Source: Altererythrobacter xiamenensis
GTDB taxonomy: Bacteria; Pseudomonadota; Alphaproteobacteria; Sphingomonadales; Sphingomonadaceae
Assembly (NCBI RefSeq): GCF_900177715.1
Contig: NZ_FXWG01000001.1
Coordinates: 248,001 to 312,000, forward strand
DNA: 64,000 nt
Direction of reading: 5' to 3'
Both the position numbers and the translations under genes were made by a program. Numbering within the stretch: the stretch's first letter is position 1; each line of letters starts with the position of its first letter. The notes below the pieces were generated by a model. The model had not been told where the DNA came from. It did not search any database and worked only from the letters and a program-made list of their open reading frames with translations. Below are positions 1 through 64,000 of the stretch, piece after piece.

Positions 1-379
1 GCTCGCCCTTCACCGCCTTGTCGAGCATTTCGGGCAGGCGGTGATAGGCCTGCGGGCCGACCACCATGGAGACGGCCGGCGCGCGCGCCATGATCTCCTC
101 ACCCTCGGCCTGCGCGACGCAGCCCGCAACCGCGATCATCGGCGCCTTCTTCTGGGTTTTGCCCTTGGTCAGCCGCCCGATGTCCGAATAGACCTTCTCT
201 GCCGCCTTCTCGCGGATGTGGCAGGTGTTGAGCACGACGAGGTCTGCATCCTCGCCCTCGGGCGCAGGCACGATGCCGCGCTCGCCGAGCAGCTCGGCCA
301 TGCGCTCGCCGTCATAGACGTTCATCTGGCAGCCGAAGCTCTTGACGCGGAAGGTCTTTGGAGGATCGATCGGTTTCAT
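1..379 (-). CDS. miaB: tRNA-2-methylthio-N6-dimethylallyladenosine synthase MiaB, N-terminal part (cut by window edge)
   Basis: Radical-SAM methylthiotransferase that adds a methylthio group to i6A37 of tRNAs reading U-starting codons. Only about the first 126 codons are visible. They form the N-terminal UPF0004 domain, with the three cysteines that bind the auxiliary 4Fe-4S cluster at C17 (FGCQMN), C53 (NTCHIREKA) and C87 (AGCVAQ). The radical-SAM CxxxCxxC motif would lie beyond the window edge. The ATG at 379 begins [14 protein letters not shown]. The first 14 codons and the leader occur again, diverged, near 1823-1883, so this start lies inside one arm of a direct repeat. Confidence 0.95.
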
Positions 380-398
380 GATTGGCGGCGCGTTTAGC
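338..398. repeat. Direct repeat copy A, spanning the miaB start codon
   Basis: This 61-bp stretch matches 1823-1883 in the same orientation, at about 52 of 61 positions by hand alignment, with no gaps. It covers about 19 bp of miaB leader, the start codon and the first 14 codons. The two copies bracket the DUF1989 + YqcI/YcgG pair, which suggests the pair arrived by a recombination event at this point. Confidence 0.8.
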
Positions 399-434
399 GC
401 CCCCACGCCCTCTTCGCAATGTTGCGCATGGCAG

Positions 435-1022
435 CTACTCGATGCGGTAGTCGATCGGCTTGAAACTGCCGCCGTTCGAGGCATAGGCCGAGCAGGCTGT
501 CAGCCCGATAACGCAGTCCATCCTGGCCTTCAGAGCGATATGGTCTCCCGGTGCGCTTCGCGGAGTTTCGACCGACAGCCTCCCTGTCTCCCCATCGACC
601 GGCACATTCATGAAAAGGTTGAAGGCGCAGGGGATATCGTCCTCGCCGATCCCATAGGGCCCGAGCGCCTCGGCAAGATTACCGAAGCAGCCACGATGCA
701 CCGGCTTGTCCGGGTAGAAATGGCGAAAGGTCGCCTTGCTACACGGCGTGAGAAGAAAATCGTGCAGCCCGGCTGTATCCTCGACGATCTCGAGCATGGG
801 GTTAGAGCGGTTCGACCAGAGCGTGTTGCCTTTCGTCAGCCTCAAGGTCTCCTCGTAGTCGAAGGTCCGACCGTTGCTGATGACTTCTCGCACGTCGTCT
901 TTCGCATAGGCAAGCAGGTCGGATACCTGTTGGCCTTCGGGATCGTAGACGCGCAGCACCTGCCCTTCGTTCAATTCGAAAGCCGTGCCGCTGCGGGGCT
1001 CGATACGGGTCATTTCGGTCAT
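435..1022 (-). CDS. DUF1989 (urea carboxylase-associated type) family protein
   Basis: A DUF1989 protein of about 195 residues. Family-like features are the TPCSK segment, an [12 protein letters not shown] segment resembling the family's usual HxxCxxNL stretch, the FNLFMNV strand and a C-terminal [13 protein letters not shown] stretch. Members are often found beside urea carboxylase or arginine and purine breakdown genes, and their biochemistry is poorly settled. The start is placed at 1022 because that ATG overlaps the TGA of the upstream YqcI/YcgG gene as ATGA, which implies translational coupling. A longer reading to 1052 would run 30 bases into that gene. No urea carboxylase or NRPS gene is nearby, so the substrate is unknown. 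The link to N-oxidised guanidine chemistry is inferred only from the partner gene. Confidence 0.8.
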
Positions 1023-1699
1023 GCGCGCGGATCCTTGAACGGAGCTTTCCAATCCTCGTCGACCGCGCGCCCGCTGTACTGCCGCGCTTCGCTCTCCTCG
1101 CCATGCCGCGCGAGCATCGGATTGATGTCTCCTGCGAGCTGACGATCACGTTCGAGGATTGTCTCGCGCATGCGTTCATAGCGTCCTTCCGCGCGCAGCC
1201 ATTCGAACTGGGCGTGGAGATTAAAGACGAGGATAGGCCGCGAGAACCGTCTCGCCGGGCGGGAAGCATTGGGGTGAAGGCCGACGACGAAAAATGCTTC
1301 CCCACCGAAACTGAGCGAGAAGTCAGGCTTCGTCGCGTCCGCGCCTACGTCAGCGTCGAGCTTCTGCCCGCGCCAGGCATCCTTGTCTGCCAGCGACTGC
1401 AGCCTTTCCCACATCGCCTGTTCGAACTCGGTCTCGCTCAAATCGCGAGGCGCTTCGAAGATCACCACCAGGCTGCGAAAGTCCTGGTCCGCGTAATCGC
1501 CGTCAGCCCATTCCAGAAGAGCATCATGGATTTCGAGGTCGTTCCATGCGCTGGTCAGATCGCGCGCATGCACGAAGCGGATGCGCTCATTTGCCAGCGC
1601 GGACTTCGCGCCCACGCACGGGAACTGGCTATCCCTGATCCGGTCGATGAAACTCGTCTCGGCGGCTTGCCGTGGATCGACTGCAACTGTTTCGTTCAT
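1019..1699 (-). CDS. YqcI/YcgG family protein, candidate heme-dependent N-hydroxylase (GntA/DcsA-like)
   Basis: Recognised as YqcI/YcgG by FPCVGAKSAL near the N-terminus, the VGLHPNASRPARRF and FNLHAQFE segments, and ARQYSGR near the C-terminus. Characterised relatives are the heme-dependent arginine N-hydroxylase DcsA (D-cycloserine pathway) and the guanitoxin N-hydroxylase GntA; both oxidise a guanidine nitrogen. Several histidines are conserved-looking, but the heme ligand cannot be assigned here. The ATG at 1699 is preferred over an in-frame TTG at 1717. Its TGA overlaps the ATG of the DUF1989 gene, forming a two-gene unit with no other biosynthetic gene nearby. The substrate and product are unknown. 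Confidence 0.78.
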   Translation of the reverse strand: MNETVAVDPRQAAETSFIDRIRDSQFPCVGAKSALANERIRFVHARDLTSAWNDLEIHDALLEWADGDYADQDFRSLVVIFEAPRDLSETEFEQAMWERLQSLADKDAWRGQKLDADVGADATKPDFSLSFGGEAFFVVGLHPNASRPARRFSRPILVFNLHAQFEWLRAEGRYERMRETILERDRQLAGDINPMLARHGEESEARQYSGRAVDEDWKAPFKDPRA

Positions 1700-1768
1700 A
1701 CCGCTCGCAACGCGCAAGCGGCAGAAAAGAGCCGAGAATAGTCGAACTTCTGGCCGCGAGACGCTGGT

Positions 1769-1864
1769 TCAGGAGACCGTCGCCTTCACGGAGTCACCCT
1801 GCGTCGCAAGTTGCTGGTCGATGCTCCTGACGCGAAAGGTCTTGGGGGGATCGATAGATTTCAT
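1769..1864 (-). pseudogene. Truncated miaB 5' remnant
   Basis: An ATG at 1864 opens a 31-codon frame that begins [14 protein letters not shown]. This matches the MiaB N-terminus in 12 of 14 residues. It then departs immediately before the first cluster cysteine and ends at a TGA at 1769. Several of the nucleotide differences from the intact copy are silent, so this arm probably diverged while it still encoded MiaB. It was then cut off, or was left behind when a divergent miaB 5' end was recombined in. The tail after residue 14 resembles nothing I recognise. Confidence 0.65.
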
Positions 1865-1883
1865 GACTAGCGGCGCGTTTGGC
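1823..1883. repeat. Direct repeat copy B of the miaB start region
   Basis: Partner of the 338-398 repeat, at an offset of 1485 bp. It includes the remnant start codon at 1864. The match ends about codon 14 on the coding side and about 19 bp upstream of the ATG on the leader side. The rest of 1700-1913 holds no other recognisable gene. Confidence 0.8.
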
Positions 1884-1913
1884 TTTCACAGTCCAACATT
1901 TCAATCCGAAGCG

Positions 1914-2282
1914 TCACGGACCAGTATGGCCGAAGACACCCCAAATCTCGGTTATCTTGCCCTGCTCCTCACGCCACCGAACCGACCAAAGCGTATGAAC
2001 GGGAAATCGGTCGTTCCGATAGTCGAGCGTTCGAAACTTCTCTTTCTCAAACGTACTCTCTTCAAAGCCTTGCTTACGGAGCTCTGAGACCATCAAATCT
2101 ACGGGTGAACCAATGGCAAACCGGTCCTTGATCCGCTCGTCAAACGCTTCCTGTCCTTCAAGCGCAGACTGGGTAAGATCCTCACCTATTTCAGGAATTT
2201 TCGGCTTCCCCTGACCGCAAGAGGCCAGCGCGACCGAAGCCGCGCTGGCCATCAATGCAAACGCTTTGCGAAGCTTAGCCAA
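1914..2282 (-). CDS. Hypothetical lipoprotein
   Basis: A 122-residue protein with a positively charged start (MAKLRK), a hydrophobic segment and the lipobox LASC with C22. It is therefore predicted to be lipid-anchored in the envelope. The mature part is small, charged and without a family I recognise. The start is a TTG at 2282 with a GAAGG ribosome-binding site about 7 nt upstream; it overlaps the end of the cyclophilin gene by 8 nt. An ATG at 2252 would lose the charged n-region. Base composition looks less GC-rich than that of its neighbours. Confidence 0.65.
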   Translation of the reverse strand: MAKLRKAFALMASAASVALASCGQGKPKIPEIGEDLTQSALEGQEAFDERIKDRFAIGSPVDLMVSELRKQGFEESTFEKEKFRTLDYRNDRFPVHTLWSVRWREEQGKITEIWGVFGHTGP

Positions 2283-2721
2283 CAGTCGCCTTCACGATCT
2301 TGCCCGGATTTGCCGGCGGCTCGCCGGTCGGCAGTGCGTCGATGTGTTCCATGCCGCTCTCGACCTGGCCCCAGACGGTGTACTGCCCGTCGAGGAAATG
2401 GGCATCGTCGAAGCAGATGAAGAACTGGCTGTTGGCGCTGTCGGGCACCTGGGTCCGGGCCATCGAGCAGGTGCCGCGAACATGCGGCTCGCTGTTGAAC
2501 TCCGCCTTGAGGTCGGGCTTGTCGCTGCCGCCCATGCCGGTACCCGTCGGGTCGCCGCCCTGCGCCATGAAGCCGGGGATCACGCGGTGGAACACCACGC
2601 CATCATAGAAGCCGTCCTTCGCCAGCTCGGTGATCCGTTCGACATGGCCGGGCGCCAGGTCGGGGCGCAGCTTGATGACGACGTCGCCGGATTCGAGGGT
2701 AAGCGTAAGGGTATCGGCCAT
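2275..2721 (-). CDS. Peptidyl-prolyl cis-trans isomerase, cyclophilin type
   Basis: A single-domain cyclophilin of 148 residues that catalyses proline isomerisation. The diagnostic FHRVIPGFMAQGGDPTGTG block and the later NSQFFICF segment are both present. There is no signal peptide from the ATG at 2721, so it is probably cytosolic (PpiB-like). A GGAG ribosome-binding site lies about 10 nt before that ATG; upstream in-frame starts would add residues without family similarity. It is followed by a lipoprotein gene that overlaps its stop. Confidence 0.92.
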   Translation of the reverse strand: MADTLTLTLESGDVVIKLRPDLAPGHVERITELAKDGFYDGVVFHRVIPGFMAQGGDPTGTGMGGSDKPDLKAEFNSEPHVRGTCSMARTQVPDSANSQFFICFDDAHFLDGQYTVWGQVESGMEHIDALPTGEPPANPGKIVKATVG

Positions 2722-2822
2722 GAATAGATCTCCGTGATTGGGTTTGCGCGCCCGTATAGAGACTTGTGCGCTGGAGTCACCCCGCACCTTGCTTTTCATG
2801 CGCCCCGCCCTAGACCGCAGAC

Positions 2823-4274
2823 ATGGTCGACAAAGTGCCCTTCGATGACGATGTGCTGACGGCAGACGCGCCGGAAGAAGAAGGCGCGCGCCCCGACGAC
2901 CGGATCGATGATGAGCGCCACGACCACGAAAACCGCCTGAAACCCGAATATATCCGCTCCGTGCGCGAAGCGCTTGAGGAAGGCGACAACAACGCGGTCT
3001 ATGACCTCGTCGAACCGCTTCATGCCGCCGACGTTGCCGACCTTCTGGAGCTGCTCGACCGGGACGAGCGTGCGCCGCTCGCCGCCGCGATCACCGACCA
3101 GATGACCTTCGAAGTCGTGGCCGAACTCAACGATCACGTCCGCGAAGACATGATGGAGGCGCTGCCGCCAGAAGCGGTCGCGCTGATTGTCGAACAGCTC
3201 GAAACCGACGATGCGGTCCAGCTGATCGAAGACCTCGACGAAGGCGACCAGCGAGCGATCCTGGCCGAAGTGGAGGCGGAAGACCGCGCGGCGATCGAAA
3301 GCGCGCTCGCCTATCCGGAAGAGACCGCCGGGCGACTGATGAACCGCCACGTGGTGGCGGTGCCCGAGCACATGAACGTCGGCAATCTGATCGACTATCT
3401 GCGCAGCGAGGCTGACCTAGCGCACGAGTTCTACGAGGTGTTCGTGGTAGATGAACGCCACCATCCGGTCGGCACCTGCGCGCTTTCATGGATCCTCACC
3501 ACGCCGCGCAATATCTCGCTGACGGACGTGATGAAGCGCGACCAGACCCTGATCCCGGTCGATACCGATCAGGAAGAGGTCGCGCTGATGTTCCAGAAGT
3601 ACGACCTGATCTCGGCCGCCGTGGTCGACGATACCGGTCGGCTGGTCGGCCAGATGACGGTGGACGACGTGGTCCACATCATCTCCGAAGAAGCGGGCGA
3701 GGACGTCCTGCTGCTTTCGGGTGCGGGCGATGGCGACATCAACGAACCGATCCGCGAAGCCTATGGCAGCCGCGTGCGCTGGCTCATCGCCAACCTCGGA
3801 ACCGCAGTGGTCGGCAGCGCGATCATCGCCTTTTTCGGCGCGGCGATCGAAAAGCTCGTCGCGCTCGCCGTGCTGATGCCGATCGTTGCGAGTATCGGCG
3901 GAAACGCGGGCACGCAGACGATGGCGGTCGCCGTGCGCGCCATCGCGACCAACCAGTTGACCCGCGCCAACACCTGGCGGATCGTCGGGCGCGAGCTGCG
4001 CGTCGCGCTGCTCAATGGCGCAACCATTGCGGTGCTGATCGGAATAGCGACCGGTCTGCTCTTCGCTCCGCAGCTTGGCGTGGTGATCGCGGTTGCCATG
4101 GTGATCAACATCATCATCGCAGGCATGGCGGGCGTGCTTGTCCCCGTGATTTTCGAGCGCCTTAATCAGGACCCGGCGGTCGCCAGCAGCGTCTTCGTGA
4201 CGATGATCACGGATTCGATGGGCTTCCTCGCCTTCCTCGGCCTGGCGGTGGCGAGCGGCCTTGTATCAATGTGA
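2823..4274 (+). CDS. mgtE: Magnesium transporter MgtE
   Basis: A 483-residue inner-membrane Mg2+ channel of the MgtE family. Order of parts: an acidic N-terminal extension of about 45 residues, the helical MgtE_N superhelical domain (to about 165), two CBS repeats (about 165-300) that sense cytosolic Mg2+, and the C-terminal transmembrane domain (about 320-483). The last contains the pore-lining PIVASIGGNAGTQTMAV segment. Length is normal to slightly long because of the acidic leader. Transcribed divergently from the cyclophilin gene. No Mg2+ riboswitch was seen in the roughly 100-bp gap. Confidence 0.95.
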   Translation: MVDKVPFDDDVLTADAPEEEGARPDDRIDDERHDHENRLKPEYIRSVREALEEGDNNAVYDLVEPLHAADVADLLELLDRDERAPLAAAITDQMTFEVVAELNDHVREDMMEALPPEAVALIVEQLETDDAVQLIEDLDEGDQRAILAEVEAEDRAAIESALAYPEETAGRLMNRHVVAVPEHMNVGNLIDYLRSEADLAHEFYEVFVVDERHHPVGTCALSWILTTPRNISLTDVMKRDQTLIPVDTDQEEVALMFQKYDLISAAVVDDTGRLVGQMTVDDVVHIISEEAGEDVLLLSGAGDGDINEPIREAYGSRVRWLIANLGTAVVGSAIIAFFGAAIEKLVALAVLMPIVASIGGNAGTQTMAVAVRAIATNQLTRANTWRIVGRELRVALLNGATIAVLIGIATGLLFAPQLGVVIAVAMVINIIIAGMAGVLVPVIFERLNQDPAVASSVFVTMITDSMGFLAFLGLAVASGLVSM

Positions 4275-4337
4275 AGTCGCGATGTGAGGTCACCTTGTGC
4301 GCTTGAGCCGCGCGGCTGGCTCCCTATCTAGGCCCTC

Positions 4338-4727
4338 ATGCCGCTCAACCTCACCAAGATCGCTTTCGGCGCGAAGAGTTTTGCCGATATCGAGGAGTGG
4401 TATGCCGGCCGGCGTAGCCCGCACCTCACCACTCGCTACCGCCCGACGCGGTGGGAGGAATGTATCGGTGGATCGCTGTTCTGGATCCACGAGCACAATC
4501 TCGTCGCACGATCACCGATCATCGGCTTCTCGCAGACCGACAACGGGCGCTGGCGGATCGAGCTCGAACCGCGGCTGATCAAGGTGTTCCCGAAGCCCAA
4601 GCGGGCGCATCAGGGCTGGCGCTATCTCAAGGGCGAACCGCCACGCGACCTCAAGGAAGGCGAGGATATCGGCGATGTCCTCCCCGGCAAGCTGGCGGGC
4701 AAGCTGCTGAAGCTCGGGCTGATCTGA
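4338..4727 (+). CDS. DUF1489 family protein
   Basis: A 129-residue alphaproteobacterial conserved protein. The MPLNLTKIAFGA start, the TRYRPTRWEE segment, the GGSLFWIHEH segment and the PKRAHQGWRYL segment are the usual DUF1489 landmarks. No signal peptide or membrane segment is present, so it should be cytosolic. The basic middle and aromatic residues could fit nucleic-acid binding, but function is unknown. It stands alone between mgtE and a small hydrophilic gene. Confidence 0.85.
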   Translation: MPLNLTKIAFGAKSFADIEEWYAGRRSPHLTTRYRPTRWEECIGGSLFWIHEHNLVARSPIIGFSQTDNGRWRIELEPRLIKVFPKPKRAHQGWRYLKGEPPRDLKEGEDIGDVLPGKLAGKLLKLGLI

Positions 4728-4731
4728 TTTC

Positions 4732-4757
4732 GGAACTTCCCTGCGCTCCCCTTCATT
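4732..4757 (+). promoter_or_regulatory. Weak EcfG-type (general stress sigma) promoter candidate
   Basis: GGAAC at 4732-4736 is followed after 17 nt by CATT at 4754-4757. The EcfG consensus is GGAAC-N16/17-CGTT, so the -10 half has one mismatch. It lies 22 nt before the start of the small hydrophilic protein. Such short motifs occur by chance, so support is weak. Confidence 0.3.
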
Positions 4758-4769
4758 GGTTCAATGAAG
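4751..4769 (+). promoter_or_regulatory. Perfect inverted repeat overlapping the Shine-Dalgarno sequence of the 4780 gene
   Basis: CTTCATTG and CAATGAAG form perfect 8-bp arms around a 3-nt GTT loop. The right arm supplies the first bases of AAGGAG (4767-4772), the ribosome-binding site for the ATG at 4780. As RNA it could mask the site; as DNA it could be an operator. If the weak promoter listed at 4732-4757 is real, transcription would start inside it, which favours an operator. Confidence 0.55.
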
Positions 4770-4779
4770 GAGAATACAC

Positions 4780-5025
4780 ATGCCAGAACGCCAAAGCCGC
4801 CACCCCGACAATGACCTCATCGACCGAATGACCGAGAACCCGACGCCATCGCAACAGGGTAGCTCGGACGGCAATGTCAACGTGCGCGTCGGCAAACGCG
4901 GCGAACTCAACCGCGCAACCGATCCGGACAATCGCGAACCGGTCATCGGTTCGGACAATCCGCTGGAAGACGCCAAGAAGGGCCCGAAAACCCGTCAGGC
5001 TATCCAGGAAAGCCGCGAAGACTAA
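4780..5025 (+). CDS. Small hydrophilic conserved hypothetical protein
   Basis: An 81-residue, very polar protein rich in Asn, Asp, Arg and Glu, with no hydrophobic segment and little predicted order. Segments such as DNDLIDRMTENPTPSQQG resemble small stress-associated proteins of sphingomonads, but I do not recognise a named family. The ATG at 4780 has a good AAGGAG site. An inverted repeat lies just upstream. Its TAA overlaps the TAG of the convergent SDR gene by 2 nt. Confidence 0.7.
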   Translation: MPERQSRHPDNDLIDRMTENPTPSQQGSSDGNVNVRVGKRGELNRATDPDNREPVIGSDNPLEDAKKGPKTRQAIQESRED

Positions 5026-5828
5026 TCCGAGCTGCGACGCATGGCGCCTATCACGTCTCTGACGTCGTAGGCGCCGTCGTCCTTTTCGCGCGGAGCGTTG
5101 CGCTCATAACTATCGAGCAGCGGCTCGACCCGCTCCCTGATGCGCCGCACATTCGAATAATGGCTGACCACGAAGCGTTCGCGGGCCAGCAATTGCGGCA
5201 CGACGATGCTTGCATATTCGTTTGCGGCCATTCCGTAATGCATGAATTTTTCCGGCCCGATGTCGGTGAACACCCAGCCTGGGATGATCGCGCCTGCATG
5301 AACGTGCTCGGGCAAATCCTCGCGGATGCTCTCTGTCAGCCCGAGTACCGCATGCTTGGCCGCGATGTAGGTTCCCATTTGCGGCCCGGCGCAGAAAAAG
5401 CTGTTCTCGCTCGCGGTATTGTAGATCGCGCTTGGCGCGGACTGCTCTACCATGCGCTGGGCGAAGGCTTTGCAGCCATTCCACACCCCCCAATAGTTGG
5501 TGTCGAAGTGCGCGCGCGCGACGTCGGGATCGATTTCCCACAATTTGCCGCGCGGCCCGCCGACGCCGGCATTGTTCAGGAGGAGTTCGACTGTGCCGAG
5601 CGCATCGAAGGCGGCAACCGACAGCGCCTCGGCCTGTGAAAGATCCGAAACGTCGCAAGGCTGCGCCGTTGCACCGTCGATCGATCTGGCTGCCTCATCA
5701 AGCCGCTCGCCCGGAAGATCGGCGAGCATAATCTTCGTGCCGCGCGCCGCCAGTTCGCGCGCGATTGCCAGACCGATCCCGCTCGCGCCGCCGGTGATGA
5801 CAGCACTTGCGGGGAGCCAGTCGCTCAT
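5022..5828 (-). CDS. SDR family NAD(P)-dependent oxidoreductase
   Basis: A 268-residue classical short-chain dehydrogenase. Visible are the cofactor glycine motif TGGASGIG (12-19), NNAG (85-88), and the catalytic S140, Y154 and K158 (YIAAK). The substrate cannot be read from the sequence. It is the last gene of a compact minus-strand operon. Its start overlaps the stop of the DsbA/FrnE-like gene as ATGA (5825-5828), and its stop overlaps the end of the convergent small gene. Confidence 0.9.
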   Translation of the reverse strand: MSDWLPASAVITGGASGIGLAIARELAARGTKIMLADLPGERLDEAARSIDGATAQPCDVSDLSQAEALSVAAFDALGTVELLLNNAGVGGPRGKLWEIDPDVARAHFDTNYWGVWNGCKAFAQRMVEQSAPSAIYNTASENSFFCAGPQMGTYIAAKHAVLGLTESIREDLPEHVHAGAIIPGWVFTDIGPEKFMHYGMAANEYASIVVPQLLARERFVVSHYSNVRRIRERVEPLLDSYERNAPREKDDGAYDVRDVIGAMRRSSD

Positions 5829-6508
5829 GCCGCCGTTTTCTCCGCTACGCGGCGTAGAGCGTTGATATAAACCTCGGGAGCCTGCGCGCCGGGGATCAGG
5901 AACTTGCCCTCCACGATCATCGCCGGAACGCCCGAGATATTGAGATCCCAGGCCTGCTGCTCCTCTGCGACGACGCGCGCTTCGAGCGCTTCGTCATCGA
6001 GCGCAGCCTTGGCAGCTTCGCGGTGAATGCCGTTGTCGGCCGCGATATCGAGCAGCACCTCACGGTCGGACACATTGCGGCGCTCGTTGAAATGCGCGCG
6101 GAACATCGCGAGCTTGAGGTCGGTCTGGACCTTCGGCCCTGCTTCTTCGAGCGCGAAGGCAAGCAGCTTGTGGGCGTCGCGCGTGTTCCACATCATCGCG
6201 GGTGGGGCCTCGCCCTCCCCCTCATAGGCCAGCGAAACCCCAGCGCTATCGGCCACGGATTTCATCTGCCCGCGCACGTTTTCCGTTTCTTCGGCGCTCC
6301 GCTGATACTTGCGCTGGATGTGGGCAGCTTGCTCTTCGCCTTCTTCGGGCATGTTCGGATTGAGCTCGAAAGGCCGCCAGCGCAGTTGCGCCTCGATCTC
6401 GCCGTCGAGCTGCTCCAGCGCCTTCGACAATTGCCCGTAGCCGATCAGGCACCAGGGGCACATAACATCCGAATAGATGTCGATCGTAATCCGGCGCGGT
6501 TCACTCAT
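5825..6508 (-). CDS. DsbA-family oxidoreductase (FrnE-like)
   Basis: A 227-residue thioredoxin-fold protein with the CPWC active site at C17-C20 in IYSDVMCPWC and the cis-proline region SGVPAMIVEGKF near the C-terminus. It has no signal peptide, so it is likely a cytoplasmic FrnE / polyketide-isomerase-type member, not a periplasmic oxidase. The start at 6508 is chosen because its ATG overlaps the TGA of nudC; an in-frame start at 6526 would lie within nudC. It is coupled both to nudC and to the SDR gene. Confidence 0.88.
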   Translation of the reverse strand: MSEPRRITIDIYSDVMCPWCLIGYGQLSKALEQLDGEIEAQLRWRPFELNPNMPEEGEEQAAHIQRKYQRSAEETENVRGQMKSVADSAGVSLAYEGEGEAPPAMMWNTRDAHKLLAFALEEAGPKVQTDLKLAMFRAHFNERRNVSDREVLLDIAADNGIHREAAKAALDDEALEARVVAEEQQAWDLNISGVPAMIVEGKFLIPGAQAPEVYINALRRVAEKTAA

Positions 6509-7395
6509 TTCGTTTTCTCCAGCCACCAGCGCATCAGATTGCTGGCAATCGCATGGCGTGGCGGTGCCCGGAATGGCCCATCGCCATCGAGCGAGGATAC
6601 CACCTCTTCGCGCGTGAAGAAAATGACCTCGGCCATTTCGGTATAGTCGATGGTGAGCTCGTCGCTGTCGGTATAGCTGTGGCAGCCGATCATCAGCTGG
6701 CTGGGGAACGGCCAGGGCTGGCTGGCGACATATTGCACGTCACGCGCCCGGATGCCGGATTCCTCGAAAACCTCGCGCTGAACGGCTTCCTCAATCGTCT
6801 CGCCCGGCTCGACGAAGCCCGCGAGCGCCGAGAACGCCCCTTCGGGCCACCCCTTGCCGCGACCAAGCATCAGCCGTCCCTCATGCTCGACAAGCATGAT
6901 GGTGACCGGATCGGTGCGCGGGAAATGCTGGGTCGAACAGCTTTCGCAATTGCGCTGCCAGCCACCCTTGGTCGCCTTTGTGCCTTGCCCGCACTGCGCG
7001 CAAAAGCGGTGCCTTGCGTGCCAGTCGACGAGACTGCGCGCACCGCCATAGGTGGCGAGATCGCCCGGCTCCAGCGTCGCCATCAGCGCCCACAGCTGCG
7101 GGTTCGCCATGCGCGGGCTGGCATCCCCGCGATCGGGCACGGCGGCGAAACAGGCGCGCTCGCCGCCATCGCTCCGATCGAGGCCAAGGAATACCAGCTC
7201 GGCATCCTCGGACACGTCCGCCAGGGTACCCCATTCGAGCCGGTTCCGATCGTCCAGCGAGGGGATCAGCCCGTCGAGCTTCAGCACCCGGGCCTTCCAG
7301 TTCATCAGTCCGGCGAGTGCATCGGGATCGGCGCGAAGATTATCCGCCCGGTCGATCGGCGATCCGGCGAATGCGATAGGGAATGCAGAAGTCAC
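6505..7395 (-). CDS. nudC: NAD(+) diphosphatase NudC
   Basis: A 296-residue Nudix hydrolase that cleaves NAD(H) to NMN(H) and AMP and can decap NAD-capped RNA. A four-cysteine zinc ribbon (C132, C135, C150, C153) sits between the N-terminal domain and the Nudix domain. The Nudix box follows, with GFVEPGE and REVFEESG about 7 residues apart, and then the SQPWPFPSQLM motif typical of NudC. One base separates it from the upstream serine hydrolase gene, and its stop overlaps the DsbA-like start. Confidence 0.95.
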   Translation of the reverse strand: MTSAFPIAFAGSPIDRADNLRADPDALAGLMNWKARVLKLDGLIPSLDDRNRLEWGTLADVSEDAELVFLGLDRSDGGERACFAAVPDRGDASPRMANPQLWALMATLEPGDLATYGGARSLVDWHARHRFCAQCGQGTKATKGGWQRNCESCSTQHFPRTDPVTIMLVEHEGRLMLGRGKGWPEGAFSALAGFVEPGETIEEAVQREVFEESGIRARDVQYVASQPWPFPSQLMIGCHSYTDSDELTIDYTEMAEVIFFTREEVVSSLDGDGPFRAPPRHAIASNLMRWWLEKTK

Positions 7396-7396
7396 T

Positions 7397-8713
7397 TTAG
7401 CGATTACCGCCGTTCATCGCCTGCAGGTCCTTGAGCACGATATCCGGGAACTCGCGCTGTATCGAGTAGCTCTCGCTCGGCATATATTGCGTGAAGAGGC
7501 CCGCTCGCAGGCCGCTGCCATAGTCGACGAAAGCAGCGGTTCCCGCCGCACCACCCCAGCCGAACGCTGTACCGGTGACGCGGCCGCCAGCACCGAAGCC
7601 CTGGCCTTCCATCCATGTTCCCTCGAGCGAGGCAGTCTTGGGCAGGAGGTTGGACGTACCGACGCGCACCGCCAGCTCGCCCATTACGCGCTTGCCGTCG
7701 ATCACGCCGAAGCCGAGCAGCATCTTGAGGAAACGGTCATAGTCGCGCGGACTGCTGACGAGGCCCGCCCCGCCGAAGGGGAACGCCGGATCGTCGAGAT
7801 AGATCGAGCTGCGCGCAGGATCGAGCGGCAGCGGAACACCGGCCATGATCCCGTAATTGTCGGTGAAGCGCCCGATTTCGCTGCGCGGCACGCGGAAATA
7901 TGTGCTGTCCATTCCGCAGGGATCGAACAGCCGCTCCTTCAGCACCTGGTCGAAAGGCTTCTTCTCGACCACTTCGATTACGCGGCCGAGCAGGTCGAGA
8001 CTGACCGAGTAGCTCCACTTCGTGCCAGGCTGGTAAACCAGCGGGAATTCGGCAAGTCCGTCGGCAAAGGCTTCCAGGCTCTCCACAGGGTTGCCGCGTC
8101 CCAGACCGGGGATCGGCAGGCGGCTGACCTGGCCGGGAACAAGCCCGGCACGCTCGTAGGCGGTCTTGATCGGACCGTTCTGGACGATGCCATAGCCGAG
8201 GCCGGCGGTGTGGGTGAGCAACTGGCGGATTGTGATCGGGCGCTTGGCCGGCTCCAGATTGTCGGGCGTGATCGCACCGTCATAGGTCTTCTGCACCATC
8301 ATGTTGGAATAGGCGGGCAGGATATCGGCGAGCGGCTGGTCGAGGCCGAGCTTGCCTTCATCGACCAGCATCATGGCAGCCATGCCGGTGATCGGCTTGG
8401 TCATCGAATAGATGCGGTAGAGCGTATCGAGCCCGGCATCGACGCCGCTGTTGAAGGCTGTTTCGCCGCGAGCGACGGTATGCGGATCCTGTTTCTGCCA
8501 GCCGAAAGCTGCGACCATGTTGGCGACCTTGCCGCTCGAGACATATTCCTCGACCGCAGCTGCAATGTTGGGCCAGTTCGAACTGACATCATGCGCCAGC
8601 AGCGCGCGGCCGAATGGCAGAGTGGCGAGCGCGCCGCCCGCTGCGACATATGCGCTTGAACGGAAAAGTGCGCGGCGTGAAAGAACGGGTTCGGAAAAAT
8701 CGCGAAATGCCAT
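7397..8713 (-). CDS. Serine hydrolase, beta-lactamase/esterase family (class C-like)
   Basis: A 438-residue penicillin-binding-protein-like hydrolase. The catalytic SxxK is SMTK at S103-K106 and the tyrosine motif is YSV at Y235. This family includes esterases, D-aminopeptidases and class C beta-lactamase relatives, so the substrate is open. The N-terminus carries LSRRALFRSSAYVAAGG, a twin-arginine-like export signal, which implies a periplasmic location. The ATG at 8713 has an AGGA site; the in-frame start at 8761 lacks one. It is the first gene of the operon with nudC, the DsbA-like gene and the SDR. Confidence 0.88.
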   Translation of the reverse strand: MAFRDFSEPVLSRRALFRSSAYVAAGGALATLPFGRALLAHDVSSNWPNIAAAVEEYVSSGKVANMVAAFGWQKQDPHTVARGETAFNSGVDAGLDTLYRIYSMTKPITGMAAMMLVDEGKLGLDQPLADILPAYSNMMVQKTYDGAITPDNLEPAKRPITIRQLLTHTAGLGYGIVQNGPIKTAYERAGLVPGQVSRLPIPGLGRGNPVESLEAFADGLAEFPLVYQPGTKWSYSVSLDLLGRVIEVVEKKPFDQVLKERLFDPCGMDSTYFRVPRSEIGRFTDNYGIMAGVPLPLDPARSSIYLDDPAFPFGGAGLVSSPRDYDRFLKMLLGFGVIDGKRVMGELAVRVGTSNLLPKTASLEGTWMEGQGFGAGGRVTGTAFGWGGAAGTAAFVDYGSGLRAGLFTQYMPSESYSIQREFPDIVLKDLQAMNGGNR

Positions 8714-8818
8714 GGTTGGTCCTGCTCTCAAATCGAATTTCGGGTTTGATGGTCGAAGCATGCTGAACCGTCAATTGCACATCTTGAATAGCTGAGCTGT
8801 GTTACCTATATAAGACAC

Positions 8819-9040
8819 ATGCTCAACCTACTTTCGATTCTCATCGGCATCATCTCTCTCGTCATCGTCATTCCCGCGCAGATTCCGCTGCTCGGCTGGG
8901 CCAACTGGCTCGCCCTGCCGCTGATCGCGATCGGGGTAGTCGTCGGACAGCTTTCGTCCAGCCGCAACGGGCGCAATTTCTGCCTCGTAGTCGGCCTGAT
9001 CGCGGTCGTGCGGCTGATGCTGGGGGGCGGTATCCTCTAA
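8819..9040 (+). CDS. Small two-helix membrane protein
   Basis: A 73-residue protein made of an N-terminal hydrophobic helix (about 1-20), a short hydrophobic stretch around 25-45 and a C-terminal helix (about 52-70), with a polar SSSRNGRN turn. I do not recognise a named function; similar small membrane proteins are common in sphingomonads. A TATAAG-like -10 lies just upstream (around 8808-8815), giving a very short leader. Its end overlaps that of the convergent mutY by 4 nt. Confidence 0.65.
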   Translation: MLNLLSILIGIISLVIVIPAQIPLLGWANWLALPLIAIGVVVGQLSSSRNGRNFCLVVGLIAVVRLMLGGGIL

Positions 9041-10086
9041 GCCCGCTGGGCGAGCGCCAAGCGCGCCGCCTTCGCAAAAAGCGTCGGCAAGCCAGCACTC
9101 TCGATGTCGCTGATGGGCCACCATTGGCCAGATCCCTCGGGTTGCCGAGAGCTTTCCAGCCGCAGCACTTCGAGGGTGAGCGAGGCATGGGTGAAGACAT
9201 GACGCACCGCGCCGAGGCTTGCCCATTCTCCCTCGACCGGCGCATCGCCCGAGCCATCCTCGCGCGCAGACCAGCCGTCATCGGGCAGCGCCGCCATGCC
9301 GCCGAGCATGCCCTCCCCTTCCCGGCGGACGATCCACACGTGATCGTCACGCTCGATCCAGAACGCCCGGCCCTTGCGCTCGGGCTTTGCCTTCTTCGGA
9401 GGTTTGACCGGTAGCCGCGCCGGATCACCGCTGCGCCTGCCTTCGCAGGCATCGGACAGCGGGCAGAGCAGGCATTTCGGGTCGCGCGCGGTGCAGATAC
9501 TCGATCCGAGGTCCATCATCGCCTGCGCGAAATCTCCAGCGCGCTCGTCCGGTGTTATCGTATCGGCAGCTGCCCGGATCGTTTTGCGCGTGGCGGGAAG
9601 CGGTTCGTCGATCGCGAAAAGCCGCGCCACCACTCTCTCGACATTGGCATCGACCACCACCGCGCGCTGACCGAAAGCGATCGCGGCGATTGCGGCTGCG
9701 GTATAGGCTCCGAGACCCGGCAGTTCGCGCAGCCCCGCCTCTTTGTCCGGAAAGCCCCCACGTGCCGCAACTTCGCGCGCGCATTTCACGAGGTTGCGGG
9801 CGCGTGAGTAATATCCCAACCCTGCCCAGGCGGCCATTATCTTGGCCTCCTCTGCCGCGGCGAGCGCCTCGACCGTGGGCCAGGTTTCGGTGAACTTCGC
9901 GAAATAGGGTTTCACCGCAGCAACCGTGGTTTGCTGCAGCATCACCTCCGACAGCCAGACGCGGTAAGGGTCAGGGGCTGGCGCACCGGGCCGAGCACGC
10001 CACGGCAGATCGCGCGCATGCTGGTCATACCAGTCGAGCAATGCCCGGGAAATGCTCGTATCGGTGGTTATGTCACTGGCAGTCAC
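9037..10086 (-). CDS. mutY: A/G-specific adenine glycosylase MutY
   Basis: Base-excision enzyme that removes adenine paired with 8-oxoguanine. Features in order: the QQTTVAAV catalytic-glutamate region (EVMLQQT), the helix-hairpin-helix LPGLGAYTAAAI, the VDANVERVVAR aspartate segment, the 4Fe-4S ligands Cys-x6-Cys-x2-Cys-x5-Cys (CTARDPKCLLCPLSDAC), and a Nudix-like C-terminal 8-oxoG recognition domain. The GTG at 10086 (VTASDITT) gives the usual length of about 349 residues and has an AGGCGGG-like site. Extension to 10167 would overlap the divergent DUF721 gene. Confidence 0.94.
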   Translation of the reverse strand: MTASDITTDTSISRALLDWYDQHARDLPWRARPGAPAPDPYRVWLSEVMLQQTTVAAVKPYFAKFTETWPTVEALAAAEEAKIMAAWAGLGYYSRARNLVKCAREVAARGGFPDKEAGLRELPGLGAYTAAAIAAIAFGQRAVVVDANVERVVARLFAIDEPLPATRKTIRAAADTITPDERAGDFAQAMMDLGSSICTARDPKCLLCPLSDACEGRRSGDPARLPVKPPKKAKPERKGRAFWIERDDHVWIVRREGEGMLGGMAALPDDGWSAREDGSGDAPVEGEWASLGAVRHVFTHASLTLEVLRLESSRQPEGSGQWWPISDIESAGLPTLFAKAARLALAQRA

Positions 10087-10115
10087 GGCCCGCCTATGGC
10101 ATTGCGCGGGCACGA

Positions 10116-10664
10116 ATGGAACGGGACAAACCCAAGACGCCGCCGGGCAAGAAAGCAGGCAAGGCAAAAAGCTGGCACCGCCCGCGCGGCGGCGCCCCGA
10201 AACCGATCGGCGAGCTCATGCCGCAGATCGGGCGCACCGCATTTCGCCGCTTCGGCTTCGTGCAGTCCAACGTGGTGACACGCTGGCCGGAGATCGTCGG
10301 ACCGCATCACGCCCGTGTCTGCATGCCGGAGGCGATCCGCTTTCCACCCGGCGAAAAGGCGGAAGGGATACTCCAGCTCGTCGTCATCCCCGCCCATGCC
10401 CCGCTGATCCAGCAGGTGATCCCCGAAATCATGGAGCGGGTGAACCGCTTTTTCGGCTACAAGGCCGTGGCCCGGGTCAAGATCCGGCAAGGCGAGGTTA
10501 AGCCAATTCGTGCTGATACCCCCGCCAAAGCGCCGCCTTCGCTCAGGCCGATCCCGATGGAACTGGGTGACAGCCTGCGCGATATCGGCGATCCGGAACT
10601 GCGCACCGTGCTGGAATCGCTCGCGCGCAGCCTCGGGGGCACGGAAGAGAAGAAGGACGATTAA
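10116..10664 (+). CDS. DUF721 family protein, DciA-like
   Basis: A 182-residue protein with the DUF721 fold (about 45-130: RTAFRRFGFVQSN, RWPEIVGPHHA, LQLVVIPAHAPLIQQ). In bacteria without DnaC, DUF721 protein DciA loads the replicative helicase DnaB. Whether this copy is the true DciA is inference from the domain. The basic N-terminal tail (PPGKKAGKAK) fits DNA binding. The ATG at 10116 begins MERDKPKT. Divergent from mutY with only about 29 bp between the two starts. Confidence 0.75.
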   Translation: MERDKPKTPPGKKAGKAKSWHRPRGGAPKPIGELMPQIGRTAFRRFGFVQSNVVTRWPEIVGPHHARVCMPEAIRFPPGEKAEGILQLVVIPAHAPLIQQVIPEIMERVNRFFGYKAVARVKIRQGEVKPIRADTPAKAPPSLRPIPMELGDSLRDIGDPELRTVLESLARSLGGTEEKKDD

Positions 10665-10667
10665 CAG

Positions 10668-11375
10668 GTGAAACTGATCAAGACGGCGCTGCTGGCAGGC
10701 GCATTGGTGCTGGCAGGCGGAAATACCAAGGCGGACTGGAACACCACTGTCGCTGCGGAAAACCAGGGTCACAACATCGGCAACCCCAAGGCCGAAACGA
10801 CCCTCACCGAATATATCAGCTACACCTGCCCGCACTGCGCGACCTTTGCCCAGCGCGGCGATCGTGCGCTCAAAATCGGTTATGTCCACACCGGCAAGAT
10901 GAACCTGCAGATCCGCCACCTGATCCGTGATCCCGTCGACCTCACCGCCACAATGCTGACGCATTGCGGCGACACGCGGCGCTTCACCCTGAACCACAAT
11001 GCCTTCATGTACAGCCAGGCGAAGTGGCTGCCGATCATGCAGTCGGCCACGCAGGCGCAGATCGCGCGCTGGACCAATTCCGACCGCAAGGCCGCACGCC
11101 GCGCCATCGCGCGTGATTTCGGCTTTTACGACATCATGGGCGCGCGCGGTTACGGTGTGACCGATGTCGACAAATGCCTCAACGATGACGCGAAGGCGCA
11201 GGCGCTGGTCGAAACTTCGGCAGCCGATGCGCGCCGTCTGGGCCTGCGCGGCACGCCCAGCTTCGTGCTCGACGGCGAGCTGCTTGGCGGCGTCCACAGC
11301 TGGGAAGCGCTCGAGCCGGTTCTCAACGGCCAGCCGGCGCCCGAGGCGTCCTCGCACGAGGGGCATAACCACTGA
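10668..11375 (+). CDS. Periplasmic thioredoxin-domain protein (DsbA/DsbG-like)
   Basis: A 235-residue exported thioredoxin-fold protein. A hydrophobic signal (residues 3-18) precedes a cleavage-like region at about 20-22. The active site is CPHC at C54-C57, and the cis-proline loop is RGTPSFVLDGEL. It probably acts in envelope disulfide chemistry. The GTG start at 10668 lies 3 nt after the DUF721 gene, so the two are likely co-transcribed. A second, lipidated thioredoxin-fold gene follows after a gap of about 110 bp. Confidence 0.88.
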   Translation: MKLIKTALLAGALVLAGGNTKADWNTTVAAENQGHNIGNPKAETTLTEYISYTCPHCATFAQRGDRALKIGYVHTGKMNLQIRHLIRDPVDLTATMLTHCGDTRRFTLNHNAFMYSQAKWLPIMQSATQAQIARWTNSDRKAARRAIARDFGFYDIMGARGYGVTDVDKCLNDDAKAQALVETSAADARRLGLRGTPSFVLDGELLGGVHSWEALEPVLNGQPAPEASSHEGHNH

Positions 11376-11485
11376 TCCGATACGGATTCATCCGTGGACA
11401 CGCTTGTGGATAGCTCCCCGGCGTGCTTCACCCCGCAGAATCCTTCGTATAGCCTTCCCTTCCTCGATTAAAAGACGGACAGACC

Positions 11486-12235
11486 ATGACCTTTACCCGC
11501 CGCATTCTCTCGACCTCGCTCGTCGGCGCGCTCGCCCTGAGCCTTGTCGCCTGCAATTCATCGGAGGAAGGCGGCGATGCGCTGTCTGGCGAACCCATCG
11601 CCGAAATTCCAGCGCCCGACGGCACATCCTGGACCGAGGTGGTCAACGTGACCGAAGAAGGCGGCTATCTCGTCGGCAATCCGGAAGCACCGCTCAAGCT
11701 GGTCGAATATGCCTCGCACACCTGCGGGGCCTGCGCGAACTTCTCTCAGGAAGGGGCACCGGTGCTGAAGAAGGACTATGTCTCGACCGGCGTCGTCAGC
11801 ATCGAATTGCGCAATCTCGTGCGCGATCCGCTCGATCTCACGATCGCCGCGCTGGTGCGCTGTGGACAGCCGCAGAACATGCAGCCGCTTTCCGATCAGG
11901 CGTGGGGTTCGCTGAACGATATCTTCGCCACGGTGCAGCAGAACAACGCCCAACTCGAAGCGGCCATGCAGGCCCCGCCGGAACAGCGCTTCGTCCAGAT
12001 CGCCGAAGCAGCCGGCCTGATCGACTATTTTGCAGCGCGTGGGCTCAGTTCGGATCAGGCGCGCACTTGCCTGGCCGACAGCGCCAATATCGAAGCGATC
12101 GCCCAGCGCTCGCAGCAGCAGGCTCAGGAACTGGGCGTGAATGCGACGCCCACATTCTTCCTCAATGGCAGGAAGCTGGAAGAGAACCAGTGGCCGGGAA
12201 TCGAACCGATCCTGCAAAAGGCCGGCGCCCGGTAA
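11486..12235 (+). CDS. Thioredoxin-domain lipoprotein (DsbA-like)
   Basis: A 249-residue relative of the preceding protein, carrying a lipoprotein signal with lipobox LVAC (C23). The redox motif is CGAC at C80-C83 and the cis-proline loop is NATPTFFLNGRKL. Lipid attachment would tether it to an envelope membrane, whereas its neighbour should be soluble. The pair looks like an old tandem duplication with a diverged active site. Its stop lies 27 nt before smc. Confidence 0.87.
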   Translation: MTFTRRILSTSLVGALALSLVACNSSEEGGDALSGEPIAEIPAPDGTSWTEVVNVTEEGGYLVGNPEAPLKLVEYASHTCGACANFSQEGAPVLKKDYVSTGVVSIELRNLVRDPLDLTIAALVRCGQPQNMQPLSDQAWGSLNDIFATVQQNNAQLEAAMQAPPEQRFVQIAEAAGLIDYFAARGLSSDQARTCLADSANIEAIAQRSQQQAQELGVNATPTFFLNGRKLEENQWPGIEPILQKAGAR

Positions 12236-12262
12236 CGGGCTGAGGGGGGGCAGGCAGACGCG

Positions 12263-15200
12263 ATGGAAATCAGCAGGCTCAAGCTCAGTGGTTTCAAGAG
12301 CTTTGTCGAGCCTGCAGAATTGCGCGTCGAACGCGGGCTGACCGGTGTCGTCGGCCCCAATGGCTGCGGCAAATCCAACCTTCTCGAAGCGATCCGCTGG
12401 GTCATGGGCGAAAACTCGCCCAAATCCATGCGCTCGGGCGGGATGGAAGATGTCATCTTCGCCGGGACCGAAACGCGCCCACCGCGCGACTTCGCCGAAG
12501 TGGTGCTGCAGGCTAAGGACGACGAGGGCGAAGAGCTCGAAGTCACCCGCCGGATCGAGCGCGGCGCAGGCAGCGCCTATCGCGTGAACGGACGCGATGT
12601 GCGCGCGAAGGACGTCGCACTGACCTTTGCCGATGCAGCGACCGGCGCGCATAGCCCGGCGCTGGTGAGCCAGGGCAAGATCGCTCAGGTCATCGCGGCC
12701 AAGCCCGCCGAGCGGCGCCAGATGCTCGAAGAGGCGGCCGGAATCGCCGGTCTCCATGTTCGCCGGAAAGATGCCGAGAGCAAGTTGCGCTCGACAGAGA
12801 AGAACCTCGAACGGCTCGAAGATCTGATGGCGGGACTGGACTCGCAGATGGCATCGCTGCGCCGTCAGGCGAAGCAGGCCGAACGTTACAAGAAGCTTTC
12901 AGACGAGATCAAACTGGCCGAGGCGCGGCTCGTTTTCGCCCGCTGGCGCGATGCCGCGGCAGCTGCCAACGAGGCCCGCGCGCAGGCCAAGGCTGCCGAC
13001 GAGCGTGTGGCACATGCCAAGCAGGCTGCGGACGAAGCGCAGAAGGCACAGCATACCGCCGCCGCTGCACTTTCCGAAGCGCGTGATGAACTGACCGACC
13101 GGCGTGACGATGCCAGCGCGCATGGGCACCGTATGGCGGCGCTGACCAGCCAGCTCGAAGCGGCCGAACAGCGCCTAGCCGACCTGGAACGGCAGAAGAC
13201 GCGGCTCGAGGAAGATCGCGGTGATGCCGACCGGATGACGCGCGACGCCGCCGAAGCACTGGCCCGTCTCGAACGCGAACTAATGGCGAGCGCCGCTGCT
13301 CTGGAGAAAGACGAAGCGGCCCGCCCGGCCCTCGCCGAACGTGTCGAGAACGTCGAGCGAGCCAGCCGCCAGGCCGAACTCGCCCTGGCCAAAGCGACTG
13401 CCGACCAGGCTGGCGTCGAGGCCGAATGGCGCGTGGTTGAGGCGGAAATCGGTCAGGCCCAGAGCGCGCTCGATCGCCTGAAGCGCGAGCGCGAACGGCA
13501 GGAAAATCTGCGTGCGGAATTGAGCGAAGCGGGCGATCCGGAAAAAGCGGTGCAGGATGCACAGGCCGCAGTCGAGCGCGCTGGGGAAAAACTCGCCACG
13601 CTCCGCACGAAACTGGACGAAGCGCAGGCACGCAAAACCCAGCTTCAGACCGAGCGCGACGAAGCTTCCGCGGCGCTGTCCTCGGCGAAGGCTGAACTGG
13701 CCGGGGTCGAGCGCGAATATCAGGCGCTGGTCCGCGACCGCGATGCCCGCGCCCGTCAGGCCGAACAACGCAAGGGACAGCCCGCAGCACTCGACAAGCT
13801 GGGCGTGGCGCCCGGTTACGAACGCGCCGCCGCCGCGGTTCTCGGACGGGACGCGAAATCGCCGCTCGGCAAGCCGGGTGAGGGTGACGAAGGCCGCTAT
13901 TGGACCGGCAGCGATGCTCCGGCAAAAGTCGCCGACAGCCTGCTCGATCACATCACCCAATGCCCCGAAGAACTGAAGGCACGCCTCGCGCTGGTCCATG
14001 TCGCTGAAAGCGACGACGGGCGCGAGCTCGCACCGGGCGAATGGCTGGTCACGCTTGGCGGCCATCTCCGCCGATGGGACGGGTTCGTCGCACGCGGCGA
14101 AGGCGCTGCCGAAGCGGCGCGGCTCGAAGCGGCAAACCGCCTGGAAGAGCTTGAAAAGCAGCTGCCTGCCCTGCGCGAGGCGGTCGAAAGCGCTTCCGGG
14201 AAGGAAGAACAGGCGCGCGAAGAGCTGAGCGCCCTGCAGGTGTCGCTGGTCGCGCAGGAACGCGCACTGGCAGGAGCTGCGGACGAAGAACGACAGGGCC
14301 TGCGCGCGCTTGATCAGGCGGAAGCGGCGCGAGAACGCCATGCCGCGCGGCTCGAGGAACTGGGTGAGAGCGAGCGCGAGCTTGCCGACCAGTTGGTGCA
14401 AGCCGAAGCGGAACTTGCCGCGGCGCGCGAGAAGCAAGCCGCCCTCCCCCCGCCCGATGCGGGGCGTGCGACACTCGAAGCGGCACAGGCAAAGAACGAA
14501 GCCGCACGCTCTGCCGTACAGGCGGCAGCTGCAGAGCTTGCCGCGCATGACCAGGGCCTCGCCGTGGCGCGCGAACGCACCGCCGCCCAGCGCGCCGAGA
14601 AATCAAGCTGGGAAGCTCGCTCGGGCGAAGCAGCCGCGCGCATGGCCGACACCGCCAATCGCCTCGAAGAGATCGAGCAGGAACGCGCGGTCGTCGCGGC
14701 GAAGCCTGCAGGTCTGATGAAGGAGATCGAACAGGGCGACGTCATGCGCGCCAAGCTGGGCGAGGAACTGGCCGCCGCAGAGGAAGTGATGGCCGGGGCG
14801 CAGGAGGCCGTGAACGCCGCCGATCGCGCGTTCGCCGAAGCGAACGAGGGACTGGCGACCGCTCGCGAATCGCGTGCCGGGCTTTCCGCCCGTGCCGAGA
14901 ACGAGGAAGCTCGTCGCGCCGAGATGGGGCGCATTTCGGGCGAGCGTTTCCAGTGCCCGCCGCCGCTCCTCGCCGAACGCTTCGACTTCGACGCGGATGA
15001 GGTTAAGTCCGCCGCCCTCGAGGCCGAAGAGATGGACCGCCTGACCGCCAGCCGCGAGCGAATCGGGCCGGTGAACCTCGTCGCGGCCGAGGAATTGGCC
15101 AAGATCGAGGAAGAGCACGGCGCCAACGCGACCGAGCAGGCCGAACTGGCCGAGGCGGTCAACCGGTTGCGCGGATCGATCGGCAATCTCAATCGCGAAG

Positions 15201-15685
15201 GCCGCGAGCGGCTGCGCGCCGCATTCGAAGAGGTCAACGAACACTTCAAGAAGCTCTTCGTGCGGCTGTTTCAGGGCGGTCAGGCGCATCTCGCGCTGAT
15301 CGACAGTGACGACCCGCTGGAAGCAGGGCTCGAAATCTTCGCCCAGCCGCCGGGCAAGCGGCTGCAATCGCTGAGCCTGCTGTCAGGCGGCGAACAGGCG
15401 CTGACCGCGACCGCTCTGATCTTCGCGCTGTTCCTGACCAATCCGGCGCCGATCTGCGTGCTCGACGAGGTCGACGCGCCGCTCGACGATGCCAATGTGG
15501 AGCGCTTCTGCGACCTGCTCGATTCAATGGTCCGCGAGACCAACACGCGCTACCTGATCGTCACGCATAATGCCGTCACGATGAGCCGCATGCACCGATT
15601 GTTCGGCGTGACGATGGCGGAAAAGGGCGTGTCGCGCCTCGTCAGCGTCGACCTGGGCGAAGCCGAACTGATGGCGGCAGAGTAG
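12263..15685 (+). CDS. smc: Chromosome segregation protein SMC
   Basis: A 1140-residue condensin ATPase. The Walker A is GPNGCGKSN (31-39). It is followed by a long Ala/Glu/Arg-rich coiled coil, a hinge region around 500-620, the returning coil, the ABC signature LSGGEQ (from L1040), and a Walker B / D-loop in ICVLDEVDAPLDD. Length and order are normal for bacterial SMC, which works with ScpA and ScpB (not in this window) to compact and segregate the chromosome. The ATG at 12263 gives the canonical MEISRLKLSGFKSF start. Confidence 0.97.
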   Translation: MEISRLKLSGFKSFVEPAELRVERGLTGVVGPNGCGKSNLLEAIRWVMGENSPKSMRSGGMEDVIFAGTETRPPRDFAEVVLQAKDDEGEELEVTRRIERGAGSAYRVNGRDVRAKDVALTFADAATGAHSPALVSQGKIAQVIAAKPAERRQMLEEAAGIAGLHVRRKDAESKLRSTEKNLERLEDLMAGLDSQMASLRRQAKQAERYKKLSDEIKLAEARLVFARWRDAAAAANEARAQAKAADERVAHAKQAADEAQKAQHTAAAALSEARDELTDRRDDASAHGHRMAALTSQLEAAEQRLADLERQKTRLEEDRGDADRMTRDAAEALARLERELMASAAALEKDEAARPALAERVENVERASRQAELALAKATADQAGVEAEWRVVEAEIGQAQSALDRLKRERERQENLRAELSEAGDPEKAVQDAQAAVERAGEKLATLRTKLDEAQARKTQLQTERDEASAALSSAKAELAGVEREYQALVRDRDARARQAEQRKGQPAALDKLGVAPGYERAAAAVLGRDAKSPLGKPGEGDEGRYWTGSDAPAKVADSLLDHITQCPEELKARLALVHVAESDDGRELAPGEWLVTLGGHLRRWDGFVARGEGAAEAARLEAANRLEELEKQLPALREAVESASGKEEQAREELSALQVSLVAQERALAGAADEERQGLRALDQAEAARERHAARLEELGESERELADQLVQAEAELAAAREKQAALPPPDAGRATLEAAQAKNEAARSAVQAAAAELAAHDQGLAVARERTAAQRAEKSSWEARSGEAAARMADTANRLEEIEQERAVVAAKPAGLMKEIEQGDVMRAKLGEELAAAEEVMAGAQEAVNAADRAFAEANEGLATARESRAGLSARAENEEARRAEMGRISGERFQCPPPLLAERFDFDADEVKSAALEAEEMDRLTASRERIGPVNLVAAEELAKIEEEHGANATEQAELAEAVNRLRGSIGNLNREGRERLRAAFEEVNEHFKKLFVRLFQGGQAHLALIDSDDPLEAGLEIFAQPPGKRLQSLSLLSGGEQALTATALIFALFLTNPAPICVLDEVDAPLDDANVERFCDLLDSMVRETNTRYLIVTHNAVTMSRMHRLFGVTMAEKGVSRLVSVDLGEAELMAAE

Positions 15686-15756
15686 CTGCGCGCATTAATG
15701 CGGCGCGGCGGACCATCTGCCCCGCCCGAGCCGCTTCACCGCCTGTCTGCGAAAGT

Positions 15757-16170
15757 TTACGCTTCGAGGATTGCCGCGAGCCGCGAACGGATCGATTTCA
15801 GCTGGTCCAGAACTTCGGAAGGAACTGGCGCGCCTTCGGACGTCTCCGTCGTTCCGCCCTCGGACCGATCGGTTGCGCGCCGATCGCCACCACTGCCTCG
15901 CCGATCGAGCCCGGCATTGCCGGACTTGATCGCGGCGCTTGCGCCCTTGAGCGTATAGCCTTCCTGATTGACCAGCCGGTCGATCGTTTCGACCAGTTCG
16001 ACATCGGCAGGGCGATAATATCGCCTGCCTCCGCTGCGCTTCAAAGGCTGAAGCATCGAGAATTGCTGCTCCCAATAGCGCAGCACATGCGGCTTGATGC
16101 CGAGACCTTCACTGACTTCGCCGATGGTTCGCAACGCATCCGCGTCCTTGCCATCGTCGAACCCGGACAT
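15757..16170 (-). CDS. MerR family transcriptional regulator
   Basis: A 137-residue regulator with an N-terminal winged helix (about 12-80): TIGEVSEGLGIKPHVLRYWE, then GRRYYRPADVELVETI. The C-terminal part is low complexity (Gly/Arg/Ser/Thr) and ends in a short helix, without a recognisable metal-binding cysteine set. It is the last gene of the rpmF-plsX-fabH-ihfA-merR cluster, an arrangement conserved in alphaproteobacteria. Its start lies 4 nt after the ihfA stop. The regulated genes are unknown. Confidence 0.88.
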   Translation of the reverse strand: MSGFDDGKDADALRTIGEVSEGLGIKPHVLRYWEQQFSMLQPLKRSGGRRYYRPADVELVETIDRLVNQEGYTLKGASAAIKSGNAGLDRRGSGGDRRATDRSEGGTTETSEGAPVPSEVLDQLKSIRSRLAAILEA

Positions 16171-16174
16171 GATG

Positions 16175-16477
16175 TCAGCCGCCCTTCATGACGCGTTCCT
16201 TGAGCAACTGGCTTGCCCTGAACGTCATCACGCGCCGCGGGGTAATCGGAACTTCGACCCCGGTCTTGGGATTGCGACCGATCCGTTCGCGCTTGTCACG
16301 CAGGATAAAGCTGCCGAACCCGGAAATTTTCACATTTTCGCCATTGGACAGAGCGTCGCACATCTTCTCGAGAATCGCTTCGACCATGTCGAGCGACTCC
16401 GCGCGAGAAAAACCCATTTTGCGATTGATTGTTTCTGCCAAATCAGCGCGGGTCAGCGTGCCCACCGAACGCATCAT
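16175..16477 (-). CDS. ihfA: Integration host factor subunit alpha
   Basis: A 100-residue HU/IHF-fold DNA-bending protein. The signature is [18 protein letters not shown] and the beta-arm proline sits within the [10 protein letters not shown] stretch. [19 protein letters not shown] at the N-terminus marks the alpha subunit. It forms a heterodimer with IhfB (not here) and bends DNA at specific sites in replication, recombination and transcription. It follows fabH in the cluster with a gap of about 105 bp, which could hold its own promoter. Confidence 0.93.
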
Positions 16478-16582
16478 TCGCCCTCTCCCTCATTAGAGTT
16501 GCGATCCCGACTAACTCAGCTTGCGACTGTAATCTTATCCGGACTATTTCGCAACTTAGCCTGTGAATTTCGCTGAGATTGT

Positions 16583-17548
16583 TCACATGCGGACGAGACT
16601 GGCACCCCATGTGAAGCCGCCGCCCATCGCTTCGAACATGACGAGATCGCCCGGCTTGATGCGCCCGTCCTTGCGCGCGACATCGAACGCAAGCGGCACC
16701 GAAGCAGCCGAAGTATTGGCATGCCGGTCGACCGTTACCACCACCTTGTCTTCCGAGATTCCCAGCTTGCGGGCGGTCGCATCGAGAATGCGCTTGTTCG
16801 CCTGGTGCGGCACGACCCAGTCGAGATTGCCGGACGAAAGGCCAGCATCTTCAATCACTTCGTTCAGAACTTCGGCAAGATTGACAACGGCGTGGCGGAA
16901 CACTTCGCGCCCCTTCATCCTGAGATGGCCGACGGTCTGCGTGGTCGAAGGACCGCCATCGACATAGAGCAGATCATGCTGCGCACCGTCGGCATGGAGC
17001 CGCGTCGCGAGGATACCCGGATCACTATCCCCGCACTCGCTCGCTTCCAGAACGACAGCGCCCGCACCATCGCCGAACAGCACGCAAGTGGTTCTATCTT
17101 CCCAGTCGAGGATACGGCTGAATGTCTCCGCTCCGATCACCAGCGCCCGAGTCGCCATGCCAGACCGCAACATCGAATCGGCTGTCGCGAGCGCATAGAG
17201 AAAGCCCGAGCAGACCGCCGCGACGTCGAACGCGATGCCGCCATGACAACCGAGCGCATGCTGCACCTTTGTTGCGGTCGCCGGGAAGGTGTTGTCGGGC
17301 GTGGCTGTGGCAAGAACGATCAGGTCGATATCGCCAGCACCCATTCCGGCGTCGTCGAGAGCCTTGCGTGCGGCGTCGGTGGCAAGCGTTGCGGTGGTCT
17401 CGCCCTCGCCCGCGATGTAGCGCTGGCGAATACCGGTGCGTTCGACAATCCACTCGTCGCTTGTGTCGACCTGAGCCGCAAGCTCCTCGTTGGTGACGCA
17501 ACGCTTGGGGAGCGCCGAGCCGCTGCCTTTGATCTGGGAACGGATCAC
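16583..17548 (-). CDS. fabH: 3-oxoacyl-ACP synthase III FabH
   Basis: A 321-residue ketoacyl-ACP synthase III that condenses acetyl-CoA with malonyl-ACP to start fatty-acid synthesis. The active-site cysteine is C113 ([11 protein letters not shown]), with the catalytic histidine in VPHQANKRI and the asparagine in the C-terminal region. N-terminal [10 protein letters not shown] and ERTGIRQRY are typical. Its start overlaps the plsX stop by 4 nt, consistent with co-translation. Confidence 0.96.
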
Positions 17549-18612
17549 TTGCCGGTGCCTTCGCTGGCAGCGCCGCCATTGGTTTCACGCAGCCGCGCTT
17601 CGCCGAGTTCGGCGAGATCCTTGGCGATGCGGTTGGTTATGTCGTCTTCGAGCAACCGCGCCGCAACCTCGACCGCATTGGCGACCCCGGCTGCGTTGGC
17701 GCTGCCGTGGCTCTTCACCACGACGCCGTTGAGGCCGAGGAAAACCGCCCCGTTGTGGTTGTTCGGGTCGAGATGGTGCTTGAGCAATTCGGTCGCGGGG
17801 CGAGAGACGAGAAAGCCGATCTTCGACCGCAAGGAACTGGTGAATGCGCTACGCAGAAGATCGGTGACGAAGCGCGCCGTCCCCTCGATCGCCTTCAACG
17901 CGATGTTGCCGGAGAAGCCGTCGGTCACGACCACATCGACTTCGCCGCGGTTGATCTTGTCCGATTCGACGTAGCCGTCGAACTGCATATCGAGACCCTT
18001 CGCCGCCTGGAGGTCGGCCGCTGCATCGCGCAGCCGGTCGAAACCCTTGTTCTCTTCCGTGCCGATATTGAGCAGCCGTACGCGCGGCTTCCGACCCAGA
18101 AGGATGCGGGAATAGGCCGCGCCCATGATCGCAAATTGGACAAGGTTGCGGGCATCCGCCTCGGTGTTGGCACCGAGGTCGAGCATGATGACGTCTTCGT
18201 CCTCGAGCGTGGGCATGACGGCGGCGAGCGCCGGCCGGTCGATTCCCGGCATGGTGCGCAAGGCAATCTTGCTCATCGCCATCAGCGCGCCGGTATTGCC
18301 TGCACTGACGGCGGCACCTGCCTTGCCCTGCTTCACGGCGTTGACCGCGAGGCCCATCGATGTGGTCTTGGCGCGGCGCAGCGCCTTGCTTGGCTGCTCG
18401 TCGCCGCCAACCACGTCTTCGCAATGCAGGATTTCGGACGCACCCCGCATATTAGGGTGCGATTCGAGCGCAGACTTGATCTGCGTCTCGTCACCGACAA
18501 GCAGGAACTGGAACTGGTCATGCCGACGGCGGGCCAGGGCCGCGCCTTCGACCATCACACGCACGCCTTCATCACCGCCCATCGCATCAATGGCGATACG
18601 CGGCAGGCTCAT
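17545..18612 (-). CDS. plsX: Phosphate acyltransferase PlsX
   Basis: A 355-residue enzyme making acyl-phosphate from acyl-ACP for phospholipid synthesis. Recognised from the start [40 protein letters not shown] and [13 protein letters not shown]. It is a peripheral membrane enzyme feeding PlsY. It lies between rpmF (31 nt upstream) and fabH (4-nt overlap), the classical arrangement linking ribosomal protein L32 with lipid synthesis. Confidence 0.96.
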
Positions 18613-18642
18613 GCTCGTCTCTCCAGCAAAATCAGCAGCGGC

Positions 18643-18822
18643 TTACAAGCCGACCGCTACGACCTCACGACCGTTATAAAAGCCGCAGTGCGGGCAAAGG
18701 TTGTGCGGGCGCTTCAATTCACCGCAGTTGTTGCACTCGTGGAAGGCCTCGACCTTCAGCGAATCATGCGCACGGCGATTGCCGCGGCGGTGGGGCGATA
18801 CTTTTCTCTTAGGGACAGCCAT
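18643..18822 (-). CDS. rpmF: 50S ribosomal protein L32
   Basis: A 59-residue ribosomal protein. It starts [20 protein letters not shown] and carries the zinc-binding CxxC pairs CNNC and CPHC, followed by FYNGREVV. It is the first gene of the plsX-fabH-ihfA-merR cluster. The start ATG is at 18822 and the stop TAA at 18643. The 197-bp gap to the divergent MAPEG gene presumably holds both promoters; I see no clear motif there. Confidence 0.96.
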
Positions 18823-19019
18823 TGCGGCACCTGTTCCTCAAATAAATCCGTGTCTTCGTGGGCCGCCCTAGGGCAAGGTTCGCTGACGCACAAGAGACTG
18901 TGCGGCGTTTTGGAACCCGGCACTGGCGGGAAGCCGCGCGCTATAGCGGAAAAATCATGCGTTGCAACCCATCGCGGCACCGCATAGCAGATCGGACCAT
19001 AACAGGGAGGGACCTCGAT

Positions 19020-19418
19020 ATGAACATTTTGCTGCCGGTTACCTTGTCTTCGGCTGCCGCCGCCGCGATCCTCGCAATCTGGCTGATGATCCGCGTGGGG
19101 CAAGTCCGCACGTCGGAGAAAGTGAGCGTAGGCGATGGCGGGAACGAACGCGTCATTCGCCGCATGCGCGCCCATGCGAATTTCATCGAGAGCGCACCCT
19201 TCGTGGTGATCCTCATCGCAGTGATCGAGCTTGCCGGCAGAGGCACGCCGTGGCTGGCCTATGTCGCAGGCGCTTACTTCATCGGCCGCATTCTCCACGG
19301 ATTCGGCATGGAAGGCGGCGGGATGCAGTGGGGCCGCATGGTCGGGACGATCGTGACGCTGCTCACCTTGCTGGGCCTCGCAGTGGTCGCCGCGCTGATC
19401 GGTATGGGGATTATGTAG
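19020..19418 (+). CDS. MAPEG family membrane protein
   Basis: A 132-residue integral membrane protein with four hydrophobic helices. The MAPEG features are RVGQVRTSEKVSVGDGG near the first loop and MRAHANFIESAPFVVILI in the second. Members include microsomal glutathione transferases; bacterial ones are mostly uncharacterised. The ATG at 19020 has a strong GGAGGG site and starts directly in the first helix. Confidence 0.9.
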   Translation: MNILLPVTLSSAAAAAILAIWLMIRVGQVRTSEKVSVGDGGNERVIRRMRAHANFIESAPFVVILIAVIELAGRGTPWLAYVAGAYFIGRILHGFGMEGGGMQWGRMVGTIVTLLTLLGLAVVAALIGMGIM

Positions 19419-19472
19419 ATCTGTTTCGCTCGGGACACCCGTCCCGAGCCGAACCTCGCGCTTAGGGGATAA

Positions 19473-20147
19473 TCAGGAAAGCGCGTAATCGCTCACGAAC
19501 GCATTGGTCTTGCGCTCCTGGCCGAAGGTGCTGGTCGGACCGTGGCCGGGAATGAACAACACGTCATCGCCCAGCGGCCAGAGCTTCTGGGTGATCGCGT
19601 CGATCAGGTCCTGGTGATTGCCCATCGGGAAGTCCGTTCGGCCAATTGAGCCCTGGAACAGCACGTCCCCGACGATCGCGAACTTGCTCGGCTTGTGAAA
19701 GAACACGACATGGCCGGGCGTGTGGCCAGGGCAATGGATGACGTCGAGCGTGAGTTCGCCCACGGTTACCGTATCTCCGTCCTTCAGCCAGCGATCGGGC
19801 TCGAACACTTCGGCATTCATGCCATATTTCGCGCCATCCTCATCGAGACGCGCGATCCAGAAACGATCGTCTTCGTGCGGGCCTTCGATTGGCAGGCCCA
19901 ACTCCTTGGCAAGCACACCCGCCTCGCCGCAGTGGTCCATATGCCCATGCGTGATGAGGATTTTCTCGAGCGTGACCCCCGATTTCTCGACCGCCGCCTT
20001 GAGCTTATCGAGGTCGCCGCCCGGATCGGTCAGCGCACCGCGCATCGTCTTCGTGCACCAGATCAGCGAGCAGTTCTGCTGCAGCGGCGTGACGGGCAGG
20101 ATCGCTGCCTTCATGGGTGGAGTTGGCTTGGTGGCGGTGTCAGTCAT
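19473..20147 (-). CDS. MBL-fold metallo-hydrolase (glyoxalase II-like)
   Basis: A metallo-beta-lactamase-fold hydrolase of about 224 residues. The binuclear metal motif is THGHMDH, followed by HCPGHTPGHVVFF, the VGDVLFQGSIGRTDFP aspartate region and the distal FIPGHGPTS. This resembles YcbL/GloB-type thioester hydrolases, though persulfide dioxygenases also share the fold. The ATG at 20147 is a reasonable start; MKAAILPVT at 20114 is an alternative. Neither has a strong ribosome-binding site. Confidence 0.88.
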   Translation of the reverse strand: MTDTATKPTPPMKAAILPVTPLQQNCSLIWCTKTMRGALTDPGGDLDKLKAAVEKSGVTLEKILITHGHMDHCGEAGVLAKELGLPIEGPHEDDRFWIARLDEDGAKYGMNAEVFEPDRWLKDGDTVTVGELTLDVIHCPGHTPGHVVFFHKPSKFAIVGDVLFQGSIGRTDFPMGNHQDLIDAITQKLWPLGDDVLFIPGHGPTSTFGQERKTNAFVSDYALS

Positions 20148-20192
20148 GACAAGCGATGTGGCCGGAGGCGTCAGGGATTGCAAGACAGAGGG

Positions 20193-20435
20193 TCAGCCCC
20201 GTCGGATTTTGCGAAAGCGGCCCTTCTTGTCTCGCCGGTACTCGAGCCGCGGCGGGACGGAGTTTGCCCAGGACCAGAAGCGCGAGAGGAATGACCGCAG
20301 CTTGCCGCGTCGACGGCGCTTCTCCGGCTCTTCGCGCCCCTCGGAATCCGCAAGTGCCCAGGCGATGACGAACACCACCACGATTACCGTCACGACAAAA
20401 AGGAGAGACAAAGCGCCGATGATCCAAAAGGCCAT
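20193..20435 (-). CDS. Small membrane protein with basic tail
   Basis: An 80-residue protein. One strongly hydrophobic helix (about 3-27: WIIGALSLLFVVTVIVVV) is followed by a highly basic tail (PEKRRRRGKLR, RRDKKGRFRKIRRG). The positive-inside rule puts the tail in the cytoplasm. No family is recognised. The ATG at 20435 is preferred because it starts at the helix. It lies between the MBL-fold gene and the S24 regulator, on the same strand. Confidence 0.55.
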   Translation of the reverse strand: MAFWIIGALSLLFVVTVIVVVFVIAWALADSEGREEPEKRRRRGKLRSFLSRFWSWANSVPPRLEYRRDKKGRFRKIRRG

Positions 20436-20505
20436 CCGGGCATTGTTACAAATGGCGCGGCTGGCGAACACCCGCCGTAAGTCGTGGTGGGGGGACTATT
20501 TGGGG

Positions 20506-21177
20506 CTAAATCCGCCCGCCTTTCCACACCACGCGGCCGATAATCTCGAGGTCTTCCGCCGCGACATCGACCGGCGGGTAGGCGAGGTTCTGGCTGAGCA
20601 GCGCGAAGCGCCCCGCCCCTTGCGAGGCGACGCGCTTGACCATCACCGTGTCGCCGAGGCGCACCACATGCACCCCGTCGCGAAACGCACGCGGCGCACG
20701 GTCGACCAGGATCTCGTCGCCATCGCGCAGCAATGGCTCCATCGAGTCCCCCTCGACGGTGATCGCCGAAAGCTTTGCGCCCTCAAGCCCTTGCTCGCGC
20801 AGCCAGCGCGCCGAAAAGCGGAAAGCATCGAACGGCACCTCCGCATCGGGCAGCGCCCCCGGCCCTGCGGAGGCCCCGACATCGAGCCGCGGCACATCGA
20901 CCCATTGGCCCCGTGACGTCGTGGCAGCAGGCGCGGCACCATAGGAAATATCCTTAATGCCGGCCTCGGAAGCGCCAAGCTCCGTTTCCGGAACACCAAA
21001 GAACTCGGCGAGCTTCCTTCGGTCCTGTTCCTCCAGCTTGCGCGGGCTTCCCTTGCGCACAAATTGCTGAAGATAGCTGGGGTTACGCCCGATCATCGCC
21101 GAGAGCGAAGCGAGGCTCGCTCCGTTCTGTTGCGACAATTCCATCAGCCTGGCGCGCTCGCCGCTCAGATCATCCAT
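20506..21177 (-). CDS. S24-family (LexA/CI-like) repressor-protease
   Basis: A 223-residue regulator. It has an N-terminal helix-turn-helix (about 20-60: ASLASLSAMIGRNPSYLQQF) and a C-terminal S24 peptidase domain with the Ser-Lys dyad at S145 (EGDSMEPL) and K181 (VMVKRV). Such proteins bind as dimers and can self-cleave when RecA is activated; the linker ASAGPG may be the cleavage region. The ATG at 21177 has a GAGGA site. A palindrome pair at 21206-21241 sits directly upstream, between it and a divergent Cro-like gene, and is probably its operator. Confidence 0.85.
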   Translation of the reverse strand: MDDLSGERARLMELSQQNGASLASLSAMIGRNPSYLQQFVRKGSPRKLEEQDRRKLAEFFGVPETELGASEAGIKDISYGAAPAATTSRGQWVDVPRLDVGASAGPGALPDAEVPFDAFRFSARWLREQGLEGAKLSAITVEGDSMEPLLRDGDEILVDRAPRAFRDGVHVVRLGDTVMVKRVASQGAGRFALLSQNLAYPPVDVAAEDLEIIGRVVWKGGRI

Positions 21178-21205
21178 CGCTCATTCCTCAAGCCTCATTA
21201 AAATT

Positions 21206-21241
21206 TCCTATAGCATAGGATTTTTCCTAGACAAGTAGGAA
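21206..21241. promoter_or_regulatory. Tandem palindromes, candidate operator of the S24 repressor
   Basis: Two perfect dyads lie side by side: TCCTAT-N3-ATAGGA (21206-21220) and TTCCTA-N6-TAGGAA (21224-21241). Both share the half-site TCCTA, and their centres are about 19-20 bp apart, close to two helical turns. The region is AT-rich and lies between the repressor (start 21177) and the divergent Cro-like gene (start 21309), as expected for a shared control region. Confidence 0.7.
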
Positions 21242-21308
21242 TTGGGATGGAACGAATCAGGAACACAAAGTTCGATTCGTCCTGCGAAACCACCATGAGG
21301 GAAGCCCA

Positions 21309-21554
21309 ATGCTGATCCGTTCCATCGAGAAATTCCTTCGCCAGCACGATATGCCCGCGACAAAGTTCGGCCGTCTCGCCGCGCATGACCCGCGCTTCGT
21401 GCTCGACCTGCGCATGGGCCGCATTCCGCGCCCCGGCACGGAGGCGCGTATCCGCAAATGGATGGACAATTATCATCCCGAGCGCACCGATCTCGTCGCT
21501 GCCGCTCTCCAGTCCAAGCGCTTCGAAACGAAAGGATTCGCCCATGCATCCTGA
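21309..21554 (+). CDS. Cro/CI-like small HTH protein (putative)
   Basis: An 81-residue protein. The segment MLIRSIEKFLRQHDMPATKF, followed by GRLAAHDPRFVLDLRMGRIP, fits a helix-turn-helix fold seen in small sphingomonad proteins; the RxPRPGTEARIRKWMDN end resembles the last helix of XRE-type domains. DNA binding is inferred. It is transcribed divergently from the S24 repressor across an operator-like region, resembling a phage immunity pair. The next gene overlaps its 3' end by 11 nt. Confidence 0.6.
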   Translation: MLIRSIEKFLRQHDMPATKFGRLAAHDPRFVLDLRMGRIPRPGTEARIRKWMDNYHPERTDLVAAALQSKRFETKGFAHAS

Positions 21555-21903
21555 CGCCTATGAAACGAAGGCGCGTCGCATGCGCGCTCGCCGTACCGTG
21601 GGTGACCGCGTGCAGGAGGCGCTGCTGATGCTTGGCGAAGCGCAGGGGCAAATGCTGAGCCATAGCGAGAAGCCCTGGGCCTCGATCACCTTTTCAGGGT
21701 CACGGCACGAACTGATGTTCGACTTCGCCGGGCCAGAGGCCGTGGCAGCAGGCGAGCGCTTCATCGCCGCCCTGCCCGATTACGAGTTCGCCATTCCCGG
21801 ACATCTGGTGGCCGAGGCAACTGTGAGCGAAGTGGATCACCTGATGCACCCGGCTCCCCGCCTGATCGTCACGGTGACACTGCTCTTGCTCGAAGACGCG
21901 TGA
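21544..21903 (+). CDS. Hypothetical protein coupled to the Cro-like gene
   Basis: A 119-residue protein with a basic N-terminus (KARRMRARRTVGDRVQEALL) and a mixed alpha/beta body without membrane segments; it is probably cytosolic. No domain is recognised. The ATG at 21544 lies inside the previous gene (11-nt overlap), so the two are translated together and probably share the S24-controlled promoter. The start is fixed by the overlap; upstream frame sequence encodes no plausible protein. Confidence 0.6.
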   Translation: MHPDAYETKARRMRARRTVGDRVQEALLMLGEAQGQMLSHSEKPWASITFSGSRHELMFDFAGPEAVAAGERFIAALPDYEFAIPGHLVAEATVSEVDHLMHPAPRLIVTVTLLLLEDA

Positions 21904-21906
21904 CCC

Positions 21907-23352
21907 CTACCCCCTCCTGATAATCAAACTCCGGATCTCGGTCATGTCTTCCATGGCAAAGCGAATGCCCTCGCGGCCGAGACCGGAGTTCTTGACCCCG
22001 CCATAGGGCATGTTGTCGACGCGGTAGCTGGGGATCTCGTTGATGCAGATCCCGCCGTATTCAAGCCTGTCCCAGGCATTCATCACCTTGAAGAAATCGC
22101 GCGTGAACACGCCCGCCTGAAGGCCGAACTCGCTGCGGTTGACCTCGGCCAGCGCCTCGTCGAAGTCGGAAAACTTCATCAATACCGCTGCGGGGCCGAA
22201 GGCTTCCTCGTTGACGATCTTCGCACGCTTGTCGACATTCTCGAGCAGCGTCGCCTCGACCATCTGGCCGTCGCGACCACCACCGCAGAGCAGGTCCGCG
22301 CCGCCTTCGACCGCCTCGTCGATCCAGTTCTTGAGACGCTTCGCTTCGCCTTCGTCGATCATCGGGCCGATGAACGTATCGCGGTCCTTCGGGTCGCCCG
22401 ACTTCAGCGCCTTCGCCTGTTTCACAAGCATGTCCTTGAAGGTGTCGTAGATGTCCTCGTGGATCAGGATGCGCTGAACGCTGATGCAGCTCTGGCCCGA
22501 TTGGTAGAACGTGCCTTTGATCACGCGCCCTACCGCGTCTTCCAGATCGGCATCGTGATCGATCACCACCGCCGCATTGCCGCCGAGTTCGAGCGTGACC
22601 TTCTTCTTGCCCGCTCGCGCCTTGAGCGCCCAGCCGACCTCGTCCGAACCGGTGAAACTGAGCAGCTTGAGCCGCTCGTCCGTCGTGAACAGGTCAGCGC
22701 CCTCACGGCTCGCCGGCAGGATGGAGAATGCGCCTTCCGGCAGCACGTCACATTCGGCCAGCACCTCGCCGATGATCAGCGCGCCGAGCGGTGTCTTGCT
22801 GGCGGGCTTGAGCACGAAGGGGCAGCCGACCGCGATGGCCGGCGCGATCTTGTGCGCGGCGAGGTTGAGCGGAAAGTTGAAGGGCGAAATGAAGCTGCAC
22901 GGCCCCACCGGGACACGCTTCCAGATCGCCTGATAGCCCTCTGCGCGCTCGGAGATATCGAGCGGCATGACCTCGCCGCCCATCCGCACCGATTCCTCGG
23001 CGGCAATCTCGAAAGTGTCGATCAGCCGGTCGACTTCGCCCTCGCTGTCGCCGATCGGTTTGCCCGCCTCGACGCAGAGCGAATAGGCAAGCTCGTCATA
23101 GCGTTCGCGGAAGCGCGACACGCAATGCTTGAGCACGTCCTTGCGCTGATAAGCCGCCAGCCGCGCCATCGGTTCTGCGGCGCGCGCTGCACCCGCAATC
23201 GCCTCGTCGATGATCTCAGGCGATGCCTGCGCGACGCGGAAAGCGACCTCGCCGGTAAACTTGTCCGTCACCGCAAGGTTGGTGTTGGGCTGCTCCGCCC
23301 TGTTGTTGAGATAGAGCGGGTAGGTGTCTTTGAGCTTGGGGGTTTTGGACAT
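21907..23352 (-). CDS. NAD(P)-dependent aldehyde dehydrogenase
   Basis: A 481-residue aldehyde dehydrogenase oxidising an aldehyde to the acid. Visible are the cofactor-binding FTGSDEVGW, the catalytic glutamate motif LELGGNAAVV and the catalytic cysteine in SGQSCISVQRI, with the C-terminal FGPAAVLMKF and MPYGGVKNSGLGREG. It resembles the lactaldehyde / phosphonoacetaldehyde branch, but the substrate is not assignable. It lies 51 nt downstream of a 2-hydroxyacid dehydrogenase gene on the same strand, so the two may act on related carbonyl compounds. Confidence 0.93.
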   Translation of the reverse strand: MSKTPKLKDTYPLYLNNRAEQPNTNLAVTDKFTGEVAFRVAQASPEIIDEAIAGAARAAEPMARLAAYQRKDVLKHCVSRFRERYDELAYSLCVEAGKPIGDSEGEVDRLIDTFEIAAEESVRMGGEVMPLDISERAEGYQAIWKRVPVGPCSFISPFNFPLNLAAHKIAPAIAVGCPFVLKPASKTPLGALIIGEVLAECDVLPEGAFSILPASREGADLFTTDERLKLLSFTGSDEVGWALKARAGKKKVTLELGGNAAVVIDHDADLEDAVGRVIKGTFYQSGQSCISVQRILIHEDIYDTFKDMLVKQAKALKSGDPKDRDTFIGPMIDEGEAKRLKNWIDEAVEGGADLLCGGGRDGQMVEATLLENVDKRAKIVNEEAFGPAAVLMKFSDFDEALAEVNRSEFGLQAGVFTRDFFKVMNAWDRLEYGGICINEIPSYRVDNMPYGGVKNSGLGREGIRFAMEDMTEIRSLIIRRG

Positions 23353-23403
23353 TCGAGGGAAACTCCTTTCCCTCTTAACGGCCTGTCCCCTTGCCCTGTT
23401 CCG

Positions 23404-24342
23404 CTAGTACCCGAGCTTCGGATCGAACACCGGGCTGACCGGCTCGCCCTTCAGATAATGATCTAGGTTCTCGAGGAAGCGGTCGGCCGAACGCTTGAAC
23501 ATCTTGTCCTGCGCGCGGCCCGAGAGGTGCATGGTGATATGCGCGTTTTCGAGCGACCACAGCCTGTGATCCTCAGGCAGCGGCTCGGGTGTCGTCACGT
23601 CGAGAAAGGCGCTGCCGATGCTCTTCGCTTCCAGCGCCTCGACCAGAGCCGGCTGATCGATCACCGCGCCGCGCGCGATGTTCACCAGCACAGCATCCGA
23701 CTTCATCGCAGCAAGTTCGCTCGCGCCGATCATCCCGTCGGTTTCGGGCGTTGCCGGGACCGCCAGGATCACCCAGTCGAACTCGCCCAGCTTGCCGCGC
23801 CACTCGTCAGGCGTCAGCACGCCTTCCCCACCGCTGCGCCGCACCACGGTCACATCGACGTCGAACGCTTCGAGCCGCGGCTTGATCAGCTTTCCGATCG
23901 CGCCATAGCCCAGCAGCAGCGCCTTCGATCCGGCAAGCTCGCGCTTTCCAGGCGAATCCATCAGCCATTCGTGGCGGTCCTGCGCGCGCACGACCTCGCG
24001 ATAGCCCTTGGCGATGTTGAGCATCCCCATCACGACATATTCGGCGATGGTGATCGCGTTGATTCCCGCACCATTGGTGACGGTAATCCCGCGCTCGATC
24101 AGCACGTCCATCGGCAGGAAGTCGAGCCCCGCATAGATCGAATTCAGCCATTTGAGCTTCGTCGCCGCGCGGAGCGTTTCGATCATCGGCTCCTTCTCGT
24201 TGAAGTCGAACCAGCCGATTTCAGCGAGTGGCGCGACTTCGAGAGCCTCTTCCCGGCTGGCGAACCAGTGCACGTCGAGCCCATCGGGCAAGCGCGGTTC
24301 GACCATCGGTCGGATCAGGGCGGACAGGGCGAGTGTTGTCAT
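23404..24342 (-). CDS. D-2-hydroxyacid dehydrogenase
   Basis: A 312-residue NAD-dependent dehydrogenase of the D-isomer family. The Rossmann motif is LLGYGAIGK, the catalytic arginine is in VNIARGAVID, the glutamate in the TPEPLPEDH segment, and the histidine in the ITMHLSG segment. It interconverts 2-keto and D-2-hydroxy acids. It sits in a run of minus-strand genes between a small membrane protein (9-nt gap) and the aldehyde dehydrogenase. Confidence 0.92.
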   Translation of the reverse strand: MTTLALSALIRPMVEPRLPDGLDVHWFASREEALEVAPLAEIGWFDFNEKEPMIETLRAATKLKWLNSIYAGLDFLPMDVLIERGITVTNGAGINAITIAEYVVMGMLNIAKGYREVVRAQDRHEWLMDSPGKRELAGSKALLLGYGAIGKLIKPRLEAFDVDVTVVRRSGGEGVLTPDEWRGKLGEFDWVILAVPATPETDGMIGASELAAMKSDAVLVNIARGAVIDQPALVEALEAKSIGSAFLDVTTPEPLPEDHRLWSLENAHITMHLSGRAQDKMFKRSADRFLENLDHYLKGEPVSPVFDPKLGY

Positions 24343-24351
24343 GGCACCTTA

Positions 24352-24708
24352 CTAAGGCCGGAATGCCAGCCACGCTACCCCGGCGAGCACCGGCAAGCCT
24401 GCGAGATCGACCGTAGCGATGCGCCTCAGCGGCGCGGGGCTTCCAGCGCTCCAGTATAGCACGAGGAAACTTATCATGCTGATGCCGACAAGAAGGACGG
24501 CGAGGCGGCGCCCCTCGGGCATGATGGCCGCCCAGACACAGGCAACGAAGACCGCGAAAAACAGCGCCGCCCGGTGGTGCATAAGCAGGAAAAGCGGGCT
24601 GTCCGGCTCGATGTGATAGAGCGTTGTCAGCGTCGCCGGACGGAATAACGCGAGCGCCGGGGTGGCGTGGATCGCAGCGAGAACGAGCCAGAGAATCGGT
24701 TGCAACAT
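24352..24708 (-). CDS. Four-helix membrane protein, unknown function
   Basis: A 118-residue protein with about four hydrophobic helices (near 3-22, 42-62, 68-86 and 98-115) and almost no soluble part. No catalytic motif is visible. Homologues of this shape occur in sphingomonads without a function. The ATG at 24708 falls inside the first of two palindromes (24699-24732), suggesting repression at the start of transcription. Confidence 0.7.
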   Translation of the reverse strand: MLQPILWLVLAAIHATPALALFRPATLTTLYHIEPDSPLFLLMHHRAALFFAVFVACVWAAIMPEGRRLAVLLVGISMISFLVLYWSAGSPAPLRRIATVDLAGLPVLAGVAWLAFRP

Positions 24709-24732
24709 GCAACTATTGTAGCGGTTGCTACA
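24699..24732. promoter_or_regulatory. Paired palindromes at the start of the 24708 gene
   Basis: GTTGCA-N3-TGCAAC (24699-24713) and TGTAGC-N4-GCTACA (24717-24732) are both perfect 6-bp dyads, 3 bp apart. The first covers the start codon of the minus-strand membrane protein gene and the second lies directly upstream. This looks like an operator for a dimeric regulator. None is encoded next to it. Confidence 0.5.
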
Positions 24733-24744
24733 CGGGTGGCAAGA

Positions 24745-26208
24745 TCAAGAGAGCTTCCACTCCCAACCGAGCGGATCACCGTCCATCACCTCCACGCCCT
24801 TCGCCATAAGTTCGTCACGGATGGCGTCGCTGGTCGAGAAATCCTTCTCGGCCCGCGCTGCCTTGCGGCGGGCGAGCGCGTCCTCGATCTCTTCCTCGGA
24901 AATCTGCGCGTCCTTGGGGCGGATGCGCAGCGCTTCACGCGTCAGATCGAAAAGCCCGAGGCCGAGGACAGAGTCCATATCTTCGACGACCGCGCGTTTC
25001 GCGCCCGCATCGACCTTCTTGACTGACAGCGCCTCTTCCAAAGCCGTGAGCGCGATGGGCGTGTTGAGATCATCCGCCATCGCAGCATCGAATTTCTCGC
25101 GGATCGCTGCGAACTTCTGATGGGCGGGATCGCCCGCCGCAGCGTCTTTCAAACGCTCGACCGCCATCACCATCCGCTTGAGCCGCGTGAGCGCCGCCCC
25201 CAGCCCTTCCCAGCTGAACTCCAGCTCGCTGCGGTAATGCGCCTGCAGGCACATCATGCGGTAGGCGAGCGGGTGATAGCCCTTGTCGATCAGCAGCTGC
25301 AGACGCAGGAATTCGCCCGCGCTCTTGGACATCTTGCCGCTGCGCTCGACGAGAAAGTTGTTGTGCATCCAGATCTTAGCGCCCGAATGGGTCGCGACGT
25401 CTAAGCTCATGGATTTTCCGCCACATCCGCAGAACGCCTGGTTCTGCGCAATCTCGTTGGGATGGTGGATTTCGCGGTGGTCGATCCCCCCGGTGTGGAT
25501 GTCGAAGGGGAAACCGAGCAGTTTCTCGCCCATGACCGAGCATTCGAGATGCCAGCCGGGCGCGCCCTTACCCCAAGGCGAGTCCCACTCCATCTGGCGG
25601 GATTCGCCCGGGGGCGTCTTGCGCCAGATCGCGAAGTCGGCGGCGTTGCGCTTGCCCTCGACCGTGTCGATACGGCCTTCCCCTTCTTCGGTGACGGCCC
25701 GTGCAAGCTTGCCATAATCCTCGACGGTAGAGACATCGAAGTAGAGACCGCTCTCGATTTCGTAGCAATGCTCGTCCGCGATGCTCTTCGCGAACTCCAG
25801 CATTTCGTCGATGTAGTCCGTCGCGACCGACCACTTTGCCGGCTCTCGGATGTTGAGCGCCTTTACGTCGGCCCAGTATGCCTCGGTATAATGCTTGGCG
25901 ATGTCCCAGATCGACTGCGCTTTCTCCGCAGCCATTTTCTCCATCTTGTCCTCGCCCGCATCGGCATCGTCCGTCAGGTGGCCGACATCGGTGATGTTGA
26001 TGATGTGGGTGAGTGCGTAGCCCTTCCAGCTCAGCGTCCGGCCAAGGATGTCCGCAAAGACATAGGCGCGCATGTTGCCGATATGCGGATAGTTATAGAC
26101 CGTCGGGCCGCAGGTATAGACGCGTGCCTCGCCCGGATGGACGGGCTCGAAGGTCTCGAGCTGGCGGGTCAGCGAATTGAAAAGCTTGAGCGGTACGGCG
26201 TCGGTCAT
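24745..26208 (-). CDS. cysS: Cysteine--tRNA ligase
   Basis: A class I aminoacyl-tRNA synthetase of 487 residues. Zinc-binding CGPTVYNYPHIGN contains the HIGH-like motif, and the second signature is KMSKS (ERSGKMSKSAGEF). The C-terminal helical anticodon domain ends DPLGWEWKLS. The ATG at 26208 (MTDAVPLKLFNS) is the family start. The in-frame extension to 26325 encodes low-complexity residues and would enter the nitroreductase gene. Confidence 0.96.
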   Translation of the reverse strand: MTDAVPLKLFNSLTRQLETFEPVHPGEARVYTCGPTVYNYPHIGNMRAYVFADILGRTLSWKGYALTHIINITDVGHLTDDADAGEDKMEKMAAEKAQSIWDIAKHYTEAYWADVKALNIREPAKWSVATDYIDEMLEFAKSIADEHCYEIESGLYFDVSTVEDYGKLARAVTEEGEGRIDTVEGKRNAADFAIWRKTPPGESRQMEWDSPWGKGAPGWHLECSVMGEKLLGFPFDIHTGGIDHREIHHPNEIAQNQAFCGCGGKSMSLDVATHSGAKIWMHNNFLVERSGKMSKSAGEFLRLQLLIDKGYHPLAYRMMCLQAHYRSELEFSWEGLGAALTRLKRMVMAVERLKDAAAGDPAHQKFAAIREKFDAAMADDLNTPIALTALEEALSVKKVDAGAKRAVVEDMDSVLGLGLFDLTREALRIRPKDAQISEEEIEDALARRKAARAEKDFSTSDAIRDELMAKGVEVMDGDPLGWEWKLS

Positions 26209-26242
26209 GATGCGCGCGCTTTGCGGCGGCGCGTCGGCAAAA

Positions 26243-26917
26243 TCAATCCCAGCCTTCCCAGCGGATCGATTCGGAAATGTCGGCGCGCGGCACGTCGAAG
26301 CTGTTGATCGGCGCGTCGGGGTCACGGTGGCCGACAGCGATCCCGCAGAAGAAGGTATGATCCTCCGGGATTTCGACCACTTCGCGGATCTGCGGCGAAT
26401 AGACCGCCCAGGCCTCCTGGTAGCAGGTGTCGAGCCCTTCCTCGCGCGCCAGCAGGCCGATGGTCTGCATCCACATGCCGATGTCCGACCACTGCGGCGG
26501 CCCCATATACTTGGGCGTGTGGATCAGCATCAGCACCGGCGCACCGAAGGCGCGGAAGTTCTCGGCAAACCACATCAGCCGCTTGGCCTTGTCCTCGCGC
26601 GGGATTTCGAGCGCAGCATACATCGCCTCACCCACTCCGAAGCGGCGCTCCTCGTAAGCCCCCTCAAGCTCGGGCGGATAGATGTGATATTCGGGCGCAT
26701 GGGCGGCGCGACCCTTGGGAAACTCCTCGGCAATCCGTGCGAAGAGTGTCTGCATCGGCTCGCCCGTCAGCACCACCGCGTTCCACGGCTGGGTATTGCC
26801 GCCGCTGGGCGAACGCTGTGATTTCTCGAGAATGCGGGTGAGCACCGCGCGGTCGACCTTCTGGTCGGTGAACTTGCGGACGCTGCGGCGCGTCGCGACG
26901 GCTTCGGATACGTTCAA
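26243..26917 (-). CDS. Nitroreductase family protein
   Basis: A 224-residue FMN-dependent NAD(P)H oxidoreductase. N-terminal TRRSVRKFTDQKVD supplies FMN-phosphate contacts, SPSGGNTQPWNAVVL is the core flavin loop, and the C-terminal region holds IAVGHRDPDAPIN. The natural substrate is unknown; the family reduces nitroaromatics, quinones and similar compounds. The start is a TTG at 26917 with a GAGGA site, directly abutting the TAG of the upstream secreted-protein gene. Confidence 0.9.
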   Translation of the reverse strand: MNVSEAVATRRSVRKFTDQKVDRAVLTRILEKSQRSPSGGNTQPWNAVVLTGEPMQTLFARIAEEFPKGRAAHAPEYHIYPPELEGAYEERRFGVGEAMYAALEIPREDKAKRLMWFAENFRAFGAPVLMLIHTPKYMGPPQWSDIGMWMQTIGLLAREEGLDTCYQEAWAVYSPQIREVVEIPEDHTFFCGIAVGHRDPDAPINSFDVPRADISESIRWEGWD

Positions 26918-27388
26918 CTAATCGTCCTCGTCTGTATAATCGCGTTTCCACATTTCTTCGGCGGCACGACGTTCATCGGATAACGTTCTGCCTACAGGCG
27001 GTGTCAAATAGGTGTTCGCTGGAGGCTCCAATGAGCCGCACCGTTCCACACGATCAGGTTCAGGAACCCGCAAGACATTGAATCCGCCGAGATTGTTACG
27101 GCGTAAAAGCCAGGTTCGAGTTTTGCTCACATATGATGAATGCAAAACCGCTAGTGTCTCGATTTTCCTTTGCTGCAATTCGCCGTCGATGACTTTTTTG
27201 ACCTTGAGGTCTACAAACCAGGGCCAACCAATGACAATGTAACCGGGTTCATTCGGAATTGGCGTAGGTACCTGCGAGACTGCACGAGCCCTGACTTTAA
27301 GGTCGTAGCATTCCGAATCTTGAGCCACTGCCGCACCGTGGACCGACATGCCGAGGCAAGCCCACAAGATCGGCCAAACCGCCCTCAA
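26918..27388 (-). CDS. Hypothetical exported protein
   Basis: A 156-residue protein. Its signal peptide ([19 protein letters not shown], cleaved near 22) is followed by a beta-rich body with a [18 protein letters not shown] stretch and two cysteines (C27 in SECYDL and one in VERCGSL) that could form a disulfide. It has no recognised family. Its base composition is less GC-rich than that of the flanking genes. It overlaps the cobT stop by 4 nt and abuts the nitroreductase start. Confidence 0.6.
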
Positions 27389-29223
27389 CGCCTGCCCCGC
27401 TTCTCATCCTCGAACAGTTCGGCGAGCTGTTCGATGATCGTGCCCCCAAGCTGTTCGACATCCATGATCGTCACCGCGCGGCGGTAATAGCGCGTCACAT
27501 CGTGGCCGATGCCGATCGCCACCAGCTGCACCGGCGAGACGTTCTCGATCCACTCGATCACCTTGCGCAAATGCGCCTCGAGATAGCCCGCGCTGTTCAC
27601 GCTGAGCGTCGAATCATCGACCGGTGCGCCGTCGGAAATCACCATCAGGATGCGGCGATCCTCGCGCCGGCCGATCAGCCGGTTGTGCGCCCACATCAGC
27701 GCTTCGCCGTCGATGTTTTCCTTGAGCAGTCCTTCGCGCATCATCAGGCCGAGATTGCGGCGCGCGCGGCGCCACGGCTCGTCGGCCTTCTTGTAGATGA
27801 TATGGCGCAGATCGTTGAGGCGCCCCGGATTGCCCGGTTTACCATCGGCGAGCCAAGCCTCACGGCTCTGCCCGCCCTTCCACGCGCGGGTGGTGAAGCC
27901 GAGAATCTCGGTCTTCACGCCGCTGCGCTCCAGCGTGCGGGCGAGAATGTCCGCGCTGATCGCGGCGATGCTGATCGGCCGTCCGCGCATGGAGCCGGAG
28001 TTGTCGATCAGCAGGGTTACGATCGTGTCCTTGAACTCGACGTCCTTCTCGGTCTTGTAGGCGAGCGCGGTGCCGGGCGAGACGATCACGCGCGGCAGGC
28101 GCGAGGCATCGACGATCCCGTCTTCCTGGTCGAAATCCCAGCTGCGGTTCTGCTGCGCCATCAGGCGGCGCTGGAGACGGTTGGCGAGCCGCGTCACCAC
28201 GCCCTGCAGGCCGGTCAGCTGGCTGTCGAGATAGGCGCGCAGTCGGTCGAGCTCTTCGGCATCACACAGCTCGGGCGCGGCAATTTCCTCATCGAAACGC
28301 TCGGTATAGGCATGATAGTCGAGGTCCATCGGGATCTCGCCCTGCGGCCGGTTGGGCCGCACCGGCATCATGCCTTCTTCGCCCTCGTCACCGGGCTCGC
28401 CTTCCGACATTTCCTGTTCGGAGGACTGTTCGGTCTCGCCTTCGCCCTCGGCCTCACCTTCGGCCATTTCGCCAGCGGCTTCGGAGCCTTGCGGCTCGCC
28501 CTGACCTTCGCTTTCGTCGTCGCCTTCCTGTTCCTGCTCGTCCTGCCCCTCTTCGTCCTCGCCCTGATCGTTGTCACCCTCATCGGGCGCATCGGTCGGA
28601 TGGGTGAGGTCGAGATGCTGGAGCATGTCGAGGCTGAGCGACTGGAACGCCTCCTGATCATCGAGCGAAAGCGCGAGCGATTCGAAATCGTCGCCGACCT
28701 TCTCCTCGATGAAGTCGCGGACCATGTCGACGCCCGCCTGCGCGCGCTCGGGGATCGGCTCGCCCGTCAGCTTCTCGCGCACCATGAGCGAGAGCGCGGT
28801 CTGGATCGGCACGTCATTGGCGCTCTCGGCACGCGATATCGGATCGGACGCGGTGCGCATCTCGACCGCGCTTTCGAGGTTGGCGCGAATACCGCTGTAA
28901 TTGTTCGCACCCAGCGCTTCATAGCGGGCCTGCTCGATCGCATCATAGCAGGCGCGCGCCACCGGTTCGGGCGGCGCGTGCTTGGAATGCAGCCCCTCGT
29001 TATGGTGGCGCAGCTTGAGCGCGAAACTGTCGGCGAAACCGCGCGCCTCGCTCACCTGTTCCTGCGGCAAATCGCGCGCTGGCAGGGGCACGCGAAAATG
29101 CTTGCCCGAAGCAGTGGGAGAATCAGCGCTCCAAGCGACTTCGACCTCGGCCTCCCGCGCAAGCGCGCGGCTGGCGCCGGTCAGCGCCTGCTTGAATTTG
29201 TCGAGAGGGGTTTCTTCAGCCAT
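27385..29223 (-). CDS. cobT: Cobaltochelatase subunit CobT
   Basis: A 612-residue subunit of the aerobic ATP-dependent cobaltochelatase. The N-terminal domain is followed by a long acidic Glu/Asp/Gln tract (about 215-300) and a C-terminal von Willebrand A domain with the MIDAS motif DNSGSMRG. CobT forms a AAA+ complex with CobS that drives cobalt insertion by CobN. No cobS or cobN is adjacent: its neighbours are a transaldolase-like gene and an unrelated exported protein. Confidence 0.95.
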
Positions 29224-29243
29224 TCAGTCGGGGTGTTTCGCGG

Positions 29244-29897
29244 TCAGATGATGCTCTGGCCGGTCTTTTCCCAGTCGGCGAGGAAGCCTTCAATCCCCTT
29301 ATCTGTGAGGACGTGGTTGAAGAGCTGCTTGATCACCTTGGGCGGCGCAGTCATCACGTCTGCGCCAATCTTGGCCGCCTGCAGCACGTGAGTGACGTGG
29401 CGGACCGAGGCGACGAGGATTTCGGTTTCGAAGCCGTAATTGCTGTAGATCAGGTTGATGTCGGCAATTAGCTCCATCCCGTCGAAGCCGTTGTCGTCAT
29501 GCCGCCCGACGAAGGGGCTGACGAAAGTCGCGCCCGCCTTCGCTGCGAGCAACGCCTGGTTGGCCGAGAAGCACAGCGTGACGTTCACCATCGTGCCGTC
29601 TTCGGTCAACGCCTTGCAGGTCTTGAGTCCGTCGATCGTCAGCGGCACCTTGATGCAGACATTGTCCGCGATCTTCCGCAGGACTTCGGCCTCTTTCATC
29701 ATGGTTTCGTGGTCGAGCGCGACGACCTCTGCAGAGACGGGACCATCCACGATGGCGCAGATTTCCCTGGTCACTTCCATGAAGTCGCGGCCCGACTTGT
29801 GGATCAGCGAGGGGTTGGTGGTGACCCCGTCGAGGAGGCCGGTGGCGGCCAGTTCCTTGATGTCGTCGAGTTCGGCGGTGTCGGCGAAGAATTTCAT
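29244..29897 (-). CDS. Transaldolase-like fructose-6-phosphate aldolase family protein
   Basis: A 217-residue short transaldolase of the TalC/FSA group. The Schiff-base lysine is K83 in [10 protein letters not shown]-terminal [22 protein letters not shown] and [13 protein letters not shown] are typical. The small size marks the decameric single-domain class, whose members act as true transaldolases or as fructose-6-phosphate aldolases; the sequence alone does not decide which. It lies 20 nt upstream of cobT on the same strand. Confidence 0.93.
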
Positions 29898-30000
29898 GTG
29901 CGATGCGCTCCGGCGTCAGGTTTGCGATTCTCGCACCGCTATAGCGCGCTCACGCCGCGAGGCCACCCTCGCGCTGGTGCTCATCCGCTGCGATTTTCAG

Positions 30001-30702
30001 CTATAACGCGCCCTCCGCACCGAATACGCCGATGATTACTGCGTCATTGGTGGAGCGCGGATCGCGGCGGATCGCCTCTTCCTCGAAGCCGATTTCCTGC
30101 CAGATCGCATCGTTGATATTGCCCGACAGGCGCTGCGCGATCGAGCCGACGTCGGCCCCTACTGCAGCACTGACCAATTGTCCGACCAGAGGATCGGAGG
30201 CGATCTCGATGGCGCGGCCAAGTTCGGGCACCATCGCCTCGATCAGCTGGCCGCCCATTTCGCCGCGCAGGAAGCTCGTCGCCGCGCGGGGGCCGCCTCG
30301 CACCAGAGCCACGGCGTTCTCGATGCCGACTACCCGCACCGCGTCAGCCACGATCGGCGCGGCGCGATAGGAACCTTCGATCGCGATGTCGGCAAATGCA
30401 TCCTCCAGCCGGTTTTTGAACAGAGCGGAGGTGAGAATATCGGACAGGATATCGCCGCGCGTGCCGAGCAGATTGCCGAGACCGATGCGCGTCACCTGGT
30501 CGTCCCAGTAACCGCCGGGAGCAGTCAGACGTGCGAAGGCGCGTTCGCTCGACAGCAGCAACATGCGGCGGATCGCTTCGGTGAAGCTGAAGGCCGGCAA
30601 GGTTGAGCAGGCCGGCAATGCCAGCAGCGTCGCGCTCGCCATCGCTCCGCCCAGAAAGGCGCGTCGTGTCGGTACTCGTTCGTTCAAAGCGTTCATATCC
30701 AT
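30001..30702 (-). CDS. DUF4197 domain-containing lipoprotein
   Basis: A 233-residue exported helical protein. TRRAFLGGAMASATLLALPAC combines a twin-arginine-like motif with a lipobox cysteine at about residue 32. The rest is DUF4197: FTEAIRRMLLLSSERAFARL, YWDDQVTRIGLG and the C-terminal NDAIWQEIGFEEEAIR. Function is unknown. The start at 30702 has an AAGGAG site 7 nt upstream. Divergent from priA across about 38 bp. Confidence 0.82.
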   Translation of the reverse strand: MDMNALNERVPTRRAFLGGAMASATLLALPACSTLPAFSFTEAIRRMLLLSSERAFARLTAPGGYWDDQVTRIGLGNLLGTRGDILSDILTSALFKNRLEDAFADIAIEGSYRAAPIVADAVRVVGIENAVALVRGGPRAATSFLRGEMGGQLIEAMVPELGRAIEIASDPLVGQLVSAAVGADVGSIAQRLSGNINDAIWQEIGFEEEAIRRDPRSTNDAVIIGVFGAEGAL

Positions 30703-30740
30703 CGGCTATCTCCTTGCCGCCAGCCCCAGGCAATGCCCAT

Positions 30741-32918
30741 ATGCACGGACACATGAACCGCGTCCGACTTCTCGTATTCAATGCCGCAATTGGCGCGCTC
30801 GACTACAAAGTGCCCGAGGGCATGACGGTCGAGCCGGGCTCGGTCGTGCTTGCGCCGCTCGGCCCGCGTCAGATCACCGGCATTGTATGGGACGAGAAAC
30901 GCCTGCCTGCGAACGACGTTCCGGCGAGCAAGCTGCGCGCGCTGGTCGAGGTCATGCCGGTGCCGCCGCTTTCGGCCCCCTTGCGGCGGCTGATCGAGTG
31001 GACGGCGGACTATTATTGCGCCCCGATGAGCGCGGTGGCGCGCATGGTGATTTCCAGCGGAGGCGCGCTCAACGGCCCCGCGACGATGACCGAATATCGC
31101 CTGTCGGGCGGCATGCCGGAACGGATGACCCCGCAGCGCGAAGTCGCGATGGAAGCGCTCGAAGGCGAGCAGGCGACGATCCGCGAACTGGCGGGGATCG
31201 CGGGCGTTTCGGAAGGCGTGCTGCGCGGGCTGGTCAACCAGGGCGTGATCGAGCCGGTCAGCGTTGCGATCGACCGCCCCTTCCCGCCTGCCGATCCCGA
31301 CTACGACATCCCCGAGCTCGAACCGGAACAGCGCGAAGTCGCGGACCGTCTGAACGAGGCGGTGAAGGCGCGCACATTCGCGCCCTTCCTGCTCGATGGC
31401 GTCACCGGTTCGGGCAAGACCGAGACCTATTTCGAACCGATGGCCGAGGCGGTGCGGATGGGACGGCAAGTGCTGGTCCTCCTGCCCGAGATCGCGCTCA
31501 CCGAGAACTTCCTCAAGCGCTTTGAGGCCCGCTTCGGTGCCTCTCCGGTGCTGTGGCATTCCTCGCTCAAATCCACCGAGCGGCGGCGGGCATGGCGCGC
31601 CATCGCGGATGGTACGGCGCAGGTGGTCGTCGGTGCGCGTTCGGCGCTGTTCCTGCCCTACAGGAACCTCGGCCTGATCGTCGTCGACGAGGCGCATGAG
31701 GTGAGCTTCAAGCAGGACGACGGCGTGCGCTACAACGCGCGTGACGTTTCGGTGATGCGCGCCCGGTTCGAGGGCTTTCCGGTGGTTCTGGCGAGCGCCA
31801 CCCCCGCGCTCGAAAGCCTGCAGATGGCCGAAAGCGGCGTTTACGAAAAGCTCGACCTCCACAGCCGCTATGGCGGGGCGGAACTGCCGCATATCGAGCG
31901 GATCGACCTCACCGAAGAGAAACCCGGCGCGGGTCGCTGGCTCGCGCCGCGGCTGGTGGCCGCGCTGGAAGACCGGCTGGCGAAAGGCGAGCAGTCGCTG
32001 CTGTTTTTGAACCGCCGCGGGTTTGCGCCGCTGACGCTGTGCCGCAATTGCGGCTTTCGCTTCCAGTGCCCCAACTGCAGCGCCTGGCTGGTCGAACATC
32101 GCCTCTCGCGCCGCCTCGCCTGCCATCACTGCGGCCACGAAACGCAGCCGCCCGATGCCTGCCCCGAATGCGGCGAGCCCGATTGCCTTGTCGCCTGCGG
32201 CCCCGGCGTTGAACGCATCGCCGACGAGGTCGCGGAAATTCTTCCGGAGGCGCGCGTGGCCATCGCCACTTCCGACACGCTCAATTCGCCGGAGCGGGCG
32301 GCGCAGTTCATCGCCGAGGCGGAAAGCGGCGCGGTCGATATCATCGTCGGCACGCAGCTCGTCACCAAGGGTTTCCACTTCCCCGAACTGACGCTGGTGG
32401 GCGTAGTCGATGCCGATCTCGGTCTCGAAGGCGGGGACTTGCGCGCAGCCGAGCGGACCTACCAGCAGATCGCGCAGGTCGCAGGGCGCGCCGGGCGCGG
32501 CGCAAAACCGGGCGAAGTCTTTCTCCAGACTCGGCATCCCACCGCGCCGGTCATTGCCGCACTGGCGGACGGTGACCGCGAGGCCTTCTACGAGGCGGAA
32601 ACCGAAGCGAGGCGCATGGTCGGCGCTCCACCGTTCGGTCGTTGGGCTGCGATCATCATTTCCTCCGAAGACGATGCCGAGGCGCGCGAAGCTGCCAACC
32701 GGCTGGGGGCGAGCCGGCCCAAGGTGGATGAGCTCATGATCCTCGGCCCCGCCCCCGCCCCGCTAGCTCTGCTGCGCGGGCGCTATCGCTACCGCTTTCT
32801 CGTCAACGCGCGCCGCTCGGTCGAATTGCAGCGGATCATCACCGGCTGGATTTCCGGCCAGAACTTCGCACCGGGCGTTCGCGTAGGCGTCGACATCGAT
32901 CCTTACAGCTTTGTGTAG
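30741..32918 (+). CDS. priA: Replication restart helicase PriA
   Basis: A primosomal 3'-to-5' helicase of about 725 residues that reloads the replisome at stalled forks. It has an N-terminal 3'DNA-binding domain (about 1-110), Walker A TGSGKTET (from about 222), a DEAH box (VVDEAHE), and zinc-binding cysteines in CRNCGFRFQCPNC, CHHCG and CPECGEPDC. The C-terminal helicase lobe contains GTQLVTKGFHFPEL and QVAGRAGRG. The start is probably ATG 30741 or 30753; the longer in-frame reading would overlap the divergent DUF4197 gene. Confidence 0.95.
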   Translation: MHGHMNRVRLLVFNAAIGALDYKVPEGMTVEPGSVVLAPLGPRQITGIVWDEKRLPANDVPASKLRALVEVMPVPPLSAPLRRLIEWTADYYCAPMSAVARMVISSGGALNGPATMTEYRLSGGMPERMTPQREVAMEALEGEQATIRELAGIAGVSEGVLRGLVNQGVIEPVSVAIDRPFPPADPDYDIPELEPEQREVADRLNEAVKARTFAPFLLDGVTGSGKTETYFEPMAEAVRMGRQVLVLLPEIALTENFLKRFEARFGASPVLWHSSLKSTERRRAWRAIADGTAQVVVGARSALFLPYRNLGLIVVDEAHEVSFKQDDGVRYNARDVSVMRARFEGFPVVLASATPALESLQMAESGVYEKLDLHSRYGGAELPHIERIDLTEEKPGAGRWLAPRLVAALEDRLAKGEQSLLFLNRRGFAPLTLCRNCGFRFQCPNCSAWLVEHRLSRRLACHHCGHETQPPDACPECGEPDCLVACGPGVERIADEVAEILPEARVAIATSDTLNSPERAAQFIAEAESGAVDIIVGTQLVTKGFHFPELTLVGVVDADLGLEGGDLRAAERTYQQIAQVAGRAGRGAKPGEVFLQTRHPTAPVIAALADGDREAFYEAETEARRMVGAPPFGRWAAIIISSEDDAEAREAANRLGASRPKVDELMILGPAPAPLALLRGRYRYRFLVNARRSVELQRIITGWISGQNFAPGVRVGVDIDPYSFV

Positions 32919-32997
32919 TAAGGATTTAATCCCCCTCGGCGGTTGAGTTTCAGCCCGGGCTTGATACTATCGATCGGTAGAATGGGGTCGGGGGATC

Positions 32998-34554
32998 ATG
33001 AAAAAGCTTTCGAAATATTGGTTCGTATTTCTTGCAATGTTCATCGCCGCGCCGGGTCACGCTGAGACCTGGTATCGCGCTGATACGCATCATTTCACGA
33101 TTTTCAGCGATGGCCAGGAGAAGCAGCTCGAGGAGTTTGCTCACGAGGCCGAGAAGTTCGACGCGCTGATGCGGCTGGCCTTTCAGGTGCGGCCGGAGGC
33201 CGATCCGGCAAAGCTCAACATCTACCTCGTCTCGAGCGCAGACGATGTGCAAAAGCTGGTCGATATGAACAATATCGCCGGTATATATTTCGCTCGCACG
33301 GATGGCAGCTTTGCCATTTCGAACCGGCAGAAGACCCGATCGCGGGACCGCCTGTCGGGCAAGAGAACCCTGTTCCATGAATATGCGCATCATTTCATGT
33401 TCAACAACTTGCATGTGCCTGCGCCTGCCTGGCTAGTCGAAGGTTTTGCAGAGTTCGTCGCCACGGCCGAGTTCAAGAAGAACGGGGAATGGTATTTCGG
33501 CAAACCCGCATTCCATCGCGCTGCAGAAATCGAATATGCGCCCCGGATCCCCATCGATCTCCTGCTGACCGTGAGGCCCAGTCAGATAAAGGGCGATGGC
33601 GCATCAGCATTCTACGGCTGGTCATGGGCGCTGACCCACATGCTTTATCTCGAATCTCCCGAGGCCGGAAAACAGGTCGACCGATATCTGCGCCGGATCA
33701 ATCGCGGCGAGACGTCACTCGACGCGGCGCGTGCGGAGTTTGGCGACCTCGATGAATTGGAAAAGGAATTGAGAGGCTATGTGAAAGGCCGCATGACGTT
33801 CAAGAAATCCAATCTGGCTCTTCCCTATCGTGACGATGTCCAAGTCACACGTTTGAGCGAAGCGGAGTCCGCCACCCTCGCCCTCAAACTCAGGCGTCTT
33901 GGCGGAGCGGATCTCGCTGAAACGCGCGATGCACTTACGGCCGCAACGGCAAGCGGAGATGCCGAAGCCTGGTACCAGCTGGGCCGCGCAGAATACGATC
34001 TCGCTCTGTCTGCCGACAGTGCAGCCGATGCCGAAGAAACATCGCCGGATTTCTCGGCTGCCAGAGCGGCCCTGAAAAACGCGTTGGCCGCAGACGCCGA
34101 GCACGTACATGCGAATGTTCTCATGGGTGAGTTGGAGATCGCCCGCCTCGAAAGCATGGACCAACCCTATGTTGAGGAAGAGTGGAAGAATGCTCGCCGG
34201 TATATCAGCAAGGCTGCCGAACTCTCCCCTCGCGACCCCTATGCGCTGTTTGCCCTGGCGCAGAGCTATTCGCGCAGGGGGCATCGTGACGCGGTTGTCT
34301 CACCTTCCCTGAAGACCGCATTCGAGAGGGCTCCGGAATCACGTGAAATCCGGTTTGCCTATGCCATCGATCTCGCGAATAACGGTCAATTCGAAGCGGC
34401 CATCCAACTGCTCAGTATCCTCGCGAATGACCCGCACGGGGGCGACGCTGGCCGCGATGCGATCCGCAGGATTGAGGCAATGCGTGATGGATCTACGATA
34501 CTCGCCACCGATATTGCGCCGGTTATCGGAGAGACTTCGGACGAAGCCGACTGA
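32998..34554 (+). CDS. Exported gluzincin-like metallopeptidase with helical repeat tail
   Basis: A 518-residue protein with a signal peptide (residues 5-23, cleaved after GHAE-like). It carries the zinc motif HEYAH (127-131) followed by WLVEGFAEF; E148 is the likely third ligand, the peptidase-MA / M1-like arrangement. The C-terminal half (about 300-510) reads as TPR-like helical repeats (AWYQLGRAEYDLALSAD, PYALFALAQSYSRRG). This suggests an envelope protease or a scaffold with a protease domain. It is a single gene, divergent from nothing and 79 nt after priA. Confidence 0.75.
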   Translation: MKKLSKYWFVFLAMFIAAPGHAETWYRADTHHFTIFSDGQEKQLEEFAHEAEKFDALMRLAFQVRPEADPAKLNIYLVSSADDVQKLVDMNNIAGIYFARTDGSFAISNRQKTRSRDRLSGKRTLFHEYAHHFMFNNLHVPAPAWLVEGFAEFVATAEFKKNGEWYFGKPAFHRAAEIEYAPRIPIDLLLTVRPSQIKGDGASAFYGWSWALTHMLYLESPEAGKQVDRYLRRINRGETSLDAARAEFGDLDELEKELRGYVKGRMTFKKSNLALPYRDDVQVTRLSEAESATLALKLRRLGGADLAETRDALTAATASGDAEAWYQLGRAEYDLALSADSAADAEETSPDFSAARAALKNALAADAEHVHANVLMGELEIARLESMDQPYVEEEWKNARRYISKAAELSPRDPYALFALAQSYSRRGHRDAVVSPSLKTAFERAPESREIRFAYAIDLANNGQFEAAIQLLSILANDPHGGDAGRDAIRRIEAMRDGSTILATDIAPVIGETSDEAD

Positions 34555-34600
34555 TCGATCAATTGTCGGCACCGAAGTCTTCCTGTTGAGTTGATCGGTA

Positions 34601-36175
34601 ATGTCCGACGGCGATTCCCAACCCATCCTCGTTCCCATTCTCGGCGACCAGCTGAGCCGTGACCTTGCCAGCCTGCGCGGGCGGACCAAGGACGACACCG
34701 TCATCCTGATGATGGAGGTCCGGGACGAGGCGACCTACGTCAAACACCACAAGCAGAAGATCACGCTGATCTTTTCCGCGATGCGCCATTTCGCTGCGGA
34801 GCTGGAGGATGCCGGCTGGACGGTCGACTACGTCAAGCTGACCGACGAGGATAACTCCGGCAGCTTCACCGGCGAGGTCGCCCGCGCGATCGAGCGGCAC
34901 GATCCGCGCGCGATCCACGTGGTCGATGCGGGCGAATGGCGCGTCCAGCAAGCCATCCTGGAATGGCCCGACAAGTTCGCCTGCGAGATCGAAGTTCTCG
35001 ATGACGATCGCTTCATCTGCCCGCTCTCGGAGTTCCGCGAGTGGGCGGAGGATCGCGATCACCTGACGATGGAGCACTTCTATCGCCAGATGCGCCGCAA
35101 GACCGGCCTGCTGATGACGCAGGATGGCAAGCCGACCGGCGGCGACTGGAACTACGACAAGCAGAACCGGGAAAGTCCGGATGATGAGATGGATCCGCCG
35201 GAGCGCCCGACCTTCGAACCCGACGCAATCACGCAGGAATGCATCGAGCTGGTCGAAGAGACATTCGGCGACCATTTCGGCAGCCTTGAAGGTTTCGGCT
35301 GGCCGGTGACCAGCGACCAGGCCGAGAAAGCCGCCGATGCGTTTTTCGCAGAGCGGATCGAGAAGTTCGGACCCTATCAGGACGCGATGGTCCACGGGCA
35401 GGATGACCTTTATCACTCGATGCTGTCGACGAGTATCAACCTCGGCCTGCTCGACCCGCTGGAGCTATGTCAGCGCGCACAGAAGGCCTACGAGGGCGGC
35501 AAGGCTCCGCTCAATTCCGTCGAAGGCTTCATCCGCCAGATCATTGGCTGGCGCGAATATGTCCGCGGTTTCTACTGGTATTTCATGCCCGATCTCGAAA
35601 GCCGCAACGCGCTGAATGCGCAGCGCGGTCTTCCGGAGTTCTACTGGACGGGCGAAACCGACATGCGCTGCCTTGCCGATTGCATTCGCTCGACGCGCGA
35701 AAACGCTCACGCCCACCATATCCAGCGGCTCATGGTGCTCGGCAATTTCGCGCTGCTGGCAGGGATCAATCCGCGCGAGGTGCAGGACTGGTATCTGGTG
35801 GTCTACGCAGACGCCTATGAATGGGTCGAACTGCCCAATGTCAGCGCGATGATCCTCTATGCCGACGGTGGTAAGCTCGCGACCAAGCCCTATGCAGCTT
35901 CCGGCAATTACATCAACAAGATGTCGGACTACTGCAAGGAGTGCCGCTATTCGGTTTCGAAGAAGACGGGCGAGGATGCCTGCCCGTTCAACCCGCTCTA
36001 CTGGCATTTCATGGATCGGCATCGCGACAGGCTGGAAAGCAACCACCGCATCGGCCGCATCTATTCGACCTGGGACCGGATGGACGAGGCGAAGCGCCAG
36101 GATTACCTCGACAGCGCAGAGAAATTACTCGACTCGCTCAAGCCTGCCAGCCAAGACTGGGCTCGCAATAAATAA
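34601..36175 (+). CDS. Iron-sulfur cryptochrome/photolyase (PhrB-type)
   Basis: A 524-residue flavoprotein of the FeS-BCP class, which repairs (6-4) photoproducts in characterised members such as Agrobacterium PhrB. The four cysteines for the 4Fe-4S cluster are C361 (LADCIRST), C445 and C448 (YCKEC) and C461 (DACPF). The last three have the same spacing as in PhrB. N-terminal VPILGDQLSRD and the FAD-domain segments ENAHAHHIQRLMV and QDWYLVVYADAYEWVE support the family. The organism appears equipped for light exposure. Confidence 0.93.
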   Translation: MSDGDSQPILVPILGDQLSRDLASLRGRTKDDTVILMMEVRDEATYVKHHKQKITLIFSAMRHFAAELEDAGWTVDYVKLTDEDNSGSFTGEVARAIERHDPRAIHVVDAGEWRVQQAILEWPDKFACEIEVLDDDRFICPLSEFREWAEDRDHLTMEHFYRQMRRKTGLLMTQDGKPTGGDWNYDKQNRESPDDEMDPPERPTFEPDAITQECIELVEETFGDHFGSLEGFGWPVTSDQAEKAADAFFAERIEKFGPYQDAMVHGQDDLYHSMLSTSINLGLLDPLELCQRAQKAYEGGKAPLNSVEGFIRQIIGWREYVRGFYWYFMPDLESRNALNAQRGLPEFYWTGETDMRCLADCIRSTRENAHAHHIQRLMVLGNFALLAGINPREVQDWYLVVYADAYEWVELPNVSAMILYADGGKLATKPYAASGNYINKMSDYCKECRYSVSKKTGEDACPFNPLYWHFMDRHRDRLESNHRIGRIYSTWDRMDEAKRQDYLDSAEKLLDSLKPASQDWARNK

Positions 36176-36190
36176 ACGGGGAGAGAGCCA

Positions 36191-36826
36191 ATGCTGACCG
36201 TCCACCATCTGCGCCTGTCGCAATCCGAGCGTATCGTCTGGCTCTGTGAAGAGATGGGCATTGATTACGAGGTCAAGCTCTACAATCGCCGCGAGGATAA
36301 CAACCTCGCTCCCGACGAATACAAGGCGCTCCACCCGATGGGCATAGCGCCGGTCATTACCGATGGCGACTTCGTGCTGGGTGAAAGCGGCGCGATCATC
36401 GACTGGATCATCGCGCAATATGGCGATCGCGGTCTCGTTCCTTCAAAGGATCATGCCGACTTCGCCGACCACCTCTTCTTCTACCACTGGGCCAATGCGA
36501 CCTTCATGACCAATGGCATGATGGCGCTCGTGGCAAGCCGCATGGTCGATGGCGGCGAGATCCCTCCCTTCGTCGCCGACCGCATGGCGAAAAGCTGGCA
36601 GATCATCGAGACGCGGCTGGGCGAGGCCGACTATTTCGGAGGTTCGCAGCTGACCACCGCCGACATCATGATGGGGTTCCAGTTGACGACCAGCCGCGCG
36701 ATGAGCGGGATGGGAATCGATGGGATGCCCAACCTCCAGGCCTATCTCAAGCGCATCGGCGAGCGTGAGGCCTATCAGCGCGCCATGGCCAAGGCTGAAC
36801 CGGGAATGCCGCCCAAGCTCGACTGA
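36191..36826 (+). CDS. Glutathione S-transferase family protein
   Basis: A 211-residue two-domain GST. The thioredoxin-like N-terminus reads LTVHHLRLSQSERIVW and contains HPMGIAPVI and GESGAIIDWII (glutathione gamma-glutamyl contact). The helical C-terminal domain contains LTTADIMMGFQL. No cysteine is seen at the usual active-site position, and a serine in RLSQSERI is the likelier catalytic residue. The substrate is unknown. It starts 15 nt after the photolyase gene and is probably co-transcribed with it. Confidence 0.9.
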   Translation: MLTVHHLRLSQSERIVWLCEEMGIDYEVKLYNRREDNNLAPDEYKALHPMGIAPVITDGDFVLGESGAIIDWIIAQYGDRGLVPSKDHADFADHLFFYHWANATFMTNGMMALVASRMVDGGEIPPFVADRMAKSWQIIETRLGEADYFGGSQLTTADIMMGFQLTTSRAMSGMGIDGMPNLQAYLKRIGEREAYQRAMAKAEPGMPPKLD

Positions 36827-36975
36827 ACTGCGCCCGAAAACGGATGAATCGGGCGATTCTTTGCCCTTTCTGGTAAGCGATTCCCCGTATTTCCCGCCTC
36901 CGTTACCTAACCTCTTGCAACGGTTCGCCGCATTAAGCGCTCTAACCGCCCCCCCATGGGCTTGCGCAGCGTGAA

Positions 36976-37062
36976 TTGTTCATGTGTTAGACAGGAGCAC
37001 CTGAACAACCGCACCTTCACTGACGTAGGCACACGTCAATTATGCCGCACAGCATTGAACAA
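36976..37062 (+). promoter_or_regulatory. Palindrome-rich leader of the OmpA-family gene
   Basis: The 336-bp gap 36827-37162 holds no gene. Within it are TTGTTCA (36976-36982) and its complement TGAACAA (37002-37008), a perfect TGACGT-N6-ACGTCA dyad (37021-37038), and another TTGAACAA (37055-37062). These are operator-like elements about 100-190 bp before the OmpA-family start. The rest of the gap shows a CT-rich stretch but nothing else I can name. Confidence 0.45.
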
Positions 37063-37162
37063 TTTTTGGGGGTTCTGTCAGCCGGAAACGCCTTCGGAAG
37101 GGGTGGTTCCATTAATACCGCGAGGTAGCGCGCCCGGCTGAATGGTTTGAAGGAGTAACGTA

Positions 37163-38065
37163 ATGAGTATCGTATCGAAGAAACCGATCGCGATCTGTCT
37201 GCTTGCAGGGCTGGCCATGCCGGCGACTGCAAATCTTGCAGCGCAGGAAATGCAGCCGGAAGCGACCGAAGCCAACATCACCGTGCAGGGTCAGGTCCCG
37301 GCCGACCTCAGCGGCTATCCCGAAGGTCCCGAGATCGAAGGATTCATCTCGGCCCGCAACGGCAATGGCATGCAGGTAACCCGCGCCGACGGAAGCAACG
37401 CCGTCGTCGCCATCAGCGCCGGCACCGAAATCAAGTCGAGCGGCGGCTTCCTCGGTCTCGGTCGCAATACGCTGACCGCGGACTCGCTGCTCAATGGTCT
37501 GCCCGTGACCGTCGAGACCGTCCAGTGGGCCGGTAACCTCGTCGCCACGCAGGTCGATCTGAAGAGCAAGGATCTCAAGACCGCTGCGATGATCCGCAAC
37601 GGCACAGAGCAGCGCTTTGGCGCCAACGAAGCTGCGATCAACCAGAACGCAGCGGCGACCGAAGCTCTGCGCGGCCGCATGGGTGACATCGACAAGTACA
37701 ACATCAAGGGCACCACCAACGTCTATTTCGACACCGGCAAATGGGCTCTCAAGCCCGGCGCGATGGATGAACTCTGCCGCGCTGCTGCCGAAGCGGACTC
37801 GATGGAAAATGCTCTCCTGCTCGTCGTCGGATACACCGACAACGTGGGTGATGAAGACTACAACCAGGTGCTGAGCGAACGCCGCGCTGGCCGCGTCGTC
37901 AACACGCTGCAGCAGAAGTGCGGCTGGAAGCCCTGGCGCATGCTCACCCCGACCGGCATGGCCGAATCGGACCCGCTGGCGGACAACACGACCGAAGAGG
38001 GCCGTCGCCAGAACCGCCGTGTTTCGGTGAACATCCTCGTCAGCAAGGCCGTCGACGAAGGCTAA
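37163..38065 (+). CDS. OmpA family protein
   Basis: A 300-residue exported protein. After a signal peptide (about 1-28) comes a beta-rich N-terminal domain (about 38-140) resembling the DUF5666 OB-like fold (VQGQVPADLSGYPEG, VVAISAGTEIKSSGG). The C-terminal OmpA peptidoglycan-binding domain (about 185-295) has the NVYFDTGKWALKPGA, VVGYTDNVGDE and NRRVSV landmarks. It probably links the envelope to peptidoglycan. Start ATG 37163 has a GGAG site (AAGGAGTAACGTA). A strong terminator follows. Confidence 0.9.
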   Translation: MSIVSKKPIAICLLAGLAMPATANLAAQEMQPEATEANITVQGQVPADLSGYPEGPEIEGFISARNGNGMQVTRADGSNAVVAISAGTEIKSSGGFLGLGRNTLTADSLLNGLPVTVETVQWAGNLVATQVDLKSKDLKTAAMIRNGTEQRFGANEAAINQNAAATEALRGRMGDIDKYNIKGTTNVYFDTGKWALKPGAMDELCRAAAEADSMENALLLVVGYTDNVGDEDYNQVLSERRAGRVVNTLQQKCGWKPWRMLTPTGMAESDPLADNTTEEGRRQNRRVSVNILVSKAVDEG

Positions 38066-38089
38066 GGCTTTTCGAAGCGTTGAGATTGG

Positions 38090-38118
38090 AAGGGGCGGGC
38101 CATGGGTCCGCCCCTTTT
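38090..38118 (+). terminator. Rho-independent terminator after the OmpA-family gene
   Basis: AAGGGGCGG pairs with CCGCCCCTT across a 9-nt loop and runs into a TTTT tract, 25 nt after the stop codon. Confidence 0.85.
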
Positions 38119-38182
38119 CATTTGCGTGTGATCAGGCGCTTGGCAGGACCGTTCGGACCGATCGCGCGCCGCACATAAACGG

Positions 38183-39220
38183 TTACTCGCCTCTTTCCCG
38201 CCGCAGCAATTCGGCCTTGATTTCGGGACCGTAGGCATACCCGCCCAGTGATCCGTCCGCCTGAACCACACGGTGGCAGGGGATCAGTACAGCGATGTTG
38301 TTCGCGCCATTCGCGCTGCCGACTGCGCGGCTCGCCTTGGGATTGCCCAGCATTGCAGCCTGCTCGCCATAGCTGCGGGTCTCTCCGGCGGGGATCGACC
38401 GCAGCGCCTCCCAGCAGCGTTGCTGGAACACAGTGCCTTTCACGTCGAGCGGGATATGCGAACTGTCGAGTGACGGATCTTCCACCGCTGCGACAACCTG
38501 TTCGAGCAGCGCTGCAAATTCGCCTCCGCCTTCGACCAGTTCGGCCTTTGGAAACCGCGCGCGAAGCTCCCGCTCACCTTCACCGAAGGACAAGCAACAC
38601 ACGCCCTTGCCGGTTGCAGCGACCAGCATCTCGCCAAGGCTCGTCGCGACGACGGACCAGCGGATCACCCTGCCCTCGCCGCCATTTTTCCAGTCGCTTG
38701 GCGTCATGCCCAATCGCTCCTTCGTATCATCGTAGAAGCGGCTCGGCGCTTCGTAGCCGGCATCGTAGATCGCATCGGTCACGCGCCCTGCCTTGCCGAG
38801 GGCGTCCCTTGCGCGCTCCTCTCTCAGCGCGCGCGCGTAGGCGGCTGGCGAAAGCCCGGTCGCGCGTTTGAACACGCGCTGGAAGTGCGTCGGCGAATAG
38901 CCGGTGATCGCCGCCAACTCGTCGAGCGTCGGCCGTCCGTGCGCCTGCTTGATCTCCTCAATCGCGGCAAGCACCGCCGCCTCGTCACGTCCCACATCGT
39001 CTGGCAGGCAGCGCTTGCAGGCCCGCAATCCCGCAGCGCGCGCCTCGGCACCGTTGGCGAAGAAGCGGACGTTCTCCTTGGAAGGATGGCGCGCCGCACA
39101 GCTGGGACGGCAATAGATGCCCGTGGTCAGCACGCCCGTAACGAAACGCCCGTCAAAACTGCGGTCGCGGCGCTTGACGGCGGCCCAGGCCGTATCGGGA
39201 GAAATGGTCTGCTCAGTCAT
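38183..39220 (-). CDS. ada: Bifunctional methyl-phosphotriester / O6-methylguanine-DNA methyltransferase Ada
   Basis: A 345-residue adaptive-response protein. Its N-terminal zinc domain carries C37 (IYCRPSC), C41 and an ACKRC pair. The middle AraC-type HTH includes TGYSPTHFQRVFKRATG. The C-terminal O6-alkyl acceptor is C315 in IPCHRVV. Self-methylation of the N-terminal cysteine turns Ada into an activator of its own promoter. Divergent from the trypsin-like protease gene over about 79 bp, with no other alkylation-repair gene adjacent. Confidence 0.95.
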   Translation of the reverse strand: MTEQTISPDTAWAAVKRRDRSFDGRFVTGVLTTGIYCRPSCAARHPSKENVRFFANGAEARAAGLRACKRCLPDDVGRDEAAVLAAIEEIKQAHGRPTLDELAAITGYSPTHFQRVFKRATGLSPAAYARALREERARDALGKAGRVTDAIYDAGYEAPSRFYDDTKERLGMTPSDWKNGGEGRVIRWSVVATSLGEMLVAATGKGVCCLSFGEGERELRARFPKAELVEGGGEFAALLEQVVAAVEDPSLDSSHIPLDVKGTVFQQRCWEALRSIPAGETRSYGEQAAMLGNPKASRAVGSANGANNIAVLIPCHRVVQADGSLGGYAYGPEIKAELLRRERGE

Positions 39221-39299
39221 ACCGCCGAATTAGGTTAATCCTCCATTCGCTGCATCCCGAAGCTTGCGATCAAAACATATGGTGGTCAAATACGCGCCC

Positions 39300-40883
39300 A
39301 TGGATCGTATCATTCTCGCACTTGCGGCCCTCTTCGCGCTCGTCCTGCCGACATTTGCACAGGCTGACCCGGCGGACGTCGATGCAGCAGCGCGCGGCGT
39401 GGTGCGCGTCGTCCTGATCGGTACCGACGGAGAGGAAGTCTTCCCGATCAGCCATGGCAGCGGCTTTGCCGTCACCCCGCAAAAGATCGTCACCAATGCG
39501 CATGTCATCCGCGAGGCATTGCAAGACGATACCCTGCGAATCGGCATCGTCCCTTCCGAAGGGGAGGAGGCCGCCTATGGCCGTGCAATCGCGGTCAGTC
39601 CGCGCAACGATCTGGCGCTGGTCGAGATTACCGAAGGCAGCCTGCGCCTGCCACCGCTGACCATAGCTGGCACGATCGCGGGCGACATGGGCGAAGTTAC
39701 ATCGGTCGGCTATCCGATGAATGTCGATCGCGCACAGGGCCTCAATATCGGTGACATCTTTCGCGCCCAACCGCCTGTAAAGAGCCGCGGCTTCCTCTCT
39801 GGCGCACGGCCGAGCAGGGAGTTCGACACGATCCTCCACACCGCTCCAATCGCGCGTGGGAATTCGGGCGGTCCTTTGCTCGATGGCTGCGGCCGCGTGC
39901 TGGGCGTCAACAGCTTCGGCGCGGATTCGGAGGGGTCGGACGCAGAGTTCTACTTCGCCGTCTCGACCCGCGAATTGCTCCCCTTCCTGCGCGCCAACGA
40001 TATAGAGCCGCGCACCAATGCCCTGCCCTGCACCAGTATCGACGAGCTAAACGCGGCCGAACGCGCCCGCCTCGACCAGCAACGCGAGGATGCGCGCGAG
40101 CGGATGGCGCGGCGCGAGGCAGAGCTTCAGGCGAAACGCGATCGTGCCCAGCTCGAGGCGCAGCTTGCCGTTTTCAACGAGCGCGACAATCTGCTGGCGC
40201 TCGCACTGATACTGCTGGCCGTTGGGGTCGGCGGCAGTTACCTCGCCCTTCGCGAGTTCCAGAAGGATGGGGAGCGCAAGAGAGCCACGATCGCAGGAGC
40301 GATAGCCGTGATCGGCATCATTGGCGCGATCGTGATCTGGTCTTCGCGCCCCGGCTTGGACGAAATCGACGAACGCGTCGCACAAGCGATGGACGGTGAC
40401 GATGATCCCGACAATCCCGACATTGGCCAATCAAGCGAAGGCACGCTGTTGTGCACCATTGTGCCTGAACGCAGCCGCATTACCGGCGCGCGCACCGACG
40501 ACGTCGAGTTCGACTGGGGCGCCGATGGCTGTGTCAACGGCCGCACCCAGTATGGCTTCGCCAATGGGGAATACACCCGTGTGCTGGTGCCAAACGATGA
40601 AGACGCTGTAGCGGTGAACACCTACGATCCGGAGACGCGCACTTTCCGCACCGACCGCTACCTGCTTGGTCACTCTGCAATGGAAGCGGCCCGCGAGATC
40701 CGGAGTCAGTACACTCCGCCAAGTTGCGGCGTGACCGAGGCCGCCCGAACATTGGGCGAGCAGCAATCGGCAATCCTGTCGAACCTGCCGAGCAGCCCGA
40801 ACGAGAGGCTGGTTTACAACTGCGTGCCCCGTCCGGCAGGTGTAGGCGGATCGAGCACCAGCAGCGGCGGCGGTAGCGAGTAA
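39300..40883 (+). CDS. Membrane-anchored trypsin-like serine protease
   Basis: A 527-residue protein. A signal peptide (1-21) is followed by a trypsin-like domain with the triad His in VTNAHVI, Asp in RNDLALVE and Ser in RGNSGGPLL. Then come a charged coiled-coil stretch (about 245-290), two hydrophobic helices (about 296-315 and 328-347), and a C-terminal domain with paired cysteines (LLCTIVPERS, DGCVNG). Both soluble domains should face the periplasm. No PDZ domain is present, so it is not a standard DegP. Start ATG 39300 chosen because the signal follows at once. Confidence 0.82.
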   Translation: MDRIILALAALFALVLPTFAQADPADVDAAARGVVRVVLIGTDGEEVFPISHGSGFAVTPQKIVTNAHVIREALQDDTLRIGIVPSEGEEAAYGRAIAVSPRNDLALVEITEGSLRLPPLTIAGTIAGDMGEVTSVGYPMNVDRAQGLNIGDIFRAQPPVKSRGFLSGARPSREFDTILHTAPIARGNSGGPLLDGCGRVLGVNSFGADSEGSDAEFYFAVSTRELLPFLRANDIEPRTNALPCTSIDELNAAERARLDQQREDARERMARREAELQAKRDRAQLEAQLAVFNERDNLLALALILLAVGVGGSYLALREFQKDGERKRATIAGAIAVIGIIGAIVIWSSRPGLDEIDERVAQAMDGDDDPDNPDIGQSSEGTLLCTIVPERSRITGARTDDVEFDWGADGCVNGRTQYGFANGEYTRVLVPNDEDAVAVNTYDPETRTFRTDRYLLGHSAMEAAREIRSQYTPPSCGVTEAARTLGEQQSAILSNLPSSPNERLVYNCVPRPAGVGGSSTSSGGGSE

Positions 40884-40889
40884 CCGCGC

Positions 40890-41717
40890 CTAGGCGGCCA
40901 GAGCCTCGCCCGACAGCGTAATCCGGTGCATCTCGCGCCGATGGCCCTGATAGTCGTTCATCGCGTTGTGCCAGGTCGTGCGGTTGTCCCAGATGGCGAC
41001 CGTGCCCGGCTTCCACTGCAAGCGGCACTGGTTATCGGCCTTGAGCGCAGCATCCAGAAGTGTTTGCAGCAGCGGCAGGCTTTCCTCTCGCGTCTGCCCG
41101 ACGAAATGAATCGTGAAACCGCCGTTTACATAAAGCAGCTTGCGACCGGTCTGCGGGTGCCGGATGACGACCGGATGGATCGCGCCGGTCTTGAGGTCCT
41201 GACCGCGCAGGTTCTTCCCCATGTCGGTCTGCGCATAGAGCCCGTCGGCTTTATATACGTGGTCCGCCGTGTGGAAGGCCTCCAGACCTTCGATCTGCTC
41301 CTTGATGTCGTCCGGCAGCGCGTCGTAGGCAGCTCCCATATGGGCCCACAAGGTGTCGCCACCATGAGGCGGCAGCTCGCGCGCCACCAGCACCGAACCC
41401 ATCGCCGGTATCTGGTCATAGGAATGGTCGGTGTGCCATGCGCCGCCGATATTGGTCTGCTCGTCGGCCTCTTTCTTCACGACCGCAATTTCGTTGAACT
41501 CTTCCTGCAGCGGGAAATAGTTGTTCACGTCGATACCGCCCCAGCGTTTGCCGAAACGGATGTGATCTTCGGGCGAGAATTCCTGACCGCGGAATACGGC
41601 CACACCGTGTTCGTAGATCGCCTCCTTGATCGCAGCCATCTCTTCGTCGCTGCAATTCGCCAGTTGCACGCCTGAAATCTCGACCCCGCACTTTGGAGCC
41701 ATCGGTGTCAGTTTCAT
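40890..41717 (-). CDS. TauD/TfdA family Fe(II)/2-oxoglutarate dioxygenase
   Basis: A 275-residue non-heme dioxygenase. The facial triad is H95, D97 (WHTDHSY) and H250 (TTWHNAMNDY), with the 2-oxoglutarate-binding arginine a few residues later (RREMHR). The family covers taurine, alkylsulfate and aryloxyalkanoate oxygenases, so the substrate is open. The ATG at 41717 has a GGGGAGAG site and gives MKLTPMAPKCGVEI. Divergent from the atp operon across about 200 bp. Confidence 0.9.
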   Translation of the reverse strand: MKLTPMAPKCGVEISGVQLANCSDEEMAAIKEAIYEHGVAVFRGQEFSPEDHIRFGKRWGGIDVNNYFPLQEEFNEIAVVKKEADEQTNIGGAWHTDHSYDQIPAMGSVLVARELPPHGGDTLWAHMGAAYDALPDDIKEQIEGLEAFHTADHVYKADGLYAQTDMGKNLRGQDLKTGAIHPVVIRHPQTGRKLLYVNGGFTIHFVGQTREESLPLLQTLLDAALKADNQCRLQWKPGTVAIWDNRTTWHNAMNDYQGHRREMHRITLSGEALAA

Positions 41718-41920
41718 GGTCACTCTCCCCGCGCTTCTTGCGCTGTGTGACAACAATCTACGCTTTCATTTGGACGAGTCCATAGAATCCGTCCTTCCAA
41801 GGTTGCATCGCAGCATAGCCGGTGCTAGGCGCGCGCCAGCCTTGCGGGGGTGGTTTATCGCCTCTCGATCACACAAGGCGATGCATCGTTATTTTCCGGA
41901 TCCAAGAGGACCTCACGCGC

Positions 41921-42475
41921 GTGGATATTTCCGCCGGTATTCAGGCTAGCCTTGCAGGGCGTTATGCCTCCGCCTTGTTCGACCTCGCAGCCGAGGACGG
42001 CACCGTGACCGCTGTCGAATCGGACCTCGAGAAGCTCGAGGCCGCGCTCGCCGAATCGGCCGAGCTGCGGGGCGTCACGACCAATCCCGAGTTGAGCCGC
42101 GCCCAGCAGGGTGTCGCGATCGAAGGGGTTGCGGGCTATCTCGGCCTGTCGCAGCTGACGCAGAAGTTTCTCGCCGTGCTGGCGCAGAACCGCCGCCTCT
42201 CGGCCCTGCCCGACATGATCCGTGCTTTCCAGACGATCGCCGCTGCACAGCGCGGTGAAGTCACGGCAGAAGTGACCAGCGCCCACGCGCTCAGCGATGA
42301 TCAGCTCGCCACGTTGAAGGACAAGCTGACCGCGCGCGAAGGCCGCACCGTCAAGATCAAGCCGAGTGTCGACCCGGAGCTTCTGGGCGGTCTCGTCGTA
42401 ACTATTGGATCGCAGCGCATCGACGGCTCGATCCGCACCCGTTTGAACACCCTCGCGCAGGCAATGAAGGGCTGA
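41921..42475 (+). CDS. atpH: ATP synthase F1 subunit delta
   Basis: A 184-residue stator subunit connecting F1 to the peripheral stalk. [17 protein letters not shown] is the N-terminal signature, and the C-terminal [22 protein letters not shown] is typical. The GTG at 41921 has AAGAGGA about 10 nt upstream and begins at the normal family position; an in-frame ATG at 41822 would add a non-homologous stretch. First gene of the F1 operon. Confidence 0.94.
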
Positions 42476-42509
42476 AGGCCCGTATGCCAAAGGCTCGATG
42501 AAAGGCTAA

Positions 42510-44042
<1,533 letters not shown>

Positions 44043-44071
44043 GCCCGAAGAGACACGAATAGGGAGCCGAC

Positions 44072-44944
44072 ATGGCTAGCCTCAAGGAACTCAAGGGCCG
44101 GATCAACTCGGTCAAGTCGACCCAGAAGATCACCAAGGCCAAGCAGATGGTCGCAGCCGCCAAGCTGCGCCGTGCGCAGGCGGCTGCCGAAGCGGCACGC
44201 CCGTACGCAGACCGGCTCGCTTCGGTCATGGCCTCGATCGCATCGAAAGTCGGCAAGAGCGATTCCGCGCCCAAGCTGCTCGCCGGGAACGGCAGCGATC
44301 AGCGTCACCTGCTGGTCGTCGTCAACACCGACAAGGGCCTGTGCGGCGGCCTCAACGCGAACATCGTGAAAGAGGCCAAGAAGCAGGCGCGCCAGCTGAT
44401 TGCCGATGGCAAGTCGGTCGAGTTCTATCTCGTCGGCAAGAAAGGCCGTGCGCCGATCAAGCGCGATTATGCCAACAGCATTGCCAAGCACTTCGACACC
44501 TCGGACGTTCGCACGCCCGGCTTCGAAGAGGCAGACGCGGTTGCGAACGAGCTGATCGAGATGTTCGAAGACGGCAAGTTCGACGTCGCGCATCTGGTCT
44601 ATCCGACCTTCCAGAGCGCGCTGGTCCAGGATCCGACCACGGTGCAGCTCATTCCGGTGCCTGCACCTGAAGAGGCCGCAAGCAGTGACGCCGTGGTAGA
44701 GTACGAGCCGGGCGAAGAGGAAATCCTCGAGGAACTGCTCCCCCGCTACGTCAAGACGCAGCTGTTCGGCGCGCTCCTCGAACGTGAAGCTTCCGAACAG
44801 GGCGCTTCGATGACCGCGATGGACAACGCGACGCGCAATGCGGGCGATCTCATCAACAAGCTCACGATCCAGTACAACCGCAGCCGCCAGGCCGCGATCA
44901 CGACCGAACTGATCGAAATCATCGCGGGCGCGGAGGCATTGTGA
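44072..44944 (+). CDS. atpG: ATP synthase F1 subunit gamma
   Basis: A 290-residue rotor shaft subunit. N-terminal [20 protein letters not shown] and C-terminal [22 protein letters not shown] form the antiparallel coiled coil that turns inside the alpha/beta ring. Its stop TGA overlaps the start ATG of a small lipoprotein gene by one base (TGATG), an unusual neighbour for atpG. Confidence 0.97.
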
Positions 44945-45171
44945 TGCGCGCAGCGATGATCGCTCTCGGCCTGCTGACCCTCTCGGCCTGCAACGAGCCG
45001 ACCGATGGCGTCGACGAGAGCCAGGCGACGGAAATGGAGCAGCTTGCTCCTGTTGCAACGCCCGAAGAAATGCAGGCGGCCGACCAGCCCAATGCCAATG
45101 TCGAGCAAGCCCCCGATGCGCTCGACGCGAATATCCAGGCCGAAAAGTCGGCGAATTTGGAAAGCGAATGA
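44944..45171 (+). CDS. Small lipoprotein encoded inside the atp operon (first of two)
   Basis: A 75-residue protein. Signal [16 protein letters not shown] has a lipobox cysteine at C16; the mature part is acidic and low-complexity, without cysteine or hydrophobic segments. It overlaps the atpG stop by one base, and its own stop overlaps the next lipoprotein start as ATGA, so it should be translated with the ATP synthase genes. No function is recognised. It might sit in the inner or outer membrane. Confidence 0.75.
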   Translation: MRAAMIALGLLTLSACNEPTDGVDESQATEMEQLAPVATPEEMQAADQPNANVEQAPDALDANIQAEKSANLESE

Positions 45172-45518
45172 TGAAGAAGATCGCCCTCTCCCTCCTTCCG
45201 TTCACCGTGCTCATGGCAGCTTGCGGTGAAGAGCCCGCGCCCGAACCGGCACCGGCCGAAACGGTTGCGCCCGAACCGATCGAATCGCTCCCCGCGCCCG
45301 ATCAGGAGCTTTTCGCGACGCTTCATGCCGCTGCGTGTCCGGAAGCAAAGCCGGTTAACACCGCCGTTTGCCGTCGCGCTGGCATGGGCAGCGAAGACGT
45401 GATCTGCGAATACGGCCTCGGCGACGACGAGTATCTCCGCAACACGGCAACCCTTACCGCCGGTGACGGCGAGTGGGTTCTGACCGACACCGAAACCGTT
45501 TGCGCCGCTGGCGCCTAA
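45168..45518 (+). CDS. Lipoprotein encoded inside the atp operon (second of two)
   Basis: A 116-residue protein. Signal MMKKIALSLLPFTVLMAAC has the lipobox cysteine at C19. A Pro/Glu/Ala spacer (EEPAPEPAPAET) leads to a small domain with four cysteines (AACPEA, TAVCRR, DVICEY, ETVCAAG) that could form two disulfides. It lies 26 nt before atpD and overlaps the previous lipoprotein gene. No family is recognised. Either ATG at 45168 or 45171 could be used. Confidence 0.75.
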   Translation: MMKKIALSLLPFTVLMAACGEEPAPEPAPAETVAPEPIESLPAPDQELFATLHAAACPEAKPVNTAVCRRAGMGSEDVICEYGLGDDEYLRNTATLTAGDGEWVLTDTETVCAAGA

Positions 45519-45526
45519 TTTTCTGA

Positions 45527-47002
<1,476 letters not shown>

Positions 47003-47007
47003 TCGAC

Positions 47008-47265
47008 ATGGCTCTTCACTTCGAACTCGTCACGCCGGAGAAGCTGGTCCGGTCGGAAGATGTCCACATGGTGGTCGTCCCCGGCACCGAAGGCGAGTTC
47101 GGCGTGCTGGAGGGCCATGCGCCCTTCATGTCGACCATCCGCGACGGTGCAGTGCAGGTCTACAAGACCGAAGGCGCCCAGCCTGAAAGCATCGAAGTCC
47201 GCGGCGGTTTCGCCGAGGTTGGCGACAGCGGCCTGACCGTGCTTGCGGAGCATGTCGAAGGCTGA
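47008..47265 (+). CDS. atpC: ATP synthase F1 subunit epsilon
   Basis: An 85-residue epsilon subunit made essentially of the N-terminal beta-sandwich ([37 protein letters not shown]). The C-terminal helical hairpin that inhibits ATPase activity in longer bacterial versions is absent, as is common in alphaproteobacteria, which use other inhibitors. Last gene of the operon, followed by a clear terminator. Confidence 0.94.
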
Positions 47266-47290
47266 GGCCTGACATCAGTCTAGATTTCAC

Positions 47291-47318
47291 AAGGGCGGTC
47301 CGTTTGGGCCGCCCTTTT
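47291..47318 (+). terminator. Rho-independent terminator of the atp operon
   Basis: AAGGGCGG pairs with CCGCCCTT across a 10-nt loop, with a TTTT tract, 26 nt after the atpC stop. Confidence 0.85.
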
Positions 47319-47406
47319 GGTTTGCGCAACGCGCCAACACATTTAAAGCCGAATGATAGTCGGCTTCGCGTGAAGCCTTTGGTCGCACAATCTCCGGAGA
47401 GGACAT

Positions 47407-49563
47407 TTGAACCTTGTATCGAAACTCGCCCTTGCAGGCGCGCTTGCCATGACTGCCACCACCGCTTCTGCCGATCATCACCAGGCTTCCGCAGGCGAAG
47501 CCACTGACACCGGCGTCCCCGGCCCCGAGCAAGACCCCAATATCTGGCTCGAAGAAGCGCGCTCGCCAGAAGCCCTCGACTGGGTTGAAGCGGAAAACGA
47601 GCGCACCATCGCCGCGCTGACACAGGATCCGCGCTTCGAACAACTCAAGAGCGAGGCGCTGGCCATCCTCGATAGCGAGGATCGCATTCCCTATGTCTCC
47701 TTCCGCCCCGACGGCCTCTACAATTTCTGGCAGGACAAGGAGAATCCGCGCGGTCTGGTGCGTCGCACCACGCTCGAAAGCTATCGCACCGACAATCCCG
47801 ATTGGGAAATCGTGCTCGACGTGGACAAGCTTGCCGCCGAAGAGGGCCGCGAGTGGGTTTACAAGGGCTCGACATGTCTTCCACCAGACTTGCGCTACTG
47901 CATGATCGCGCTTTCCGATGGCGGCAAGGATGCGACGATCCTGCGCGAGTTCGACATGGAGACGAAGAGTTTCGTCGAAGGCGGGTTCGAACTGGAAGAG
48001 ACCCAGGGTAACATCCAGTGGATCGACGAGGACACCATGCTCGTCACGCGTAACTTCAGCGATGAGCTGATGACGGAGAGCGAGTACCCCTACACCACAC
48101 GCGTGTGGAAGCGCGGCCAGTCGATCGATGAGGCACAAGAAATCTTCCGCGGCGAAAAGACCGACGTCTGGTCTGGCGCGAGCCTGCTGCGCGACAGCAA
48201 AGCGGTCGTCCATGCGCGCACCGCCTTCCGCAGCGTGAGCTTCCACGAGACCGAATATTACGTCGAAAAGGACGGCGAGTGGCTGCGGCTCGACATTCCG
48301 CTCAAGGCATCGCCCTTCGGTATCGTCGACGGCCATCTGCTCTATTCGACCGATGTCGACTGGGAGGTCGAAGGCCAGACCTTCCCGGCAGACTCGCTGA
48401 TTGCGGTCGACCTGGAGGAATGGAAAGCCGATCCGAACGGTGCCGCCAAGACGCTCGTCTGGGCACCCCAGGAAGGCCAGACCAGGCGCGGGGGGGCCAT
48501 CACGGCACGCTCGCTGTTTGTGAATATGCTCGACAATGTCGTAGGCAAAGTTGTCCGCTTCGACTTCGAGGATGGCGAATGGCAGCAGTCCACCGTCGAT
48601 CTGCCAGACAACGCGACCGTCGGCATCCAGACGTCCTCGAACGAAACCGACGAGCTGATGTTCACGGTCACCGACTTCCTCAATCCGACCACGCTCTATT
48701 ATTCGGACGGTGGCACGCCCGTGGCGATCAAGCAGTCGCCCAGCCGCTTCAAGAAAGCTGGCATGGACGTCGAGCAGTATGAGGCCACCAGCAAGGACGG
48801 GACGAAAATCCCGTATTTCATCGTCAAGCCGGAAGGCATGGCGATGGATGGCACCACCGCGACGCTGTTGACGGGCTACGGCGGCTTCCAGGTTCCAAGC
48901 TTGCCTGCCTACCTTGCGACGACCGGCAAAATGTGGCTCGAGAGGGGCGGCGCCTATGTCCTTGGCAACATGCGTGGGGGCGGCGAGTTCGGTCCCAACT
49001 GGCATCAGAGCGCCATCCGCGAAAACAAGCAGCGGACCTGGGATGACTTCATCGCCATTGCCGACGATCTTGTGGCGCGTGGTTTCACTTCGCCCGAGCA
49101 TCTCGGTATCCAGGGTGGCTCGCAAGGGGGCCTGCTGGTTGGCACGGCTTTCACGCAGCGCCCGGACCTGTTCAACGCGGCAATCGTCCAGATCCCGCTG
49201 TTCGACATGCTGCGCTATCACTTGATCGGTCGCGGCGCTTCCTGGATCGGCGAATATGGCGATCCGCGCATTCCCGAGCAGCGCGCCTGGATCGAAGGCT
49301 ATTCGCCCTATCAGAAGATCGTGGAAGGGGTCGATTACCCCTCCCCGTTCCTGTGGGCGTCCACCGCCGATGACCGCACCCACCCGGCCCACGCGCGCAA
49401 GGGCGCGGCCAAGCTGAAGGCGCTCGGCCAGCCATATTACTATTACGAAGAGACGACCGGCGGGCATTCCGGCGGCGTTGATAATGAACAGCGCGCACAG
49501 TTGCAGGCGCTGCAGTATATCTACCTGATGCAGCGTCTGATGGACGATAGTTCAGGCGACTGA
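47407..49563 (+). CDS. Exported prolyl oligopeptidase family serine peptidase (S9A)
   Basis: A 718-residue peptidase. A signal peptide (about 1-23, ending ASA) is followed by a seven-blade propeller and a C-terminal alpha/beta hydrolase domain. The nucleophile is in QGGSQGGLLVG, the aspartate in ASTADDRTHP and the histidine in TTGGHSGGV. It should cut proline-containing peptides in the periplasm. The start is a TTG at 47407 with a GGAGAGGA site, giving a complete signal peptide; the next in-frame starts would lose it. Confidence 0.92.
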   Translation: MNLVSKLALAGALAMTATTASADHHQASAGEATDTGVPGPEQDPNIWLEEARSPEALDWVEAENERTIAALTQDPRFEQLKSEALAILDSEDRIPYVSFRPDGLYNFWQDKENPRGLVRRTTLESYRTDNPDWEIVLDVDKLAAEEGREWVYKGSTCLPPDLRYCMIALSDGGKDATILREFDMETKSFVEGGFELEETQGNIQWIDEDTMLVTRNFSDELMTESEYPYTTRVWKRGQSIDEAQEIFRGEKTDVWSGASLLRDSKAVVHARTAFRSVSFHETEYYVEKDGEWLRLDIPLKASPFGIVDGHLLYSTDVDWEVEGQTFPADSLIAVDLEEWKADPNGAAKTLVWAPQEGQTRRGGAITARSLFVNMLDNVVGKVVRFDFEDGEWQQSTVDLPDNATVGIQTSSNETDELMFTVTDFLNPTTLYYSDGGTPVAIKQSPSRFKKAGMDVEQYEATSKDGTKIPYFIVKPEGMAMDGTTATLLTGYGGFQVPSLPAYLATTGKMWLERGGAYVLGNMRGGGEFGPNWHQSAIRENKQRTWDDFIAIADDLVARGFTSPEHLGIQGGSQGGLLVGTAFTQRPDLFNAAIVQIPLFDMLRYHLIGRGASWIGEYGDPRIPEQRAWIEGYSPYQKIVEGVDYPSPFLWASTADDRTHPAHARKGAAKLKALGQPYYYYEETTGGHSGGVDNEQRAQLQALQYIYLMQRLMDDSSGD

Positions 49564-49584
49564 CACACAAGCAATTCTCACATG

Positions 49585-49617
49585 AAGGGGCGGTCCGGCA
49601 GCGGATCGCCCCTTTTT
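49585..49617 (+). terminator. Rho-independent terminator after the prolyl oligopeptidase gene
   Basis: An 11-bp stem (GGGGCGGTCCG with CGGATCGCCCC, one G-T pair) around a 4-nt loop, followed by TTTTT, about 20 nt after the stop. Confidence 0.88.
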
Positions 49618-49765
49618 GCAAGTTGTTCCGGTTGCCGCCGAATCGCATCTTCGGTGGCGAGACTTCGGACGGGCAGAGCGGATCTGCAGGCTGATACGTA
49701 AGCTAATCATGGCAACTACTTAGGAGAGGAAACGGCTCGTCTCGCATGAAAAACGGTTCGGGTGC

Positions 49766-49780
49766 TTAACCCGATCTCAA
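49766..49780 (+). promoter_or_regulatory. CtrA-box-like site upstream of the SciP-like gene
   Basis: TTAA-N7-TCAA differs from the CtrA consensus TTAA-N7-TTAA at one base. It is about 83 bp before the DUF1153 start, inside the otherwise gene-free 49564-49862 stretch. That gap also contains the terminator listed at 49585; nothing else in it was recognised. Confidence 0.4.
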
Positions 49781-49862
49781 CCATGGACGGTAAGTCGAAA
49801 TTAACTCTCAGAACCCAGCTTTGAAGCCAACGGGGGGCCAAAAAACTGTTGGAGAACACACA

Positions 49863-50129
49863 ATGCCATATGCCCCCCATGAAACCGTATCGGACGCGAT
49901 CAAGCGTGCCGGCCTGCCCAAGGATCACGACATCCACTGGTCTGCGGCCCGCAAGGAAGAGGTCGTTCGCGCCGTCCGCGACAAGCTGATCTCATTCGAC
50001 GAAGCGCGCTGGCGCTACCTCCTCAGCAAGAGCGAGTTCGAAAGCTGGGCCGAGCAGGTCGACCGTCGTGAACGGCGCAAGCAGGCCGTCCCGATGCGCA
50101 AGCGTCCGCTGGTCCTCGAAGACGCCTAG
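49863..50129 (+). CDS. DUF1153 protein, SciP-like CtrA regulator
   Basis: An 88-residue protein. The segment DIHWSAARKEEVVRAVRDKL and the following ISFDEARWRYLLSKSEFESWAEQVDR match the DUF1153 helix-turn-helix pattern. In Caulobacter the DUF1153 protein SciP binds CtrA and blocks transcription of CtrA targets in swarmer cells. Assignment to SciP function is by family only. The ATG at 49863 has a GGAGA site. A CtrA-like box lies upstream. Confidence 0.75.
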   Translation: MPYAPHETVSDAIKRAGLPKDHDIHWSAARKEEVVRAVRDKLISFDEARWRYLLSKSEFESWAEQVDRRERRKQAVPMRKRPLVLEDA

Positions 50130-50172
50130 GTAATTTCAGGTACCCCTGAACCCTAAAGAAGCCGCCCGCTTC

Positions 50173-50451
50173 CTAACGCCGTGTCCTGGTCGGCGCATGG
50201 AAGTCGGGCGGTTTGTCTTTCACCCATTCGACGAATTTGGCGAGCGCTTCGTTCTCTAGTAGCGCTGCCCGATCTTCTCCCATCCGCATCAATTGCGCGT
50301 TGGTGAAGTTGGCGTGGATAGCGCGGTGGCAGATCGGGTGGACCGGCACGGTCTCGCGGCCTTTCTTGGCCTTCGGCACGGGATGATGCCGCTGAACCTT
50401 TCGCCCGAGCGGACGTTCGCACAGCCAGCAGGGGAGCGTTTCTTCGCTCAA
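50173..50451 (-). CDS. HNH-type small protein coupled to GlmU
   Basis: A 92-residue protein. It has CWLC near the N-terminus, the HHP motif (RHHPVPKAKKG) and HPICHRAIHANF, together a compact HNH / zinc-binding fold. HNH proteins cut DNA, but short standalone alphaproteobacterial copies may have other roles. The start at 50451 overlaps the glmU stop (50448) as ATGA, so it is the second gene of a two-gene unit. Confidence 0.75.
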   Translation of the reverse strand: MSEETLPCWLCERPLGRKVQRHHPVPKAKKGRETVPVHPICHRAIHANFTNAQLMRMGEDRAALLENEALAKFVEWVKDKPPDFHAPTRTRR

Positions 50452-51806
50452 CCCTTCTTCTCTGCGGCCTTCTTCCTTTTCATCGTGTCATGGAAGCGGT
50501 CGGCCCAGCCGGGTTTGACGATCTGCTCGCCGCGCACCATGCGCAAATCTCCATCACCAACGTCGCGGCTCACCGCGCTACCTGCGGCGACGATCGCATC
50601 CTTGCCGATCTTTACCGGCGCGATCAGCGAACTGTTGGACCCGATGAAGGCGCGCTCACCGATCTCGGTCTTGTATTTGAAATAGCCGTCGTAATTGCAG
50701 GTAATCGTGCCCGCGCCGATATTCGCGCCAGCACCCACCGTCGCATCGCCCAGATAGGTAAGGTGGCTCGCCTTGGCTCCCGGACCGAGCGTCGCGTTCT
50801 TCATCTCGACGAAGTTACCGACGAAGCTGCCTTCCTTCATCACCGCACCGGGCCGCAGGCGCGCATAGGGGCCGGCCTGCGCGCCCTTGTGGAGCGTCGC
50901 GCCCTCCAGATGGCTGAAGCTCTTGATATGAACGCCGTCATCGACAGTCACGCCGGGGCCGAACACCACGTGCGGGTCGATCGTCACGTCGCGGCCCAGC
51001 TTGGTGTCGAAGCTGAAGAACACGGTTTCGGGCGCGCGCAAGGTCGCGCCCTCGGCCATGGCCTCTTCGCGGCGGAAGGCCTGCCATTGCGCCTCTGCCT
51101 GCGCGAGTTCGGCGCGAGAGTTGATGCCGGCGACCTCGTTCGGATCGTCGGTCGTGACGGCAGCGCAGACCCGACCGTCCTGGATCGCGATATTGACGAT
51201 GTCCGGCAGGTAATACTCACCCTGCGCATTGTCGTTTCCGACCCGGTCGAGCAGCGCCCAAAGGTCCTTCGCCCTGGCCGCCATCAGCCCGGAATTGCAC
51301 AGGCGGCAGGCGCGCTCTTCCTCGCTCGCGTCCTTGAATTCGACCATCTTGCTGATCGCGCCGTCGCCGTCCGCGATGACCCGGCCATATTGCAGCGCAT
51401 CCTCCGGCTCGAAGCCGAGCACGACCGCTGCAGGCGCATCTTCCGCGTTCAAACGATCGAGCATCGCCTGCATGGTAGCCGCGCGGACGAAAGGCACATC
51501 GCCATAGAGGATCAGCACATCGCCATCGAAGCTGCCGAGCGGCGATTGCGCTTGTTGCACAGCATGGCCGGTGCCCAGCTGCGGTTCCTGCAGGCAAGTC
51601 TGCGCCCTGCCCTCGACCGCCGCCTCGATCTGCTCGCGTCCTGCGCCGACGACCACGACCTTGTGCGCGGGGGCGAGTTCATCGACGGAAGCCATCAGAT
51701 GGTCGAGCATCGCGCGCCCGGCAATCGGGTGGAGCACCTTGTGCAGATCGCTCTTCATTCGTGTACCCTTGCCCGCGGCGAGGATGATGGCGGCAAAATC
51801 GGTCAT
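50448..51806 (-). CDS. glmU: Bifunctional GlmU: N-acetylglucosamine-1-P uridyltransferase / glucosamine-1-P acetyltransferase
   Basis: A 452-residue enzyme making UDP-GlcNAc for peptidoglycan and lipopolysaccharide. The N-terminal nucleotidyltransferase has LAAGKGTRMKS and the DVPFVRAAT region. The C-terminal left-handed beta-helix has GAQAGPYARLRPG, KASHLTYLGDATVG and CNYDGYFKYKTEIG. The ATG at 51806 (MTDFAAIILAAG) is the family start. Divergent from the HAD phosphatase gene. Confidence 0.96.
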   Translation of the reverse strand: MTDFAAIILAAGKGTRMKSDLHKVLHPIAGRAMLDHLMASVDELAPAHKVVVVGAGREQIEAAVEGRAQTCLQEPQLGTGHAVQQAQSPLGSFDGDVLILYGDVPFVRAATMQAMLDRLNAEDAPAAVVLGFEPEDALQYGRVIADGDGAISKMVEFKDASEEERACRLCNSGLMAARAKDLWALLDRVGNDNAQGEYYLPDIVNIAIQDGRVCAAVTTDDPNEVAGINSRAELAQAEAQWQAFRREEAMAEGATLRAPETVFFSFDTKLGRDVTIDPHVVFGPGVTVDDGVHIKSFSHLEGATLHKGAQAGPYARLRPGAVMKEGSFVGNFVEMKNATLGPGAKASHLTYLGDATVGAGANIGAGTITCNYDGYFKYKTEIGERAFIGSNSSLIAPVKIGKDAIVAAGSAVSRDVGDGDLRMVRGEQIVKPGWADRFHDTMKRKKAAEKKG

Positions 51807-51880
51807 GTCGTCTCCAGCTTTGATGGGGCAATGCCACCAAACGCTTGCGGTTTGAAGCACCATCGGCCACCTGATCCCCC

Positions 51881-52576
51881 ATGTCCGATTTTCCTTTCGC
51901 CGGCGTAGGCTTCGACCTCGATGGCACTCTGCTCGACACCTATCGCGATCTTGGCGCAGCGGTGAACCATGCGCTCGAACTGGGCGGCTTCGATCCCGTA
52001 CCGGTGGGCAGCAGCAAGGATCTCATCGGAGGCGGGGCCAAGATCATGCTCGCGCGGGCAGTCGATCAGCAAGGCGGCATGCCCGAAGACGAGTTTCGCA
52101 AACTCTACAAGGCCATGCTCGGCTATTATTCTGAGAACAACGCGGTTCACACCGAGCCGTACCCCCACGCCCGCGAGGTCATGGAAGAGCTTTCCAGTCG
52201 AGGCGTCCGGCTGGCGGTCGTCACCAACAAGTTCGAGGAGTTCGCGCGCTCGATCCTCGGCCAGCTCGATTTTCTCGGCCCCTTCGACACTGTCATAGGC
52301 GGCAATTCGCTCGGCAAGGGGCCGGACGGAAAATACCTCGCCAAGCCCGCGCCCGATCCGGTCCTGAAGGCACGCGAGGTATGCGGCGCCCACGAAGCAG
52401 GTCGCCGGTTCGTGTTCATCGGAGATAGTTCCTACGACGTCGCGGCGGCAAAGGGCGCGGAAGTGCCGGTCGTCGTCGCCGCCTACGGCTATTGCGACGC
52501 GCCGCCGCATGAATTGGGCGGCGATGCGGTAATCGATTCGCTCGATCGCCTGATTCCCGCCTTGGAATCACTGTAG
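51881..52576 (+). CDS. gph: Phosphoglycolate phosphatase (HAD family)
   Basis: A 231-residue HAD hydrolase. Motif I is GFDLDGTLLDT, motif II is in LAVVTNKFEEF, and motifs III/IV lie in LAKPAPDPVLKA and FIGDSSYDVAAAK. It is of the Gph type that removes 2-phosphoglycolate; related HADs with other substrates cannot be excluded. The ATG at 51881 starts MSDFPFAGVGFDLDG. Confidence 0.88.
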   Translation: MSDFPFAGVGFDLDGTLLDTYRDLGAAVNHALELGGFDPVPVGSSKDLIGGGAKIMLARAVDQQGGMPEDEFRKLYKAMLGYYSENNAVHTEPYPHAREVMEELSSRGVRLAVVTNKFEEFARSILGQLDFLGPFDTVIGGNSLGKGPDGKYLAKPAPDPVLKAREVCGAHEAGRRFVFIGDSSYDVAAAKGAEVPVVVAAYGYCDAPPHELGGDAVIDSLDRLIPALESL

Positions 52577-52690
52577 GGACGGTTTTTGCCGCTACGACAT
52601 CGCCACTCGCACAAGCGCCTGTTGCAACGCACAAGATAATTTGCCACGCAGCGCCCAGATTTACGCTTACGGAAAGTTTGGAGAGATCTC

Positions 52691-53620
52691 ATGAGCATCG
52701 ATTTCAAGGATAAGGTAGCCATCGTAACCGGCGCAGGCGGGGGCCTCGGCCGCGAGTATGCGCTCGAGCTTGCCCGCCGCGGCGCCAAGGTCGTGGTCAA
52801 CGACCTCGGCGGATCGCGTGACGGCACCGGCCATTCGGACATGGCGCTCAAGGTGGTCGAGGAAATCGAGGCCATGGGCGGCGAGGCGATGTCGAACGGC
52901 GGCTCTGTCACCGAGTTCGAACAGATGGAAAAGATGGTTGCCGACGCCAAGCAGAAGTGGGGCGGTGTCCACATCGTCATCAACAATGCCGGCGTACTGC
53001 GCGACAAGACCTTCGCCAAGATGACGATGGAAGATTTCGAGTTCGTCGTCGACGTGCACCTCAACGGTTCGGCCAATGTGTCGAAGGCGGTGTGGGAAAC
53101 CATGCGCGAGCAGGCCTATGGCCGCCTGCTGATGACCGCTTCGTCGACCGGCCTGTTCGGTAACTTCGGCCAGGCAAACTACGGCGCGGCCAAGCTCGGC
53201 CTCGCGGGCCTGACCAAGACGCTCCAGCTCGAAGGCGCGAAGTACAACATCAAGGTCAACACGATCTCGCCGGTTGCCGGTACGCGCATGACCGAAGACC
53301 TCTTCCCGGAAGAAGCCTTCAAGCTGTTCGACCCGGTAAACGTGGTCCCGGCTGCACTCTTCCTCGTCAGCGAAGACGCCCCGACCAATGCCATCGTCGG
53401 CGCGGGTGCAGGCGGCTTCCACAGCGCATGGACCGTGATGAACGATGCTGTCTGGCTGAAGGACGAAGATCGCACGGTCGAAGGTTTCGCGGCGAACTGG
53501 GACAAGATCAGCGAGTTCTCGAACCTCAGCGCGCCGCAGAGCGGCAGCGAGCAGAGCGCCAACATTCTCAAGGCAATGCAGAAGGTTACCGGCACCGGAC
53601 CGTCCTCGGCTCGCGGCTAA
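52691..53620 (+). CDS. SDR family oxidoreductase (HSD17B4/MFE-2-like)
   Basis: A 309-residue short-chain dehydrogenase. The cofactor motif is [12 protein letters not shown], with NNAGVLRD in the middle and the catalytic Ser, Tyr and Lys in the segment from [11 protein letters not shown] to ANYGAAK. The N-terminal [20 protein letters not shown] resembles the dehydrogenase domain of eukaryotic multifunctional enzyme 2, which handles 3-hydroxyacyl-CoA. A fatty-acid or sterol-CoA role is inference. GGAGA ribosome-binding site. Confidence 0.9.
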
Positions 53621-53632
53621 ATCCTCACTGTA

Positions 53633-53661
53633 TTGACACAGTAACACACTGGGCGTAGCTT
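53633..53661 (+). promoter_or_regulatory. Sigma-70-type promoter candidate for the 53690 gene
   Basis: TTGACA (53633-53638), 17-bp spacer and TAGCTT (53656-53661). The -35 element is a perfect consensus. It lies 28 nt before the start codon, with the -10 inside the left arm of the inverted repeat listed at 53651-53689. Confidence 0.55.
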
Positions 53662-53689
53662 TCCCTCATCAACAGGGAGAGTTACGCCC
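53651..53689 (+). promoter_or_regulatory. 16-bp inverted repeat directly abutting the 53690 start codon
   Basis: The left arm 53651-53666 (GGGCGTAGCTTTCCCT) pairs with the right arm 53674-53689 (AGGGAGAGTTACGCCC), with two G-T pairs and a 7-nt loop. The right arm holds the AGGGAG ribosome-binding site and ends at the base before the ATG. It could act as an operator over the promoter, or, in a longer transcript, hide the ribosome-binding site. Confidence 0.7.
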
Positions 53690-54775
53690 ATGTACACAGA
53701 AGACGACCTGCGCACTGCCGTCGCCAGTGGCGCGATAAGTGCCGATGCTGCCGACGCACTGCGCCAATCGGTCCGCGCGAGCCGGGAGGCTCCCGCCACC
53801 GACGAAGAGCATTTCCGGCTCATCAATAGCTTCAACGATATTTTCGTGACCATCGCCGCCGTGCTGCTGCTGGTCGCGATGGCCGGCATCGGCCAGGTGT
53901 TCACGCCCAACATCGACGGCCCGCCCCCCTTCTCCGGCCTGCTCGTCGCAGCGGCTGCCTGGGGCATGGCCGAATATTTCACCCGCAAACGCCGCATGGC
54001 GCTGCCAAGCATCGTGCTGCTCCTCGCCTTCGTCGGCGGGGTTTTCGTGACACTGATCGGGTTCGTCATCCTCGGGATCGGTAGCGACAATTTCAACGAT
54101 GCGAACCAGACGCTTGCCGGATTGCTGATTTCAGGCTCGGCTCTGGCGACAGCGGTCGCAGCTTACGTCCACTGGAAGCGGTTCATGGTGCCCATCACCG
54201 TGGCCGCAGGCGCCGCGGCCGTTGCCGTGACAGCCATAGCGCTTATCGTCACGGCAATCGGCCCGGCGACCATCGGCAATCCGGAAGTGGTATTCATGCC
54301 GCTGGTCTTTGTCGCAGGCCTTGCGATCTTCGCTCTCGCCATGCGGTGGGACATCAGCGACATCGCAAGGCAGACGCGCCGCAGCGATGTGGCCTTCTGG
54401 CTGCACCTGCTTGCAGCCCCGATGATCGCACACCCGCTGTTCCACTGGCTCGGCGTAACCGAGGGTCAGAACATCGGCGTTGCCGCCGCCATCGGCGTGC
54501 TGGTGGTCTATGTCGCAATGGGTCTCGTCGCGCTGGCGATCGATCGCCGTGCGCTGCTGGTCTCGGCGCTCGCCTACGTCCTGTTCGCGCTCGGTTCGCT
54601 GTTCGAACGGTTTGGCGCGGTCGAGCTCAACGTGGCGTTGACGGCGCTCGTGATCGGCTCCGCCCTGCTCACGCTATCAGCCTTCTGGTCGCCGATCCGC
54701 CGCGTGGTTGTCGACCGGTTACCCGGCGACGTTCACACCCGACTGCCCACGACCATGGCGCTGCAGGCAAGCTGA
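53690..54775 (+). CDS. Polytopic membrane protein, DUF2157-like
   Basis: A 361-residue protein. A soluble N-terminus (1-42: DDLRTAVASGAISADAADAL) reads like the helical start of DUF2157 proteins. It is followed by about ten hydrophobic helices from about 50 to 345. Function is unknown. The start codon directly follows a strong inverted repeat and the gene has its own promoter candidate, so regulation at initiation is likely. A terminator follows. Confidence 0.75.
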   Translation: MYTEDDLRTAVASGAISADAADALRQSVRASREAPATDEEHFRLINSFNDIFVTIAAVLLLVAMAGIGQVFTPNIDGPPPFSGLLVAAAAWGMAEYFTRKRRMALPSIVLLLAFVGGVFVTLIGFVILGIGSDNFNDANQTLAGLLISGSALATAVAAYVHWKRFMVPITVAAGAAAVAVTAIALIVTAIGPATIGNPEVVFMPLVFVAGLAIFALAMRWDISDIARQTRRSDVAFWLHLLAAPMIAHPLFHWLGVTEGQNIGVAAAIGVLVVYVAMGLVALAIDRRALLVSALAYVLFALGSLFERFGAVELNVALTALVIGSALLTLSAFWSPIRRVVVDRLPGDVHTRLPTTMALQAS

Positions 54776-54802
54776 CACAATACTCTCCAGGACGGGAGTA
54801 CG

Positions 54803-54833
54803 AAGGGCTCGCGCAGCACGCGCGGGCCCTTTT
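54803..54833 (+). terminator. Rho-independent terminator after the DUF2157-like gene
   Basis: AAGGGCTCGCGC pairs with GCGCGGGCCCTT (one G-T pair) around a 5-nt loop and ends in TTTT, 27 nt after the stop. Confidence 0.85.
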
Positions 54834-54849
54834 CAATTGCACGTTGCCG

Positions 54850-55212
54850 CTAGTCGATCGCCTTGACCAGGCGCCGTTCGACCGGTGCGAGAACGCCTGC
54901 GAGCTCGTGGCCACGCTTCAAGACCTGTCCGTGCTCGCCGAACAGCGTCCACATGCCCTGGCGGCCGCGCAAAGCGGGCCTCTTTTCAATTCGTGTCTGG
55001 GGACGCTCGGCTGTCCGGCGGAAGGCGGCGAAACTCGCGCAATCCTTGTCGAAGTTCATCGCGTAATCGCGCCATTCACCGGCCGCGACCATGCGGCCAT
55101 AGAGATCGAGGATGCGCTGCAATTCCTCGCGCACGAAACCGACCTGATTTGGGCGGCGGCCCGGGAACGCAATAACCGAGCCTGCCTGGCCCGAGTTCAT
55201 TCTACTCGACAT
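54850..55212 (-). CDS. DUF2794 domain-containing protein
   Basis: A 120-residue alphaproteobacterial protein. The segments REELQRILDLYGRMVAAGEW, RDYAMNFDKDCASFAAFRR and RPALRGRQGMWTLFGEHGQVLKRG are DUF2794 landmarks. Function is unknown; probably cytosolic. The ATG at 55212 overlaps the stop of the serine acetyltransferase gene by one base (TGATG), so the two are coupled. Confidence 0.85.
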   Translation of the reverse strand: MSSRMNSGQAGSVIAFPGRRPNQVGFVREELQRILDLYGRMVAAGEWRDYAMNFDKDCASFAAFRRTAERPQTRIEKRPALRGRQGMWTLFGEHGQVLKRGHELAGVLAPVERRLVKAID

Positions 55213-55919
55213 CAATCGTCTGTCCCGCTGCGGCGCGGTGTGACATCGTTCTGGCCCGCTCGGGCTGATTTGAGCGCTTCGATCTCGGCCCGCAGACCCT
55301 TGAGCTCTCCTTCGAGCTTCTCGATACAGTCGATCCGATTGCCCTCGGCATCTTCGCAGGAAGGCGTGCCATAGGGGATGAACTCCTTCACCCACTCTTC
55401 AGCCGGAACCAGCGTGGAACGCGCCTTGAGGCCGACCATTGTCGCGCCTTCGGGCACATCCTCCATCACGACGGCATTGGCACCCACACGGGCCCGTTCG
55501 CCAACGGTGATGGGTCCGATTATCTGCGCGCCGGAACCGATGATGACATTGTCCTCTATCGTGGGATGACGCTTGCCGCCCTTGCCGCTGGTCGGGTTGG
55601 TGCCGCCCAGAGTGACACACTGATAGATCGTGACATTGTCGCCGATCTCGGCGGTTTCGCCAATGACGGTGAAGCCGTGGTCGATGAAGAAATTCTTCCC
55701 GATTTCAGCGCCGGGATGGATGTCGATCGCGGTCAGAAAACGAGAAATGTGATTGATGACCCGTGCGAGGAAATAGAGCTTCGCCTCGAACAGCCAGTGC
55801 GCAATCCGGTGGAAGAACAGCGCCCAGGCGCCTGGATACAAAAGGATTTCCCAGCGCGAACGCGGAGCCGGGTCGCGCGCCTGCACGGAGTCGAGATAGC
55901 TGGTCAGCTTCGCGAACAT
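55212..55919 (-). CDS. cysE: Serine O-acetyltransferase
   Basis: A 235-residue enzyme (EpsC/short CysE type) making O-acetylserine for cysteine synthesis. The hexapeptide-repeat left-handed helix runs over about 65-165 (GAEIGKNFFIDHGFTVIGET, VTLGGTNPTSGKGGKRHPTI). A C-terminal stretch (about 195-225) rich in Leu/Glu/Lys reads as a coiled coil (IEKLEGELKGLRAEIEALKS), longer than in many EpsC proteins, and may mediate assembly. Confidence 0.92.
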   Translation of the reverse strand: MFAKLTSYLDSVQARDPAPRSRWEILLYPGAWALFFHRIAHWLFEAKLYFLARVINHISRFLTAIDIHPGAEIGKNFFIDHGFTVIGETAEIGDNVTIYQCVTLGGTNPTSGKGGKRHPTIEDNVIIGSGAQIIGPITVGERARVGANAVVMEDVPEGATMVGLKARSTLVPAEEWVKEFIPYGTPSCEDAEGNRIDCIEKLEGELKGLRAEIEALKSARAGQNDVTPRRSGTDD

Positions 55920-55945
55920 GTCACATTACTCCCACCAAAAGAGCG

Positions 55946-56554
55946 TCAAAGCAAGCGCGCCTGCTCCGGCCCCTGGACCTGATCCAATGCATCCCTCCAG
56001 ATCGACATGGTGGGCGGAGCCTTTCGTTCAAGGCTGAGACGGTCGATCGTCGCGACAAGTTTTTCTATTCCCGCGAAACTGCGCTCTACGCGCGGGACGA
56101 GATAGCTGGTGGCCCCCTCGCCCAGCGCCAGCCCGTGCTGAAGCGCCAGGCTCTCGATCAATTGCGCAACCATTTCATCATCGGGCGTACCGATTTCCAG
56201 CTGGAGCGATCCGCCAAGTCGCGATCGCAAATCCGGCAGCGCAATCTCCCAAGGCTGGGCGTCAGAGATCAGCAAGAGCGGTTCACCGCTTTCCTGCGCA
56301 GCGTTCCAGCGATGGAACAGAGTATCCTCGGGCCGACTGTCCGCCCCGTCGATCACGGTTACACCCTGCCCTTGCGCCCACTTGCCGAGCAGGCTCTTGC
56401 CCGAACGCGGCGGCCCCGTGAGCACGGCCGTGTGGAACGGCCAGCGCGAAGGATCGGACAGCGCCTCGTACACAGCCAAATTGGCATTGCCGATGACGAT
56501 CCGTTCGGGATCGGAACCGGCCCTGAGGTCAAGAGGGAGCGCGATCTGCGACAT
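55946..56554 (-). CDS. hdaA: DnaA-inactivating ATPase-like protein HdaA
   Basis: A 202-residue DnaA-related protein. The N-terminal QIALPL (residues 3-8) fits the sliding-clamp-binding motif used by Hda to reach the DNA-loaded clamp. It carries a P-loop GPPRSGKSLL and a reduced AAA+ core, and lacks DnaA's DNA-binding domain. HdaA stimulates ATP hydrolysis by DnaA and so limits re-initiation. It lies 11 nt downstream of the DUF2066-like gene. Confidence 0.88.
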   Translation of the reverse strand: MSQIALPLDLRAGSDPERIVIGNANLAVYEALSDPSRWPFHTAVLTGPPRSGKSLLGKWAQGQGVTVIDGADSRPEDTLFHRWNAAQESGEPLLLISDAQPWEIALPDLRSRLGGSLQLEIGTPDDEMVAQLIESLALQHGLALGEGATSYLVPRVERSFAGIEKLVATIDRLSLERKAPPTMSIWRDALDQVQGPEQARLL

Positions 56555-56565
56555 CGCCGCCGTCC

Positions 56566-57855
56566 TTAGCGTGAAATGGCGAGCGCGTTCGAGCCCTGCT
56601 GCACGGTGAAGCCGCGCTGGCGCAGCACGTCTGCCAACTGATCGAGTGTGCCGCCGAAGGTGACGCTCATCACCGAAGTGCCGCCGATCGCGAGGCTGGT
56701 GGTGACCGCTCCGCGAACGCCGGGGGTGCCGCGCACCGCCGCCAGCGTCGCATCGATGGCCGCCGCATCGGGGCTTGCGAATTGGACGACGTAATTGTTC
56801 GAGACCACGGGCGCCTGTGTCGGAGCGGCATCCGGAGTCTCGCTCGTCGATGTCTCGGCACCGTCATCACCTTCTGCAGCACCGGCGTCGCGCCGCTGGA
56901 TCGCGCGTCCGATTTCAATCAGGCGTTGGAGCGCCGGATCGATGTCACCGCTGCCGAGCGAAAGCGTCGGGTCGGGCCGCAATTTGCCGTTGGCGAGTGC
57001 TTCTTCGTAGATGTCGTCGAAACGCCGGACGGCCTGATCGAGCATTCCAGGCAGCTCGCGCGCGTTGTCGGCTTCCATGGTGAAGCTCGCGAGATAGCGG
57101 CTGTCAGGGCCATATCGCGCGGTAAAATCACCTGTCACAGGCCCGCCCGGATATTGATAGTGGAGCCTTGCCACCGGCACGAGCACGTCTGCGGCCGAAA
57201 ACTGATCGAGAACATTGCGCCACCAGATGCGGCTTCGGCGTCCGGTCTGGCCATAAGTCAGAAGCAGCGATTCGCCGCCTGCGCCCGATGGCCGCACATA
57301 ATCGATCCGGCTGGTGCCCGGATTGAACTCTGCCCAGGCGCGCTGCCACGGGTTGCGAACCTCATACATGGTATAAGTACCGGCGGTCATGGTGACCGGC
57401 AGAAGCAGCATCGGGGCCGAGCGACTCGCCTGGTCGCCGCGCCCGAGATAGCCGCCTGCGCGCGTCCGGTCGAAGATCACGCCGAGCGTCGCAATATAGC
57501 GCTTGGGTCCGATCCGTTCGCGTTCGATGACGACTGCGGAGACAAGGCCGCTCAGCTGACCGTCGGAGATGTCCGGGCCGCCCAGCTTCTCCCACGCCTT
57601 GCGCTGTGCCTCTTCCCAGCCCTTCTGTCGCGCTTCTTCCGCGCTATCGGCGGTTACGTCGACTTCGATCCCGCCAACGTCGATATCGCTGCTCGAGACG
57701 ACCGGCGCGATGCCTCGATCGCCCGCGACCTGCGCCAGCAGCGCGGCAACGCCGAGCGCCAGCGCGACGAACCCGGCGACCACCCACAAGAGGCGGAACG
57801 CTGGTCTTTCCAGCGGCAGTTGCGACAGGCGCGGGAGGTTTTGTGAAACAGGCAT
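56566..57855 (-). CDS. DUF2066-like membrane-anchored protein
   Basis: A 429-residue protein. It has an N-terminal membrane helix (about 22-45: LLWVVAGFVALALGVAAL), then an exported domain with VDVTADSAEEARQKGWEEAQ and KRYIATLGVIFDRTRAGGYL, the DUF2066 pattern. A Thr/Glu/Pro-rich linker (about 320-345) leads to a C-terminal beta domain (YVVQFASPDAAAIDATLAAV). Function is unknown. Position between purM (divergent) and hdaA is typical of alphaproteobacteria. Confidence 0.7.
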   Translation of the reverse strand: MPVSQNLPRLSQLPLERPAFRLLWVVAGFVALALGVAALLAQVAGDRGIAPVVSSSDIDVGGIEVDVTADSAEEARQKGWEEAQRKAWEKLGGPDISDGQLSGLVSAVVIERERIGPKRYIATLGVIFDRTRAGGYLGRGDQASRSAPMLLLPVTMTAGTYTMYEVRNPWQRAWAEFNPGTSRIDYVRPSGAGGESLLLTYGQTGRRSRIWWRNVLDQFSAADVLVPVARLHYQYPGGPVTGDFTARYGPDSRYLASFTMEADNARELPGMLDQAVRRFDDIYEEALANGKLRPDPTLSLGSGDIDPALQRLIEIGRAIQRRDAGAAEGDDGAETSTSETPDAAPTQAPVVSNNYVVQFASPDAAAIDATLAAVRGTPGVRGAVTTSLAIGGTSVMSVTFGGTLDQLADVLRQRGFTVQQGSNALAISR

Positions 57856-57924
57856 CGGGGAAAACAGCGCGCCTTTTGCCGAAAGCGACGTGCGATTCCA
57901 AGCGCTATTGCCTAAAGGACCGGC

Positions 57925-59022
57925 ATGAGTGGCAAGAATTCACCATATACCTATGCGCAGGCGGGCGTTTCGATCGAAGCGGGAAATGCGCTGGTCAAGG
58001 CTATCGGCCCGTTGGTCAAGGCGACGGCGCGCCCCGGCGCAGACAGCGAAATTGGCGGTTTCGGCGGGTTTTTCGACCCCAAAGCGGCAGGTTACAACGA
58101 TCCGCTGCTGGTAGCGGCGAATGACGGCGTGGGCACCAAGCTGAAGCTCGCGATAGATTATGACCGACATGACACTGTCGGAATCGATCTCGTCGCAATG
58201 TGCGTCAACGATCTGATCGTTCAGGGAGCAGAGCCGCTTTTCTTCCTCGACTACTTCGCCACCGGAAAGCTTGAGAACGGGATCGCCGAACGGGTGATCG
58301 CGGGCATCGCCGGTGGGTGTAAACAGGCCGGTTGCGCGCTGATTGGCGGAGAAACCGCGGAAATGCCCGGAATGTATGCGGCAGGTGACTACGATCTCGC
58401 CGGCTTTTGCGTCGGCGCGGTCGAGCGCGGCGAGCAATTGACCGGAGAGAGGGTCGCGCCCGGTCACGTCCTGATCGGACTTGCGTCCTCGGGCGTCCAT
58501 TCCAACGGCTATTCGCTTGTGCGCCGCCTGGCGGAAGACAAGGGCTGGAAGCTCGACCGCCCGGCGTTGTTCGACGCCGACCGCCTGCTGATCGACGCAC
58601 TGATAGAGCCGACGCGGATTTACGTCGCGAGCCTGATGCCGCTGATTCGCGAGGGGCTTATCGATGCTCTCGCGCATATCACCGGCGGCGGACTGCTCGA
58701 GAACATTCCACGCATTCTGCCCGAAGGTGCACATGCGAAAGTCGACGCCGATAGCTGGGATCAGCCGCGCCTGATGGCGTTCCTGCAGGCGCAAGGCGCG
58801 ATCGAACCTGGCGAAATAGCCCGCACCTTCAACTGCGGTGTCGGCATGGTGCTGGCAGTCGAGCCGGGTAAGGTCGATGCCGTGCTCGCACGGCTTGGTG
58901 AGGCGGGCGAAACGGCCTTCACGGTCGGCGCAATCGAGGCGGGCGAGCGTGGCTGCACGGTCAGCGGCTCGCAGGGCACCTGGAGCGCGACCGAGGCTTG
59001 GGAGGCGCAGCATCTTGCCTGA
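57925..59022 (+). CDS. purM: Phosphoribosylformylglycinamidine cyclo-ligase PurM
   Basis: A 365-residue AIR synthetase, fifth step of purine synthesis. The ATP/substrate-binding N-terminus has [24 protein letters not shown] and [10 protein letters not shown]. The C-terminal half has [14 protein letters not shown] and [13 protein letters not shown]. Its stop overlaps the purN start by 8 nt, giving the standard purM-purN pair. Confidence 0.96.
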
Positions 59023-60001
59023 CGCCGCGCAGCAGCCGGACCAGCAAAGAGCCCGCGTCGCGGTCTTCATATCCGGCAGCGGCAGCAATATGGCCGCGCT
59101 GCTCTATGCCAGCCGCCAGCCGGGTGCCGCTTACGAGATCGTGCTGGTCGCCAGCAACGAACCGCATGCAGGCGGACTGGCGATTGCCGAGGCGGAAGGC
59201 GTGCCGACCTTCTCGCTATCGCATAAGGGAATGAAGCGCGCCGAGCACGATGCCGCGATGGAGAAAGCCGCCAAAGACGCAGGCGCCGACTATATCGCGC
59301 TAGCGGGCTATATGCGCATCCTCGACGAAGGTTTCGTCAATCGCTGGGCCGGAAGGATGCTCAACATCCACCCCTCCCTCCTGCCCAAGTACAAGGGTCT
59401 CGACACGCATAAGCGCGCGCTGGAGGCGGGTGACACGGTTGCGGGCGCATCGGTCCATGTCGTCACGCCCGAACTCGACGATGGCGAGATCCTCGGTCAG
59501 GCCGAAGTCGCGGTGATTCCCAATGACACGCCTGCAACGCTGGCTGGCCGCGTGCTTATCGCAGAGCACCAGCTCTATGGGCGCGTCCTGCAATCCTATG
59601 TTTCGCGACCTTTCCGCGCCGACTGGCTGCTGAAACGCGTCCGCAAGCTCGCCCTCGCTCTGCCGGAGGCCGAAGAGCGCGAGAGCCACGGCGCGCCCGG
59701 TTGGCGCACCGGCGGCAAGAGCGGCAAGTATTTCGCCTATTTCAGCGACCGCCATCATGGCGAACCACAGATAGCCCTTCTCGCCAAGACGAGCGGTCAG
59801 GACGAACTCGCCGATCTGATCGCTCGCGATCCGGACGTGTTTTTCCGCCCCGCCTATTACGGTGCGAGCGGCTGGGTCGGGATCACGCTCAACCGCGCCG
59901 ATACCGATTGGGAGCAAGTCGAACACTGGCTGCGACGTAGCTGGCAGGCGGTTGCGCCCAAACGCCTCACCAAATCGCTGACTGCAGCCGAGGAATTCTG
60001 A
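59015..60001 (+). CDS. purN: PurN fused to a C-terminal MmcQ/YjbR-like domain
   Basis: A 328-residue protein. Residues about 17-195 are glycinamide ribonucleotide transformylase: GSGSNM substrate loop, [12 protein letters not shown] with the catalytic Asn-His, and TPELDDGEI with the aspartate. Residues about 200-320 match the MmcQ/YjbR fold ([56 protein letters not shown]). A normal PurN ends near 200. The TTG at 59015 has GGAGG 9 nt upstream and overlaps purM. No frameshift joins the parts, so the fusion appears real. Confidence 0.9.
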
Positions 60002-60003
60002 CG

Positions 60004-61212
60004 ATGCTGTGGTCGCGCGCTCCTGAACGTCCTCATCCGCTGGCCCGCGCACCGATCGTCGATCGGCTCGCGCGCTTCCTCGACAATGGCTGGAACAAGG
60101 GGTGGATGCCTCCACCCCCGCTCGATCCCGCAGAGTTGATGCGGCGCGGCAGCAAGGGGTTCACCGAGGCCGATCTCACCTTTGGCCGTTCGGTCGAAGA
60201 CTGCGAAGATTTCGCGCTGCGGCTCGAGAAACTGTGCAAGGCGATCGATGCCGAAGCGCAGCTCAACGCGGTTGGCCGCGCCTTCGCATATGGGCTCATC
60301 ACCCGCGCGATCGCGCAACGCCATGCGCTTGGCGCTCTGTGGCGCAAGCAACCCGGACTGCTGGAAACACCCATCGCACCGCCGATCATCGTGCTCGGCC
60401 AGATGCGCAGCGGGACCACCCGCATTCATCGCCTGCTCGCTGCCGATCCCGCGCATAGCGCAACACGCTTCTGCGACAGCTGGCATCCGGTGCCGGAAAA
60501 GCCCGATTTCCGCCCGCTGCGCGGCAGCTTCAAACTGTTCATTGCACGCACGCTCGACCCATGGATCGACATGCTCCATCCCTTCGGAGCGGCGCGGGCC
60601 GACGAAGAGCTTGGCTGGCTCGCCAGCGCGCTCGACCACTCGGCCTACGAGGCGCAATGGCACATCCCCTCCTACACCGCCTTCAGCGAAGCGCGCGATG
60701 CAGCGCCTGTCTATCGCGAGTTCGAGCGCTTGTTGCGAACCGACGCCGGGCAGCACGCCCATCACGAGCGGCCGCGCGTCCTGAAAGTGCCGCAGTTTAC
60801 CGAGGACCTGCCGTCGCTGCTCGATCGTTTTCCCGATGCGCGATTGGTGGTTTCGCGGCGCTGCAGCGATGAAACACACCGCAGCTCGGTCTCACTCGTA
60901 GCAAACCAGATGATCATCCAGTCCGATGCCGTGGACCTGCCCTGGATCGAGCAGGAGTGGCGGCGCAAGATCGCTTTGCGGCAAGCACGGCTGGAACAGT
61001 CTCTGGCTGGTTTTCCGGGCGCAGTCGCGGAGATCGACTTCGATCGGCTGGGCGAAGATTGGGAAGCCGAGATGTCTGCGGTTTATGACGCGCTCGGGCT
61101 CGAACTTACCGATAGCGCGCTCCACGCGATGCGCCGCGAGATGCAGGGCAGCGAGGGCGGCGCGCATGGCGCTCACGCCGCCCAGCTCGAACGGTTTGCC
61201 GCCGCGCGCTAG
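60004..61212 (+). CDS. Sulfotransferase family protein
   Basis: A 402-residue protein. The 5'-phosphosulfate loop is GQMRSGTTRIHRL (about 135-147), and the 3'-phosphate region is DARLVVSRRC. It transfers sulfate from PAPS to an unknown hydroxyl or amine. It begins 2 nt after purN and is likely co-transcribed with purM and purN. Its TAG overlaps the stop of the convergent methyltransferase gene. Confidence 0.85.
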   Translation: MLWSRAPERPHPLARAPIVDRLARFLDNGWNKGWMPPPPLDPAELMRRGSKGFTEADLTFGRSVEDCEDFALRLEKLCKAIDAEAQLNAVGRAFAYGLITRAIAQRHALGALWRKQPGLLETPIAPPIIVLGQMRSGTTRIHRLLAADPAHSATRFCDSWHPVPEKPDFRPLRGSFKLFIARTLDPWIDMLHPFGAARADEELGWLASALDHSAYEAQWHIPSYTAFSEARDAAPVYREFERLLRTDAGQHAHHERPRVLKVPQFTEDLPSLLDRFPDARLVVSRRCSDETHRSSVSLVANQMIIQSDAVDLPWIEQEWRRKIALRQARLEQSLAGFPGAVAEIDFDRLGEDWEAEMSAVYDALGLELTDSALHAMRREMQGSEGGAHGAHAAQLERFAAAR

Positions 61213-61946
61213 GCTTTCTTGCCGATACCCGGAATGAAAGCGCCGACCCGCTTGCGGTACTCGGCATATTCCTCACCGAAAACATCGAGCAGGTCGCGCT
61301 CCTCGTAAGCGATCCCGATCACGATATAGATCGTGAAACTTACCGCCGCGAGCAAGTGGCTATAGGTCATGTCCGGTGTTGCCCAGAAGGCGATGAAGAA
61401 GCCTGTATAGAGCGGGTGACGAACGGCCTTGTAGAACAGCGGCGTGCGCATGGTCGGCGCCGCTGCTCCCTGCCCCCGCATATGCAGCCAAGCCTGCTGC
61501 AGCCCGAACAGCTCGAAATGATTGAGCAGCCAGGTCGAGATGAACAATATGCCCCAGCCGATGAAGAACAGCGCCCAGATGGCAAGCCGCGCCGTCTCGT
61601 TCGCGACCGACCAGACGGTGCCTTCGATCGGGTGCCAGTATGCAAACATGATCGCGAGCACGGCGACAGTCGCAAGCAGGTAGAAACTGCGTTCGAGCGC
61701 CGGAGGAATGATCCGGGTCCATGCGCGCTTGAAGCCCTGGCGCGCCATCACCGAGTGTTGCACCCCGAACAGAGCGATCAGGCCGATGTCGATCAGTGCG
61801 GCGGTTAATGGCGCAGCGGACAGCCCGTCATCCACGCTGGTGGGCATGAATTCGAAGGCGCCGACCCATCCGACGAGGTAAAGAAAAGCGGCGAAAAAAG
61901 CGAAATAGCAGGCCACGGCGGCCAGCATTACGACAGCACGTCCCAT
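61209..61946 (-). CDS. MddA-like methanethiol S-methyltransferase (NnrU/isoprenylcysteine methyltransferase fold)
   Basis: A 245-residue polytopic membrane protein with about six helices. The family region is HFELFGLQQAWLHMRG, RHPLYTGFFIAFWATPDMTYSH and AYEERDLLDVFGEEYAEYRKRV, which closely resembles MddA, the enzyme methylating methanethiol to dimethyl sulfide with SAM. Other members of the same fold exist, so the activity is probable, not proven. The stop overlaps that of the convergent sulfotransferase gene. Confidence 0.8.
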   Translation of the reverse strand: MGRAVVMLAAVACYFAFFAAFLYLVGWVGAFEFMPTSVDDGLSAAPLTAALIDIGLIALFGVQHSVMARQGFKRAWTRIIPPALERSFYLLATVAVLAIMFAYWHPIEGTVWSVANETARLAIWALFFIGWGILFISTWLLNHFELFGLQQAWLHMRGQGAAAPTMRTPLFYKAVRHPLYTGFFIAFWATPDMTYSHLLAAVSFTIYIVIGIAYEERDLLDVFGEEYAEYRKRVGAFIPGIGKKA

Positions 61947-62074
61947 AGCGTCTCTCCCACAAGACAGCGGTATGGCGACCCATGCGACTACGGCATCATA
62001 CGATATTCGGAAGGAAAGACCGAATCAGGCGGTCAAATGTTTGGGAAGCAACGCTTTGAATGGTGCTGCGCGCA

Positions 62075-62114
62075 AAAGAAAAGGCCCCGCCGCGCCGTGC
62101 GGCAGGGCCCTTTG
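62075..62114 (-). terminator. Rho-independent terminator after ndk
   Basis: On the minus strand GGCCCTGCCGC pairs with GCGGCGGGGCC (one G-T pair), followed by TTTTCTTTT. It begins 24 nt after the ndk stop. Confidence 0.85.
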
Positions 62115-62137
62115 AACTCGCTGAGTCGCAAGAAACC

Positions 62138-62560
62138 TTAGCCGACGATTTCTTCGGGCTTGAAGAAGTAGTCGATCTCGATCTTCGCGTTTTCGTCGCT
62201 GTCCGAACCGTGGACCGAGTTGGCTTCGATCGATTCGGCGAAACACTTGCGGATCGTGCCTTCGTCGGCATCGGCCGGGTTGGTCGCGCCCATGATGTCA
62301 CGGTTGCGCTTCACGGCGTCTTCGCCTTCGAGGACCTGCACGACGACCGGGCCGGAGATCATGAACTCGACGAGTTCACCGAAGAAGGGGCGTTCCTTGT
62401 GAACCGCGTAGAAGCCTTCGGCCTGTTCCTTGGTCATCTGGATACGCTTGGAAGCGACGACGCGCAGGCCGGCGTCTTCCAGCATCTTGGTGACCGCGCC
62501 GGTCAGGTTGCGGCGCGTGGCATCGGGCTTGATGATCGAAAAGGTGCGGGTAACCGCCAT
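62138..62560 (-). CDS. ndk: Nucleoside diphosphate kinase
   Basis: A 140-residue enzyme transferring the gamma phosphate among NTPs. The phospho-histidine is H117 in [18 protein letters not shown] and [11 protein letters not shown] are family motifs. The ATG at 62560 ([10 protein letters not shown]) has an AAGGA site; the in-frame extension to 62632 lacks homology. A terminator follows. Confidence 0.97.
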
Positions 62561-62650
62561 GATGATGTTCCTTGGATGTAGGGAGTATTGGGAATTGCGC
62601 GCGCCCCTAGCGCTGCTGGGGGCTTTGGGCAAGTCCCTCGCGCCGGGTGG

Positions 62651-63151
62651 CTAGCGTCCCAGCTTCTCGCCCACCATCAGCTGTGCGCTGGTCGTCTCTC
62701 CTTCGCGGCTGGCGTTGAGGGTAAAGGTTCGCCCGCTTTCACTCTCTCCGCCGAGCGTCTTGCCGCCATTGATCGACAATTCGACCTCGATCTCGATGCG
62801 GGCCGCCTCCGCCTGCTTGCGGTAGAAATCGGCGATGGCCTGAGGTTCTGCATCGCTCTGGAACATGATCATGGCACCGCGTGAATCGTCGAGCGAGAAG
62901 GTGGTGTTGTTGTTCACCTGCGCGCCCGGGAAAAGGGAGAAGCCCTCAGGCAAATCGACCGGTACGCTTTCGCCCGAGCGCATTGTGGCAACTCCATCTT
63001 CGGTGGTGATGGTGGCCGTGGTCTCGCCGCTTTTCTCGTCGATCGTGTAGCTCGACGTATCGAGATCCTCGGCTTCGGCGGTCTCGCTGGTCTCGGAGTT
63101 GCAGGCGGACAGGCAAAGAGCCGCGGTGAGGATTGCAATCGATCTGCGCAT
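62651..63151 (-). CDS. Hypothetical lipoprotein
   Basis: A 166-residue protein. Signal MRRSIAILTAALCLSAC has a lipobox cysteine at C17. An acidic Ser/Thr/Glu linker is followed by a small alpha/beta domain with PVDLPEGFSLFPGAQVNNN and ADFYRKQAEAARIEIEVEL; its repeated strands suggest a compact fold. No family is recognised. The ATG at 63151 is preferred because it starts the signal. Confidence 0.72.
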   Translation of the reverse strand: MRRSIAILTAALCLSACNSETSETAEAEDLDTSSYTIDEKSGETTATITTEDGVATMRSGESVPVDLPEGFSLFPGAQVNNNTTFSLDDSRGAMIMFQSDAEPQAIADFYRKQAEAARIEIEVELSINGGKTLGGESESGRTFTLNASREGETTSAQLMVGEKLGR

Positions 63152-63210
63152 GATAATTGGCTCCCTGTTACTGTTCGCGCCACACGGCGAATAGCGTAGG
63201 CCGCGATCGA

Positions 63211-63645
63211 TCAGGCGACCTTGACCCATTTGCCGCCGTCCTGGCGAAAGAACGCGCGTTCGAGGTCATCTTTCCCGTCGAGCGCGCGCCAGACATCCCG
63301 AGCCGCTTGGACCGTGTTGTCATCGAACAGCAGGAATGCGCGATCGAAACCTGCGGCATCGCGAAAAGTGCCGTCGGCATAGATCACATGGCTCGCGCCA
63401 TTCGCCGCTTCGGTTTCACTGGAGAGCAGGATCGGCTGGCTGGCCGCGCCTTTGGCGCCGGCTTCGCCATTGGCGAGGAAGCTCTCGGGCCCGGCCTTCC
63501 ACAATGCCCGCGAAATCGACCCGCGCTGTTCTTCATCGGCGCTGACGACCAGCAGGCGGTCGCCGGCGTCGAGCACGCGCTGGGCGATGAGCGCCACCAC
63601 CTTCTCCGCCGGATCGCGGCTCAGTTGCCAGAAATCGATCTTCAT
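63211..63645 (-). CDS. holC: DNA polymerase III subunit chi
   Basis: A 144-residue accessory subunit linking the clamp loader to [23 protein letters not shown] and [16 protein letters not shown] are typical, with [20 protein letters not shown] in the middle. It lies downstream of pepA, a conserved pairing in proteobacteria, and its ATG overlaps the stop of the DUF2256 gene. Confidence 0.93.
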
Positions 63646-63803
63646 GGTTTGGGCCTAGCGGACTTGCTTTCCCTCCGGCAACGCTCGGAACAGTATTTCA
63701 CACTGTCCCAGTCACGCTCCCACTTCTTGCGCCAGGTGAAAGGCAAGCCGCATTGCGCACAAGTTTTGCTGGGCAGATCCGCCTTCTTGCGCATCCGTGG
63801 CAT
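63642..63803 (-). CDS. DUF2256 domain-containing small protein
   Basis: A 53-residue zinc-finger-like protein: [20 protein letters not shown] then [11 protein letters not shown], with four cysteines in two CxxC pairs. DUF2256 proteins are often near photolyase genes but their role is unknown. The ATG is at 63803; the TGA at 63642 overlaps the holC ATG. Confidence 0.85.
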
Positions 63804-63808
63804 TGTTA

Positions 63809-63866
63809 TCGTCCTACCGCTTCGCTGCTTGAGGACATGATTCTCGTCCTACCGCTTCGCTGCTTG
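63809..63866. repeat. Tandem short palindromic repeat (two units)
   Basis: A 23-bp unit (TCGTCCTACCGCTTCGCTGCTTG) occurs at 63809-63831 and again at 63844-63866. In each, GTCC near the left end pairs with GGAC just beyond the right end. The units lie between pepA and DUF2256. This resembles a small dispersed REP-like element; copies elsewhere were not seen in this window. Confidence 0.7.
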
Positions 63867-63880
63867 GGGACGGAGAGAAC

Positions 63881-64000
63881 CTACGCCCCGAGCGTGTTGC
63901 GCACGAAGCGGTCGAGCAGACGCACGCCGTAACCTGTCGCGCCCTTGCCCCAGGTCCGGCCCGGCTTGTCCGACCAGACCATGCCGGCGATGTCGAGGTG
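63881..64000 (-). CDS. pepA: Leucyl aminopeptidase C-terminus (cut by window edge)
   Basis: The last 39 codons of an M17 aminopeptidase. HLDIAGMVW, followed by [16 protein letters not shown], is the characteristic C-terminal catalytic-domain end. The stop TAG is at 63881. Upstream of holC on the same strand, as is usual. Confidence 0.9.

Follow-up and report, generated by a model that had tools for sequence, protein, structure and literature searches.

In D-cycloserine biosynthesis, a guanidine oxygenase (DcsA) is followed by a dedicated enzyme (DcsB) that splits its product. The second enzyme of this pathway is called a hydroxyarginase in the title of a reference. Within the YqcI/YcgG family, AglA (argolaphos) and ChmN (chalkophomycin) are heme-thiolate guanidine N-hydroxylases. 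The accessible sections of five papers (PMC9679993, PMC6771848, PMC11085572, PMC11705231, PMC10849742) describe graminine clusters in which a YqcI/YcgG-family arginine hydroxylase (GrbE, with ChmN in most of them) occurs together with an SznF-related protein (GrbD, ChmM), and they disagree on how the Chm labels match the Grb labels. DUF1989 is absent from the main texts of the first four of these papers. According to the available parts of the respective reports, DUF1989 proteins have a role in guanidine breakdown, where the enzyme CgdAB acts on carboxyguanidine (PMC11271267), and the DUF1989 enzyme Tdm, a TMAO demethylase with described zinc ligands and a proposed iron ligand (Asp346), acts on an amine N-oxide (PMC12560246). 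At listing level, our literature search found no publication that named YqcI/YcgG and DUF1989 together.

Here, we analyzed a stretch of 64,000 nucleotides from Altererythrobacter xiamenensis (the window), which contains one gene of each family side by side. A preliminary description had read the two genes as a minimal N-oxidation system with a possible link to graminine. Its core was supported by a GntA-type candidate with a heme-type cysteine and the AglA fold and by a co-conserved DUF1989 partner, whereas the graminine and N-N bond parts were not supported.

The two genes and their predicted proteins

Table 1. Features of the YqcI/YcgG-DUF1989 locus, in positions of the window.
Feature	Position	Strand	Description
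YqcI/YcgG (GntA-type) gene	1019..1699	-	ATG...TGA, 226 aa; predicted heme-thiolate guanidine N-hydroxylase, putative heme ligand Cys28
DUF1989 gene	435..1022	-	ATG...TAG, 195 aa; predicted zinc enzyme, Cys94/Cys112/Cys177
ATGA overlap of the YqcI/YcgG and DUF1989 frames	1019..1022	-	Frame coordinates

The ATGA coupling of the two families given in the preliminary description was borne out (Table 1): the YqcI/YcgG protein matched PF08892 with 193 bits and its partner matched PF09347 with 197 bits (cut-off 27 in both cases), the latter being the sole Pfam match of the partner. Of the 27 full-length copies from related genomes, 24 had the same four-nucleotide overlap when starts were chosen by a script. 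The YqcI/YcgG protein also scored 254 bits against the NCBIfam model NF041366 (GntA, an 'equivalog'; cut-off 145), and its best named relative was a protein of Erythrobacter litoralis (73% identity).

Structure prediction gave the AglA sandwich fold for the YqcI/YcgG protein, in a model without heme whose pocket coordinates were not inspected. In an alignment from which AglA residue numbers were assigned manually, Cys28 corresponded to the AglA heme ligand Cys44, and a cysteine at this position was kept in all 129 paired and all 12 other homologues; here, homologues count as 'paired' if any part of their locus has a DUF1989 match of more than 200 bits, and identical sequences were removed but near copies retained. 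The pocket Phe residues of AglA were kept as well. On the other hand, the pocket differs from that of AglA, because Arg179 is replaced by His162 (His in 128 of the 129 paired homologues) and Arg200 by Leu182 (Leu in 107 of 129). AglA Lys196 and Lys225 correspond to Arg and Glu in the window's protein, residues that were also found in unpaired homologues (Arg in 7/12 and Glu in 10/12). The profile and structure checks proposed earlier thus agreed with both families, and the YqcI/YcgG protein is probably a heme guanidine N-hydroxylase candidate acting on an arginine-like molecule, as judged from alignment and model.

The DUF1989 model (mean pLDDT 87.6) matched 3oru, 3siy and 3di4 with TM scores of 0.86-0.88. 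Its Cys94, Cys112 and Cys177 align with the zinc ligands of Tdm, forming a predicted Zn(Cys)3 site, and were kept in 18/18 paired, 28/28 UAAP2-like and 3/3 Tdm sequences while mostly missing in UAAP1-like ones; the UAAP1/UAAP2 labels follow a score split made by script, with an NCBIfam check on one pair (L158). His109 was shared with Tdm (16/18 paired and 3/3 Tdm sequences, compared with 0/28 UAAP2-like ones), and the position of Tdm Asp346 (180 here) varied and was not kept in paired DUF1989 proteins. In a midpoint-rooted FastTree phylogeny of 91 sequences (28 UAAP2-like, 29 UAAP1-like, 3 TMAO demethylase and 13 other proteins besides the paired ones), the 18 paired DUF1989 proteins formed one clade with a support of 1.0. 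A profile built from paired members scored 222-349 bits on 15 paired plasmid or phage copies and at most 112 bits on unpaired DUF1989 proteins. The window's protein fell below the cut-offs of the carboxyguanidine deiminase models TIGR03424 (110 vs 284.7 bits) and TIGR03425 (83.7 vs 205.95 bits), which were taken as the CgdAB subunits from a paper title, and below that of the TMAO demethylase model NF053776 (83.9 vs 1100 bits), and it had no GcvT domain. It is best described as a predicted zinc enzyme, with the product of the YqcI/YcgG protein as its probable substrate.

The assembly containing the window (3.08 Mb, 5 contigs) had a single PF09347 match. The absence of NRPS genes noted earlier extended to the whole assembly, in which no match to the condensation domain (PF00668) was detected; neither an arginase-family gene nor NOS was found there. 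Downstream of the pair lies a gene, starting at 379, which we take from its sequence to be miaB-like. On the opposite side of the pair from intact miaB, positions 1769-1864 contain a relic of the miaB start, 31 codons long and 85% identical to the intact start (334-398) over 65 bases. This arrangement suggests that the pair arrived by recombination at the miaB start. Genes upstream of the relic were apparently unrelated to the pair. In a set of 96 loci, the pair also adjoined miaB in four, and no relic was found in these.

Co-occurrence and neighborhood of the pair

We surveyed how often the two genes stand together; the surveys partly overlap (L062 lies within G119 and L092 within G057). First, among the window's genome and its relatives, a YqcI protein was present in 26 of 198 genomes (the window's own included) and 4 of 37 genera, so that its distribution is patchy. 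These 26 genomes contained 28 YqcI places; the 27 full-length ones were all adjoined by an intact DUF1989 gene, and the remaining one was a fragment that DUF1989 also follows. Second, named GTDB contigs contained at least 582 relatives, and among the best 80 an intact DUF1989 gene lay beside YqcI in 77, a count biased to near kin because these 80 were the closest; the exceptions were one decayed DUF1989 (L114) and two loci at which none was found (L097 and L133). Third, in a sample of 299 genomes across phyla, DUF1989 occurred in 71 genomes and YqcI in 16, all of them within the 71, and DUF1989 was directly downstream at 16 of 17 YqcI places (15 of 16 without the window); B. subtilis, the control in this sample, matched both families. 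Finally, YqcI matches were found in 22 plasmid records and one phage record, 15 of which were immediately followed by a DUF1989 frame that scored more than 200 bits, with hosts such as Chryseobacterium, Hymenobacter, Deinococcus, Comamonas and Skermanella. The eight records without DUF1989 came from Rahnella, Streptomyces (two), haloarchaea (three) and Pseudoalteromonas (two). Pairing was seen for 15 of 18 YqcI proteins above 150 bits and for none of the five divergent ones.

Pairwise distances of the two proteins were correlated across 93 loci (r = 0.81, from raw distances that include shared ancestry), a value reached in none of 1000 permutations (highest 0.26). Pairing is far above chance, and two known families are joined here in a unit that is kept across several phyla. 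Of the two outcomes that would have spoken against the preliminary description, neither a missing heme pocket (in the model without heme described above) nor a predominance of unrelated family neighbors was observed, although the genes beyond the pair were unrelated.

No constant third gene was found by clustering the neighbors in the window and 27 related stretches and in the 80 named loci, where the most frequent flanking cluster was at most two genes away from the pair in 8 of 80 cases. The simple gene caller detected the two paired genes themselves in no more than 61 and 59 of the 80 loci and 18-25 of the 28 stretches, and would likewise have missed part of the copies of any third partner. 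The same clustering revealed no recurrent transporter, carboxylase or other catabolic gene, and no guanidine riboswitch was detected in 28 loci. Some copies of the pair were on plasmids typed as conjugative, and an accessory function moving between genomes forms part of our best explanation.

Several individual loci are worth recording. At the Erythrobacter locus L114, downstream of 5672, an intact oxidase frame stands beside the decayed DUF1989 gene, and on a Novosphingobium plasmid typed as conjugative (L220:2210-3140) the YqcI frame is split in two; in places, then, the pair is undergoing loss. A scaffold labeled 'Bacteriophage sp.' (L215, MT836826.1, human faeces, unverified) holds the pair and may be bacterial DNA. 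On a Rahnella conjugative plasmid (L206:4938-10223), a GntA-type gene has no DUF1989 beside it; the genes that come after it encode an SDR oxidoreductase, a 2Fe-2S protein, a LysE-type exporter and a MOSC protein. On two haloarchaeal plasmids (L210:4872-6277 and L217:2866-4325), a divergent YqcI/YcgG gene has a 4-base overlap with a gene for a cysteine hydrolase and is perhaps part of another oxidase-hydrolase pair; a gene for a 5'-deoxyadenosine deaminase is nearby.

Upstream motif of the pair

Analysis of k-mers revealed that GGAAC was enriched upstream of the pair (49 of 120 copies; its reverse complement occurred at 12, and GGAAC itself preceded 60 of 543 other genes). The EcfG-type motif GGAAC-N15-18-GTT preceded 29 of 120 copies (ten shuffles gave 1-3, the reverse strand 4), and the strict form GGAAC-N16/17-CGTT preceded 11 of 120 (0-1 in shuffles and 1 on the reverse strand), 37-71 bases ahead of the start, whose position was estimated by means of a conserved motif. 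Among the named loci, GGAAC-N15-18-GTT was found in 23 of 80 compared with 17 of 550 other genes of the same stretches (Fisher 2e-12, which is too optimistic because related genomes are not independent). Its occurrence varied by genus: Methylobacterium 7/7, Tianweitania 3/3, Novosphingobium 1/9, Qipengyuania 0/6 and Aurantiacibacter 0/6. The motif was missing before 57 of the 80 named copies. It was also absent from the 601 bases that precede the start of the window's copy, a region partly made up of the miaB relic. YcgG/YqcI did not appear in the main texts of the EcfG papers searched, nor did DUF1989 in part of them. Judging from these promoter-like sequences, EcfG, the general stress sigma factor, probably switches the pair on in many Alphaproteobacteria.

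Possible functions and comparison with known systems

We see about an even chance that the pair is a self-contained two-enzyme relay, in which the YqcI/YcgG protein would N-hydroxylate a guanidine and the DUF1989 protein would break the product. As suggested by homology, fold and residues, heme bound through Cys28 would use O2 and electrons from housekeeping redox partners to form an N-hydroxylated guanidine, most plausibly from L-arginine in its free form or from a closely related free guanidino amino acid. Because an N-hydroxyguanidine is chemically intermediate between carboxyguanidine and an amine N-oxide, we infer a hydrolytic second step: the Zn(Cys)3 enzyme would take the N-hydroxyguanidine and cut a C-N bond at the guanidine carbon in a deiminase-like hydrolysis, which may yield an amino acid of the hydroxyurea or citrulline type together with ammonia or hydroxylamine. 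Against such a relay are the pocket residues that differ from AglA, the change at Tdm Asp346, the window copy without an EcfG motif, and YqcI copies without an adjoining DUF1989 (2 of the best 80 named copies and 1 of 17 places in the phylum sample).

It is rather unlikely that the pair instead serves catabolism or detoxification, with N-hydroxylation labilizing an unwanted guanidino compound from outside and DUF1989 completing its breakdown for nitrogen or protection. MgdH/MgdL, an oxygenase with a dedicated enzyme that cleaves oxidized methylguanidine, offers a precedent in the part of the literature available, the action of DUF1989 proteins in guanidine breakdown is recorded in the accessible text of PMC11271267, and the presence of the pair in 26 of 198 related genomes, the window's own included, is patchy; however, the neighborhood lacked recurrent catabolic genes and riboswitches as described above, and EcfG-type promoters suggest stress control in place of substrate induction. 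We regard as improbable a role as a NOS-independent, partly stress-induced source of reactive nitrogen species, in which free arginine would become N-hydroxyarginine and DUF1989 would release citrulline or ornithine with hydroxylamine, hydroxyurea or an NO/HNO donor, for protection or signalling.

A graminine-like pathway, with the pair making an N-N bonded diazeniumdiolate amino acid, is very unlikely. YqcI/YcgG proteins do act in graminine pathways, but their partner in the available text is of the SznF-related GrbD/ChmM type, contrary to the earlier suggestion that DUF1989 belongs there; the window's partner is DUF1989 by Pfam and by fold and is similar to Zn(Cys)3 proteins such as TMAO demethylase and a subunit of carboxyguanidine deiminase, the N-N bonded product once proposed is not supported, and no NRPS that could use graminine is indicated, given the lack of a condensation domain. 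It is extremely unlikely that the protein is a true GntA of a guanitoxin-type pathway, as its NCBI name implies: its NF041366 score is well above the cut-off, but the same model names proteins beside DUF1989 in scattered contexts (14 of 22 plasmid records), and the neighborhood of the pair showed no other recurrent gene. The name 'guanitoxin biosynthesis', which an automatic rule assigns, probably over-reaches for these proteins. That the genes are chance neighbors without joint function is almost certainly wrong, since unrelated genes beyond the pair would fit it but the surveys contradict it through adjacency across phyla, correlated divergence (with shared ancestry included in r) and the four-base overlap.

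In sampled alphaproteobacterial genomes, nearly all such proteins belong to a conserved two-gene unit with DUF1989, often behind a stress-type promoter. With the two-enzyme relay, a vague annotation becomes a small testable case: two proteins, free arginine as the likely substrate, and proposals for both the partner reaction and the regulator. Confirmation would add a new reaction for DUF1989 and place guanidine N-oxidation in ordinary bacterial stress physiology, beyond antibiotics, toxins and siderophores; if the reactive-nitrogen reading were true, bacteria that lack NOS would have in this pair a widespread two-gene equivalent of nitric oxide synthase chemistry.

The window's protein is predicted to be a heme-thiolate guanidine N-hydroxylase like AglA and ChmN. 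It shares the fold, the aligned heme cysteine and the pocket Phe residues with AglA at only ~19% identity, and differs from both systems in its DUF1989 partner and in a genome without NRPS condensation domains. Compared with GntA, it satisfies NF041366, yet genes of this type lie in a two-gene DUF1989 unit in scattered contexts. Unlike the case of DcsA/DcsB, no arginase-family gene was found in the window's genome. MgdH/MgdL likewise couples a guanidine oxygenase with a splitting enzyme, but MgdH, in the material available, is a 2-oxoglutarate dioxygenase, unlike YqcI/YcgG. The DUF1989 protein has the fold family of CgdAB and three zinc-type cysteines as in the UAAP2 group, whereas it is a single protein in the window's genome instead of two subunits and belongs to a separate clade. 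Finally, it differs from Tdm in lacking the GcvT domain and in the changed Asp346 position, whereas the DUF1989 domain, the zinc cysteines and His109 are common to both.
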